Part shown: positions 1 through 42,194 of the stretch, in pieces
Position numbering within the stretch: the first letter of the stretch is position 1
Layout of the letters: each line of letters begins with the position of its first letter
Origin: an uncultured Endomicrobiia bacterium
GTDB taxonomy: Bacteria > Elusimicrobiota > Endomicrobiia > DTEH01
Direction: 5' to 3'
DNA length: 42,194 nucleotides
NCBI GenBank assembly: GCA_937936785.1
Contig: CALDDQ010000013.1
Coordinates: 1 to 42,194, forward strand
The notes under the pieces: model-generated
What the model saw: only the letters and a program-made list of their open reading frames with translations
The model's database searches: none
Told to the model about the DNA's origin: nothing
Program-made: the position numbers and the translations under genes

Positions 1-162
1 TACACAATACTTCTAAATCTACTCCCTATATTCCTCAACTGTCAAAGACCACTTTAGTTAGGAGTTTTTTGCTATGCCTTGCTTAATCTATATTAATTTT
101 GTATCATCATTTAAATATTCATCAAAAGTTAACAGAACCAAAATTTTTAGGAGGTAATGAAA

Positions 163-393
163 ATGATATATGAATATGTTTGTTCATGTTGTAATAATAA
201 GTTTGAAGTTAAAGCCACTTTGGAAGAGAAAGAAAAAGGGTTGAAACCTGAATGTCCAAATTGTTACAGTAAAGATGTAATACGTGTTTTTGGTCAGATT
301 TCAATCAAGAATAGTTTAAAAAATGATAGTTTTAGTTCAGGGTGTTGTACAACAACAGGATGTGATAAAAATGAAAATTCTGGATGTTGTTAA
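163..393 (+). CDS. FmdB-family zinc-ribbon protein with Cys-rich tail
   Basis: Small protein of 76 residues. The N-terminus MIYEYVC and two cysteine pairs (CSCC near residue 7, CPNC near residue 32) form a rubredoxin-like zinc ribbon typical of the FmdB family, whose members are putative regulators of unproven role. I chose ATG 163 over ATG 157. The AGGAGG at 149-154 lies 8 bases from 163 but only 2 from 157, and family members begin M-x-Y-E-Y. The last 20 residues are unusual: GCC, then TTTGC, then a terminal GCC, giving five extra cysteines that could bind soft metal. It lies upstream of an arsenite pump on the same strand, 227 bases away, so a link with metalloid stress is possible but inferred. 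Confidence 0.8.
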   Translation: MIYEYVCSCCNNKFEVKATLEEKEKGLKPECPNCYSKDVIRVFGQISIKNSLKNDSFSSGCCTTTGCDKNENSGCC

Positions 394-531
394 GAAAAAA
401 ATATATATAATATAAGTATATTTGTAAAAAAAATGTGGAAATAAATTTTTCTTCACAGTAAGATTGTTTTTGAATAATCTAAAGAGATAATTTGTTTAAG
501 GAATGTTTATTGTAAATTTATCAATAATTGA

Positions 532-560
532 TTGAAAAATTTAATAAAATATGTTATATG
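532..560 (+). promoter_or_regulatory. Possible promoter of the Acr3 gene
   Basis: TTGAAA at 532-537 and TATATG at 555-560 are separated by 17 bases and lie 60 bases before the Acr3 start. In DNA this AT-rich such matches arise by chance, so this is a weak call. I see no clear palindromic ArsR operator between it and the gene. Confidence 0.3.
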
Positions 561-620
561 AAAAAAGTTTTTAAGTTTAAACATAAAAATTTTAGATTAA
601 TTATTTGAGGTGATACTAAA

Positions 621-1787
621 ATGAATGAACAAAAAGTAGAACGAAATCTTGGAATGTTTGAAAGATATTTAACTTTATGGGTAATTTTGTGTATTGTTAT
701 AGGTATGATTTTAGGTAAAGTTTCTCCCGGAGTTGCAAAATATTTAGATGGGTTATCAATTTATGTTAATGATGCGCCAACTATATCAATTCCAATTGCC
801 ATATGTTTGTTTTTTATGATGTATCCTATTATGGTTAAGATAGATTTTGCTGAAGTAGTAAAAGCTGGGAAATCAATAAAACCTGTAGGATTAACATTAG
901 TTGCAAACTGGTTAATAAAACCGTTTACGATGTATGCAATAGCATTATTTTTTTTAGGTATTTTATTTAGAACATTTATAGGTGTTGATGCTGTAGATTA
1001 TGTAAAAATGCCGTTGGGGATAGATCTGCCAGTTGGTGCAACACATGGTGTTGGAAGTGTTGTTTTACGAGATGGAATTAAGATGTTAGAAATTCCTCTC
1101 TGGCGAAGTTATCTTGCAGGATGTATTTTATTAGGCATTGCTCCGTGTACAGCGATGGTATTAGTTTGGGGATATTTAGCTAAAGGCAATGATGGACACA
1201 CTCTTGTAATGGTGGCAATAAATTCTCTTTCAATGTTGGTTTTATATGGTCCGTTGGGAGGATTTTTGCTTGGAGTTGGAAAATTGCCAATTCCTTGGCA
1301 GGCACTTGTTTTGTCAATAGCAATATATGTTGCGTTACCATTGGTTTCAGGATATTTTTCTAGGAAATTTATAATAAAAACTAAAGGAGAAGATTGGTTT
1401 AATAGTATTTTTTTACACAAATTGACTCCTGTATCAATTATAGCACTTTTGATAACATTGATTTTATTGTTTTCTTTCAAAGGAGATATAATTTTAACAC
1501 AACCATTGACGATATTATGGATAGCAATACCTTTATTCATACAAACAAACTTAATTTTTTGGATAACATATTTAGGTGCAAAATTGTTAAAATTGCGATA
1601 TGAAGATGCAGCACCGTCTGCAATGGTTGGTGCCAGTAACCATTTTGAAGTTGCAATAGCAACTTCTACGATGTTGTTTGGTCTGTCTTCTGGTTCTTCG
1701 TTAGCAACTGTGGTTGGTGTGCTTATAGAAGTTCCGGTAATGTTGATGTTGGTAAAAATATGTTTAAAAACAAAAAGTTGGTTTTAA
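621..1787 (+). CDS. acr3: Arsenite efflux transporter, ACR3 family
   Basis: Inner-membrane protein of 388 residues with about ten hydrophobic segments. ACR3 permeases export arsenite (and in some members antimonite) using the proton gradient. Diagnostic features are the APCTAMV motif with the conserved cysteine at residue 176, the [11 protein letters not shown] segment, SNHFEVAIA, and the glutamate in the IEVPVML segment near the C-terminus. It is longer than many ACR3 proteins (about 350) because of an extended loop around residues 120-160 before the cysteine helix. GAGGTG lies about 10 bases before the ATG. No arsR or arsC is visible beside it; the only upstream neighbour is the FmdB-like protein. 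Confidence 0.93.
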
Positions 1788-1869
1788 GATATCTTGTTAA
1801 TAATTTATAAACTAACATATTTTTTCAAATTGTTGATAACTTATCTTTTAATTCTTATTAAATAACACT

Positions 1870-3144
1870 ATGAATTTAATCTCTAAACTATTATTTTTTT
1901 TTAATCTTGGTCTAAAAAATGGTTTAAGATACAAACGCCGAAGTTTACATGTTATTATAATCGTAACAATTAGTGCATTTGTTTTAGTTGTTGTTGCAGG
2001 TTTTAGTGTAAGTTTAATGGAAAAGTTTATGAAGGAGATGTTAAACAATACATCTCATGGAAAAATTTATTATAAAGGATATTATGAAAAAAAAGAAATA
2101 GCACCGTTAGAGTTAGTTATAAAAGATTATGGTAGTGTTATTGATGAAATTTTAAGTATTAGTAATGAAATAAAAATTTCTCCAGTGGTAAATACAGGAG
2201 CAGTAATTTCGTTTAAAGACAATTCATTAACAATGATGTGTTATGGAATACTACCTTATTGCAACAAAGATAATAAAAAAATTTTTCCAACGTATAAAAT
2301 TTATAAAGACAGAATTGTTGAAGGAGAATTCTATAATAACAATACACAAAAAGGTATATTAATTAGTTCTTATGTTGCAACAAATTTAAATTGTAAATTA
2401 AGAGATAAAATTATTTTATTTACTGTAGATAGTTATGGTTCATTTAATGCAATAGAACTTGAAGTTATAGGAATATATATCAGCGGATATAAAGATAAAG
2501 ATGAGAATATATGTATTGCAGATATTGAAAGTATTCAAGAATTAGTTGGGACAGAAGATGCTGTTACAGAAGTTTCATTATTTTTTGATAACTATAAAGA
2601 TGCAGAAAAATTTAAACCGATTATTGAAAAAAAGTTGAAAGATAAAAATTTAGAATATTTTAGTTGGAAAGATTTGTTAGGATCATTTATTTATGCGATG
2701 GATATTGGGGTTAAATTTCAGTATGTTATTTACTTAATTTTTATAATAGTAGCATCTTTTGGAATTATGAATACTGTTTTAATCACAATATTCGATAGGT
2801 TACGCGATATAGGCACTTTAAGAGCAATAGGATATACAAAAAATGATATATCACTTATAGTTATAACAGAAGTTTTAATTTTAGGATTTGTAGGTGCAGT
2901 TATTGGAACAATTTTAGGTAGTGGATTAGTTTATTATTTTTCTATATATGGTATTTCAATTTCTGATAGTGCAAAAGATATTGCCAGTGCATGGATTTCA
3001 ACAAATAAAATTTATCCTGTATTTAATATAAAACAATTCATTATTCCATTTATTATATCTGCAATAGTTCCTGTAATTGCAACTTTTTATCCATTATTAG
3101 TTTTACGTAAAATGCAAGTTAAAGAGATATTAGGATATTTATGA
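1870..3144 (+). CDS. ABC transporter permease, FtsX/LolC-E/MacB type (first)
   Basis: Inner-membrane permease of 424 residues. One N-terminal membrane helix (about residues 25-50) is followed by a large periplasmic domain (about 50-275) and three C-terminal helices. This is the FtsX-type layout of LolC/LolE and MacB. The cytoplasmic stretch FDRLRDIGTLRAIGYTKNDI, just after the second helix, is the family's coupling segment with the ATPase. The family extracts lipoproteins or lipids from the outer leaflet or powers periplasmic export. The stop overlaps the next permease start by four bases (ATGA), so the two are translationally coupled and probably form a heterodimer. The ATPase is three genes downstream. 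The ATG has no clear ribosome-binding site. Confidence 0.88.
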   Translation: MNLISKLLFFFNLGLKNGLRYKRRSLHVIIIVTISAFVLVVVAGFSVSLMEKFMKEMLNNTSHGKIYYKGYYEKKEIAPLELVIKDYGSVIDEILSISNEIKISPVVNTGAVISFKDNSLTMMCYGILPYCNKDNKKIFPTYKIYKDRIVEGEFYNNNTQKGILISSYVATNLNCKLRDKIILFTVDSYGSFNAIELEVIGIYISGYKDKDENICIADIESIQELVGTEDAVTEVSLFFDNYKDAEKFKPIIEKKLKDKNLEYFSWKDLLGSFIYAMDIGVKFQYVIYLIFIIVASFGIMNTVLITIFDRLRDIGTLRAIGYTKNDISLIVITEVLILGFVGAVIGTILGSGLVYYFSIYGISISDSAKDIASAWISTNKIYPVFNIKQFIIPFIISAIVPVIATFYPLLVLRKMQVKEILGYL

Positions 3145-4379
3145 ATTTTAAAACAATATTTATTTTAGCATTAAAAAATTTAAAACGACATTATCGTAGA
3201 ACTATAATTAATATTTTAAGCATAGGGATATCTGTTGGTATAATGTTCTTTTTTATAGGATATTATCGTGGAACTTACATTATAATGATGAGAGAATCTT
3301 TTATTAAGTATCAGTCAGGACACATTCAGATAAATACAAAAAAGTTCGATGATAAAAAAATACAACATTATATTACAAAAGATACCATAATGACAAATTA
3401 TAAAATTTTTACAAAAGAAATTTTACAAATTCCTAATGTTATTGTGGTATCGGACAGATTAATAAATTATGGTTTTTTGAGCAATGGCAAAGAAAAAATG
3501 GTAGTACAAATTATAGGCGTAGATCCTGAAAATGAAAAAGAAATAAGTATTATTCCAGGATCAATTAAAAAAGGAAACTATTTAGATGAACAAGATGGTA
3601 TTGTTATAGGTAAAAAAGTTCAAGAATTGTTTAATTTAAACATAGGAGATATTTGTTATATACAATCTCAAACAATAAACAATACACCAAACATTTTGTT
3701 ATTACCTTTGGTAGGAGTTTATGAAACAGGTTTTTATGATTTGGACAAAAATGTTGTATTCACAAACTTAAAAAATGCTAATATATTATTTTACACGGAC
3801 AATGTCGTAAACAAAAAAATTATTTATTTAAACGATATAAAAAATACAAATAAAGTTTATTCTCAATTAAAAAATAAATATTATGATGACAAATATGAAA
3901 TTAACACTTGGGAATATTATGGACAGGCATTGTTAGAAAATGAAAAATCAGATGGGATATTTTATACAATTTTTATGTTAATATTAATTTTTATAAGTAT
4001 TAGCACGATAATGAGCACTATGTATATGAGCGTATTTGAACGAGTTAGAGAAATAGGAACTTTAAGGTCTATTGGATGGAAAAAAAATGAGATTTTTAAA
4101 TTGTTTATATTAGAAGCTTTGTGCATAGGATTATTTGGTTCTTTTTTAGGGATAATAATTGGTGGTATACCAACATTATATTTGCAATATGTTGGGATAG
4201 AATATTCCAAGATGAGCGAAGTAATTTCTATTCCTATATTTAAAATAATTTCAAGATCTGAGTTAATAGACATTTTTATTTCTTTTTTTGTAGGTATGAT
4301 ATCTACGTATTTAGGCGCATTGTTCCCTGCAACAAAAGCAAGTAAAATGCTTGTCGTAGAAGCATTGAGAACAAATTAA
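3141..4379 (+). CDS. ABC transporter permease, FtsX/LolC-E/MacB type (second)
   Basis: A 412-residue paralogue of the preceding gene with the same topology: N-terminal helix (about residues 20-45), periplasmic domain, three C-terminal helices. Its coupling motif is FERVREIGTLRSIGWKKNEI. Two different FtsX-type permeases in tandem resemble LolC plus LolE. Start and stop are fixed by the four-base overlap with the upstream gene. It is followed 27 bases later by the LolA-like periplasmic protein, so the operon order is permease, permease, carrier, ATPase, barrel. The substrate cannot be read from sequence. Confidence 0.88.
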   Translation: MNFKTIFILALKNLKRHYRRTIINILSIGISVGIMFFFIGYYRGTYIIMMRESFIKYQSGHIQINTKKFDDKKIQHYITKDTIMTNYKIFTKEILQIPNVIVVSDRLINYGFLSNGKEKMVVQIIGVDPENEKEISIIPGSIKKGNYLDEQDGIVIGKKVQELFNLNIGDICYIQSQTINNTPNILLLPLVGVYETGFYDLDKNVVFTNLKNANILFYTDNVVNKKIIYLNDIKNTNKVYSQLKNKYYDDKYEINTWEYYGQALLENEKSDGIFYTIFMLILIFISISTIMSTMYMSVFERVREIGTLRSIGWKKNEIFKLFILEALCIGLFGSFLGIIIGGIPTLYLQYVGIEYSKMSEVISIPIFKIISRSELIDIFISFFVGMISTYLGALFPATKASKMLVVEALRTN

Positions 4380-4406
4380 AAGTTAAATTCGGGAGAAAGG
4401 TTTTAT

Positions 4407-5117
4407 ATGAAAAGAATATTTTTAATTATAAGTATAATATTTATAAGCAAAACAATATTTTGTTTATCAGCACAAGATATTGTAAAGTATGTAGATGCCA
4501 ATTTAACTTTTGTCGAAGGCGAAATGTCTGCTACAATAATAGATTTTAAAAATAACAAAGAAAATAAACGAATGAGTGTTGATATAAAATTTAAACGAGG
4601 CAGAGGCACTTTGATGGAATTTACAAGTCCTGCTCGAGAAAAAAATAAAAAAATTTTAATGATAAACGATAATATGTGGATGTTTGTTCCGGGAATTTCA
4701 AGACCGATACGTATGTCTGCTAAAGACAGTTTTATGGGGACATCATTTTCTAATCGTGACCTTATGGATTTTGATATTCACAACGATTATTCTGCTATTA
4801 TTTTGGAACAACAAGAAAATGAGTATAAATTAGAACTGATTTCATCAAATAAAAATGTGACATATCCTAAAATCATTATGTGGGTGGATAAAAAAAGTTT
4901 ATTACCTAAAAAACAAGAATTGTATACTATTTCAGATAATTTAATAAAAACAATAGATTTTAGTGAAACTAAATATTTTAATGGCAAACTTCGTCCTTCG
5001 GTAATGGTTATAAAAGATATTTTAACACAGGGAAATATGACAAAAGTTTTAATAAATACAATGACAGAAAAACAGATTAAAGAAGAACTTTTTTCTCCAC
5101 AAAATATTGAAAGGTAA
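4407..5117 (+). CDS. LolA-like outer-membrane lipoprotein-sorting protein
   Basis: A 236-residue protein with a signal peptide (basic MKR, then a hydrophobic stretch to about residue 22). The body matches the LolA-like lipoprotein-sorting family: KILMINDNMWMFVPG, then RPIRMS, then SFMGTSFSNRDL. These proteins have a LolA/LolB-like half-barrel that carries a hydrophobic substrate across the periplasm. An AGAAAGG ribosome-binding site precedes the ATG. The gene sits between the two permeases and the ATPase of an ABC export system, which supports a carrier role. It is not canonical LolA, and several copies of this family often occur in one genome, so a lipid cargo other than lipoproteins is possible. 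Confidence 0.85.
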   Translation: MKRIFLIISIIFISKTIFCLSAQDIVKYVDANLTFVEGEMSATIIDFKNNKENKRMSVDIKFKRGRGTLMEFTSPAREKNKKILMINDNMWMFVPGISRPIRMSAKDSFMGTSFSNRDLMDFDIHNDYSAIILEQQENEYKLELISSNKNVTYPKIIMWVDKKSLLPKKQELYTISDNLIKTIDFSETKYFNGKLRPSVMVIKDILTQGNMTKVLINTMTEKQIKEELFSPQNIER

Positions 5118-5122
5118 AAATT

Positions 5123-5806
5123 ATGAGTATAATAAAAATAAATGAAGTTCATAAAATGTACAAATTAGGCAAGACTGAAGTATCGGCTTTACGAGGAATT
5201 AATCTTGAAATAAAAAAATCTGAGTTTATGGGAATAATAGGGCCTTCTGGTTCAGGAAAAACTACTTTATTAAATATTGTTGGATGTATAGATATTCCAA
5301 CTTCGGGCAAAGTTTTTATTGACAATATTGAAACAACTAATATGTCCGATGACCAACTAACACAACTAAGAAGATTACATTTAGGATTTATTTTTCAATC
5401 GTTTAATTTGATACCAGTTTTAAGTGCATTTGAAAATGTAGAATTACCGTTAATAACTATAGGAAAAAATAAATCAGAAAGAGAAAAGATTGTCATAGAA
5501 ATGTTAAACAAAGTTGGTATTGAAGAGTTTAAAAATCACAAACCAGATGAACTTTCTGGTGGTCAACGACAACGAGTAGCAATTGCACGTGCTTTAGTAA
5601 CCAATCCAGCAATAGTTTTAGCAGATGAACCTACCGCCAATCTTGATACAAACACAGGCAATAAAATTATTGAAATAATGAAACATATGAATGAAACTTT
5701 GCATACAACATTTATAATTTCAACCCATGACCCAAGATTGTTATCTTTTATAGACAGAAAAATTTTTCTTGAAGATGGAAAAATTGTTAAAGAAGAAACA
5801 AAATAG
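5123..5806 (+). CDS. ABC transporter ATP-binding protein, LolD/MacB-like
   Basis: Cytoplasmic ATPase of 227 residues. Walker A is GPSGSGKTT (near residue 40), the Q-loop lies in FIFQSFNL, the ABC signature is LSGGQRQR, Walker B is IVLADEPTANLD and the switch histidine is in STHD. Length and the FQSFNLIPVLSA region place it in the LolD/MacB/FtsE subfamily that pairs with FtsX-type permeases. It starts 5 bases after the LolA-like gene and ends 4 bases before the likely start of the barrel gene. It should power the two upstream permeases. Confidence 0.93.
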   Translation: MSIIKINEVHKMYKLGKTEVSALRGINLEIKKSEFMGIIGPSGSGKTTLLNIVGCIDIPTSGKVFIDNIETTNMSDDQLTQLRRLHLGFIFQSFNLIPVLSAFENVELPLITIGKNKSEREKIVIEMLNKVGIEEFKNHKPDELSGGQRQRVAIARALVTNPAIVLADEPTANLDTNTGNKIIEIMKHMNETLHTTFIISTHDPRLLSFIDRKIFLEDGKIVKEETK

Positions 5807-5810
5807 TTTT

Positions 5811-7004
5811 ATGCAAAACAAAACAATTAAAATATTTTTTGTAAAGATAGTAATAATAGTTTTTGTTTTACAAATTTATAGTATAGATTTTAGTGGTAAT
5901 TTAGAACTTTTATTTGGTAGCATAGAAAAAAAAGATACTCTTCTGAGTCCGAACAATATTTTGTCAATTTCGGATTATACTGGGTTATTAGAACTAAAAA
6001 CAAACCTTAATTCTGGTTACAAAAAAATGTTTAATATAGAAACCCGAGCAAGATATGATTTTGTTACTAAAAAAGAAAATTTTTATTGTGATCAGGCATA
6101 TGTTTCGTATGAAGATATGAAATATTTAAAATTTCGTATAGGTCGTCAACGACTTGGTTTTGGTACAGGGTATTTGTGGAATCCTGTGAATGATTTGGAT
6201 GTAAACAAAGATATTTATAATCCTGCAAAATATGTAGAAGGAGTAGATGCTATAAGATGTAATTTTGATTTTACATCAAAATATTTAAAACCAACGAATA
6301 TTTCAATTATTTTTGTATTACCAAACAAGTATGATAATAATCTTGATTTAAATTATTCCAAAGTTGGAATTCAATCATATATTTTTAGAGATGGTATAGA
6401 ATTTGGTTTATTAGGTAGTTATAATAAAAATTTAGGGTTTCAAGATTCAATATTATATGGTTTATTTTCTTCAATAGATTTATATGGGACAATTGTTGGA
6501 TTAGAAACTGCAATATCCAAAAAACCTAATATTAAATATTTTTCTAAAGATAGAATTTATTATAAAACAGATTTTCATATTCAGACGGGTTTTAATATAA
6601 ATCGTAGGATAACTGATAAAAGTTTTTTGATAATAGAATATTTTTATAATGGTTTTGGATATGATAAAAATGAATTTAACGAAATAACAAAACTTTTAAA
6701 ACAACAATTTAATTTGTATGCTGTAGATATAATTAATATTATTAAACCAGGATATGTATCAAAAAATTATTTTTTTTTAAGTTTTTCTTATGAAATTTTT
6801 AATGAAATAACAGTGACAACAAATGTTATCTCAAACATAGATTTATATGGAGGTTTTTTTAATCCACAACTTATATGGTCAAAGTTTAAAAACACATCTA
6901 TTTCTTTAGAATGGATAAGAAATATAACTTTGGATCAAGAGAATGAATTTTCATTAATTCCTTATGAACAGTATTTATTATTAAGAGTTCAACAATATTT
7001 TTAA
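5811..7004 (+). CDS. Predicted outer-membrane beta-barrel protein of the export operon
   Basis: A 397-residue protein not assignable to a named family with certainty. ATG 5811 gives a normal signal peptide (MQNKTIKIFF, then a hydrophobic run ending near IYS). An earlier in-frame start at 5769 would add 14 charged residues inside the ATPase gene and is unlikely. After the signal peptide it alternates short polar and aromatic strands and ends in an aromatic residue (VQQYF), as outer-membrane barrels do. The segment IGRQRLGFGTGYLWNPVND resembles DUF1302 or alginate-export-like barrels. Its position 4 bases after the ATPase suggests it is the outer-membrane acceptor or pore of the same export system. 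Confidence 0.7.
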   Translation: MQNKTIKIFFVKIVIIVFVLQIYSIDFSGNLELLFGSIEKKDTLLSPNNILSISDYTGLLELKTNLNSGYKKMFNIETRARYDFVTKKENFYCDQAYVSYEDMKYLKFRIGRQRLGFGTGYLWNPVNDLDVNKDIYNPAKYVEGVDAIRCNFDFTSKYLKPTNISIIFVLPNKYDNNLDLNYSKVGIQSYIFRDGIEFGLLGSYNKNLGFQDSILYGLFSSIDLYGTIVGLETAISKKPNIKYFSKDRIYYKTDFHIQTGFNINRRITDKSFLIIEYFYNGFGYDKNEFNEITKLLKQQFNLYAVDIINIIKPGYVSKNYFFLSFSYEIFNEITVTTNVISNIDLYGGFFNPQLIWSKFKNTSISLEWIRNITLDQENEFSLIPYEQYLLLRVQQYF

Positions 7005-7093
7005 ATTTTGTATATTAATGTTTAAACAATATTGTTGAATAAAAAAAACAAAATATTTGATTAAAATAAAAAATTATAATAAAGGAAAAAACT

Positions 7094-8386
7094 ATGAAAA
7101 CAAAAGGTGTAGTGTTAAAACCGGAGTTTGAAAAAGCGTTGTTGGATTTAGGTTTTGATGAGTTTACTGAAATACAAGAAAAATGTATTCCATTAATACA
7201 ACAAGGGAAAGATGTTATAGGTTTATCACACACAGGCAGTGGTAAAACAGTTGCATTTGGTTTTCCTTCTTTAGAAAAGGTTATTCCGGGGAAAGGAATA
7301 CAGTTGTTTGTTATAGTGCCAACGAGAGAACTTTGTGTTCAGGTGTCAAAAGAATTTCGTAAATTTACAAAATATAAAAGAATGAATATAGTTGAAGTAT
7401 ACGGTGGAGTTTCAATTGGTCCACAAATATATAATTTAAGAAAAGCAGATGTTGTTGTAGGGACGCCAGGTAGAATTTTAGATCATTATTCAAGAAAAAC
7501 AATAAATACCAACAATGTAAAAATTCTTGTTTTAGACGAAGCAGATAAAATGTTTGAGATGGGTTTTGTTGATGATATAAAAACTATTATTGAAAAAATA
7601 CCAAAAGATAGCCAAAAACTTTTTTTTGGTGCAACTATGCCTTTTGAAATATTAGAAATTGCAAAAACTTATATGACAAATCCTCAACGGGTTAAAATGC
7701 CAGTATATGTTGATAGAAGTAAATTAACACAAAATTATTATGAAGTGCATCACAATGACAAATTTTCCTTGTTGGTGCATATAATTAAAAATAACAAAAA
7801 TGGTTTAACAATAATTTTTTGTGGAACGAGAGATTATGTAGACATTGTTAATGCTAATCTTGTTAAACAAAATATAAAATCCGAATCTTTACACGGTGGT
7901 TTATCGCAGTATAAAAGAAAACTTGTAATTGATGATTTTCATAATGGAAGATTAAATGTTTTAGTTGCAAGTGATGTAGCAGCACGTGGGTTAGACATAA
8001 AAAATGTAAACCTTGTTATAAATTATGACATACCACGCACTTCGGTAGAATATGTTCACAGGATTGGTCGAACTGCACGAGCAGGTAAGGATGGGAAGGT
8101 GATTTCATTATTAACACGACAAGATTATAAAAATTTTCGCCGAGTGTTAAGTGATAAATCTTTGTTTATCCACCGACTCAAAATACCGGTATTTGATAAA
8201 ATAGAGTTTACAAGACAAAAGTTAGATCCAAGAAGGTTTGATTTAAGATTAAATTTAAATAATAAAAGTTTTAAATACAAAAATATTAAAAAAAACTTTT
8301 TTAGAAAAAAAGATGATTATGACAAAAAGTTTAACCATTCAAATGATGGGTATTTTAAGAAACATACAACACTAAAATCTATATAA
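7094..8386 (+). CDS. DEAD-box ATP-dependent RNA helicase
   Basis: A 430-residue helicase that unwinds RNA duplexes using ATP, with likely roles in ribosome assembly, RNA decay or cold response. Motifs in order: Q motif with FTEIQ near residue 21, Walker A SHTGSGKT, PTRELC, GG, TPGRI, DEAD, motif III, VASDVAARGLDI and HRIGRTARAG. Motif III is GAT in FFGATM instead of the usual SAT. After the two RecA domains (ending near residue 370) comes a basic tail rich in Lys, Asn and Phe, which probably binds RNA. AAAGGA precedes the ATG. It appears to be a single-gene unit: about 90 bases separate it from the export operon and 505 from the next intact gene. Confidence 0.93.
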   Translation: MKTKGVVLKPEFEKALLDLGFDEFTEIQEKCIPLIQQGKDVIGLSHTGSGKTVAFGFPSLEKVIPGKGIQLFVIVPTRELCVQVSKEFRKFTKYKRMNIVEVYGGVSIGPQIYNLRKADVVVGTPGRILDHYSRKTINTNNVKILVLDEADKMFEMGFVDDIKTIIEKIPKDSQKLFFGATMPFEILEIAKTYMTNPQRVKMPVYVDRSKLTQNYYEVHHNDKFSLLVHIIKNNKNGLTIIFCGTRDYVDIVNANLVKQNIKSESLHGGLSQYKRKLVIDDFHNGRLNVLVASDVAARGLDIKNVNLVINYDIPRTSVEYVHRIGRTARAGKDGKVISLLTRQDYKNFRRVLSDKSLFIHRLKIPVFDKIEFTRQKLDPRRFDLRLNLNNKSFKYKNIKKNFFRKKDDYDKKFNHSNDGYFKKHTTLKSI

Positions 8387-8515
8387 AAAACATATAAAAA
8401 TTTATAAATCTATGTTTTTGATATTAATATTTTTAAACTTTTTAGATAAAAAATTTTATTAGAATTTTAAGTTTAAGGATTAACCTATATAATCTTGTGT
8501 TTGGATTTCTGCTGA

Positions 8516-8832
8516 TATTTAGAAATGAGTGCAGTGGGTAGATTTTTTGGGATATCAACAGTTTCAATGGTGATAAGTTTATTTAGTTATTTTAAATAAA
8601 TTAGAAAAAATTTGTGCTAAAGATAGTTATAGAATATTGGAAATTGAAACTTCAAATGATGTTAATATTTATGCAATTATTATGTCTATAAAACAAAATA
8701 AAGTTAAAATATTATATTTTGACAACATGTGTAAATTATGTGACTAAAAAAATGATAATAAGGTTAACCTTAAAGATACATTATGCAGATGTTACTGATA
8801 AATTTTCTCACATTATTATAAAAGATTTGTAG
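8516..8832 (+). pseudogene. Decayed IS1-family-like transposase remnant
   Basis: This piece of the 505-base gap before the diguanylate cyclase holds three short coding fragments in changing frames. Fragment 1 (8516-8599) reads YLEMSAVGRFFGISTVSM, which looks like the helix-turn-helix of IS1-type transposases (RxIGRxLGISxxTV). Fragment 2 (about 8589-8747, shifted frame) contains YRILEIETSND and KQNKVKILYF, compatible with the EIDE...KKNKVWIW region. Fragment 3 (8752-8832) contains KIHYADVTDKFSHIIIKDL, similar to the TDGW-sYS-vlpK region of IS1 InsB. The order matches the family, the C-terminus is missing, and I see no terminal inverted repeats. The rest of the gap (8387-8515, 8833-8891) is plain AT-rich sequence. 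Confidence 0.5.
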
Positions 8833-8891
8833 AAATTGAATTTTTCTCTATATATAAGATAAACTGATTACATAAATAAAATTAAGGTTTT

Positions 8892-9749
8892 ATGGAAATT
8901 AAAGGCGATCTTAAAAAATATAAAAGTATATTCATATTGCTTGGTTTTATAACAGTTATATTAGTAGGCATAACTGATTTTGTGACAAATTATAGATTAG
9001 GTTTTTCTATTTTTTATTTGGTTCCGATAATGATTGTGACATGGATTTATGGTAAAAAATTTGGAATTTTACTTTCAATAACGAGCAGTTTAATTTGGTT
9101 GTTTTTAGAACTTTTTACAAAACAATCTTCTATAACTTCTATTATGCCATATTTAAGTGCAAGTATGAGATTTATAATATTTTTTTCCGTGACATATTTA
9201 TTATCAATACAATCGGAATTAGAAAAAAGTTTGCGTATAGAAAAAAAGTTAGCACGAAAAGATATTTTAACAGGAGCTGCTAATAGAAGATTATTTTTTG
9301 AACTTGCAGAAATAGAAATTCGTCGTAGTAAACGATATAAACATCCGTTCACCTTGGCATATATTGATTTAGACAATTTTAAAAAAGTTAACGATACACA
9401 GGGACATAATGCTGGAGATAAAGTTTTAAAAGTTGTAGTTGAAACTATACACAAAAATATCCGCGAGATAGATTTGGTTGCACGTTTATCTGGTGATGAA
9501 TTTGTAATTTTGTTGCCAGAGACAAATTTGCAACAAGCTAAAATTGTAATTGATAGGACACAAAAAGGGTTATTGTTTGCAATGCAAAAACATTCTTGGC
9601 CTGTAACTTTTAGTATTGGTGTTATAACTTTTGAAAAAGTTCCTTCTACTACTGACGAGATGGTAAAAGTTGCAGATAATTTAATGTATGAAGTAAAAAA
9701 AAGTGGTAAGAATATGGTTAAGTATGATATATATCAAAGACAAGAATAA
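8892..9749 (+). CDS. Membrane-anchored diguanylate cyclase (GGDEF)
   Basis: A 285-residue protein predicted to make the second messenger cyclic di-GMP from two GTP. About four hydrophobic helices occupy residues 13-105, followed by a short linker and a GGDEF domain (about 115-283) beginning with RKDILTGAANRR. The signature is SGDEF at residues 200-204, a variant still found in active cyclases, with metal-site DLDNFK at 159-164. RxxD at residues 191-194, exactly five residues before SGDEF, is a product-inhibition I-site. The helices may sense a membrane or extracellular signal; no known sensor domain is evident. AAGG precedes the ATG. Confidence 0.92.
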   Translation: MEIKGDLKKYKSIFILLGFITVILVGITDFVTNYRLGFSIFYLVPIMIVTWIYGKKFGILLSITSSLIWLFLELFTKQSSITSIMPYLSASMRFIIFFSVTYLLSIQSELEKSLRIEKKLARKDILTGAANRRLFFELAEIEIRRSKRYKHPFTLAYIDLDNFKKVNDTQGHNAGDKVLKVVVETIHKNIREIDLVARLSGDEFVILLPETNLQQAKIVIDRTQKGLLFAMQKHSWPVTFSIGVITFEKVPSTTDEMVKVADNLMYEVKKSGKNMVKYDIYQRQE

Positions 9750-9808
9750 TTTTAGAATAAAAAATCTTTATCAAATAATAAGATGTAATAGTTTAAAATT
9801 ATTTACTT

Positions 9809-11086
9809 ATGAAAAATATAGAAAAAAGTTTAAAATATTCTTTTATGGATGGAGTTTTTTATTCTATAATGTTTGGATTTGGAGATTCTTACATAAATCC
9901 GTTTGCAATAGAACTTAATGCTACATCTCAAGAAATAGGTTTGTTATCTTCTATTCCAGGATTTACTTCCAGTTTAGTGCAATATCGTGCAGCAGAAATT
10001 ACAAAAAAGTTAGGAAGAAAAAAGATGATGACTATATTTGTTTTTTTACATGCATTAATGTGGTTGCCGATATTATTGATTCCTTGGGTTTTTAGTTCTA
10101 ATAGACTATTTTGGTTAATCTTATTTTTTACTTTATATACTATCTTTGGCACAATTGCAACACCTGCATGGTCAAGTATAATGTCTCAATATATTCCAAA
10201 AAAGAAAAGAGGAGAATATTTTAGTTTTAGGACAAAATGGACTGGTAGTATAAGTTTAGTATCAATGTTTATTGCAGGAATTTTTTTATGGAGCAACAGT
10301 AAGAATCGTATTATAAACTTTACTATATTATTTGCTGTTTCAATGGTATTTAGATTTTTAAGTTGGTTTTGTTTAACAAAAATGTTTGAACCGAATATAC
10401 AAAAAAATAAAAATGAAGAATTTTGTTTTAGGAATTTTATTATTAGAGTGCGAGAGAGTAATTTTGTTAAATTTGTAATTTATGTTACGTTAACATCTTT
10501 TGCAGTGAATATAGGTGCGCCATTTTTTAATATGTATGTTTTAAAAGAGTTAGGGTTTGATTATTTATCTTTTGTAGTTATAACGACAACAGTTACATTT
10601 TTTATTTTAATAACATTAACAAGATGGGGCAGGCATGCGGATAAAGTTGGTAATGTTTCTATAATAAAATTATGTGGGTTTATAATTTCATTTTTACCGA
10701 TACTATGGGTTTTTTCAAAATCAAAAATTTATTTGGTTATAGTTAATGCATTAGCAGGATTTGTTTGGGCAGGATTTAATTTGTCAGTATCAAACTTTAT
10801 TTATGATGCAGTAACACCTGAAAAACGTGTAAGATGTATAGCATATTTTAATTTATTAAATGGTTTAGGGATAAGTTTAGGATCGTTATTTGGAGGTTTT
10901 TTAATACCTTATTTACCACGGATAAATGGAAGTCAGTTATTGACAATTTTTTTAGTTTCAGGAGTATTAAGATTGCTTGTATGGGCATATTTTATAAGAA
11001 AGATTAAAGAGGTAAGAACTGTTTTATCGGTAAAAAGTAAAGAATTGTTTTTTAGTGTAATAGGTTATAGACCAATAATAAGGTGA
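9809..11086 (+). CDS. Major facilitator superfamily transporter
   Basis: A 425-residue inner-membrane protein with about 12 predicted helices in two halves. The cytoplasmic loop KKLGRKKMM after the second helix is the classical MFS motif A variant, and RWGRHADKVGN repeats it in the second half. MFS members are secondary carriers for sugars, drugs, peptides or metabolites. The substrate cannot be inferred, but the N-terminus (MDGVFYSIMFGFGDSYI) resembles poorly characterised bacterial MFS groups. It lies 59 bases after the cyclase and just before the rpmH promoter region, so it is probably not part of the origin operon. Confidence 0.85.
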   Translation: MKNIEKSLKYSFMDGVFYSIMFGFGDSYINPFAIELNATSQEIGLLSSIPGFTSSLVQYRAAEITKKLGRKKMMTIFVFLHALMWLPILLIPWVFSSNRLFWLILFFTLYTIFGTIATPAWSSIMSQYIPKKKRGEYFSFRTKWTGSISLVSMFIAGIFLWSNSKNRIINFTILFAVSMVFRFLSWFCLTKMFEPNIQKNKNEEFCFRNFIIRVRESNFVKFVIYVTLTSFAVNIGAPFFNMYVLKELGFDYLSFVVITTTVTFFILITLTRWGRHADKVGNVSIIKLCGFIISFLPILWVFSKSKIYLVIVNALAGFVWAGFNLSVSNFIYDAVTPEKRVRCIAYFNLLNGLGISLGSLFGGFLIPYLPRINGSQLLTIFLVSGVLRLLVWAYFIRKIKEVRTVLSVKSKELFFSVIGYRPIIR

Positions 11087-11145
11087 GAATAAATAAATTT
11101 AGTATACTACATGATACAGAGATAAAATTCTTATAATTTTAAAAC

Positions 11146-11174
11146 TTGAAATACAAAAAAATTTGTAGTATATA
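11146..11174 (+). promoter_or_regulatory. Probable rpmH operon promoter
   Basis: TTGAAA at 11146-11151 and TATATA at 11169-11174 are separated by 17 bases, about 40 bases before the rpmH start. The 127-base gap after the MFS gene is the natural place for the promoter of the rpmH-rnpA-yidD-yidC block. Confidence 0.5.
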
Positions 11175-11213
11175 AAAACATATATTAGCAGAAACAAAAA
11201 GAGAGGTGAAAAA

Positions 11214-11351
11214 ATGTCAAAATGCACATATCAACCTTCTAAAAGTAGAAGAAGAAAAGTTCATGGGTTTAGAGCAAAAATGAAAACTCCTGGTGGGAGA
11301 CGAGTGTTGAAACGTCGTCGTCAAAAAGGTAGACATAAACTTATTCCTTAA
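11214..11351 (+). CDS. rpmH: 50S ribosomal protein L34
   Basis: A 45-residue, strongly basic protein: [20 protein letters not shown] at the N-terminus, then [18 protein letters not shown] near the C-terminus. This is the L34 pattern (T-x-QPS-x-R-R-x-HGFR, then GRxVL-x-RRxxKGR). L34 is a late-assembly component of the large ribosomal subunit. GAGGTG at 11203-11208 sits 5 bases before the ATG. It is three bases upstream of rnpA, the universal bacterial arrangement. The protein ends at KLIP. Confidence 0.97.
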
Positions 11352-11354
11352 TTT

Positions 11355-11729
11355 GTGAAAACAAACTTAAAGCAATCTTTTCCAAAAAAAATTCGTATTT
11401 GTAGAAGTAAAGATTTTAAGATAATATTTGAGAATGGTACGAGACTGTATTTTGATAACTTGTTGTTATATATTTATAGTCAAAAATCAGAAGTTACACG
11501 ACTTGGGATAATAGTTTCTCGCAAAATACATAAAAGTGCTGTTATAAGAAACAAGTTTAAACGACGTATTAGAGAAATATTTAGAAAAAATAGATCTAAT
11601 ATAAAACCGGGGTATGATATTTTAGTTTTAGGTACTAATAGATGTGTAGAAGAAAATTTTGAAGTATTAAAACAAAAGTTTTTAGAAGTGTTAAAAAAAG
11701 AGAATTTATGGATACAGATTAATAATTGA
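11355..11729 (+). CDS. rnpA: Ribonuclease P protein component
   Basis: A 124-residue basic protein that assists the RNase P RNA in trimming the 5' ends of pre-tRNAs. The conserved RNR helix is seen as SAVIRNKFKRRIREIFR (about residues 65-80), preceded by RLGIIVSRK. The start is GTG, three bases after rpmH, which suggests translational coupling. The N-terminal SFPKKIRICRSKDF matches the usual L-x-K-x-x-R-I-R-x-x-x-DF motif. Position between rpmH and yidD confirms the call. Confidence 0.95.
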   Translation: MKTNLKQSFPKKIRICRSKDFKIIFENGTRLYFDNLLLYIYSQKSEVTRLGIIVSRKIHKSAVIRNKFKRRIREIFRKNRSNIKPGYDILVLGTNRCVEENFEVLKQKFLEVLKKENLWIQINN

Positions 11730-11747
11730 AACTAAGTTTTGAGAAAA

Positions 11748-11954
11748 ATGAAAACTATTTTGATAAAAACAATTTTTTTATATCGTATTTTTGTAAGTCC
11801 ATTTTTAGGAAAAAATTGTAGGTTTTATCCATCATGTTCTGAATATGTTCAGTTAGCTATAGACAAGCACGGTGTTTTTAAAGGTTTATTCAAAGGTATA
11901 TTAAGAATTTTAAGATGTAACCCATTTCATCCAGGCGGAATAGATTTTCCTTAG
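11748..11954 (+). CDS. yidD: Membrane protein insertion efficiency factor YidD
   Basis: A 68-residue protein. Conserved YidD features are CRFYPSCSEYVQLAI and the C-terminal RILRCNPFHPGGIDFP. It is a small amphipathic, membrane-associated protein thought to help YidC insert membrane proteins. I prefer ATG 11748 (MKTILIKTIFLYRIF) over the TTG at 11739 because family members start just before this amphipathic helix. The ribosome-binding site is weak for either choice. It lies between rnpA and yidC as usual. Confidence 0.93.
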   Translation: MKTILIKTIFLYRIFVSPFLGKNCRFYPSCSEYVQLAIDKHGVFKGLFKGILRILRCNPFHPGGIDFP

Positions 11955-12006
11955 AAAAAAAAGATTGATTATTGTTTATATTATAAAGTAGTATAGGAGA
12001 AAAAAT

Positions 12007-13563
12007 ATGGAAAAACGAGTTTTGATAGCAACGATATTATCTTTAGCAGTATTAATGTTATGGCAGTTATTTTTTATAAAACCAACTTCTCAAATGTCTA
12101 AAGATTTTTCTAATCAACATGGACAAAAACCAGGTGAAATTTTAACTGAAAAAGAAAACAAAACAACATATTCTAAACAGAACAATTTTAGTTCATTAAA
12201 TTATGAACCGGTAGAATTTGCAGTTGGTAACTTAAAAATTGTTTTTAACAAATTTGGTGCTGGGATACGTGAAATTTATATTAAAGAAAAAAGAAATAAA
12301 GGTGAAAGTGTTTATAACATACTTTGTAGAAACGGGAGCGATTCTTTATCAACATTTCCACAGTTAAAATATGAACCAAAACTAGAGGTAAGTGATGGTG
12401 AGTATATAATAAGTTTTTTAGCAAAAAATAGTAAGGATACAATAGAGAAAAAATATAAGTTTAAAGATGTATTATCTGGTAGTTGGATTGATGTGATAAT
12501 AGAGATGTCTTCTGATGAAAGTTTAAATTTTTTGTGGCAACATTACGTTTATACTGACCAATACCGTAAAAAGGAACCTAATATGGTATATTATTCCTAT
12601 GTATCTGATTTATCAGGTAAATCAGCCCAATTAGTGAAAAAAGTTGATAAAGGAACATTTTCTTTTCCAAAAGAAATTACATGGATTAGTTTAAGTGGTA
12701 AATATTTTATAATATCATTTTTCCCACAGGAAGATGTGCCAGCAGAAATTGAAATTGTAAGACCTGATAAGACAGACAAAACAATAAGAAAAATAATTAT
12801 ATCACCTATTGAGACAAAAAAAGTGTATAAATTAAAACTTTTAGTTTCACCCTTAAGTGTTCCTGTGTTAAAATCTGTTGGCAATAAACTTATTCAAACA
12901 ATAGAATGGGGCACATTTGCACCTGTAAGTAAGTTATTTTATGAAGTATTAGTTTTTTTTAATAAAATTTTTAACAATTATGGGTTAGCAATTATTGGAT
13001 TAACGATAATCTTACAGATTATAACTTTTCCTTTGACATTTACATCGCTGAAATCTGCTTCTCATATGAGACAAATTCAGCCACAAATTCAAACTTTGCA
13101 AAAAATTTATAAAGACGATCCTAAAAGGTTAAATTCTGAGATAATGAACTTGTATAAAGAAAAAAAGGTTAATCCATTTAGTGGTTGTTTGCCGATACTA
13201 TTACAAATTCCAATTTTTTGGGCTTTGTTTACAATGTTGCAAAATACATACGATTTACGTGGAGCAGAGTTTATTTTATGGATAAAAGATTTATCTCAAC
13301 CAGACAGATTATACATTCCGGGAATAAATTTTGGAATTCCAGTATTGACACTACTTATGGGTGTGTCAATGTTTACACAACAAATTTTTAGTGGAAGTTT
13401 ATCTGATCCAAACCAGAAAATGGTTGCATTTATATTTCCAATAATGTTTACAGTAATGTTTGTAAACTTTCCATCAGGGTTAGTACTATATTGGTTTATA
13501 AACAACTTGTTTACTATTGGGACACAGTTTATAATTAATAAAACTTTATCAAAACAAAAATAG
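12007..13563 (+). CDS. yidC: Membrane protein insertase YidC
   Basis: A 518-residue insertase for Sec-dependent and Sec-independent membrane proteins. An N-terminal helix (about residues 5-23) is followed by the large periplasmic P1 domain (about 65-300) typical of outer-membrane-bearing bacteria. The conserved insertase core follows (about 325-510): GLAIIGLTIILQIITFPL, MRQIQPQIQTLQKIYKDDP, GCLPILLQIPIFWALF and the final helices PSGLVLYWFINNLFTI. AGGAG lies about 8 bases before the ATG. Presence of the P1 domain separates it from Gram-positive SpoIIIJ forms. The jag-like gene follows 7 bases later. Confidence 0.97.
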   Translation: MEKRVLIATILSLAVLMLWQLFFIKPTSQMSKDFSNQHGQKPGEILTEKENKTTYSKQNNFSSLNYEPVEFAVGNLKIVFNKFGAGIREIYIKEKRNKGESVYNILCRNGSDSLSTFPQLKYEPKLEVSDGEYIISFLAKNSKDTIEKKYKFKDVLSGSWIDVIIEMSSDESLNFLWQHYVYTDQYRKKEPNMVYYSYVSDLSGKSAQLVKKVDKGTFSFPKEITWISLSGKYFIISFFPQEDVPAEIEIVRPDKTDKTIRKIIISPIETKKVYKLKLLVSPLSVPVLKSVGNKLIQTIEWGTFAPVSKLFYEVLVFFNKIFNNYGLAIIGLTIILQIITFPLTFTSLKSASHMRQIQPQIQTLQKIYKDDPKRLNSEIMNLYKEKKVNPFSGCLPILLQIPIFWALFTMLQNTYDLRGAEFILWIKDLSQPDRLYIPGINFGIPVLTLLMGVSMFTQQIFSGSLSDPNQKMVAFIFPIMFTVMFVNFPSGLVLYWFINNLFTIGTQFIINKTLSKQK

Positions 13564-13570
13564 TTCTTAT

Positions 13571-14047
13571 ATGAACGAAAATAATGAAAAGTTAAAAAGT
13601 TTGTATGAAGAGTTATTTCAAATTGAAGTTTTAGGTACTACAGTAGAAGTTGCAATAGAAACAGCGTTAAAACAATCCGGGCTTAATAAAGATGAAGTAA
13701 GTATAAAAGTTTTATCTGAAGGTTCACCTGGATTGTTTGGTCTTTCTGGAGATAAACCGGCAAAGATATTGTTTGCTCCAAAATATGAAAGGAAAGATTT
13801 GTGGTTAAAATTTTTTGTAACAAAACTTATCAATTTAATATTTTCTGAACAAGAACAATCTTTTGTAGAAGTAGAAATTAAAAATAATTTAGTTCATTTA
13901 ACTATTGATGTAAAAGAAGAAGTTTATACTAAATTATTAAAAACGGACAAAAATGACCTTTATGATTCAATAGTTTTGGTTTTAGAAATATTGTTAAAAA
14001 GGATTGATGATAAACTAAACTTGGTGTTAGATATTAGAAAGTTTTAG
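13571..14047 (+). CDS. Jag/KhpB-like RNA-binding protein lacking R3H
   Basis: A 158-residue protein in the yidC-mnmE position where jag (khpB) usually sits. Residues about 8-75 form a recognisable Jag N-terminal domain: ELFQIEVLGTTVEVAIE, then GSPGLFGLSGDKPAKI, like the family's GFLGIG-x-KPA motif. The remainder (about 75-158) has the size of a KH domain but no GxxG loop and no R3H motif. Normal Jag proteins exceed 200 residues. The reading frame is clean, so this is a short or degenerate form rather than a frameshifted gene. The family links RNA binding with cell division and envelope synthesis. Confidence 0.75.
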   Translation: MNENNEKLKSLYEELFQIEVLGTTVEVAIETALKQSGLNKDEVSIKVLSEGSPGLFGLSGDKPAKILFAPKYERKDLWLKFFVTKLINLIFSEQEQSFVEVEIKNNLVHLTIDVKEEVYTKLLKTDKNDLYDSIVLVLEILLKRIDDKLNLVLDIRKF

Positions 14048-14099
14048 AAAAAAATCTGCAAAAAAATGTTTTAACACAATTTGTATTTCAGGGAAAGTT

Positions 14100-15569
14100 T
14101 TGTTTTTCTCTATGTCAAAGATTAAAGATTATATTGAAGATACAATTGTTGCAATTTCTACTCCGATTGGTATTGGTGGTATAGGGATAGTTCGTTTAAG
14201 TGGTGTTGATGCTATTAAAATTGCAGAAAAACTTTTTGTTCCAAGAAATAAAAAAAAAGATATAAAAAAAATTCCTACATTTACAGTTACTCTCGGTGAA
14301 ATTGTTGAAGATGGGATAGTTTTTGATGAAGTATTGATGACAATAATGCGTGCACCTAAAAGTTATACTTGTGAAGATGTGGTAGAATTTTCTTGTCATG
14401 GCGGAGTTGTTATTTTAAGAACTATTGTTAAACTATGTATAAAACATGGTGCACGATTGGCAGAACCGGGTGAGTTTACCAAACGTGCATTTTTAAATGG
14501 TAGAATTGATCTTTCACAAGCAGAATCTGTTGCACAACTAATTAATGCAAAAACAGTTTTACAAAGTCAGTTTGCAACAAAATCGCTTTTAGGGATTACT
14601 AAAAAATGGGTTGAAAAAATTGTTACAAAACTAAAACAGATAATAGCAGATATTGAAGTAGTAATAGATTATCCCGAAGAAGAAAAAAATATAAATGAAA
14701 AACATATAAAAACCGAAACTGTAAAGATATTAAACTTGTTAAACGAGGTATTAGAAAATTCTGAAAAACTATTTCCATTACTTGAAGGACTAAATGTTGC
14801 AATAGTTGGAAAACCTAATGTTGGAAAATCAAGTTTATTAAATATTTTATTATCTTACGAAAGAGCAATTATATCTGATATTCCAGGAACTACACGGGAT
14901 ACAATTTCTGAGACAGTAAATATAAACAATATTTCTGTTCGTATAGTTGATACAGCTGGTATTAGAACACATTCTCAAGATGTGATAGAAAAAGTTGGTA
15001 TGCAAAAAACTGAACAAGCAATTAAAGAATCACAGGTAATTTTGTTTGTTATAGATTCAAAATTAGGTTTATCAAAAGAAGATTATCAAGTTGTTGAACT
15101 TATCAATATTGCATCAAAAAAAGAGCCAAAAAAAGTTATTGTATTAGTGAACAAAATAGATCTTGAACCAAATTTTGATTTAAGTAAAATAAAAGTTTTA
15201 AATGAGAAGTTTAATAATTACACAGATGTTGTTGGGGCATTAAGGATATCTTGTAAGACAAAAGAAGGAATTAAAGAAGTTGAGAAAATGATAACATCAA
15301 TATATGAAATGGACAACAATTTAACAAATAACTTTTTTCAAAAAGAGATACAGCCAAATTTTTTATTGACAAACTTACGCCATTTAGATTCAGTTAGAAA
15401 AGCAAAAGAAGAACTTGAAAATGCAATAAAAATAAATCTTGAAATTGAACCAGAACTTTTTTGCCAAAATTTGACTTCTGCAACAAAGGATCTGTTAAAA
15501 ATTACTGGTGGCGAGTTTGTGGAAGATATTTTGAACATAATTTTTTCAAAATTTTGTGTAGGGAAATGA
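14100..15569 (+). CDS. mnmE: tRNA modification GTPase MnmE
   Basis: A GTPase that with MnmG installs the carboxymethylaminomethyl group on wobble uridine-34 of certain tRNAs. The N-terminal folate-binding domain begins DTIVAISTPIGIGGIGIVR. The G domain shows GKPNVGKSS, the switch segment PGTTRDT, DTAG and NKID, and the protein ends in FCVGK, the C-x-GK motif with the catalytic cysteine. Length (489 from TTG 14100, 485 from ATG 14112) is near the usual 450-460 plus small insertions. AGGGA at 14090-14094 favours TTG 14100 by spacing; ATG 14112 is the alternative. It is followed five bases later by rsmA. Confidence 0.96.
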   Translation: MFFSMSKIKDYIEDTIVAISTPIGIGGIGIVRLSGVDAIKIAEKLFVPRNKKKDIKKIPTFTVTLGEIVEDGIVFDEVLMTIMRAPKSYTCEDVVEFSCHGGVVILRTIVKLCIKHGARLAEPGEFTKRAFLNGRIDLSQAESVAQLINAKTVLQSQFATKSLLGITKKWVEKIVTKLKQIIADIEVVIDYPEEEKNINEKHIKTETVKILNLLNEVLENSEKLFPLLEGLNVAIVGKPNVGKSSLLNILLSYERAIISDIPGTTRDTISETVNINNISVRIVDTAGIRTHSQDVIEKVGMQKTEQAIKESQVILFVIDSKLGLSKEDYQVVELINIASKKEPKKVIVLVNKIDLEPNFDLSKIKVLNEKFNNYTDVVGALRISCKTKEGIKEVEKMITSIYEMDNNLTNNFFQKEIQPNFLLTNLRHLDSVRKAKEELENAIKINLEIEPELFCQNLTSATKDLLKITGGEFVEDILNIIFSKFCVGK

Positions 15570-15573
15570 TAAA

Positions 15574-16353
15574 ATGCCAAGATTTGATCAGAACTTTTTA
15601 GTAGACAAAAATGTTGTAGAAAAAATCGTCAACAGATGCAATTTTTCTTCACAAGATTTTGTTTTAGAGATAGGCGCAGGTAATGGTGTTCTTACAGAAA
15701 AGATTGTGTCCAGAGTTGCAAAAGTTGTTGCAATAGAAATTGACAAAAATTTGGCTAATAGGTTAAAGGAAAAATTTTTTAGTTTTAAAAATTTTGAAGT
15801 TATAAACAAAGATTTTTTATATTTTGATTTGAATTCTGTAAATTTGCCAGTTGGGAGAAAGTTAAAAATTGTTGGGAATATTCCATATAGTATTACAACG
15901 CCTATTATAGAAAAAATATTTAAATATTTTAATTGGGATATAGTTGTAATGATGATGCAAAAAGAAGTTGCTGAACGAATTTTAGCAGTACCTGGAACGA
16001 AATCGTTTTCAAGGTTGACATTGTGGACAAATTTTTATAGTAAAACCGAACCGCTTTTTGAAGTAACAAAAACTTGTTTTAGACCTGTTCCCAAAGTGGA
16101 TTCGTTTGTAGTAAAATTTGTTCCTAATTATGATTATTTTGATTATAAATTTAAGATAGATTTGTTTAGAATAATTAAAATAGCATTTTCTCAAAGGCGA
16201 AAAACAATATTAAATTCGCTAAGTCATGGTTTAAAACTTGACAAAAAGTTAGTTGAGAAATATATTGTAAATTCAGGGATAAAATTAACCAGTAGACCAG
16301 AATGTATTGGGCTGGAAAATTTCATGAAATTAGTTGAAATTATAAGTAAATAA
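15574..16353 (+). CDS. rsmA: 16S rRNA dimethyladenosine transferase
   Basis: A 259-residue methyltransferase (KsgA) that dimethylates two adjacent adenosines near the 3' end of 16S rRNA during 30S maturation. The N-terminal PRFDQNFLVDKNVVEKIV, SAM motif VLEIGAGNGVLTEKI, and catalytic NIPYSITTPII (the N-I/L-P-Y motif) are all present, with the basic tail SFSQRRKTILNSL-like segment near residue 210. The start is 4 bases after the mnmE stop. Its location immediately before dnaA is not the usual enterobacterial context but is compatible with an origin-proximal housekeeping block. Confidence 0.96.
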   Translation: MPRFDQNFLVDKNVVEKIVNRCNFSSQDFVLEIGAGNGVLTEKIVSRVAKVVAIEIDKNLANRLKEKFFSFKNFEVINKDFLYFDLNSVNLPVGRKLKIVGNIPYSITTPIIEKIFKYFNWDIVVMMMQKEVAERILAVPGTKSFSRLTLWTNFYSKTEPLFEVTKTCFRPVPKVDSFVVKFVPNYDYFDYKFKIDLFRIIKIAFSQRRKTILNSLSHGLKLDKKLVEKYIVNSGIKLTSRPECIGLENFMKLVEIISK

Positions 16354-16358
16354 AATTT

Positions 16359-16410
16359 TGTTCCACAAAAAAGTTGACTTATCCACAACATTGTCCACAG
16401 GTGGATAGCA
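16359..16410 (+). promoter_or_regulatory. DnaA box cluster, probable origin or dnaA autoregulation site
   Basis: In the 91-base rsmA-dnaA gap, TTATCCACA (16379-16387) is a perfect DnaA box and TTGTCCACA (16391-16399) differs at one base. Weaker matches are TGTTCCACA (16359-16367) and, on the other strand, CTATCCACC (16401-16409). Such clusters bind DnaA for origin firing, dnaA autoregulation or both. The gene order around it supports an origin-proximal position. Confidence 0.65.
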
Positions 16411-16444
16411 AGAAAGAATTTAGGTAAAAAATTAAGGTGTTTTT

Positions 16445-17800
16445 ATGACACAAATAGATCTTGCTCATGTTTGGAAAAAAGTTTTAGACAAAATATTTTT
16501 TTCATTAGATCCACAAACACAAGAGTTGTGGGTGTCGCCAATTGTTCCAAAAGAGTTGAAAGATAATATTTTAGTTCTTAATGCACCAAATAAATATTTT
16601 GAAGATTGGATAGTTTCGGGAGGATACAAAATAAGAATTGAAGAATTAGTTTCAAAAGAGTTAAATTTAAACATAGAAGTAAAGTTTAACTATATGTATG
16701 ATATTAAAGATACAAAAAAAGAAACAGTATCTTCAGAAAAATCTGATTTTGAATATTCGCCAGAAAAAATTTTTGTTTTAAAAGAAAGTTTTAATCCTAA
16801 TTATACTTTTGACGAATTTATTACTGATGAATCTAATAGATTTGCAAAAGCTGTTTGTGAAACAGCATCAAAAGAGCCTGGAGTAGCATATAATCCGATA
16901 TTCATTTATGCTCCTGTAGGTCTTGGAAAAACACATTTGTTACATGCTGTAGGGAATAAGATGTTAGAGATGTCTAAAAAGTTTCGCATAGCATATATTT
17001 CAGCAAGCAAATTTGTATCAGATTTTGTTACTGCAATACAAAATAATCGTTTAGACATTTTTAGATCAAAATTCCAAAATGCAGTTGCGTTATTGCTTGA
17101 TGATGTACAGTTTTTAATTGAAAAAGAAAAGTCTCAAGAAGAATTTTTTCAGGTATTTAATATGTTGTTTGATATGAAAAAACAGATTGTGATAACATCT
17201 GATCGTAAACCACAGGAATTGAAAGGAATAGAAGAACGGTTAATTAGTAGGTTTGAGTGGGGTGTAGTAGCAGATATTGGCAAACCGTCACTGGAGTTAA
17301 GATTAGCAATTTTAAGGCACAAAGCAAAAAAACAAAAAGTATATGTTCCTGACGATGTATTAAAATATATTGCAGAGAATATAACTGAAAATATTCGTAG
17401 GATAGAAGGTGCTTTGATAAGAATTCTTGCCAGGTCTTTGACAGAAAACATACCTTTGACAGTTGATACTGTAAAAGAAATGTTAAAAGATATGGTAGAA
17501 CCACAACCAAAGACTGTTGGCATAGAAAAAATTATTTCAGTGATAGAAGACGAACTAAAAGTTTCTCGTAAAGAGTTATTATCAAAAAAACGTTCAGAAG
17601 CGTTAGTTTTGCCAAGACAATTTGGTATGTATTTAGCAAAAGTTTTGACTGATTTATCTTATTCTGAGATAAGTGAAAGTTTTGGTAGAAAAGATCATAC
17701 AACTTCGTACCATGCATATTTAAAAATTAAAAGTTTGATTTCATCAAATCCGTATTATGCTCAGATAGTTAACAAAATGATAACACGAGCAAGACAATGA
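16445..17800 (+). CDS. dnaA: Chromosomal replication initiator DnaA
   Basis: A 451-residue AAA+ ATPase that binds DnaA boxes and opens the origin. Domain I covers about residues 1-80, followed by a short linker, the AAA+ domain (about 115-330; Walker A APVGLGKTH, Walker B LLLDDVQF, sensor ITSDRKP, arginine-finger region RLISRFEWG) and the C-terminal DNA-binding domain. The DnaA signature reads FGRKDHTTSYHAY, close to the usual GGRDHTTV-HA. Linker domain II is very short. DnaA boxes lie directly upstream and dnaN directly downstream. Confidence 0.98.
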   Translation: MTQIDLAHVWKKVLDKIFFSLDPQTQELWVSPIVPKELKDNILVLNAPNKYFEDWIVSGGYKIRIEELVSKELNLNIEVKFNYMYDIKDTKKETVSSEKSDFEYSPEKIFVLKESFNPNYTFDEFITDESNRFAKAVCETASKEPGVAYNPIFIYAPVGLGKTHLLHAVGNKMLEMSKKFRIAYISASKFVSDFVTAIQNNRLDIFRSKFQNAVALLLDDVQFLIEKEKSQEEFFQVFNMLFDMKKQIVITSDRKPQELKGIEERLISRFEWGVVADIGKPSLELRLAILRHKAKKQKVYVPDDVLKYIAENITENIRRIEGALIRILARSLTENIPLTVDTVKEMLKDMVEPQPKTVGIEKIISVIEDELKVSRKELLSKKRSEALVLPRQFGMYLAKVLTDLSYSEISESFGRKDHTTSYHAYLKIKSLISSNPYYAQIVNKMITRARQ

Positions 17801-17855
17801 TTTTTTATGAAAAAATTAAAAAGTTTTTTACTTACATTAAGGGAGGAATAATTTT

Positions 17856-18977
17856 ATGGAAATAATAATAAAAAAACAGGTTCTACTAAAAAGTTTACAA
17901 TTGTTAGAACCTATTGTAACATCTCGTAGTACATTACCAATTTCAAGTGATGTTTTAATACAAACAGAAGAAAAAAATAAAGTTGTATTTATAGGTACAG
18001 ATATAGAAACTTCATTAAAATGTGAGGTAGAGTGTAAAGTTTTGAAACAAGGTTCTATTTGTTTACCAGCAAAAAAATTGTTAGATGCAGTAAAAGAATT
18101 GCCTGATGAAGAATTAACTTTCAGGGCTAAAGATGAGAAATCGCTTTTAGGTGAACTTTTGTGTGGAAAGATAAAAAATACATTTATTGGCCAACCAGCA
18201 AAAAATCATCCCGGGATGCCTTCAGTAGATGATAAACAGGTTAAAACAAATCAAATTACTATTTCATCAGATTTATTAAAAGATGCATTGTTAAAATCTG
18301 TTTTTGCTACTTCTAAAGAAGAAACAAGATATTACTTAAATGGAGTATATTTTAATATACAAAAAGAAAATGCAAAATTTGTTGCTACTGATGGAAGACG
18401 ATTAGCTTATGTAACACGTAAACTTGATAATAACAAAATTTCAGCTGCTGGTATAGTTCCTACAAAATCTATTGATAGAATTATTGAAATTGTTGACAGA
18501 CTAAAACCTCAATTTGTAAAATTTTCAATTTTAACAGACCATTTTGTTTTAAGTACAGAAGATACATTTTTTGTTAGCAGATTAGTTCAGGGAGAATTTC
18601 CTGCTTATGAACAGGTTATACCTAAAACTACTTCTACGATAGAAGTTTCGGCAAAACAACTTAAAAAAAGTATAAAACAAGTTTCGTGGGTAACACCGGA
18701 AAAAGGTTGGGGAATAAAATTTCTGTTTACTAAAGGTGGGATTAAACTGTCAGCAATAGTTGAATCGGTAGGATTGTCTGAAGTTGAGATTGAAGTAGAA
18801 TATAGTGGAAAAGATTTAGAAGTAAAATTTGAACCAGATTATATAATGGATATGATTAGTATACTAGATGAAGAAGCAGGACTGTTAGTAGGTATTAACG
18901 AACCTTCCTCTCCGTGGATTTTTCAGCCAAAAGATGATAAAGAATATTTATATATTTTAATGCCAATGAAGTTGTAA
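17856..18977 (+). CDS. dnaN: DNA polymerase III sliding clamp (beta subunit)
   Basis: A 373-residue protein with three repeated clamp domains. Recognisable stretches are LLKSLQLLEPIVTSRSTLPI at the start, the second-domain FATSKEETRYYLNGV and FVATDGRRLAY, and the C-terminal YILMPMKL. The dimeric ring tethers DNA polymerase III to DNA. GGAGG (17842-17846) precedes ATG 17856 by 9 bases. It lies 55 bases after dnaA as in most bacteria. No recF follows; the next gene is a DciA-like protein. Confidence 0.98.
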   Translation: MEIIIKKQVLLKSLQLLEPIVTSRSTLPISSDVLIQTEEKNKVVFIGTDIETSLKCEVECKVLKQGSICLPAKKLLDAVKELPDEELTFRAKDEKSLLGELLCGKIKNTFIGQPAKNHPGMPSVDDKQVKTNQITISSDLLKDALLKSVFATSKEETRYYLNGVYFNIQKENAKFVATDGRRLAYVTRKLDNNKISAAGIVPTKSIDRIIEIVDRLKPQFVKFSILTDHFVLSTEDTFFVSRLVQGEFPAYEQVIPKTTSTIEVSAKQLKKSIKQVSWVTPEKGWGIKFLFTKGGIKLSAIVESVGLSEVEIEVEYSGKDLEVKFEPDYIMDMISILDEEAGLLVGINEPSSPWIFQPKDDKEYLYILMPMKL

Positions 18978-18998
18978 GATTTTTTTTGTATTAAAATT

Positions 18999-19280
18999 AT
19001 GTCAGAATTTATAGAATCTTCAGTTGCAGTTGATAGATTATTAAAAAAACTTGGGTTAACAAAAGAAAAAGAACAAGTTTATTTATATTGGGATGAAGTT
19101 GTTGGTAAAAATCTTGCCGGAAAAATTCAGCTTGTAGGTATAAAAAATGACACTCTAATAATAAAAGTTAAATCTCCAGCATATCATCAGCAACTAAAAC
19201 TTTACCAGCGGGAATGGATAAAAAAAATTAATAGTTATATTGGCAATAATGTAGTAGAATATTTAAAAGTTATTAAATAA
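18999..19280 (+). CDS. DUF721 / DciA-like replicative helicase loader
   Basis: A 93-residue protein with the DUF721 pattern: an N-terminal helix with DRLLKKLGL, then YLYWDEVVGKNLAGKIQLVG, then TLIIKVKSPAYHQQLKLYQ. Proteins with this domain include DciA, the ancestral bacterial loader or operator of the DnaB helicase. It is a minimal version without long extensions. Location 21 bases after dnaN fits a replication function. The alternative is a DUF721 paralogue of unknown role. Confidence 0.8.
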   Translation: MSEFIESSVAVDRLLKKLGLTKEKEQVYLYWDEVVGKNLAGKIQLVGIKNDTLIIKVKSPAYHQQLKLYQREWIKKINSYIGNNVVEYLKVIK

Positions 19281-19297
19281 ATAATTTTAAGATAAAA

Positions 19298-20671
19298 ATG
19301 AATAATAAACAAAAACTTTTTGGGACAGATGGTATCCGAGCAGTAGCAGGACAGTTTCCTTTAACAAAAGAATTTGTGAAAAAGATATCATTAAGTGCAA
19401 CAAGTGTTTTAAAAAAATATTATTCAACAAACAAAATTTTTGTTGGGTGGGATACGCGAGAATCAAGTGAATGGATTTCTAATGTTATAATAAAAACTTT
19501 TCAATTATCGGGTTATGAAGTTTATTCTGTTGGAATATTCCCTACTTCTGGGATTTCATTTTTGTGTAGAAAACATACCGCAATTGGAACAGTGGTTTCG
19601 GCATCACATAATCCATATGAGTTTAATGGAATAAAATTTTTTAACAATTATGGTGTAAAACTTGAAGATGAAATTGAACAAGAAATAGAAAATTTTATTA
19701 ATAATAGTTCTGATATAAAGTCTAAAGATAAAAAATGTTCAATTATAAACTTTTACCAACAAGCTGAGAAAGAATATATAGAGTTTTTAACACAGGTGTT
19801 TAAAAAAGAAGATGAGAAAAATAAAGAAAAATGTTCATCTTTGTCTTTAACCATAGATTGTGCAAATGGGAGTACCTACCTCATTGCACAAAAAGTTTTT
19901 AAATTAATATTTGAAAAAACGAAATTTATAAATATAACTCCCAATGGTAAAAATATTAACAAGAATTGTGGTTCAATGTTTCCTGAAACTATTGGTAAAA
20001 AAGTTGACAACAGTATAGGAATATCTTTTGATGGGGATGGGGACAGAGTGATATTTGTGGATGAAAAAAATGTTGTTCGTGATGGGGATTATATTATAGG
20101 TATTTTAGCAACAGAATATAAAAAAGAAAATAAATTAAAAAATGCATTTATAATTCCCACTGTAATGTCAAATTTAGGTTTGTTAAAATATTTGTGGTCA
20201 AAAGGGATAAAAACTGTCCTTTCACCGGTTGGTGATAAAAATGTTTATGAATATATGAAAAAATACAATTCAATTCTTGGTGGAGAACAGTCAGGACATA
20301 TAATTTTATGGGATTATTTAAGAACAGGAGATGGGATTTTAACTGCATTAGAAGTGATAAGAATAATTATAAAAAACAAAAAAAGGTTATCTGATATGTG
20401 CAAAATATTTAATAAATACCCTCAGGTGATAAAAAATATTAAAATAAAAGAAAAGTTACCTATAGAAACGTTTTTTTCTGAAAAAGAGTTAAAACAGTTA
20501 GAAAAAGATGTTGAAGGACGAATTTTTATACGTTATTCTGGTACAGAACCGTTATTAAGAATTATGGTTGAAGGAAAAATAAAATCTAAGGTTGAAAAAA
20601 CCACGGAGTTGTTAGAAAAAAAATTTTATAAAAAGTTAGAAGAAATAAAAAATGACACAATTAGGAGTTAA
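19298..20671 (+). CDS. glmM: Phosphoglucosamine mutase
   Basis: A 457-residue enzyme of the alpha-D-phosphohexomutase superfamily that converts glucosamine-6-phosphate to glucosamine-1-phosphate for peptidoglycan and lipopolysaccharide synthesis. The N-terminal KLFGTDGIRAVAG is typical of GlmM. Catalytic Ser103 lies in SASHNP, the metal loop is DGDGDRV, the sugar-binding loop is GGEQSGHI, and the phosphate-binding loop is RYSGTEPLLRIMVEG. The stop overlaps the pdxJ start by 20 bases. glmS, the preceding pathway step, lies two genes downstream of pdxJ. Confidence 0.95.
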   Translation: MNNKQKLFGTDGIRAVAGQFPLTKEFVKKISLSATSVLKKYYSTNKIFVGWDTRESSEWISNVIIKTFQLSGYEVYSVGIFPTSGISFLCRKHTAIGTVVSASHNPYEFNGIKFFNNYGVKLEDEIEQEIENFINNSSDIKSKDKKCSIINFYQQAEKEYIEFLTQVFKKEDEKNKEKCSSLSLTIDCANGSTYLIAQKVFKLIFEKTKFINITPNGKNINKNCGSMFPETIGKKVDNSIGISFDGDGDRVIFVDEKNVVRDGDYIIGILATEYKKENKLKNAFIIPTVMSNLGLLKYLWSKGIKTVLSPVGDKNVYEYMKKYNSILGGEQSGHIILWDYLRTGDGILTALEVIRIIIKNKKRLSDMCKIFNKYPQVIKNIKIKEKLPIETFFSEKELKQLEKDVEGRIFIRYSGTEPLLRIMVEGKIKSKVEKTTELLEKKFYKKLEEIKNDTIRS

Positions 20672-21383
20672 TATTGATCATATTGCAACATTAAGACAAC
20701 AGCGTAAGATAGAATATCCTTCAGTAATAGAAGCAGCAAAGATTTTAAAATCTGTAGGGATAAAACAGGTTACAGTTCATTTACGTGAAGATAGAAGACA
20801 CATTCAGGATAAAGATGTTTTAGATCTGAAAAAAATTAATGGTTTAAAATTAAATCTTGAGATGTCTATAAGTGAGGAAATTGTGAGATTTGCATTAAAA
20901 ACAAAACCTGATGAAGTATGTTTAGTGCCAGAAAAAAGGCAGGAACTTACTACTGAAGGTGGTCTTGATTTAAAGAAAAATTACTCAAGAATAAAAGATG
21001 TTGTGTTAAGATTGAAAAAAAAAGGTATTTGTGTTAGTTTGTTTATAGAACCTAATTTTGAATCAATAAAATTGGCTAAAGAATTAGGTGCAGATGCAGT
21101 AGAGTTACACACAGGAAAATATTCATTATGCAAGTTTGGTAGTAAACAGTATAATGAAGAATTAAAAAGAATTGTTGATGTAAGTAAGTTTACAGTTTAT
21201 CAAGGACTGATTTTAAATGCTGGACATGGTTTGGATTACAAAAACGTAAAACCTATTGCCAAAATTGATGGTATGGGAACTTTAAACATAGGATTTTCTA
21301 TTATATCGAGGGCAGTTTTTGTAGGGTTTAAACAGGCAGTGATTGAAATGAAAAAGTTGGTTACAACTTATTCAAGGAAATAA
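20652..21383 (+). CDS. pdxJ: Pyridoxine 5'-phosphate synthase
   Basis: A 243-residue TIM-barrel enzyme that condenses 1-deoxyxylulose-5-phosphate with 3-amino-2-oxopropyl phosphate to make pyridoxine 5'-phosphate (DXP-dependent vitamin B6 route). Diagnostic segments are LGVNIDHIATLRQQR at the start, VTVHLREDRRHI, VCLVPEKRQELTTEGG, VSLFIEP, VELHTG and LNAGHGLDYKN. Length matches the family. It begins inside the end of glmM, implying translational coupling. The acpS downstream often neighbours pdxJ in other genomes; here glmS and an envelope protein separate them. Confidence 0.97.
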   Translation: MTQLGVNIDHIATLRQQRKIEYPSVIEAAKILKSVGIKQVTVHLREDRRHIQDKDVLDLKKINGLKLNLEMSISEEIVRFALKTKPDEVCLVPEKRQELTTEGGLDLKKNYSRIKDVVLRLKKKGICVSLFIEPNFESIKLAKELGADAVELHTGKYSLCKFGSKQYNEELKRIVDVSKFTVYQGLILNAGHGLDYKNVKPIAKIDGMGTLNIGFSIISRAVFVGFKQAVIEMKKLVTTYSRK

Positions 21384-21386
21384 AAA

Positions 21387-21424
21387 ATGAAAAATTATAT
21401 TTTGATTATTTCAATGTTTTTTTA
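21387..21424 (+). other. Out-of-frame signal-peptide start with T7 tract
   Basis: AAGGA at 21374-21378 and ATG 21387 begin a short reading frame, MKNYILIISMFF, that stops at TAG 21423-21425. Its last codons lie in a run of seven T (21417-21423). With one additional T the frame would continue as FLVSLNLIAKEN straight into the next gene and make a normal signal peptide. The break is therefore a homopolymer slip. Confidence 0.7.
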
Positions 21425-22483
21425 GTGTCTTTAAATTTGATAGCAAAAGAAAATAAATTAAAGATTGCAGTGGTAGAATTTGAAGTTTATGGAGAAAATA
21501 TTGATGTAAAAGATATTTCAAAAGTTGTGCCAGAAATGTTAATTGCAGAACTTGATAAAATAAAAAAATATGATATTGAAGAACGATTGTTATTATCAAA
21601 AGTTTTAGAAGAACAAAAGTTAAACCTTTCTGGTTTTATAAGTTCTGAAGTTACAAATAAAGTTGGTCAGTTATATGGTGTAGATGCAATTGTAACAGGG
21701 TCAATTATGAAAGTTTCTGAAGAAATATATATAAATGCAAGAATTGTTTCTGTTGTAAAGGGAGAGATAATTTCTTCAGGGAAAGTTATGTTAAAAAACA
21801 TTTCACAACTTTCTAATCAGATAGAAATATTAGCAAATTTATTATGTGGAATTACAAAAGAACAACTTAGAGAACAAAAAGAAATTCAACAGAAAAAAAG
21901 AACAAAAGAAGGAATTGAATATGGAATATTTTTTAATGATGATATAGAACGTAGTTGGACAAAAATATCTCCATTATATTTAGGGTATTCTCATTATTCT
22001 AAACTTTTTGATATAAATGGTGGAGGTATTATACCTTTAGATGGTATTAAAGAAGGTCTTGGGGGAGTATTTTTGAATTTTGTTTTTAACATCAATTATT
22101 ATTTTGGTTTAGGATTAGGATGGATAAATTTAGAGTATAAATCAGAATCAATGAATTTTGATATTCATTATAATCAGGCAGGGATTTTGATAAAATTTAG
22201 ACCTTTAAACTTTTTGAATTTAAGATTTTTATTTAGTGCAGTGATTAGAGGAGAAATTGAAGAAAATAAAAAAAAATATTCAGTTACTTCAGGGTTTAGG
22301 TTTCCACCACATTCAGGATTTTGTTCAACATTAGAATTTAGGATTAGTGATGACTTTAGTGCAGGATTAAAAAAGTATAACTTTTTAGCCCAAGAATCTG
22401 ATATAAAACCAGAAGAAATTAGATCTCAACTATTTTCTACCGGGTTATTTGTAAATTATGGTTTTACTTTTGCAAATAAATAA
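21425..22483 (+). CDS. CsgG/FlgO-like envelope protein with C-terminal barrel-like domain
   Basis: As written, this frame can only start at GTG 21425, which leaves a half signal peptide (SLNLIA) and no proper ribosome-binding site. The true start is probably ATG 21387, with a one-base shift in the T tract (see the adjacent entry). Residues about 8-145 resemble CsgG/FlgO/LpoB-type domains: LKIAVVEFEVYGENIDV, ERLLLSKVLEEQ and LYGVDAIVTGSI. The C-terminal 180 residues carry alternating aromatic strands (YYFGLGLGWINLEYKSES, FVNYGFTF) like a small membrane barrel. The function is not known to me; an envelope or secretion-associated role is inferred. Confidence 0.65.
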   Translation: MSLNLIAKENKLKIAVVEFEVYGENIDVKDISKVVPEMLIAELDKIKKYDIEERLLLSKVLEEQKLNLSGFISSEVTNKVGQLYGVDAIVTGSIMKVSEEIYINARIVSVVKGEIISSGKVMLKNISQLSNQIEILANLLCGITKEQLREQKEIQQKKRTKEGIEYGIFFNDDIERSWTKISPLYLGYSHYSKLFDINGGGIIPLDGIKEGLGGVFLNFVFNINYYFGLGLGWINLEYKSESMNFDIHYNQAGILIKFRPLNFLNLRFLFSAVIRGEIEENKKKYSVTSGFRFPPHSGFCSTLEFRISDDFSAGLKKYNFLAQESDIKPEEIRSQLFSTGLFVNYGFTFANK

Positions 22484-22515
22484 AAATTATAAAATAAATT
22501 TTTGTGGAGAAATAA

Positions 22516-24357
22516 ATGTGTGGAATAATCGGTTATGTAGGAGAAAAAAATTTAATTAAAGTTTTAATAAATGGATTAAAAAAGTTAGAATATCGTGGTT
22601 ATGATTCCAGTGGTGTAGCAATCTTATCTGGAGGAAAAATTTTTCGTCATCGTGCTGTTGGGAAAATTTTAGAAATGGAAAAAACGTTACCGAGAAAATT
22701 TTTTAGTCCTGTAGAAAAAGAAAAACTTAAAATCGGTTTAGCACATACACGTTGGGCAACACATGGCCGTCCATCGGAAGAAAATGCGCATCCACATATA
22801 GATTGTGGAGAACAATTTGTTTTAGTTCATAACGGAATTATAGAAAATTATTTAGAACTTAAAACAAAACTAAAAAAACATAAGTTTCAATCAGAAACTG
22901 ACACAGAAATTATCGTACATTTAGTTGAAGAAATATATGAGAAAACAAGAAATGTTTTAGAATCGTTAAATACAGTATTTAAAGAAGTAAAAGGTTCATA
23001 TGCTATAGTATTGATTTGTGTTAATGAACCAGGAAAAATATTTTTTGCTAGAAAAGATAGTCCTTTAGTCTTAGGCATAGGTAATAACGAAAATTTTGTT
23101 GCATCTGACATTCCTGCTATGTTAGAATATACAAATAAATTTATATTTTTAGAAAATGGTGATTATGGTTTTGTTACAGACAGAGAAGTTAAAATTTATA
23201 ACTTAAAAAATAACATAGAACAAGTAAGAAAAGAACATAAAATTAACTGGGATCCTGTTATGGTGGAAAGAGCTGGTTATAAACATTTTATGCTAAAAGA
23301 AATTTATGAACAACCGCTTGTAGTGAAAGAAAATATAGTTTCGCGTATTTTTGCAGAAGAAATAAATTTTAAAGATGAAATTAAAATTAATGATAAAAAA
23401 TTAAAACAAATAAAAAAAATTTTTATAATAGCTTGTGGAACATCATATCATGCAGGGTTGGTTGGAAAATATTTTATAGAAAAGTTTGCAAAAATTCCAG
23501 TAGAAGTAGATATCGCATCAGAATTTCGTTACCGAGATCCTTTAATAGAGAAAGATACTTTAGTAATATTTATTTCTCAATCGGGAGAAACAGCAGATAC
23601 TTTAGCATCGTTGAGTTTAGTAAAAGAATATAAAATTACAACTTTAGGGATTTGTAATGTCATAGGATCAACACTATACCGTGAAGCAGATTCTACAATT
23701 TATACCAAATGTGGTCCTGAGATAGGCGTAGCATCAACGAAAGCGTTCACAGGACAACTTGTTTGTTTATATTTGTTTGGACTATATTTAGCAAAAATTA
23801 AAAGTGTAGTTGATAAAGATGAATATAAGAATTTGCTAACTTCGTTATATAAAATTCCTGCGTTTATGGAACAAATTTTAAATGATACTAATCAAATAAA
23901 AATTTTAGCAAAAAAGTATTCTCAAAAACACGATTTTTTATTTTTAGGTAGAGGAATAAATTATCCAATAGCATTAGAAGGAGCGTTGAAGTTGAAAGAA
24001 ATTTCATACATTCATGCTGAGGGATATCCAGCAGGCGAGATGAAACATGGTCCCATAGCGTTAATTGATAAAGATATGCCTGTGGTAGTTATTGCAACTA
24101 AAGGTTCGTTAATGGAAAAAATATTTTCTAATTTAGAAGAAGCAAAATCAAGAAATGCAAAAATTATTGCTTTGATAAATAAAGGTTCTGTAACAAAAAA
24201 TATTGATGAGAAAGTGTTATTACCAGAGGTTGAGGAACAGTTTTCTCCATTAGTGAATGTGTTACCACTACAGTTGTTAGCATATTATGCAGCAGACATT
24301 TTAAAACGTGATGTTGACCAACCACGAAATCTTGCAAAATCTGTTACTGTGGAATAA
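22516..24357 (+). CDS. glmS: Glutamine-fructose-6-phosphate aminotransferase
   Basis: A 613-residue enzyme that makes glucosamine-6-phosphate from fructose-6-phosphate and glutamine, the first step of UDP-GlcNAc synthesis. Catalytic Cys2 follows the initiator Met (MCGIIGYVG). The glutaminase domain shows HTRWATHG and HNGIIENY. Two SIS sugar-isomerase domains follow, with ACGTSYHAG, SQSGETADT, and the second-domain GRGINYPIALEGALKLKE. The C-terminus KSVTVE is the family hallmark. TGGAG precedes the ATG. I see no glmS ribozyme in the 32-base upstream gap. Confidence 0.98.
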   Translation: MCGIIGYVGEKNLIKVLINGLKKLEYRGYDSSGVAILSGGKIFRHRAVGKILEMEKTLPRKFFSPVEKEKLKIGLAHTRWATHGRPSEENAHPHIDCGEQFVLVHNGIIENYLELKTKLKKHKFQSETDTEIIVHLVEEIYEKTRNVLESLNTVFKEVKGSYAIVLICVNEPGKIFFARKDSPLVLGIGNNENFVASDIPAMLEYTNKFIFLENGDYGFVTDREVKIYNLKNNIEQVRKEHKINWDPVMVERAGYKHFMLKEIYEQPLVVKENIVSRIFAEEINFKDEIKINDKKLKQIKKIFIIACGTSYHAGLVGKYFIEKFAKIPVEVDIASEFRYRDPLIEKDTLVIFISQSGETADTLASLSLVKEYKITTLGICNVIGSTLYREADSTIYTKCGPEIGVASTKAFTGQLVCLYLFGLYLAKIKSVVDKDEYKNLLTSLYKIPAFMEQILNDTNQIKILAKKYSQKHDFLFLGRGINYPIALEGALKLKEISYIHAEGYPAGEMKHGPIALIDKDMPVVVIATKGSLMEKIFSNLEEAKSRNAKIIALINKGSVTKNIDEKVLLPEVEEQFSPLVNVLPLQLLAYYAADILKRDVDQPRNLAKSVTVE

Positions 24358-24443
24358 GTTTTTTATAAAGTTAAAATCAGTAAAATATAATAAAAAATGT
24401 GTTATGTGAAAAATTTTGTATTGATATAAACTTAGGAATAATA

Positions 24444-24794
24444 ATGTTAGGAATAGATATAATAGAAATAAAACGCATTAAACGGTTAATAAAAAACAAA
24501 AATTTTTTATACCGAATATTTGATGAAGAAGAAATTTTTTATTGTGAAAAAAAAAGTAGAAAACATGAACATTATGCAGCACGGTTTGCTGCAAAAGAAG
24601 CTGTATGGAAAGCATTGTCTGGAGAATACAAAATTGCTTTAAAAAATATTGTGGTACGAAATATTACCAATGGTAAACCTGTAATTGTATTAAAAAATAC
24701 AAATATAAAAAAACTTAAAAATTTAAAAATTGAAGTTTCATTATCTCACACAAAAGAATATGCAGTTTCAGTAGCGATGATAAATGAATTTTAG
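24444..24794 (+). CDS. acpS: Holo-[acyl-carrier-protein] synthase
   Basis: A 116-residue 4'-phosphopantetheinyl transferase that activates acyl carrier protein using CoA. Diagnostic segments are MLGIDIIEIKRI at the start (metal-binding Asp), and ARFAAKEAVWKALSG. I chose ATG 24444 because it has AGGA at 24434-24437 and gives the standard N-terminus. The longer GTG start at 24399 adds 15 unrelated residues. SLSHTKEYAVSVAMI closes the fold. It lies between glmS and nnrD; acpS-nnr pairs are common in bacteria. Confidence 0.95.
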   Translation: MLGIDIIEIKRIKRLIKNKNFLYRIFDEEEIFYCEKKSRKHEHYAARFAAKEAVWKALSGEYKIALKNIVVRNITNGKPVIVLKNTNIKKLKNLKIEVSLSHTKEYAVSVAMINEF

Positions 24795-24849
24795 TATTTG
24801 TATAAAATAATTTTAATTAAGAATTTTATATAAAAATAGGAAAATAAAA

Positions 24850-25812
24850 ATGTGTAATTTACACAAAATAATTACCAAAAACTTGGCAAGTGAATGTATC
24901 CCAAAACGTGATAAGATGGGCAATAAATATAATTTTGGACATGTTCTTATTATCGGAGGTTCAAAAAATTATCTTGGAGCTGCTATTCTTGCTACAAAAG
25001 CAAGTTTTTCAGTTGGAGCTGGTGTGGTAAGTTTATGTGTGCCTGAAAATATTTATGAAATAACATCTACAAGAGTACCGATAGAAACAATAATTTTTTC
25101 TGCTCCAGCAACTAAAAGTGGTACACTGAGCTTAAAAAGTGTTGAGTTGATAATTGATTATATAACTAAACGTAAAGTTAATACACTTTGTATAGGTTGT
25201 GGAATGGGGATTGATGAAGAGACAAAACAGTTAGTAAACAATTTATTAGAACTGATTTATAATCCGAATAGCAGAATTAAAGGTCAAAATATTTATACTA
25301 TAATTGATGCCGATGCTATAAATATGCTTGAGGTGGAAGATAAAAAAATTTCGTCTTTGAAAAAACAAGATCATAGAGTAATATTGACTCCTCACACAGG
25401 TGAATATTGTAGAAAAATGAACCTTGAGAAAGAAAAATTTTTAGAAAACCTTTGTGAAGAAATTCTTACTTTTAGTAAAAAAAATAATGTTGTAACTATT
25501 TTAAAAGATGCAGTAACTACAATTTCTGATGGAGAACATATTTTTAAAACTAATTCACCAAACTCTGTTCTTGCAAAAGCTGGTAGTGGAGATGTTTTAG
25601 CAGGAATTATAGCTGGGCTAGTTTATCAGGTAGAGCAGTTTAATAAAAATAATACAAAATTTGTTCCGAGTTTAAAATCTGGATTATTGTCTGTTTTTTT
25701 ACATTCACAATCCGGTGAAAAAGGTACAAAGGAAAAAACAGAGTTTAGTATTACGGCTTCAGATTTGTTAAAATATATTCCGGAAGTGTTGAAAGATATA
25801 AAACAGAATTAA
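24850..25812 (+). CDS. nnrD: ADP-dependent (S)-NAD(P)H-hydrate dehydratase
   Basis: A 320-residue ribokinase-fold repair enzyme that dehydrates damaged NAD(P)H-hydrate back to NAD(P)H. It corresponds to the C-terminal half of YjeF-type bifunctional proteins. The motifs seen are GHVLIIGGSKNYLGAA near residue 31, a DADAIN segment, LTPHTGEYCR, TILKD and the phosphate loop AKAGSGDVLAGIIAGL. The N-terminal epimerase domain (NnrE) is absent and should be encoded elsewhere if present. It is the last plus-strand gene before the minus-strand nitrogen block, ending 6 bases from the convergent amidotransferase gene. Confidence 0.93.
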   Translation: MCNLHKIITKNLASECIPKRDKMGNKYNFGHVLIIGGSKNYLGAAILATKASFSVGAGVVSLCVPENIYEITSTRVPIETIIFSAPATKSGTLSLKSVELIIDYITKRKVNTLCIGCGMGIDEETKQLVNNLLELIYNPNSRIKGQNIYTIIDADAINMLEVEDKKISSLKKQDHRVILTPHTGEYCRKMNLEKEKFLENLCEEILTFSKKNNVVTILKDAVTTISDGEHIFKTNSPNSVLAKAGSGDVLAGIIAGLVYQVEQFNKNNTKFVPSLKSGLLSVFLHSQSGEKGTKEKTEFSITASDLLKYIPEVLKDIKQN

Positions 25813-25818
25813 TTTTTT

Positions 25819-26583
25819 TTAAATTTGTTCTTCAAACTCAATTTCTAAATCTTTATTCACAACAATTATGTGTGAATTTTTTAGTAAGTGCCAGTTTTTT
25901 ATACTTTTCAATGGTTGAGAACAAAATGTTATAATATTACTTGTTTTTGATATAAACATAGTATAATAATCTTTATTCCAATAGGGTAAATCTCCTGGTT
26001 CTGCAAACTTTGTGCTATATTCACGATATGTGACAAAATAGTCCTGGTTCATAAGAAAAAATGTTAATGAAGTATGTTTAATATTTGACTTTAAATATTT
26101 TAAAACATCAACTAATGTTGGGACAAAATTTATGTTTAAGCCAATGTTTTCTACGATAAAGTTAAACAAATTTTCGCTATCTGTTGTTCCGTTACAAAAG
26201 TTGTTGACAATAGATAACTTTTCTTTTTCCAGCAATGTACCATTGTGTGCAAAAATCCATTCTCCATGAACGAAAGGGTGTGTGTTTTGCAGATTTACAC
26301 TGCCTTCAGAAGCTTTTCTAAAATGTACAATTGTAAACTTAGATTTTGAAATTTCAATTTTGTTTATAGCGTTTTCATATAGATGTTTTTCAAATAAAAC
26401 ATTATTTTTACTTTTCTCAAATATAGTAGGATAATTTGCTAAAAAACCTGCAACACCCCAGCCATCAGTGTGTCCTTCTGTATGATTAGGTTTTACTATA
26501 CCATTTTTAGCAATTGACAAAAAATCAGTAAAGATTTTTTTGTCAAAATCGTTTTTTGTTAATAAAGCCAACATTCTGCACAT
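25819..26583 (-). CDS. Class II glutamine amidotransferase (YafJ/Gat2 type)
   Basis: A 254-residue N-terminal-nucleophile hydrolase. It begins MCRMLALLT, so Cys2 becomes the catalytic nucleophile after Met removal. HFRKAS, NTHPFVHGEWIFAHNGTL and TDSENLF match the glutaminase fold of PurF/GlmS/GltB-type enzymes. No synthase domain is attached, as in YafJ, so the acceptor of the released ammonia is unknown. It is the distal gene of the minus-strand nitrogen cluster, 192 bases after glnA, and that gap contains a nested inverted-repeat structure on the same transcript. It ends convergent with nnrD. Confidence 0.88.
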   Translation of the reverse strand: MCRMLALLTKNDFDKKIFTDFLSIAKNGIVKPNHTEGHTDGWGVAGFLANYPTIFEKSKNNVLFEKHLYENAINKIEISKSKFTIVHFRKASEGSVNLQNTHPFVHGEWIFAHNGTLLEKEKLSIVNNFCNGTTDSENLFNFIVENIGLNINFVPTLVDVLKYLKSNIKHTSLTFFLMNQDYFVTYREYSTKFAEPGDLPYWNKDYYTMFISKTSNIITFCSQPLKSIKNWHLLKNSHIIVVNKDLEIEFEEQI

Positions 26584-26611
26584 AAGTTTTTGTTTAATTA
26601 CTAAAATATCA

Positions 26612-26703
26612 TCAGCAGAGCCAACCTATTTTGTGAATTTGTGTCAGGTTTGGTGTTATTTTTTTATAAAATTTAACAAAAAAAATAATCCTGACTCTGC
26701 TGA
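26612..26703 (-). promoter_or_regulatory. Nested inverted repeats, candidate structured RNA upstream of the amidotransferase
   Basis: Three nested stems are visible: 9 bp TCAGCAGAG (26612-26620) with CTCTGCTGA (26695-26703); 6 bp GTCAGG (26643-26648) with CCTGAC (26690-26695); and 10 bp TTATTTTTTT (26656-26665) with AAAAAAATAA (26679-26688). A competing helix can form between CCAACCT (26621-26627) and AGGTTTGG (26646-26653), which uses part of the second stem, so two folds exclude each other. It lies in the glnA 3' region and the leader of the amidotransferase. I match it to no known riboswitch. Confidence 0.5.
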
Positions 26704-26775
26704 CTAAAATTTTATGTAAATTTTTATAACATTGCTTATTTTTTTAGTTAAATAAACAATATCAGGTTTTTAATA

Positions 26776-28269
26776 TTAAATATCAAAATATAAATAAAAT
26801 TCGTAAGGATGTGGTCGCATTCTGACAGCATCAATTTCGCGGTTACGTTTGTACTCCAGCCAAATATCTATAACATCTTTTGTAAACACTCCACCCCGTA
26901 ACAAATAATCGTGATCATTTTCTAACGCGTTCAATGCTGAATATAACGAACCTGGAACTGTAGGTATGTATTTCAATTCTTCATCACTGAGTTCAAATAA
27001 ATCAGTATCAGTAGGTTTTCCTGGGTCAATTTTATTTTTAATACCATCAATACCAGCCATTAACATTGCACTAAAAGCTAAGTAAGGGTTACAGGATGGA
27101 TCCGGAGGACGGAATTCTATTCGTTTAGATTTTGGATTTTCAGTATACATTGGAATTCTAACTGCAGCAGAACGGTTTCTTGCGGAATAAACTAAGTTTA
27201 CAGGAGCCTCATAACCAGGAACTAATCTTTTATACGAATTTGTCGTTGGAGCACAAAATGCCATTAAACTACTTGCATGTTTTAATAATCCGCCTATATA
27301 ATAAATAGCAGTTTGACTAAGCAATGCATAACCATTTTTGTCAAAAAATAAGTTCTTACCATTTTTCCACAAACTTTGATGACAATGCATCCCGGAACCA
27401 TTATCTGCAAAAAGTGGTTTTGGCATAAAAGTTGCAACTAACCCATTTTTTTTTGCCATGTTTTTTATAATGTATTTGTACATTAACAAACTATCAGCCA
27501 TTTTTGTTAATTTGTCAAATTTGATATCAATTTCACACTGTCCTGCAGTGGCAACTTCGTGGTGATGAACTTCAATATTTAATCCTGTTTCTTTCATTTT
27601 CAAAATCATTTTGCTACGTAAATCTTGTAGTGTATCATGAGGTGGGACAGGAAAATATCCTTCTTTGAATCTGATTTTATATCCTGAGTTAGGTTTTTCA
27701 TCTTTACCGGTATTCCAGTCACCTTCAGTTGAGTCTAAAAAATAATATCCTGAGTTTTCGTTTTGATCAAACCGAACATTGTTAAACAAAAAAAATTCTG
27801 CTTCTGGACCAAAATATACTTCATCTGCGATCCCGGAATCTTTTAAATATTTTTCAGCTTTTTTTGCAATATATCTAGGATCTCGGGTATAAGGTTTTTT
27901 TGTAATTGGGTCATATATATCACATAGTATACTTAAAGTTGGAACTTCGCATACTGGATCTAATACAGCGGTATTTGGGTCTGGCATAAGAATCATATCA
28001 GATTCCTGAATTTTTTGAAATCCACGAATTGACGAACCATCAAATCCAATACCTTCTAACCAAATACTTTTTATTGGATCATCAATTTCATAAAGTTCCG
28101 ATACTGGAATTGAAAAATGTTGCCATAAACCTGGTAAATCGTTAAATTTAAGGTCTACAATTTGGACATTTTTTTCTTTAATAATTTTTTCAATATTTTT
28201 TATTGCTGGTTTATTAATGTTTAAGTTATATTTATTATCCTGATTTTTGTTTGAAGAAACTTTTTTCAT
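26776..28269 (-). CDS. glnA: Glutamine synthetase, type I
   Basis: A 497-residue enzyme making glutamine from glutamate, ammonia and ATP. ATG 28269 is chosen because GGAGG (CCTCC at 28275-28279 on the plus strand) lies 5 bases upstream; the TTG at 28281 would sit inside that site. GSI motifs include [57 protein letters not shown] and [15 protein letters not shown]. An extra Lys/Asn-rich N-terminus of about 25 residues precedes the usual start. The adenylylation-loop tyrosine (NLYDLP in E. coli) is replaced by Phe425 in DLFELS, so GlnE-type adenylylation should not occur. Two hexaloop hairpins lie upstream. Confidence 0.97.
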
Positions 28270-28328
28270 TATATCCTCCAATTTAATATAACAATTTAAA
28301 ATAGTTTAGTGATAATTTGATATTATAT

Positions 28329-28356
28329 ATTATAGCAGCATTGCTTATTTTGACAA
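28329..28356 (-). promoter_or_regulatory. Possible glnA promoter
   Basis: On the minus strand TTGTCA (28356-28351) and TATAAT (28334-28329) are 16 bases apart, with the -10 about 60 bases before the glnA ATG. The -35 overlaps the second hexaloop hairpin. Either this is a real promoter or these bases belong to the RNA element and glnA is transcribed from further upstream. Confidence 0.4.
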
Positions 28357-28400
28357 GCATCTTTGCTTGAAGAGAAACTTTTCAGTGTTTCGTTACACTG
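28354..28400 (-). promoter_or_regulatory. Dual hexaloop RNA (ANTAR-target-like) upstream of glnA
   Basis: Reading the minus strand, hairpin 1 (28400-28383) is CAGTGT, loop AACGAA, ACACTG. After 13 bases, hairpin 2 (28369-28354) is CAAGC, loop AAAGAT, GCTTG. Both loops have six bases with A at position 1 and G at position 4, the signature of RNA bound by ANTAR-domain antiterminators. Hairpin 2 competes with a weak downstream stem in which TGCTT pairs with AAGCA, followed by TATAATATATAAT. The terminator part is much poorer than in the glutamate synthase leader. Confidence 0.6.
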
Positions 28401-28427
28401 CAAATTTTTTATCTACAAAAAAATTTT

Positions 28428-29183
28428 TTAATATGCGTATAATCGCCCATAGGGACGATGAGAATACGGAAAAAGTTTTATAAAATTACTTTTTAAAATT
28501 TTATCTAAATCTAAATTAAAAATTTTGCAATAATCTTGCATATATTTATTTAATAAAACAAAATCTTCTTGAGATAATTTGCCAGATTTAACTTCTTTCC
28601 CTAATATTCTTGGATCTATAGTCTCGGTTCGAATAAAAATTTTTCCTCCATGCATCCCTGTTCCTACAAAATCGCCAACAGGGAAAGTTTTTTTGTTTAA
28701 ACCTAAAACTATTAACAATCCTCCTGCCATATATTCACCTAAAAAATCTTTTGCTTCACCACCAATAACTATTACTGGAAACATTTCTTTATAAGCTTTC
28801 ATATGAATACCAACCCTATATCCAACATCATTTTTAATAAAAATTTTCCCGCCCCGCATTCCATAACCTAAAATATCTCCCGCACTTCCTTTAATTATTA
28901 TAGTTCCAGAATTCATTGTATTGCCAATAGCATCCTGAGCATTACCATTTACAACAATTTCTGGACCATCCATAAAAGCTGATAAATCGTTTCCTGCAGT
29001 TCCATTAATTGTAATTTTTAGAATTTTTTTTATTCCATTTGCAATATATCTTTGTCCGCAGACGTTGTTAATGATAATATGTTTAATATTAGGTTTTTGG
29101 TCCAAAGTATTACGAATTTGTTCATTTAAAACTTTGTAGTGCAACCCATTTGCATCTATCGTTACAAAATTTTTATTTTCCAT
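28428..29183 (-). CDS. Glutamate synthase GXGXG-domain subunit
   Basis: A 251-residue stand-alone version of the C-terminal right-handed beta-helix domain of glutamate synthase large subunit. Repeated G-x-x-G patterns are clear: INGTAGNDLSAFM, GNAQDAIGNTM, KGSAGDILGYGMRGGKIFI, GGEAKDFLGEYMAGG and GTGMHGGKIFI. In GltB this domain is structural and helps hold the ammonia channel and FMN domain in place. It is the last gene of the split glutamate synthase operon, 17 bases after the FAD oxidoreductase. The short C-terminal extension ends HRPYGRLYAY. Confidence 0.9.
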   Translation of the reverse strand: MENKNFVTIDANGLHYKVLNEQIRNTLDQKPNIKHIIINNVCGQRYIANGIKKILKITINGTAGNDLSAFMDGPEIVVNGNAQDAIGNTMNSGTIIIKGSAGDILGYGMRGGKIFIKNDVGYRVGIHMKAYKEMFPVIVIGGEAKDFLGEYMAGGLLIVLGLNKKTFPVGDFVGTGMHGGKIFIRTETIDPRILGKEVKSGKLSQEDFVLLNKYMQDYCKIFNLDLDKILKSNFIKLFPYSHRPYGRLYAY

Positions 29184-29200
29184 ATGTTTTTAAATATAAT

Positions 29201-30481
29201 TTAAACTTCAATACCATCTCCAGTAACAAAATGTTTTCTAAAATTTTTTGGTAACACTAAAAAACCAAAGTTATCTTTTAACAAATTATTATAAAATTCT
29301 GATACATCGAGTTGTTCTTTAATGATTAATTTATAAATTCCAGCTCGGTCAATACTATTTATTAAAATTGCTCCTACAACCTTGTTATTTTTTAACACAA
29401 TTTTTTTATAAAAATTTTTATCTTCTCGGGACAAAACTTTATACTGAGAATCTTTTATATCAGGGTTTGTAATACCAAACGAAATTGAAGGAATACCTAA
29501 AATTTCTACAGAATTCATAGCAAACATTCCATCGTAGGAAACATCTTTACCCACTATATTATATCCTGCAACTTTACCTTGTTTAGCTGCAACTGGCCAT
29601 ATTGCAATTACAGAATTGGTGTTTGATAAAAAATCTTTTCCTTGAGCAACATCACCTGCAGCGTAGATGTTTTTTATGTTTGTTTGCATATGTTCATTCA
29701 CCAAAATTCCACGGTCTGTTTTTATATTAGTTTTTTCTATAATGTCCAAATTAGGTTTAACTCCAATAGCAATAATTAACATATTTGTTTTGATAACTTT
29801 TTTATTTTGTAAAGTAACACTAACAATTTTATTATTTTTTGTTGTAACTTTTGTGATAGTATTTTCTTTTATAAATTCAGACGATTGTTCTACTAACTTT
29901 TTTTCTAAGTAGTTAGAAGCTTTTTTATCAAAAGTATTTGCTAACAATCTATCTGTTAAATCAACAATTTTTAATTTAATGTTTTTGTTTAACAACCCTT
30001 CCGCAGCTTTCATACCAATAAGCCCACCACCAAGTATAACCGATTCTGACACTATATTTTTTTCCAAGTATTTGAGAATATTTTCTGCATCTGAAAATTT
30101 GGTAAAAGTGAATACTCCAGCGGTATCATTTTCTAATCCATCAATTTTAGGAATAATAGGTTTTCCACCTGTGGTAATTAAAAGTTTATCAAATGAAATT
30201 GTTTCTCTGTTTGATAATATGATTTTAAAATTTTTTGTATCAACTTTTTTTACGATAGTAGAATATAAAACTTTAATGTTATATTTTTTTTCAAAATCGT
30301 ATTCTATAAAACCAATTTTATCTTTAGAAACCTTTCCTGCAAGATAATAAGAAATTAACGGTCTAGAATATATCCTATCTTCATCTGTAACAACAACAAT
30401 TTCTCCTAAAGAATCAAATTTACGAATAATTTTTATCGCATTAACTGCTGCAACTGAATATCCTATAATTACATATTTCAT
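29201..30481 (-). CDS. FAD/NAD(P)-dependent oxidoreductase of the glutamate synthase operon
   Basis: A 426-residue pyridine-nucleotide-disulfide-type flavoprotein. An N-terminal FAD-binding Rossmann stretch (MKYVIIGYSVAAVNAIK), a second nucleotide-binding GGGLIGMKAAEGL near residue 150, and the FAD-closing IYAAGDVAQ near residue 275 are seen. There is no redox-active CxxxxC pair, so it is not a disulfide reductase; it resembles NADH oxidase or rubredoxin/ferredoxin reductase-like members. Gene context suggests it moves electrons between NAD(P)H and the polyferredoxin and FMN-synthase subunits, replacing the GltD small subunit. Confidence 0.88.
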   Translation of the reverse strand: MKYVIIGYSVAAVNAIKIIRKFDSLGEIVVVTDEDRIYSRPLISYYLAGKVSKDKIGFIEYDFEKKYNIKVLYSTIVKKVDTKNFKIILSNRETISFDKLLITTGGKPIIPKIDGLENDTAGVFTFTKFSDAENILKYLEKNIVSESVILGGGLIGMKAAEGLLNKNIKLKIVDLTDRLLANTFDKKASNYLEKKLVEQSSEFIKENTITKVTTKNNKIVSVTLQNKKVIKTNMLIIAIGVKPNLDIIEKTNIKTDRGILVNEHMQTNIKNIYAAGDVAQGKDFLSNTNSVIAIWPVAAKQGKVAGYNIVGKDVSYDGMFAMNSVEILGIPSISFGITNPDIKDSQYKVLSREDKNFYKKIVLKNNKVVGAILINSIDRAGIYKLIIKEQLDVSEFYNNLLKDNFGFLVLPKNFRKHFVTGDGIEV

Positions 30482-30520
30482 AATTTTATATTTTTAAATC
30501 TAAAATTTATACGCTTAAAA

Positions 30521-30958
30521 CTATTTTTCTTTTAGAACAATTGCTTCATTTGGGCAATGTTCTACGCAAACAGGAACCTCTCGTCCTATGCACAAATCAC
30601 ATTTTGATGCAACTTTTTTATTTTTTAGGTCTGGTTTAATGATTCCAAATGGACATACCATAATACACATCCAGCATCCAACACATTTTTCTTTGTTATG
30701 TAATACTATTTCATTATTATTCTTATACATTGCAGAAGTTAAACACGCAGTTGTGCAGGGAGATTCCTTACAGTGACGGCACTGTAAGGCAAATGTTGTA
30801 TACCCGTTCTCTTCAAAAACAATTCCAGATACAGGTCTATCTTCTGAAGATTTAAATGTTTTTATAATATCTTTACTTTTTGAATGTTGAGATACACAAT
30901 ACACCTCGCACAACCTACACCCAATACAATATTCTTCGTTTATAACAATTTTTTTCAT
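30521..30958 (-). CDS. Four-cluster 4Fe-4S polyferredoxin
   Basis: A 145-residue electron-transfer subunit of the HycB/CooF/DmsB type. Sixteen cysteines fall in four groups: CIGCRLCEVYC, CRHCKESPCTTAC, CVGCWMCIMVCP and CDLCIGREVPVCVEHCP, so up to four [4Fe-4S] clusters. It sits between the FMN-synthase subunit and the FAD oxidoreductase and probably wires them together. Similar polyferredoxins accompany archaeal-type glutamate synthases. A short perfect hairpin lies in the 94-base gap on its upstream side. Confidence 0.9.
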   Translation of the reverse strand: MKKIVINEEYCIGCRLCEVYCVSQHSKSKDIIKTFKSSEDRPVSGIVFEENGYTTFALQCRHCKESPCTTACLTSAMYKNNNEIVLHNKEKCVGCWMCIMVCPFGIIKPDLKNKKVASKCDLCIGREVPVCVEHCPNEAIVLKEK

Positions 30959-31025
30959 AAAATATATTCTCCAGAATAAAAACGCATTGTTGTAAATAAA
31001 ATTTATTTTAACCTCAAATAAAATT

Positions 31026-31046
31026 TAGCAAAAAACTTTTTTGCTA
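31026..31046 (-). repeat. Perfect 10-bp hairpin inside the glutamate synthase operon
   Basis: TAGCAAAAAA (31026-31035) and TTTTTTGCTA (31037-31046) are perfect inverted repeats separated by one base. On the transcript the hairpin follows the FMN-synthase stop by a few bases and is followed by a weak T-rich run. It may trim 3' ends or partly terminate, adjusting subunit ratios. It has no hexaloop. Confidence 0.5.
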
Positions 31047-31052
31047 TAAACA

Positions 31053-32609
31053 TTACCATGCTTCTCCTGCATGTTTAATTCCTAAAAGTTTTAGTTCTAA
31101 TTCAGACAGTCCAACTCCACGTAGTTGTTCTCTGTTTCCACGTAGAGATTCAATTGCATTTATACCCATCCCACCTAACATTTCTTTAATTTCTAATGAC
31201 CAGGCTCTAAGTAAGTTATATGCTCTTTTAGCACCGATTTCTGGATTTAACCGTTTAGTTAAATAAGGATCTTGAGTTGCGATTCCCCAATTGCATTTTC
31301 CAGTATAACATTTTTGACATAAATGACATCCTAAAGAAATTAAAGCAGAAGTGCCAATATAAACAGCATCTACCCCTAATGCAATAGCTTTTATAATATC
31401 AGCAGAAGATCTAAACCCGCCTGCAGCAATTAACGAAGCTTGTTGTCTAATACCTTCATCTCTTAACCGTTGATCAACTACTGCTATTGCAAGTTCAATT
31501 GGAATACCAACATTATCTCTAATTACTGTAGGTGCAGCACCTGTCCCGCCACGCATACCGTCTATAACAACAAAATCAGCTCCTGCTCTTACCGCTCCAG
31601 TAGCTATTGGTGCAATGTTGTGTACAGCAGCAATTTTTACTCCAACAGGTTTTTGATATCTTGTAGCTTCTTTTAGTGCATAGATTAATTGTTTCAAATC
31701 TTCAATAGAATAAATATCGTGATGTGGTGCAGGAGAAATTGCGTCAGAACCAATTGGGATAAAACGTGTTTTAGAAACTTCAGTATCAACTTTTTCACCT
31801 GGCAAATGTCCACCAATACCAGGTTTTGCTCCTTGACCAATTTTTATTTCTACTGCAGCTGCAGATTCTAAATAATCAATATCTACTCCAAACCTTCCCG
31901 ATGCAACTTGAACAATGACATTTTTTGAGTAAGGTTTTAAATCTTCGTGCAGACCACCTTCGCCAGTGTTCCACATTGTGCCAAACTCTGTAGCAGCTTT
32001 TGCTAATGATTTTTGTGCGTTTAAAGAAATTGAACCATAACTCATTGCAGAAAACATTATCGGTGTTTCTAGTACAAGTTGTGGAGGCATTTTAGTTGAT
32101 ATTTTATAATTTATAATTTTTAATTCAGGTTTGTTGTATTCTAATTTATAAGGTTCATATTTTAATTCAATTTTGTCAGGTTTTTTTCCAATGAAAGTTT
32201 TTAGTTCCATAGGTTCTCTTAACGGGTCTATTGATGGATTTGTAACTTGAGATGCGTTTAATACTATATGGTCAAAATATTCTTTAAACGGTTTATCATT
32301 ACCCATCCCGGTAAGTAACACACCACCAGTTTCTGCTTGTTTTATAATGTTGTATACGCTATAAGAATCCCAATGAGAATTGAATTTTATTTCAGGTATA
32401 TTTCTTTTAATTGTCAAAGCACCAGTTGGACATAAATCTTCACAAAAATGACATCCAACACATTTGTCATTGTATGATATTATAGAGTTTGATTCGTTAT
32501 CATAAACATGAGCATCGTTAGAACATACTCGGGCACAGGCCTGGCATTTGATACATTTTTCCATATCACGAACAATCTTAAAATCTGTCCTAAATTTTGA
32601 TTTTGACAT
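31053..32609 (-). CDS. Glutamate synthase FMN-binding (synthase) subunit, ferredoxin fusion
   Basis: A 518-residue catalytic subunit that reductively aminates 2-oxoglutarate to glutamate. Two N-terminal [4Fe-4S] motifs (CIKCQACARVC and CVGCHFCEDLCP, within residues 18-65) precede the GltB-type TIM barrel with FMN. Recognisable are MFSAMSYGSISLNAQ, TGEGGLHED, GQGAKPGIGGHLPGEKV, SPAPHHDIYSIEDL, GVKIAAVHN, DGMRGGTGAAP and AAGGFRSSAD. CHLCQKCYTGKCNWGIATQDP near residue 430 contains the cysteines of the [3Fe-4S] cluster. This is the archaeal-type, separately encoded synthase domain. Confidence 0.95.
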   Translation of the reverse strand: MSKSKFRTDFKIVRDMEKCIKCQACARVCSNDAHVYDNESNSIISYNDKCVGCHFCEDLCPTGALTIKRNIPEIKFNSHWDSYSVYNIIKQAETGGVLLTGMGNDKPFKEYFDHIVLNASQVTNPSIDPLREPMELKTFIGKKPDKIELKYEPYKLEYNKPELKIINYKISTKMPPQLVLETPIMFSAMSYGSISLNAQKSLAKAATEFGTMWNTGEGGLHEDLKPYSKNVIVQVASGRFGVDIDYLESAAAVEIKIGQGAKPGIGGHLPGEKVDTEVSKTRFIPIGSDAISPAPHHDIYSIEDLKQLIYALKEATRYQKPVGVKIAAVHNIAPIATGAVRAGADFVVIDGMRGGTGAAPTVIRDNVGIPIELAIAVVDQRLRDEGIRQQASLIAAGGFRSSADIIKAIALGVDAVYIGTSALISLGCHLCQKCYTGKCNWGIATQDPYLTKRLNPEIGAKRAYNLLRAWSLEIKEMLGGMGINAIESLRGNREQLRGVGLSELELKLLGIKHAGEAW

Positions 32610-32643
32610 TTTATGTTATCCTGTGTTATTTGTTAATATTTTT

Positions 32644-33753
32644 CTAACTTAATTTTCCTATAACAGGTTCTCCTGCTTTTGGTGTCCAAACAGTGTCCAA
32701 CTCTTTACTTACGCACCGTATTGCAGCTTCTTCAGAGGCAATATATAATATGCTACCTTTTTTTCCTGCAACCAGAGGACGTAGTTTTGTTCTGTCAGAC
32801 AAACCAACCATTGTATTATTATTTGTAACAATAATAGCAAACGGACCGTTTACTAGTGCAGGACCATAAATAATTCGTAAATAAGTATAAAAATTTTTTT
32901 CATTTTCTTCCATACGATCAATCTGAGACCAAAACGGTGCTGAAAAAATTTTTGCTAAAATATCAAAAGAAAGATTGTGTTTTCTAATGATTAAATCTAC
33001 CAAATATGCCATTACTTCTGTGTCAGTAAACAAAGAACAATAATAACCAAAATTTTCTAAATAACGTCTATTTATTCCATAAGAAGAAATTTCGCCGTTG
33101 TGTACCACAGACCAGTTTAATAAACCGAACGGGTGTGCACCTCCCCACCAAGCAACACTGTTTGTTGGAAACCTGTTATGTGCAGTCCAGATGTAAGCTT
33201 TATATTCATAAATTTTAAAAAACTCTGCAATTTCATCCGGATTACCTACGCCTTTAAATATTCCCATATTTTTTCCTGAAGAAAATACAAATGCATATTC
33301 AATTTCCTTATTTATAAACATTACACAACTTGAAACAAAATCTTGTTCAAAAAATTCTGTTTGCGATTCTGTTTCATAATTTAATTTTATTAGTTCTGCT
33401 TTAGGAGATATAAAATATCTATATAAAATTGGGACATAACTTAAAGTTTTAACATTTTTTGTTGGTATAGGTTCTTTAAGAATTAGGTTAAATTTTTTAT
33501 TTAAATAATTTTCTGTAACTTCAATAACAGTGTCTTTCTGATACATTATATGAAAACAATAAGAATCTTTCATTTCTGGATAAATACCGTACCCGGCATA
33601 CCCACTACCAAGACCGTTACCACGTTCTGTCATATTTATTATAGAAGTTACGATGTCGGAACCACTAATTGATTTACCTGAAGTGTCCATAATTCCAGTA
33701 ACACCACAACCTGAAGGTATATGTATTTTTCTATCATCTAAAAATTTTTTCAT
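32644..33753 (-). CDS. Glutamate synthase glutaminase subunit (class II amidotransferase)
   Basis: A 369-residue stand-alone version of the GltB glutaminase domain, releasing ammonia from glutamine for the synthase subunit. The motifs [33 protein letters not shown] and [13 protein letters not shown] are clear. The nucleophile is Cys16 in [11 protein letters not shown], so a 15-residue propeptide must be removed, as in GltB and unlike the Met-Cys start of GlmS or YafJ. It is the first gene of the operon. The ATG has no recognisable ribosome-binding site, and the intrinsic terminator's T-rich end lies just before it, so translation and termination signals are tightly packed. Confidence 0.92.
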
Positions 33754-33761
33754 AAATTTTT

Positions 33762-33846
33762 ATAAATAAAAAAGGCGTTTTTGTGCTAAACCTTTTAGAA
33801 AGACAAATTACTTATCTTACTATTCTTTCAGCACAAAAACGCCTTT
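33762..33846 (-). terminator. Leader terminator of the glutamate synthase operon
   Basis: AAAGGCGTTTTTGTGCT (33771-33787) and AGCACAAAAACGCCTTT (33830-33846) are perfect 17-bp inverted repeats. The loop is 42 bases and contains a further 6-bp stem, GAAAGA with TCTTTC on the minus strand. On the minus strand the 3' arm runs straight into TTTATTTAT, an intrinsic-terminator tail, ending about ten bases before the glutaminase ATG. It lies in a divergent gap, so it cannot serve as the end of an upstream gene. Confidence 0.8.
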
Positions 33847-33874
33847 GTTTTGGCACAACAATACTCTTTGTTGT
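33836..33874 (-). promoter_or_regulatory. Dual hexaloop antiterminator RNA (ANTAR-target-like) in the glutamate synthase leader
   Basis: On the minus strand, hairpin 1 (33874-33855) is ACAACAA, loop AGAGTA, TTGTTGT. Three bases later, hairpin 2 (33851-33836) is AAAAC, loop AAAGGC, GTTTT. Both loops are six bases with A1 and G4. Hairpin 2 uses bases belonging to the upstream arm of the terminator stem, so the two folds exclude each other. This is the known layout for ANTAR-domain response regulators such as EutV, NasR and AmiR, which bind paired hexaloops and prevent termination. No ANTAR gene is seen in the window. Confidence 0.75.
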
Positions 33875-33881
33875 TTACTAA

Positions 33882-33910
33882 ATTTTATAAAATCAAAATT
33901 AGTTTGTCAA
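33882..33910 (-). promoter_or_regulatory. Promoter of the glutamate synthase operon
   Basis: On the minus strand a perfect -35 TTGACA (33910-33905) and TAAAAT (33887-33882) are 17 bases apart. The expected transcription start is near 33875, which places the first hexaloop hairpin at the very 5' end of the RNA. The remainder of the divergent gap (33911-34063) is AT-rich and shows no further clear element. Confidence 0.7.
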
Positions 33911-34063
33911 TAACCAAAAATAAATTTGTTATTATATTTATAATTTAATTTTATTAAAACTAATTTTTAAGAATTTAATATTTTTTTACGTAGATATTGT
34001 GCAATAGGAATAAAGCAAAAAGTTGTAATATTTATATAGTTGAAAGTTGAAAAAAATTTTTGT

Positions 34064-34831
34064 ATGAAAAAAAGAATTATGAATTTTAATATTCTGTGGC
34101 AAAAATATTTTGTACATATTGTAGACATAATGCTAATAGGATATTTATTGTATAGGTTTATAATTTATATAAAAGACACACGTGCAATACGTATTTTTTT
34201 TGGTTTGGTATTAATGTTCTTGTTTACAATAGTTGTAGTTTTTGTATTAAAACTTCCCGTGACATCGTGGGTTTTACAACGGTTTTGGTTAGCAGGAGTG
34301 GTGTTGTTGGCGATAGTTTTTCAGCCGGAGATAAGGACTGTGTTAGCTGAACTATATTTACCAGCTAAAATTGTTAATTCAAAAAAAATAATTTTTGTAG
34401 AAGAAATAATCTCTGCTATTAAAGAGTTTTCAGAAACAAAAACAGGGTCAATAATTGTTATAGAACGAAAAATTGGATTGAAAGATTTGGTTAGCACAGG
34501 AGTAATAATTAACGCAGATGTTTTAAAAGAGATGTTAATAAGTATTTTTGCTAAAGGCAGTATTTTACATGACGGGGCTGTTATTATTTCAAAAAATAAA
34601 ATTATCGCTGCGAGATGTATTTTACCTTTAAGTGAAGAAGAAAATATAAAACGTTTTGGTACACGACATCGTGCTGCGGCTGGTGTGGCTCAGATAAGTG
34701 ATGCTGTAGTTATAGTAACATCTGAAGAAACTGGCCAGATTTCTTTTTTTAATAATAAAAAAATTGAAACAAGATTAACTATAGAACAATTAAGAGAAAA
34801 ACTTAACAAAACTATTAATGATATTGTATGA
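34064..34831 (+). CDS. cdaA: Diadenylate cyclase CdaA
   Basis: Membrane enzyme (255 residues) that makes cyclic di-AMP from two ATP, a messenger for osmotic and cell-wall homeostasis. Three N-terminal helices (about residues 10-85) precede the DAC domain. The catalytic motifs are LHDGAVII and GTRHRAAAGVAQISDA, and the EIRTVLAEL segment lies between membrane and catalytic parts. ATG 34064 is chosen over TTG 34040; ATG 34079 (MNFNILWQKYF) is also possible and closest to the family start. No ribosome-binding site decides. No cdaR or glmM adjoins it here, although glmM lies 13 kb away in this window. Confidence 0.93.
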   Translation: MKKRIMNFNILWQKYFVHIVDIMLIGYLLYRFIIYIKDTRAIRIFFGLVLMFLFTIVVVFVLKLPVTSWVLQRFWLAGVVLLAIVFQPEIRTVLAELYLPAKIVNSKKIIFVEEIISAIKEFSETKTGSIIVIERKIGLKDLVSTGVIINADVLKEMLISIFAKGSILHDGAVIISKNKIIAARCILPLSEEENIKRFGTRHRAAAGVAQISDAVVIVTSEETGQISFFNNKKIETRLTIEQLREKLNKTINDIV

Positions 34832-34859
34832 GTTTTTTTAAATTTGAGAGGATAATTTT

Positions 34860-37289
34860 ATGTCAGAAAAAAATGATTCGCTGATAGATGAAAAACAAAA
34901 AAATGTTTCAAATTATGATGCGTCAAAGATAAGTGTTTTGTCAGGTTTAGAACCGGTTCGAAAACGTCCTGCTATGTATATAGGTTCAACAGGTTCTGCA
35001 GGGTTACACCATCTTGTATACGAAGTTGTGGACAACTCTGTAGATGAAGCATTAGCAGGTTATTGTAAAAACATTGATGTTATAATTCATGAAGATGGTT
35101 CCATTACTGTTAAGGATGATGGGCGTGGTATTCCTGTGGATCCAATGAAAGGAACAAAAGATCCTAAAGTTGAAGGAAAATCTGCTTTAGAAGTAGTTTT
35201 AACGGTGTTGCATGCAGGTGGAAAATTTGAACATAAAGCATACCAGGTTTCTGGTGGGTTACATGGAGTAGGAGTATCTGTAGTTAATGCATTGTCGGAA
35301 TGGTTAATTGCTGAAAGTTATCGTGATGGGAAAATTTATCAACAGAAATATAACCGCGGTGTTCCAGAACATCCAGTAAAAGTTGTTGGAAAAGCAGAAA
35401 ATACCGGTACTAAAATACGGTTTTTGCCCGATAGTACTATATTTACTACAACAAGATATTCGTTTGACATTTTGTCAAACAGGTTAAGAGAACTTGCATT
35501 TTTGAATCCTGGGTTGAGAATAACAATTATTGATGAACGTGATGATAAAGAAAAGACATTTAAATATGATGGAGGTATTGTAGAGTTTGTAAAATATTTA
35601 AATACTGACAGAGATACTCTTCATCCAGAACCAATTTATATTAGCAAAAAACAAGAAGATATTTTTTTAGAAGCAGCGATACAATATAACGATGGATATG
35701 ATGAAAGAGTTAATACTTTTGTTAACACAATACATACTACGGAAGGTGGGACACATCTTTCAGGTTTTAGGTCTGCCCTGACAAGAGTTATAAATGATTA
35801 TATTAAAAAACACGAACTTATAAAAGGAAACAATTTAAACATTACAGGGGAAGATGTTAGAGAAGGGTTAACATTAGTTATTTCAGTTAAAATTCCAAAT
35901 CCACAATTTGAGGGCCAAACTAAAACCAAACTTGGCAACTCTGAAATTGAAGGAATGGTAAAATCTATTGCGAATGATGTTTTGTCAACTTTTTTTGAAG
36001 AAAATCCTCAAATAGCACAAAAAATATGTCAAAAAATTATTTCTGCATGCGAAGCACGAGATGCTGCACGTAAAGCGAGAGAACTTGTCCGGAAAAAAAG
36101 TTTGTTAGATACAATGAGGTTACCTGGTAAACTTGCTGATTGTTCTGAATCTAATCCAGAAAAGTGTGAGTTGTTTATTGTAGAAGGAGAATCAGCAGGC
36201 GGATCTGCAAAACAAGCTCGGGATAGAAATTTTCAAGCGATATTACCTTTGAAAGGTAAAATTATTAATGTAGAAAAAGCGCGTATAGCAAAAGTGTTAA
36301 GCAATGATGAAGTAAGAACATTGGTTACTGCAATAGGTGCTGGTGTTGGTAAAGAAGAGTTTGATTTAAAAAAACTAAGATATCATAAAATAATTATTAT
36401 GACAGATGCGGATGTTGATGGTGCACATATAAGAACTTTGTTATTAACATTTTTTTATCGTCAGATGTTGCCGTTGTTAGAACAAGGACATGTTTATATT
36501 GCTTGTCCACCGTTATATAAAGTAAAAAAAGACAAAAAAGAAATGTATGTTGATTCTGACCAAAAATTACAAGAAATACTTTTGAAAGAAGCTGCTAACA
36601 AAACTAAAGTAACAACTGACAAAAAAACTTTTTTCCCACAAAAAGATAGTGGTGAAATATTTGAATTATTTAAGACAATACTAAACTTTAATTCTATTGT
36701 AACAAAAATTATGAACAAAGAAGTTTCCTGGGATGAATATCTTAAGTTTAAAAGTGAAAATAGATTTCCATTATATGTGTTAACTTACAACAAAACAAAA
36801 GAGTTTGTGTTTACAGAGAAACAATGGCAACAAAAACGTGACGAAATTCTTAAAGATAAAGGTTCAGAAGCTGAGATAATGTATTATTTTAAGGAATTGT
36901 GGGAGTTTGAACCTTTGGAAAAAATTGTTTCAAAAATGGAAAAGTTTGGTTTGTCAGATGTGTTAGAAGCAAAAGAAAAACCTATCGCAAAACTGGAATT
37001 AGAGAAAGAAGATTTTGTGGTAAAATCTATTCCAGAAATGGTAAATGTAATTAATACTATTTCTAGATCAAGTTTTGATATTCAAAGATACAAAGGGTTA
37101 GGTGAAATGAATCCGGAACAACTTTGGGAAACTACAATGGATGTGAAAACAAGAAAAATGTATAGGGTAGAACTGGAAGATGCAGTAGAAGCTGATAGAA
37201 TTTTTTCAACTCTTATGGGAGAAAAAGTGGAACCACGAAGAGCGTTTATTGAATCACATGCGTTAGAAGTAAAAAATTTAGATATATAA
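34860..37289 (+). CDS. gyrB: DNA gyrase subunit B
   Basis: An 809-residue ATPase subunit of the supercoiling topoisomerase. The GHKL ATPase part shows RPAMYIGSTG, EVVDNSVDEALAG, DDGRGIPVD and SGGLHGVGVSVVNALS. The TOPRIM domain shows EGESAGGSAKQARDR, PLKGKIINVEKA and TDADVDGAHIRTLLLTFFYR, and the C-terminus has RYKGLGEMNPEQLWETTMD. An insertion of about 150 residues (roughly 555-715) between TOPRIM and the C-terminal tail is the feature of the long Gram-negative GyrB form; short Gram-positive types lack it. GAGAGGA lies 8 bases before the ATG. It is not next to dnaN or gyrA. Confidence 0.97.
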   Translation: MSEKNDSLIDEKQKNVSNYDASKISVLSGLEPVRKRPAMYIGSTGSAGLHHLVYEVVDNSVDEALAGYCKNIDVIIHEDGSITVKDDGRGIPVDPMKGTKDPKVEGKSALEVVLTVLHAGGKFEHKAYQVSGGLHGVGVSVVNALSEWLIAESYRDGKIYQQKYNRGVPEHPVKVVGKAENTGTKIRFLPDSTIFTTTRYSFDILSNRLRELAFLNPGLRITIIDERDDKEKTFKYDGGIVEFVKYLNTDRDTLHPEPIYISKKQEDIFLEAAIQYNDGYDERVNTFVNTIHTTEGGTHLSGFRSALTRVINDYIKKHELIKGNNLNITGEDVREGLTLVISVKIPNPQFEGQTKTKLGNSEIEGMVKSIANDVLSTFFEENPQIAQKICQKIISACEARDAARKARELVRKKSLLDTMRLPGKLADCSESNPEKCELFIVEGESAGGSAKQARDRNFQAILPLKGKIINVEKARIAKVLSNDEVRTLVTAIGAGVGKEEFDLKKLRYHKIIIMTDADVDGAHIRTLLLTFFYRQMLPLLEQGHVYIACPPLYKVKKDKKEMYVDSDQKLQEILLKEAANKTKVTTDKKTFFPQKDSGEIFELFKTILNFNSIVTKIMNKEVSWDEYLKFKSENRFPLYVLTYNKTKEFVFTEKQWQQKRDEILKDKGSEAEIMYYFKELWEFEPLEKIVSKMEKFGLSDVLEAKEKPIAKLELEKEDFVVKSIPEMVNVINTISRSSFDIQRYKGLGEMNPEQLWETTMDVKTRKMYRVELEDAVEADRIFSTLMGEKVEPRRAFIESHALEVKNLDI

Positions 37290-37340
37290 AATAATTAGAA
37301 AAAACTTTTTGTTCAAAAAAATAAATTAATATCAACATAG

Positions 37341-38645
<1,305 letters not shown>

Positions 38646-38673
38646 TTTTTTAAAAATTATTTTAAAAAAAACT

Positions 38674-39021
38674 TTGAAAAACAAAATTTATAGACAAAAA
38701 GTTGAACTTCCGGATTTTGATTATAAAAAAATTTTGTTTTATAGTGTGATAATTTTTTTAAGTTATGTGTTTGTTTCAAATGCTATTATTAAATATTTCG
38801 TTGTAAAACAAAAATATAATGAGTTAGAAAAAAAGTATATCTTGTTAAAACGAAAAAATTTCGATTTAAGACAAGAATTAAATTTGATAAAAAATGATAG
38901 TTCAACAATTGAGTATTATGTAAGAAAAGAGTTGGGATATATAAAACAAGGCGAGCAAATTTATATTTTGAAAAATGAACAACACGATGTTAAAGAAAAA
39001 ATTGATGATAAAAAATATTAA
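38674..39021 (+). CDS. FtsB/DivIC-family septum formation protein
   Basis: A 115-residue bitopic membrane protein. After a basic N-terminus, one membrane helix (about residues 21-42, ILFYSVIIFLSYVFVSNAII) is followed by a coiled coil (about 45-80) and the FtsB/DivIC tail STIEYYVRKELGYIKQGEQIYIL. These proteins link FtsL, FtsQ and FtsW/I in the divisome. The only reasonable start is TTG 38674, without an evident ribosome-binding site. Position right after eno supports the FtsB assignment. The C-terminus has an extra charged tail of about 15 residues. Confidence 0.85.
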   Translation: MKNKIYRQKVELPDFDYKKILFYSVIIFLSYVFVSNAIIKYFVVKQKYNELEKKYILLKRKNFDLRQELNLIKNDSSTIEYYVRKELGYIKQGEQIYILKNEQHDVKEKIDDKKY

Positions 39022-39042
39022 AAAATAGTGTTCAAAAATTAA

Positions 39043-40602
39043 ATGAACCAAATAAATATTATAAAATACGAAAACAAATCTTTCTTACCTGTGATTGGGT
39101 TGGAAGTTCATGTACAATTAAATACAAAAACAAAAATGTTTTGTTCTTGTGCGGTAGAATACGGACAACAATCTAACAAAAACATTTGTCCTGTATGCAC
39201 AGGACAACCAGGTGTTTTGCCTGTATTGAACAAAAAAGCGGTTGAACTTGCAATAAGATCTGCTATCGCACTAAATTGTAAGATACATCAAGAATCAATA
39301 TTTGCAAGAAAAAATTATTATTATCCAGATTTGCCAAAAAATTATCAAATTTCACAGTATGAACAACCTGTTGCAACTGATGGATATGTTGAAATTGAGT
39401 TAGAGAATAAAAACAAAAAAAAAGTTTTTATTCATAGAATGCATTTAGAAGAAGATGCAGGGAAACTTTTGCATAGTATTGGAAAAGAAGAGTTAGATTA
39501 TTCTTTAGTAGATTATAACAGGACTGGCACACCGTTGATGGAAATAGTAACAGAACCATGTTTATTTTCAGTAGATGAAGTTACGGAATATTTATCTACT
39601 TTGAGGAATATTTTAAGGTATATTGGTGTTTCTGACTGTGATATGGAAAAAGGGACATTTCGTTGTGACGCAAATGTTTCAGTGTCAACGAATAACGAAA
39701 TATTTAATCTTGTAGAACAAGAAAAAATTATTCCAATAAAATTGTTAGGAACAAAAACAGAGTTGAAGAATATGAATTCGTTTAAAGCGATTAAAGAAGC
39801 GTTGTTGTATGAAATTGAACGGCATATGAAAAATATTATTTTAGGAGAAAAAATAGTCCAAGAAACACGATTGTGGAACGAAACTGCAGAGAGAACAGAA
39901 TCTATGCGCAGTAAAGAAGAAGCACATGATTATAGATATTTTCCCGAACCGGACTTGTTACCGTTGATAATTGAAAAAGAATGGATTGAAGAAATAAAAG
40001 AGAACATTGCTGAACTTCCAAACAAAAAAAAAGAACGGTTTGTTTTAGTGTATAGTTTATCAGATTATGATGCAAATGTTTTGGTTTCAGAACAAGATTT
40101 AGCAAATTTTTTTGAAAAAACTGTACTTGAATTAAAAAAAGATATCAATGAAAAAATAGATTTAAAAACAATAGCAAAAAATGTTTGTAACATAATTACA
40201 ACAGAATTTCTTGGTAGGTTGAACGCAGAAAATAAAACTATTTCAGAATTTATCGTTTCAAACAAAAAAATTTCACATACACATATTGCTCAATTAACAA
40301 AATTGTTGCTTGAAGGGACGATTTCTTCTAAACTTCTAAAACAAATTTTTGATCAAATGTGGCAAAGTGGTGATATGCCGTTATCAATAGTAGAAAAGAA
40401 CGGGTTAGTGCAAATCTCTGATAGTAAAGAATTAGAAGTTTTAGTTGATGAGGTTATTAATGAAAATCCTAAAATTGTTCAAGATTATAAAAGTGGAAAG
40501 CAGCAAGCAATAGGATCGTTGATAGGTTCTGCAATGAAAAAAACAAAAGGTAAAGCTAACCCAAAGTTGTTAACAGAAATATTTAAGAAAAAACTTAGTT
40601 GA
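39043..40602 (+). CDS. gatB: Aspartyl/glutamyl-tRNA amidotransferase subunit B
   Basis: A 519-residue subunit of the GatCAB enzyme, which converts Glu-tRNA(Gln) and Asp-tRNA(Asn) to their amide forms using ammonia from GatA. GatB binds tRNA and activates the acyl group. Motifs are PVIGLEVHVQLNTKTKMFC, CPVCTGQPGVLPVLN, KNYYYPDLPKNYQISQYE, LEEDAGKLLH, DYNRTGTPLMEIVTEP and EAHDYRYFPEPDL. The C-terminal YqeY-like domain has LIGSAMKKTKGKANPKLL. A short insertion near residues 225-240 interrupts the usual sequence. gatA and gatC are not in the window. Confidence 0.96.
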   Translation: MNQINIIKYENKSFLPVIGLEVHVQLNTKTKMFCSCAVEYGQQSNKNICPVCTGQPGVLPVLNKKAVELAIRSAIALNCKIHQESIFARKNYYYPDLPKNYQISQYEQPVATDGYVEIELENKNKKKVFIHRMHLEEDAGKLLHSIGKEELDYSLVDYNRTGTPLMEIVTEPCLFSVDEVTEYLSTLRNILRYIGVSDCDMEKGTFRCDANVSVSTNNEIFNLVEQEKIIPIKLLGTKTELKNMNSFKAIKEALLYEIERHMKNIILGEKIVQETRLWNETAERTESMRSKEEAHDYRYFPEPDLLPLIIEKEWIEEIKENIAELPNKKKERFVLVYSLSDYDANVLVSEQDLANFFEKTVLELKKDINEKIDLKTIAKNVCNIITTEFLGRLNAENKTISEFIVSNKKISHTHIAQLTKLLLEGTISSKLLKQIFDQMWQSGDMPLSIVEKNGLVQISDSKELEVLVDEVINENPKIVQDYKSGKQQAIGSLIGSAMKKTKGKANPKLLTEIFKKKLS

Positions 40603-40609
40603 ATATTTA

Positions 40610-41674
40610 ATGAATAATCTTATCATAAAAATTGTTTTAATATTCAACCTACTTATAACTAACATTCTTGCAGAAAAATTTGTCAATGCTGTTTGGTATA
40701 ATGTTTATACAATAGACCTTTCTGATGAACAAAAAGCAAAAGAAATCATTGATCAACAGTTTGAAAAATTAAATGATATGCATATTAATACAGTATTTTT
40801 TTTAACAAAATATACTGATGGAAAAGTTTATTATAATAGCAAAATTGCTCCCCGTGCTTCAAAATGGGATGTGTTGGAATATATAGTTAAAAAAAGTAGA
40901 CACTATAATATGGAAATACATCCATATATAAATGTTTTTATTGAAGAAGGAAATTTGTTAAAAGAAAATCCTTTATGGGCTGAGAAAAGACAAGATGGGA
41001 CTGTTTTAACCTGGAGTTCTCCAGCAGTAGATGCTGTGCGAAACAGAATTTTGGCTATTGTAAAAGAAATTATTAAAAATTACGATGTTGATGGAATACA
41101 GTTAGACAGAATAAGGTATCAAGGATTTTTTGATACGGGATATAACAAATATAGTTTAAAAAAGTATAAATTGAAATATAACAAAGAAGCAGATACTAAA
41201 GATAAAGATTTTCAACAGTTTAAAAATGATTTAATTTCTTCTTTTGTTAAAGAAACTTATAAAATAATAAAAAAACAAAATCCAAGATTAAAATTTTCTT
41301 GTGCGGTATACCATACTCCAACAACTGCAAAAAATAATAATATATTTCAGGAATGGGATTTGTGGGTAAAAAATGGTTGGGTAGATTATATTTATCCTAT
41401 GTCGTATACAAATGATATAATAAAGTTTAAAGGATATTTACAAGAAAATGTTGATGTAATAAAAAAGTCTAAAACCAAAGTTAAATTAGTAATGGGTCTT
41501 GGAGCATATTATAACGAAATGACTGATGAAAAACTTAAACAACAAATAGAACTATGTTTTAATGAGCCGTTAGTTTCAGGTATATGTTATTTTAATGCAA
41601 ATTCTATAATAAACTATCAGTTTTATGAATTATTAAAAAATGTAGATTTTGAAAATAAAAAAGTTGAAAAATAA
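40610..41674 (+). CDS. GHL10/DUF187-type glycoside hydrolase-like protein
   Basis: A 354-residue predicted secreted or envelope protein with an N-terminal signal peptide (about residues 1-21, ending ILA). The body is a TIM barrel of the GHL10 family (formerly DUF187, YngK-like): AVWYNVYTIDLSDEQ, INTVFFLTKYTDGKVYYNS, EIHPYINVF, WSSPAVDAVRNRILAIV, YDVDGIQLDRIRYQG and VDYIYPMSYTND. The family is implicated in cleaving cell-wall or exopolysaccharide glycans, but the substrate is not established. The Asp in DGIQLDRIRY is a likely active-site residue. It follows gatB by 7 bases. Confidence 0.85.
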   Translation: MNNLIIKIVLIFNLLITNILAEKFVNAVWYNVYTIDLSDEQKAKEIIDQQFEKLNDMHINTVFFLTKYTDGKVYYNSKIAPRASKWDVLEYIVKKSRHYNMEIHPYINVFIEEGNLLKENPLWAEKRQDGTVLTWSSPAVDAVRNRILAIVKEIIKNYDVDGIQLDRIRYQGFFDTGYNKYSLKKYKLKYNKEADTKDKDFQQFKNDLISSFVKETYKIIKKQNPRLKFSCAVYHTPTTAKNNNIFQEWDLWVKNGWVDYIYPMSYTNDIIKFKGYLQENVDVIKKSKTKVKLVMGLGAYYNEMTDEKLKQQIELCFNEPLVSGICYFNANSIINYQFYELLKNVDFENKKVEK

Positions 41675-41992
41675 TATGTAACCTTTATTTGATACTTTGT
41701 TGGATAAACAAATTAGAAGTGTTTAAATTCATTTATTTCGTGGTGTTATATATAAAACACAATAATTTTTAATATATTAGATAACATTACTTTTAATAAC
41801 AAATTTTTTGTTAAATTATAATACACTATAAGAGTAAATAAAAATATTAACTAAAAGAGTTGATTTTGTGCTAATATTTTAATATGTAAAAATTGGTAGT
41901 TATTATATTTTGATATGTTATGATTTTAATAATAAAATAGTAATTTTAATGGTAAAATAGTTATAAAACTCTAACCAATTGGAAAAAAAATA
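41675..41992 (+). other. AT-rich gap with a 20-base tandem repeat
   Basis: No gene is seen in these 318 bases. Near the end a 20-base unit occurs twice: ATTTTAATAATAAAATAGT (41923-41941) and ATTTTAATGGTAAAATAGT (41943-41961), each a near-palindrome. The promoter of the next small gene probably lies here, but no single match stands out in such AT-rich DNA. Confidence 0.4.
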
Positions 41993-42178
41993 ATGGGATT
42001 TATAAAAACCAACCGGTTAAACCAAAGATGTGGTGATTGTAAATATTTTGACAAAGACAATAACTATTGTTTAAAACCTGAAATGGAAAAAATAAAAGTA
42101 ACTGTTGATGATACTATATATAAATGTGATGATAAATACTTTGTTTCAAAAGATGATTATGAAACAAGTGGAAGATGA
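41993..42178 (+). CDS. Small cysteine-rich protein
   Basis: A 61-residue protein that I do not recognise. Four cysteines at residues 13, 16, 26 and 45 (CGDCKYFDKDNNYC, then YKC) could bind a metal or a small Fe-S cluster. The pattern resembles short Cys-containing accessory proteins found near anaerobic enzymes. The ribosome-binding site is weak (GGAAAA). The stop codon overlaps an ATG of the next reading frame (ATGA at 42175-42178), so it is likely translated together with the gene that continues beyond the window. Confidence 0.55.
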   Translation: MGFIKTNRLNQRCGDCKYFDKDNNYCLKPEMEKIKVTVDDTIYKCDDKYFVSKDDYETSGR

Positions 42179-42194
42179 ACGAGGTTGAAAGTGT
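42175..42194 (+). CDS. Start of a further gene, cut by the window edge
   Basis: ATG 42175 overlaps the stop of the Cys-rich gene in an ATGA junction and reads MNEVES before the window ends. Only six residues are visible, so the product cannot be named. The overlap type, seen also between the two permeases at 3141, is the main support. Confidence 0.4.

Follow-up and report, generated by a model that had tools for sequence, protein, structure and literature searches.

A predicted ANTAR-target attenuator of the glutamate synthase operon in an Endomicrobiia bacterium, and variation of hexaloop number among its relatives

The window, i.e. the whole 42,194-nt stretch of DNA analysed here, carries on its minus strand a leader (33874-33768) that, judged from sequence comparison, is very probably an ANTAR-target attenuator for the glutamate synthase (glt) operon, run by the sole GAF-ANTAR protein of the genome. 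Observed in the sequences are the elements of this leader, their conservation and covariation in relatives, the single ANTAR protein, the gene order, and the joint absence of hexaloop and ANTAR protein in a related genus. The glt genes are followed on the same strand by glnA and a GATase_4 gene, so that the leader would control genes of ammonium assimilation. ANTAR control would thereby extend to the principal route of ammonium assimilation in a phylum for which the open literature searched gave no such report; there, the ANTAR domain together with Endomicrobi gave no match.

Table 1. Positions of the leader elements, hexaloop sites and genes discussed in the text (window coordinates unless a contig is named).
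Feature	Position	Strand	Basis
Sigma-70-type promoter of the glt operon, TTGACA-17-TAAAAT	33882-33910	-	consensus scan, 11/12 matches
P1 hexaloop hairpin ACAACAA-AGAGTA-TTGTTGT, 7-bp stem, A1 and G4	33855-33874	-	sequence, fold, hexaloop scan
P2 hexaloop hairpin AAAAC-AAAGGC-GTTTT, 5-bp stem, A1 and G4	33836-33851	-	sequence, hexaloop scan, covariation of orthologous P2
Intrinsic terminator of the glt leader, arms 33846-33830 and 33787-33771, T tract to 33768	33768-33846	-	sequence, fold, stem covariation in relatives
Glutamate synthase amidotransferase subunit (GATase_2), first operon gene	32644-33753	-	Pfam
Glutamate synthase FMN/4Fe-4S subunit	31053-32609	-	Pfam Glu_synthase, 468 bits
4Fe-4S electron-transfer protein of the glt operon	30521-30958	-	Pfam
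NAD(P)H oxidoreductase (Pyr_redox_2, rubredoxin-reductase C domain) of the glt operon	29201-30481	-	Pfam
GXGXG subunit of glutamate synthase, last glt gene	28428-29183	-	Pfam
Three hexaloop hairpins before glnA, without T-tract terminator	28334-28400	-	sequence, hexaloop scan, orthologous arrays in G007 and G008
Glutamine synthetase glnA, ATG at 28269, GGAGG upstream	26776-28269	-	Pfam Gln-synt_C, 462 bits; start from sequence
CdaA-type diadenylate cyclase gene cdaA, divergent from the glt operon	34040-34831	+	gene layout
Hexaloop pair in the 105-nt gap between a GltD-like gene and the 530-aa glutamate-synthase-family gene	contig C16, about 29351-29406		sequence

The glt promoter, whose boxes TTGACA (33910-33905) and TAAAAT (33887-33882) are 17 nt apart on the minus strand, is predicted to start transcription within a few bases of P1. 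Three nucleotides (GCC) link P1 to P2, and the 5' arm of the terminator begins at base 1 of the P2 loop, so that P2 and the terminator share bases and are mutually exclusive. The terminator stem is perfect over 17 bp and reaches 20 bp with one G-U pair in the predicted fold; TTTTTT overlaps the end of its arm. Downstream of the terminator come TTTTTTATTTATAAAAATTT and then the start codon (ATG) of the gene for the amidotransferase subunit, which lies about 15 bases past the terminator end. The initial annotation had listed the promoter, P1 with its loop AGAGTA, the three-base gap, P2 with AAAGGC, a 17-bp terminator, the T tail and the start codon, all of which proved correct in letters and coordinates. 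Folding of the leader, which it had suggested as a check, gave -44.2 kcal/mol for positions 33754-33900 as compared to -21.5 ± 3.3 in shuffles (z -6.9). It made no mention of a small extra hairpin inside the terminator loop, of the three-hairpin site before glnA or of the variation in hairpin number among relatives.

Scanning both strands of the window (42 kb) for two ANNGNN hexaloops (minimum stem length 5 bp, linker no longer than 20) revealed two dual A1/G4 pairs, with 0.36 expected, one in the glt leader and the other upstream of glnA. The composite with an overlapping 12-bp terminator occurred once, in the glt leader, and in 0 of 200 shuffled windows. A search of the glt leader against Rfam returned no family at the gathering cut-off and no riboswitch; the matches below this cut-off, seen when an E-value threshold was applied instead, were rejected as chance microRNA-type hairpins.

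The source genome (1.56 Mb in 25 contigs, 96% complete) encodes exactly one protein with an ANTAR domain (PF03861), a GAF-ANTAR protein of 266 aa that scores 75 bits in Pfam, above the curated cut-off. Its gene is located on contig C16, in agreement with the earlier statement that the regulator lies outside the window. The ANTAR domain aligns with the structures of Rv1626, NasR and EutV. In EutV, Arg142, Lys149, Glu160 and Met172 contact the hexaloop and Tyr164 stacks on G4 (PMC8934654). In an alignment to 6wsh, with the residue mapping assuming a numbering offset of two residues, the first four are identical in the ANTAR domain of the source genome, and the Tyr164 position holds His; G005 has Tyr there, and G003 has Phe. 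An integrase-like transposase ORF and debris (L001, 2669-3151, minus strand) immediately precede the ANTAR gene.

Convergent with the ANTAR gene is a gene for a 530-aa glutamate-synthase-family protein, and upstream of this gene we found two strong hexaloop hairpins (AATTCTC-AAAGAA-GAGAATT and CAGAAC-AAAGAC-GTTCTG) and a weak third one. Its orthologue in G007 and G009 directly follows the GAF-ANTAR gene, with three hexaloops in between. Three hexaloop sites were thus found in the genome, all of them before genes of glutamine or glutamate synthesis. Beyond these, pattern scans of the genome showed no excess over a reversed-pattern control; because such scans are blind to some loops and closing pairs, further sites may exist. 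Genes for nifH and an ammonium transporter, sought as further targets, were not found, and a weak nifH match is probably a ParA-type ATPase.

The comparison covered 96 genomes of one class. G058 is probably Endomicrobium proavitum, and family f6 would then correspond to the Endomicrobiaceae. A strict dual-hairpin scan missed relatives because P1 was missing or the head of the operon had moved; leaders were then read by eye and re-scanned. Upstream of gltN in G003, G058, G059, G060, G063, G065, G066 and G071 we found a hexaloop hairpin that shares an arm with a terminator, its 3' arm serving as the terminator's 5' arm. The same unit lies upstream of glnA in G076 and G078 and upstream of the ANTAR gene in G005. 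In G078, which has glnA at the head of its operon, two such units follow each other (TTAAGC-AAAGGT-GCTTAA and TTAGC-AAAGAG-GCTAA) in a double attenuator. The ANTAR gene lies within about 7 kb of gltN in G058, G060, G063 and others, and in G005 the operon itself has the order ANTAR-glnA-glt, with the GAF-ANTAR gene behind three hexaloops and a terminator.

Thirteen hexaloop-terminator units could be aligned without gaps, with C-A1..G4..G invariant. Pairing is complete, with 65 of 65 cells, in each of the P2 and terminator stems; for P2, the score is in part a consequence of choosing units that have a P2 stem. Two-sided changes number 16 in the P2 stem and 20 in the terminator stem. Sliding the partner by one column made pairing collapse in both stems. 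For hairpin pairs with variable linkers, equal-length N spacers were used in place of MAFFT-aligned linkers. Hits of covariance model R1 were not taken as proof, because the model is partly circular and its genome search scored only 150 of about 1000 candidates. The conservation that had been expected of related leaders was thus seen for the A1/G4 hexaloop and for the P2 and terminator stems, which also covary, but not for P1, which is not conserved in the Endomicrobiaceae. Together with the sole ANTAR protein and the ANTAR genes in or near the glt/glnA operons of relatives, these comparisons support the proposed reading of the leader as an ANTAR target.

No clean leader match was obtained in the ANTAR-bearing relatives G011, G012, G064, G069 and G074. 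The nearest relative with a glt operon, G008, has three hexaloops without a terminator before it, and no ANTAR protein was found in its 88%-complete assembly; G004 has a terminator and a hexaloop, with a mismatched P2 stem, and no ANTAR match. Outside the class, a candidate dual hexaloop (TTAC-AAAGAT-GTGG and GAC-AATGAT-GTC) that overlaps a terminator stands upstream of a glt gene in Candidatus Firestonebacteria (L064), and by its sequence the ANTAR switch may reach this far.

Genus g10 offers a natural experiment on the role of the hexaloop: most of its genomes keep the glt operon, the hexaloop is gone from the leaders, and none of the g10 genomes searched has an ANTAR protein. In some leaders just the terminator, of the same sequence type, is left (e.g. 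TGTCCTAAAAATCTCCCGCTAGGGTATTTTTAGGGCGTTTTTACG in G019), and in others only remnants. Across all genomes, a strict composite rule passed 8/24 ANTAR-positive and 0/31 ANTAR-negative operons (Fisher p 6e-4, uncorrected for descent), a value that overstates the evidence, since g10 may have lost the leader and ANTAR together in one event. The rule misses G059, G060, G066 and G005, all of which are clear by eye.

In the model that we propose, P2 of the unbound RNA would yield to the strong terminator, and transcription would end before the glt operon. Active GAF-ANTAR protein would hold the hexaloops and, because P2 shares bases with the terminator, would thereby block termination and allow transcription of the operon, by analogy with EutV and NasR. 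The same protein most likely also acts on the array before glnA and on the hexaloop pair before the second glutamate-synthase-like gene. Such a regulon would comprise ammonium assimilation and would presumably be opened at shortage of glutamine/glutamate or ammonium.

The array before glnA consists of the hairpins CAGTGT-AACGAA-ACACTG (28400-28383), CAAGC-AAAGAT-GCTTG (28369-28354) and AGC-AATGCT-GCT (28345-28334), with the loops in the middle. No T tract follows them, and there is thus no terminator overlapping P2, for which reason we class the site as a hexaloop array and not as an antitermination leader. Terminator-less arrays of this type might affect translation or RNA stability, or counter another kind of termination. 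In G008, three-hexaloop arrays are found before glnA (AAAGAA, AAAGTT, AAAGGT) and before glt (AAAGAA in all three); the glnA array of G007 has the loops AAAGAC, AAAGAA and AAGGTT plus a fourth with G at position 1. G007 and G009 each have a further array of three before the glutamate-synthase-like gene, as does G005 before its ANTAR operon, and among all of these only the one in G005 ends in a terminator.

In leaders of the Endomicrobiaceae, no second hexaloop (stem of at least 3) was found within 45 nt before P2, and the apparent promoter is mostly so near P2 that P1 could barely be accommodated. The proteins checked in this family are of the receiver-ANTAR type, and genomes with hexaloop arrays encode GAF-ANTAR proteins, with the exception of G008, where none was found. 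Over few lineages, protein type appears to track hexaloop number. We tentatively suggest, without favouring it outright, that the hexaloop number of ANTAR RNAs is not fixed at two, with two to three, often lacking a terminator, in GAF-ANTAR lineages and one fused to the terminator in the receiver-ANTAR Endomicrobiaceae. If so, the rule that a dimer contacts two hexaloops in succession would not be universal, and the terminator-less arrays would act in a way that has not so far been reported for ANTAR proteins.

Several other explanations were weighed against ANTAR control. The attenuator could be constitutive, or be run by another ligand such as a small molecule, a tRNA or a leader peptide; this would suit the two relatives that keep hexaloops without an ANTAR match (G008 and G004) and the lack of an independent score from any Rfam ANTAR family. 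We nevertheless regard it as improbable, given that the A1/G4 hexaloops are invariant, that all three sites stand at glutamine/glutamate genes, that the gene of the sole ANTAR protein adjoins one of them, that ANTAR genes share the operon in relatives, and that the hexaloop is lost where ANTAR is absent. The space between promoter and P1 is, moreover, too small for a leader peptide or a T-box, and no Rfam riboswitch was detected. Even less probable is an ordinary 3' terminator of the upstream gene combined with chance hexaloops: strong terminators are common, but the upstream neighbour cdaA is divergent, the promoter lies between cdaA and the hairpins, the terminator ends just before the glt start codon, and the composite is missing from every shuffled window.

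For glnA, the leader of glt might be an ANTAR switch and the glnA array a coincidence, with glnA driven by its own promoter, TTGTCA-16-TATAAT (28356-28329). This candidate matches the consensus at 11 of 12 positions, has TG before the second hexamer and overlaps hairpins 2 and 3, while the array has no terminator nearby and its region folds no more stably than shuffles (z -1.1). In G008 and G007, which do not keep the promoter-like sequence, glnA is nevertheless preceded at the corresponding position by a three-hexaloop array, and triple arrays are expected only 0.065 times per shuffled window, which makes coincidence unlikely, albeit less so than the alternatives for the glt leader. We therefore retain ANTAR control for the glt leader and, with less assurance, for the glnA array.

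A 2012 study predicted ANTAR leaders upstream of glutamate synthase in Desulfotomaculum reducens (PMC3369931), and the glt leader hence belongs to a known kind. With the D. reducens glutamate synthase leader and the nitrogen-gene leaders of D. acetoxidans it shares the pathway, the dual-hexaloop attenuator and the presence of several leaders forming a regulon; these stem from another phylum, and the available part of the same paper (PMC3369931) describes neither single-hexaloop forms nor three-hexaloop forms without a terminator. It also resembles the EutV/EutW-controlled eut leaders of Enterococcus faecalis, in which dual A1/G4 hexaloops occur and P2 excludes an intrinsic terminator (PMC3369931, PMC8934654). 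The likeness to EutV extends to the RNA-contact residues Arg142, Lys149, Glu160 and Met172 of the output domain, save for His at Tyr164, whereas the regulator here has a GAF domain instead of a phosphorylated receiver and is encoded elsewhere in the genome. In contrast to E. faecalis eut, the target is glutamate synthase and not ethanolamine use, and the other sites of the source genome lack a terminator and have a third hexaloop. The linker of 3 nt falls inside the broad range reported for such RNAs, 2-25 nt (PMC8164766), but is shorter than the 5-12 nt of E. faecalis eut. There, both hexaloops were needed, and shortening the eutP linker to 3 nt lowered induction (PMC3369931), a point that weighs against the ANTAR reading of the glt leader.

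The terminator-less sites recall actinobacterial ANTAR targets, dual-loop RNAs without an intrinsic terminator near start sites (PMC8164766). These have two hexaloops, often over the ribosome-binding site (PMC8164766), whereas the arrays described here have three hairpins and end upstream of the Shine-Dalgarno sequence. In the 2022 EutV-RNA structure, a dimer engages only one hexaloop at once, and the possible existence of single-loop targets was proposed (PMC8934654). Single- and triple-hexaloop leaders bear on the questions raised by this structure of why there are two loops and whether single-loop targets exist; as variants of ANTAR RNAs, three-hexaloop arrays and attenuators with a single loop would be new. 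NitR of Clostridium saccharobutylicum, a Firmicute, is a receiver-ANTAR protein encoded in a glnA-nitR-glt cluster with leader terminators. The Endomicrobiaceae likewise have the ANTAR regulator within the glutamine synthetase/glutamate synthase cluster, whereas the organism of the window has a GAF-ANTAR protein at a distance.

Two further observations concern other parts of the window. The leader of the GATase_4 gene (26584-26775, minus strand) has a very stable predicted fold (z -6.4) with a long CAGCAGAG...CTCTGCTG stem around a T-rich loop; it contains no ANTAR hexaloop pair and matches no Rfam family. Finally, yidC, mnmE, dnaA and gyrB are present (12007-17800 and 34860-37289, plus strand), so that the window may lie near the replication origin.
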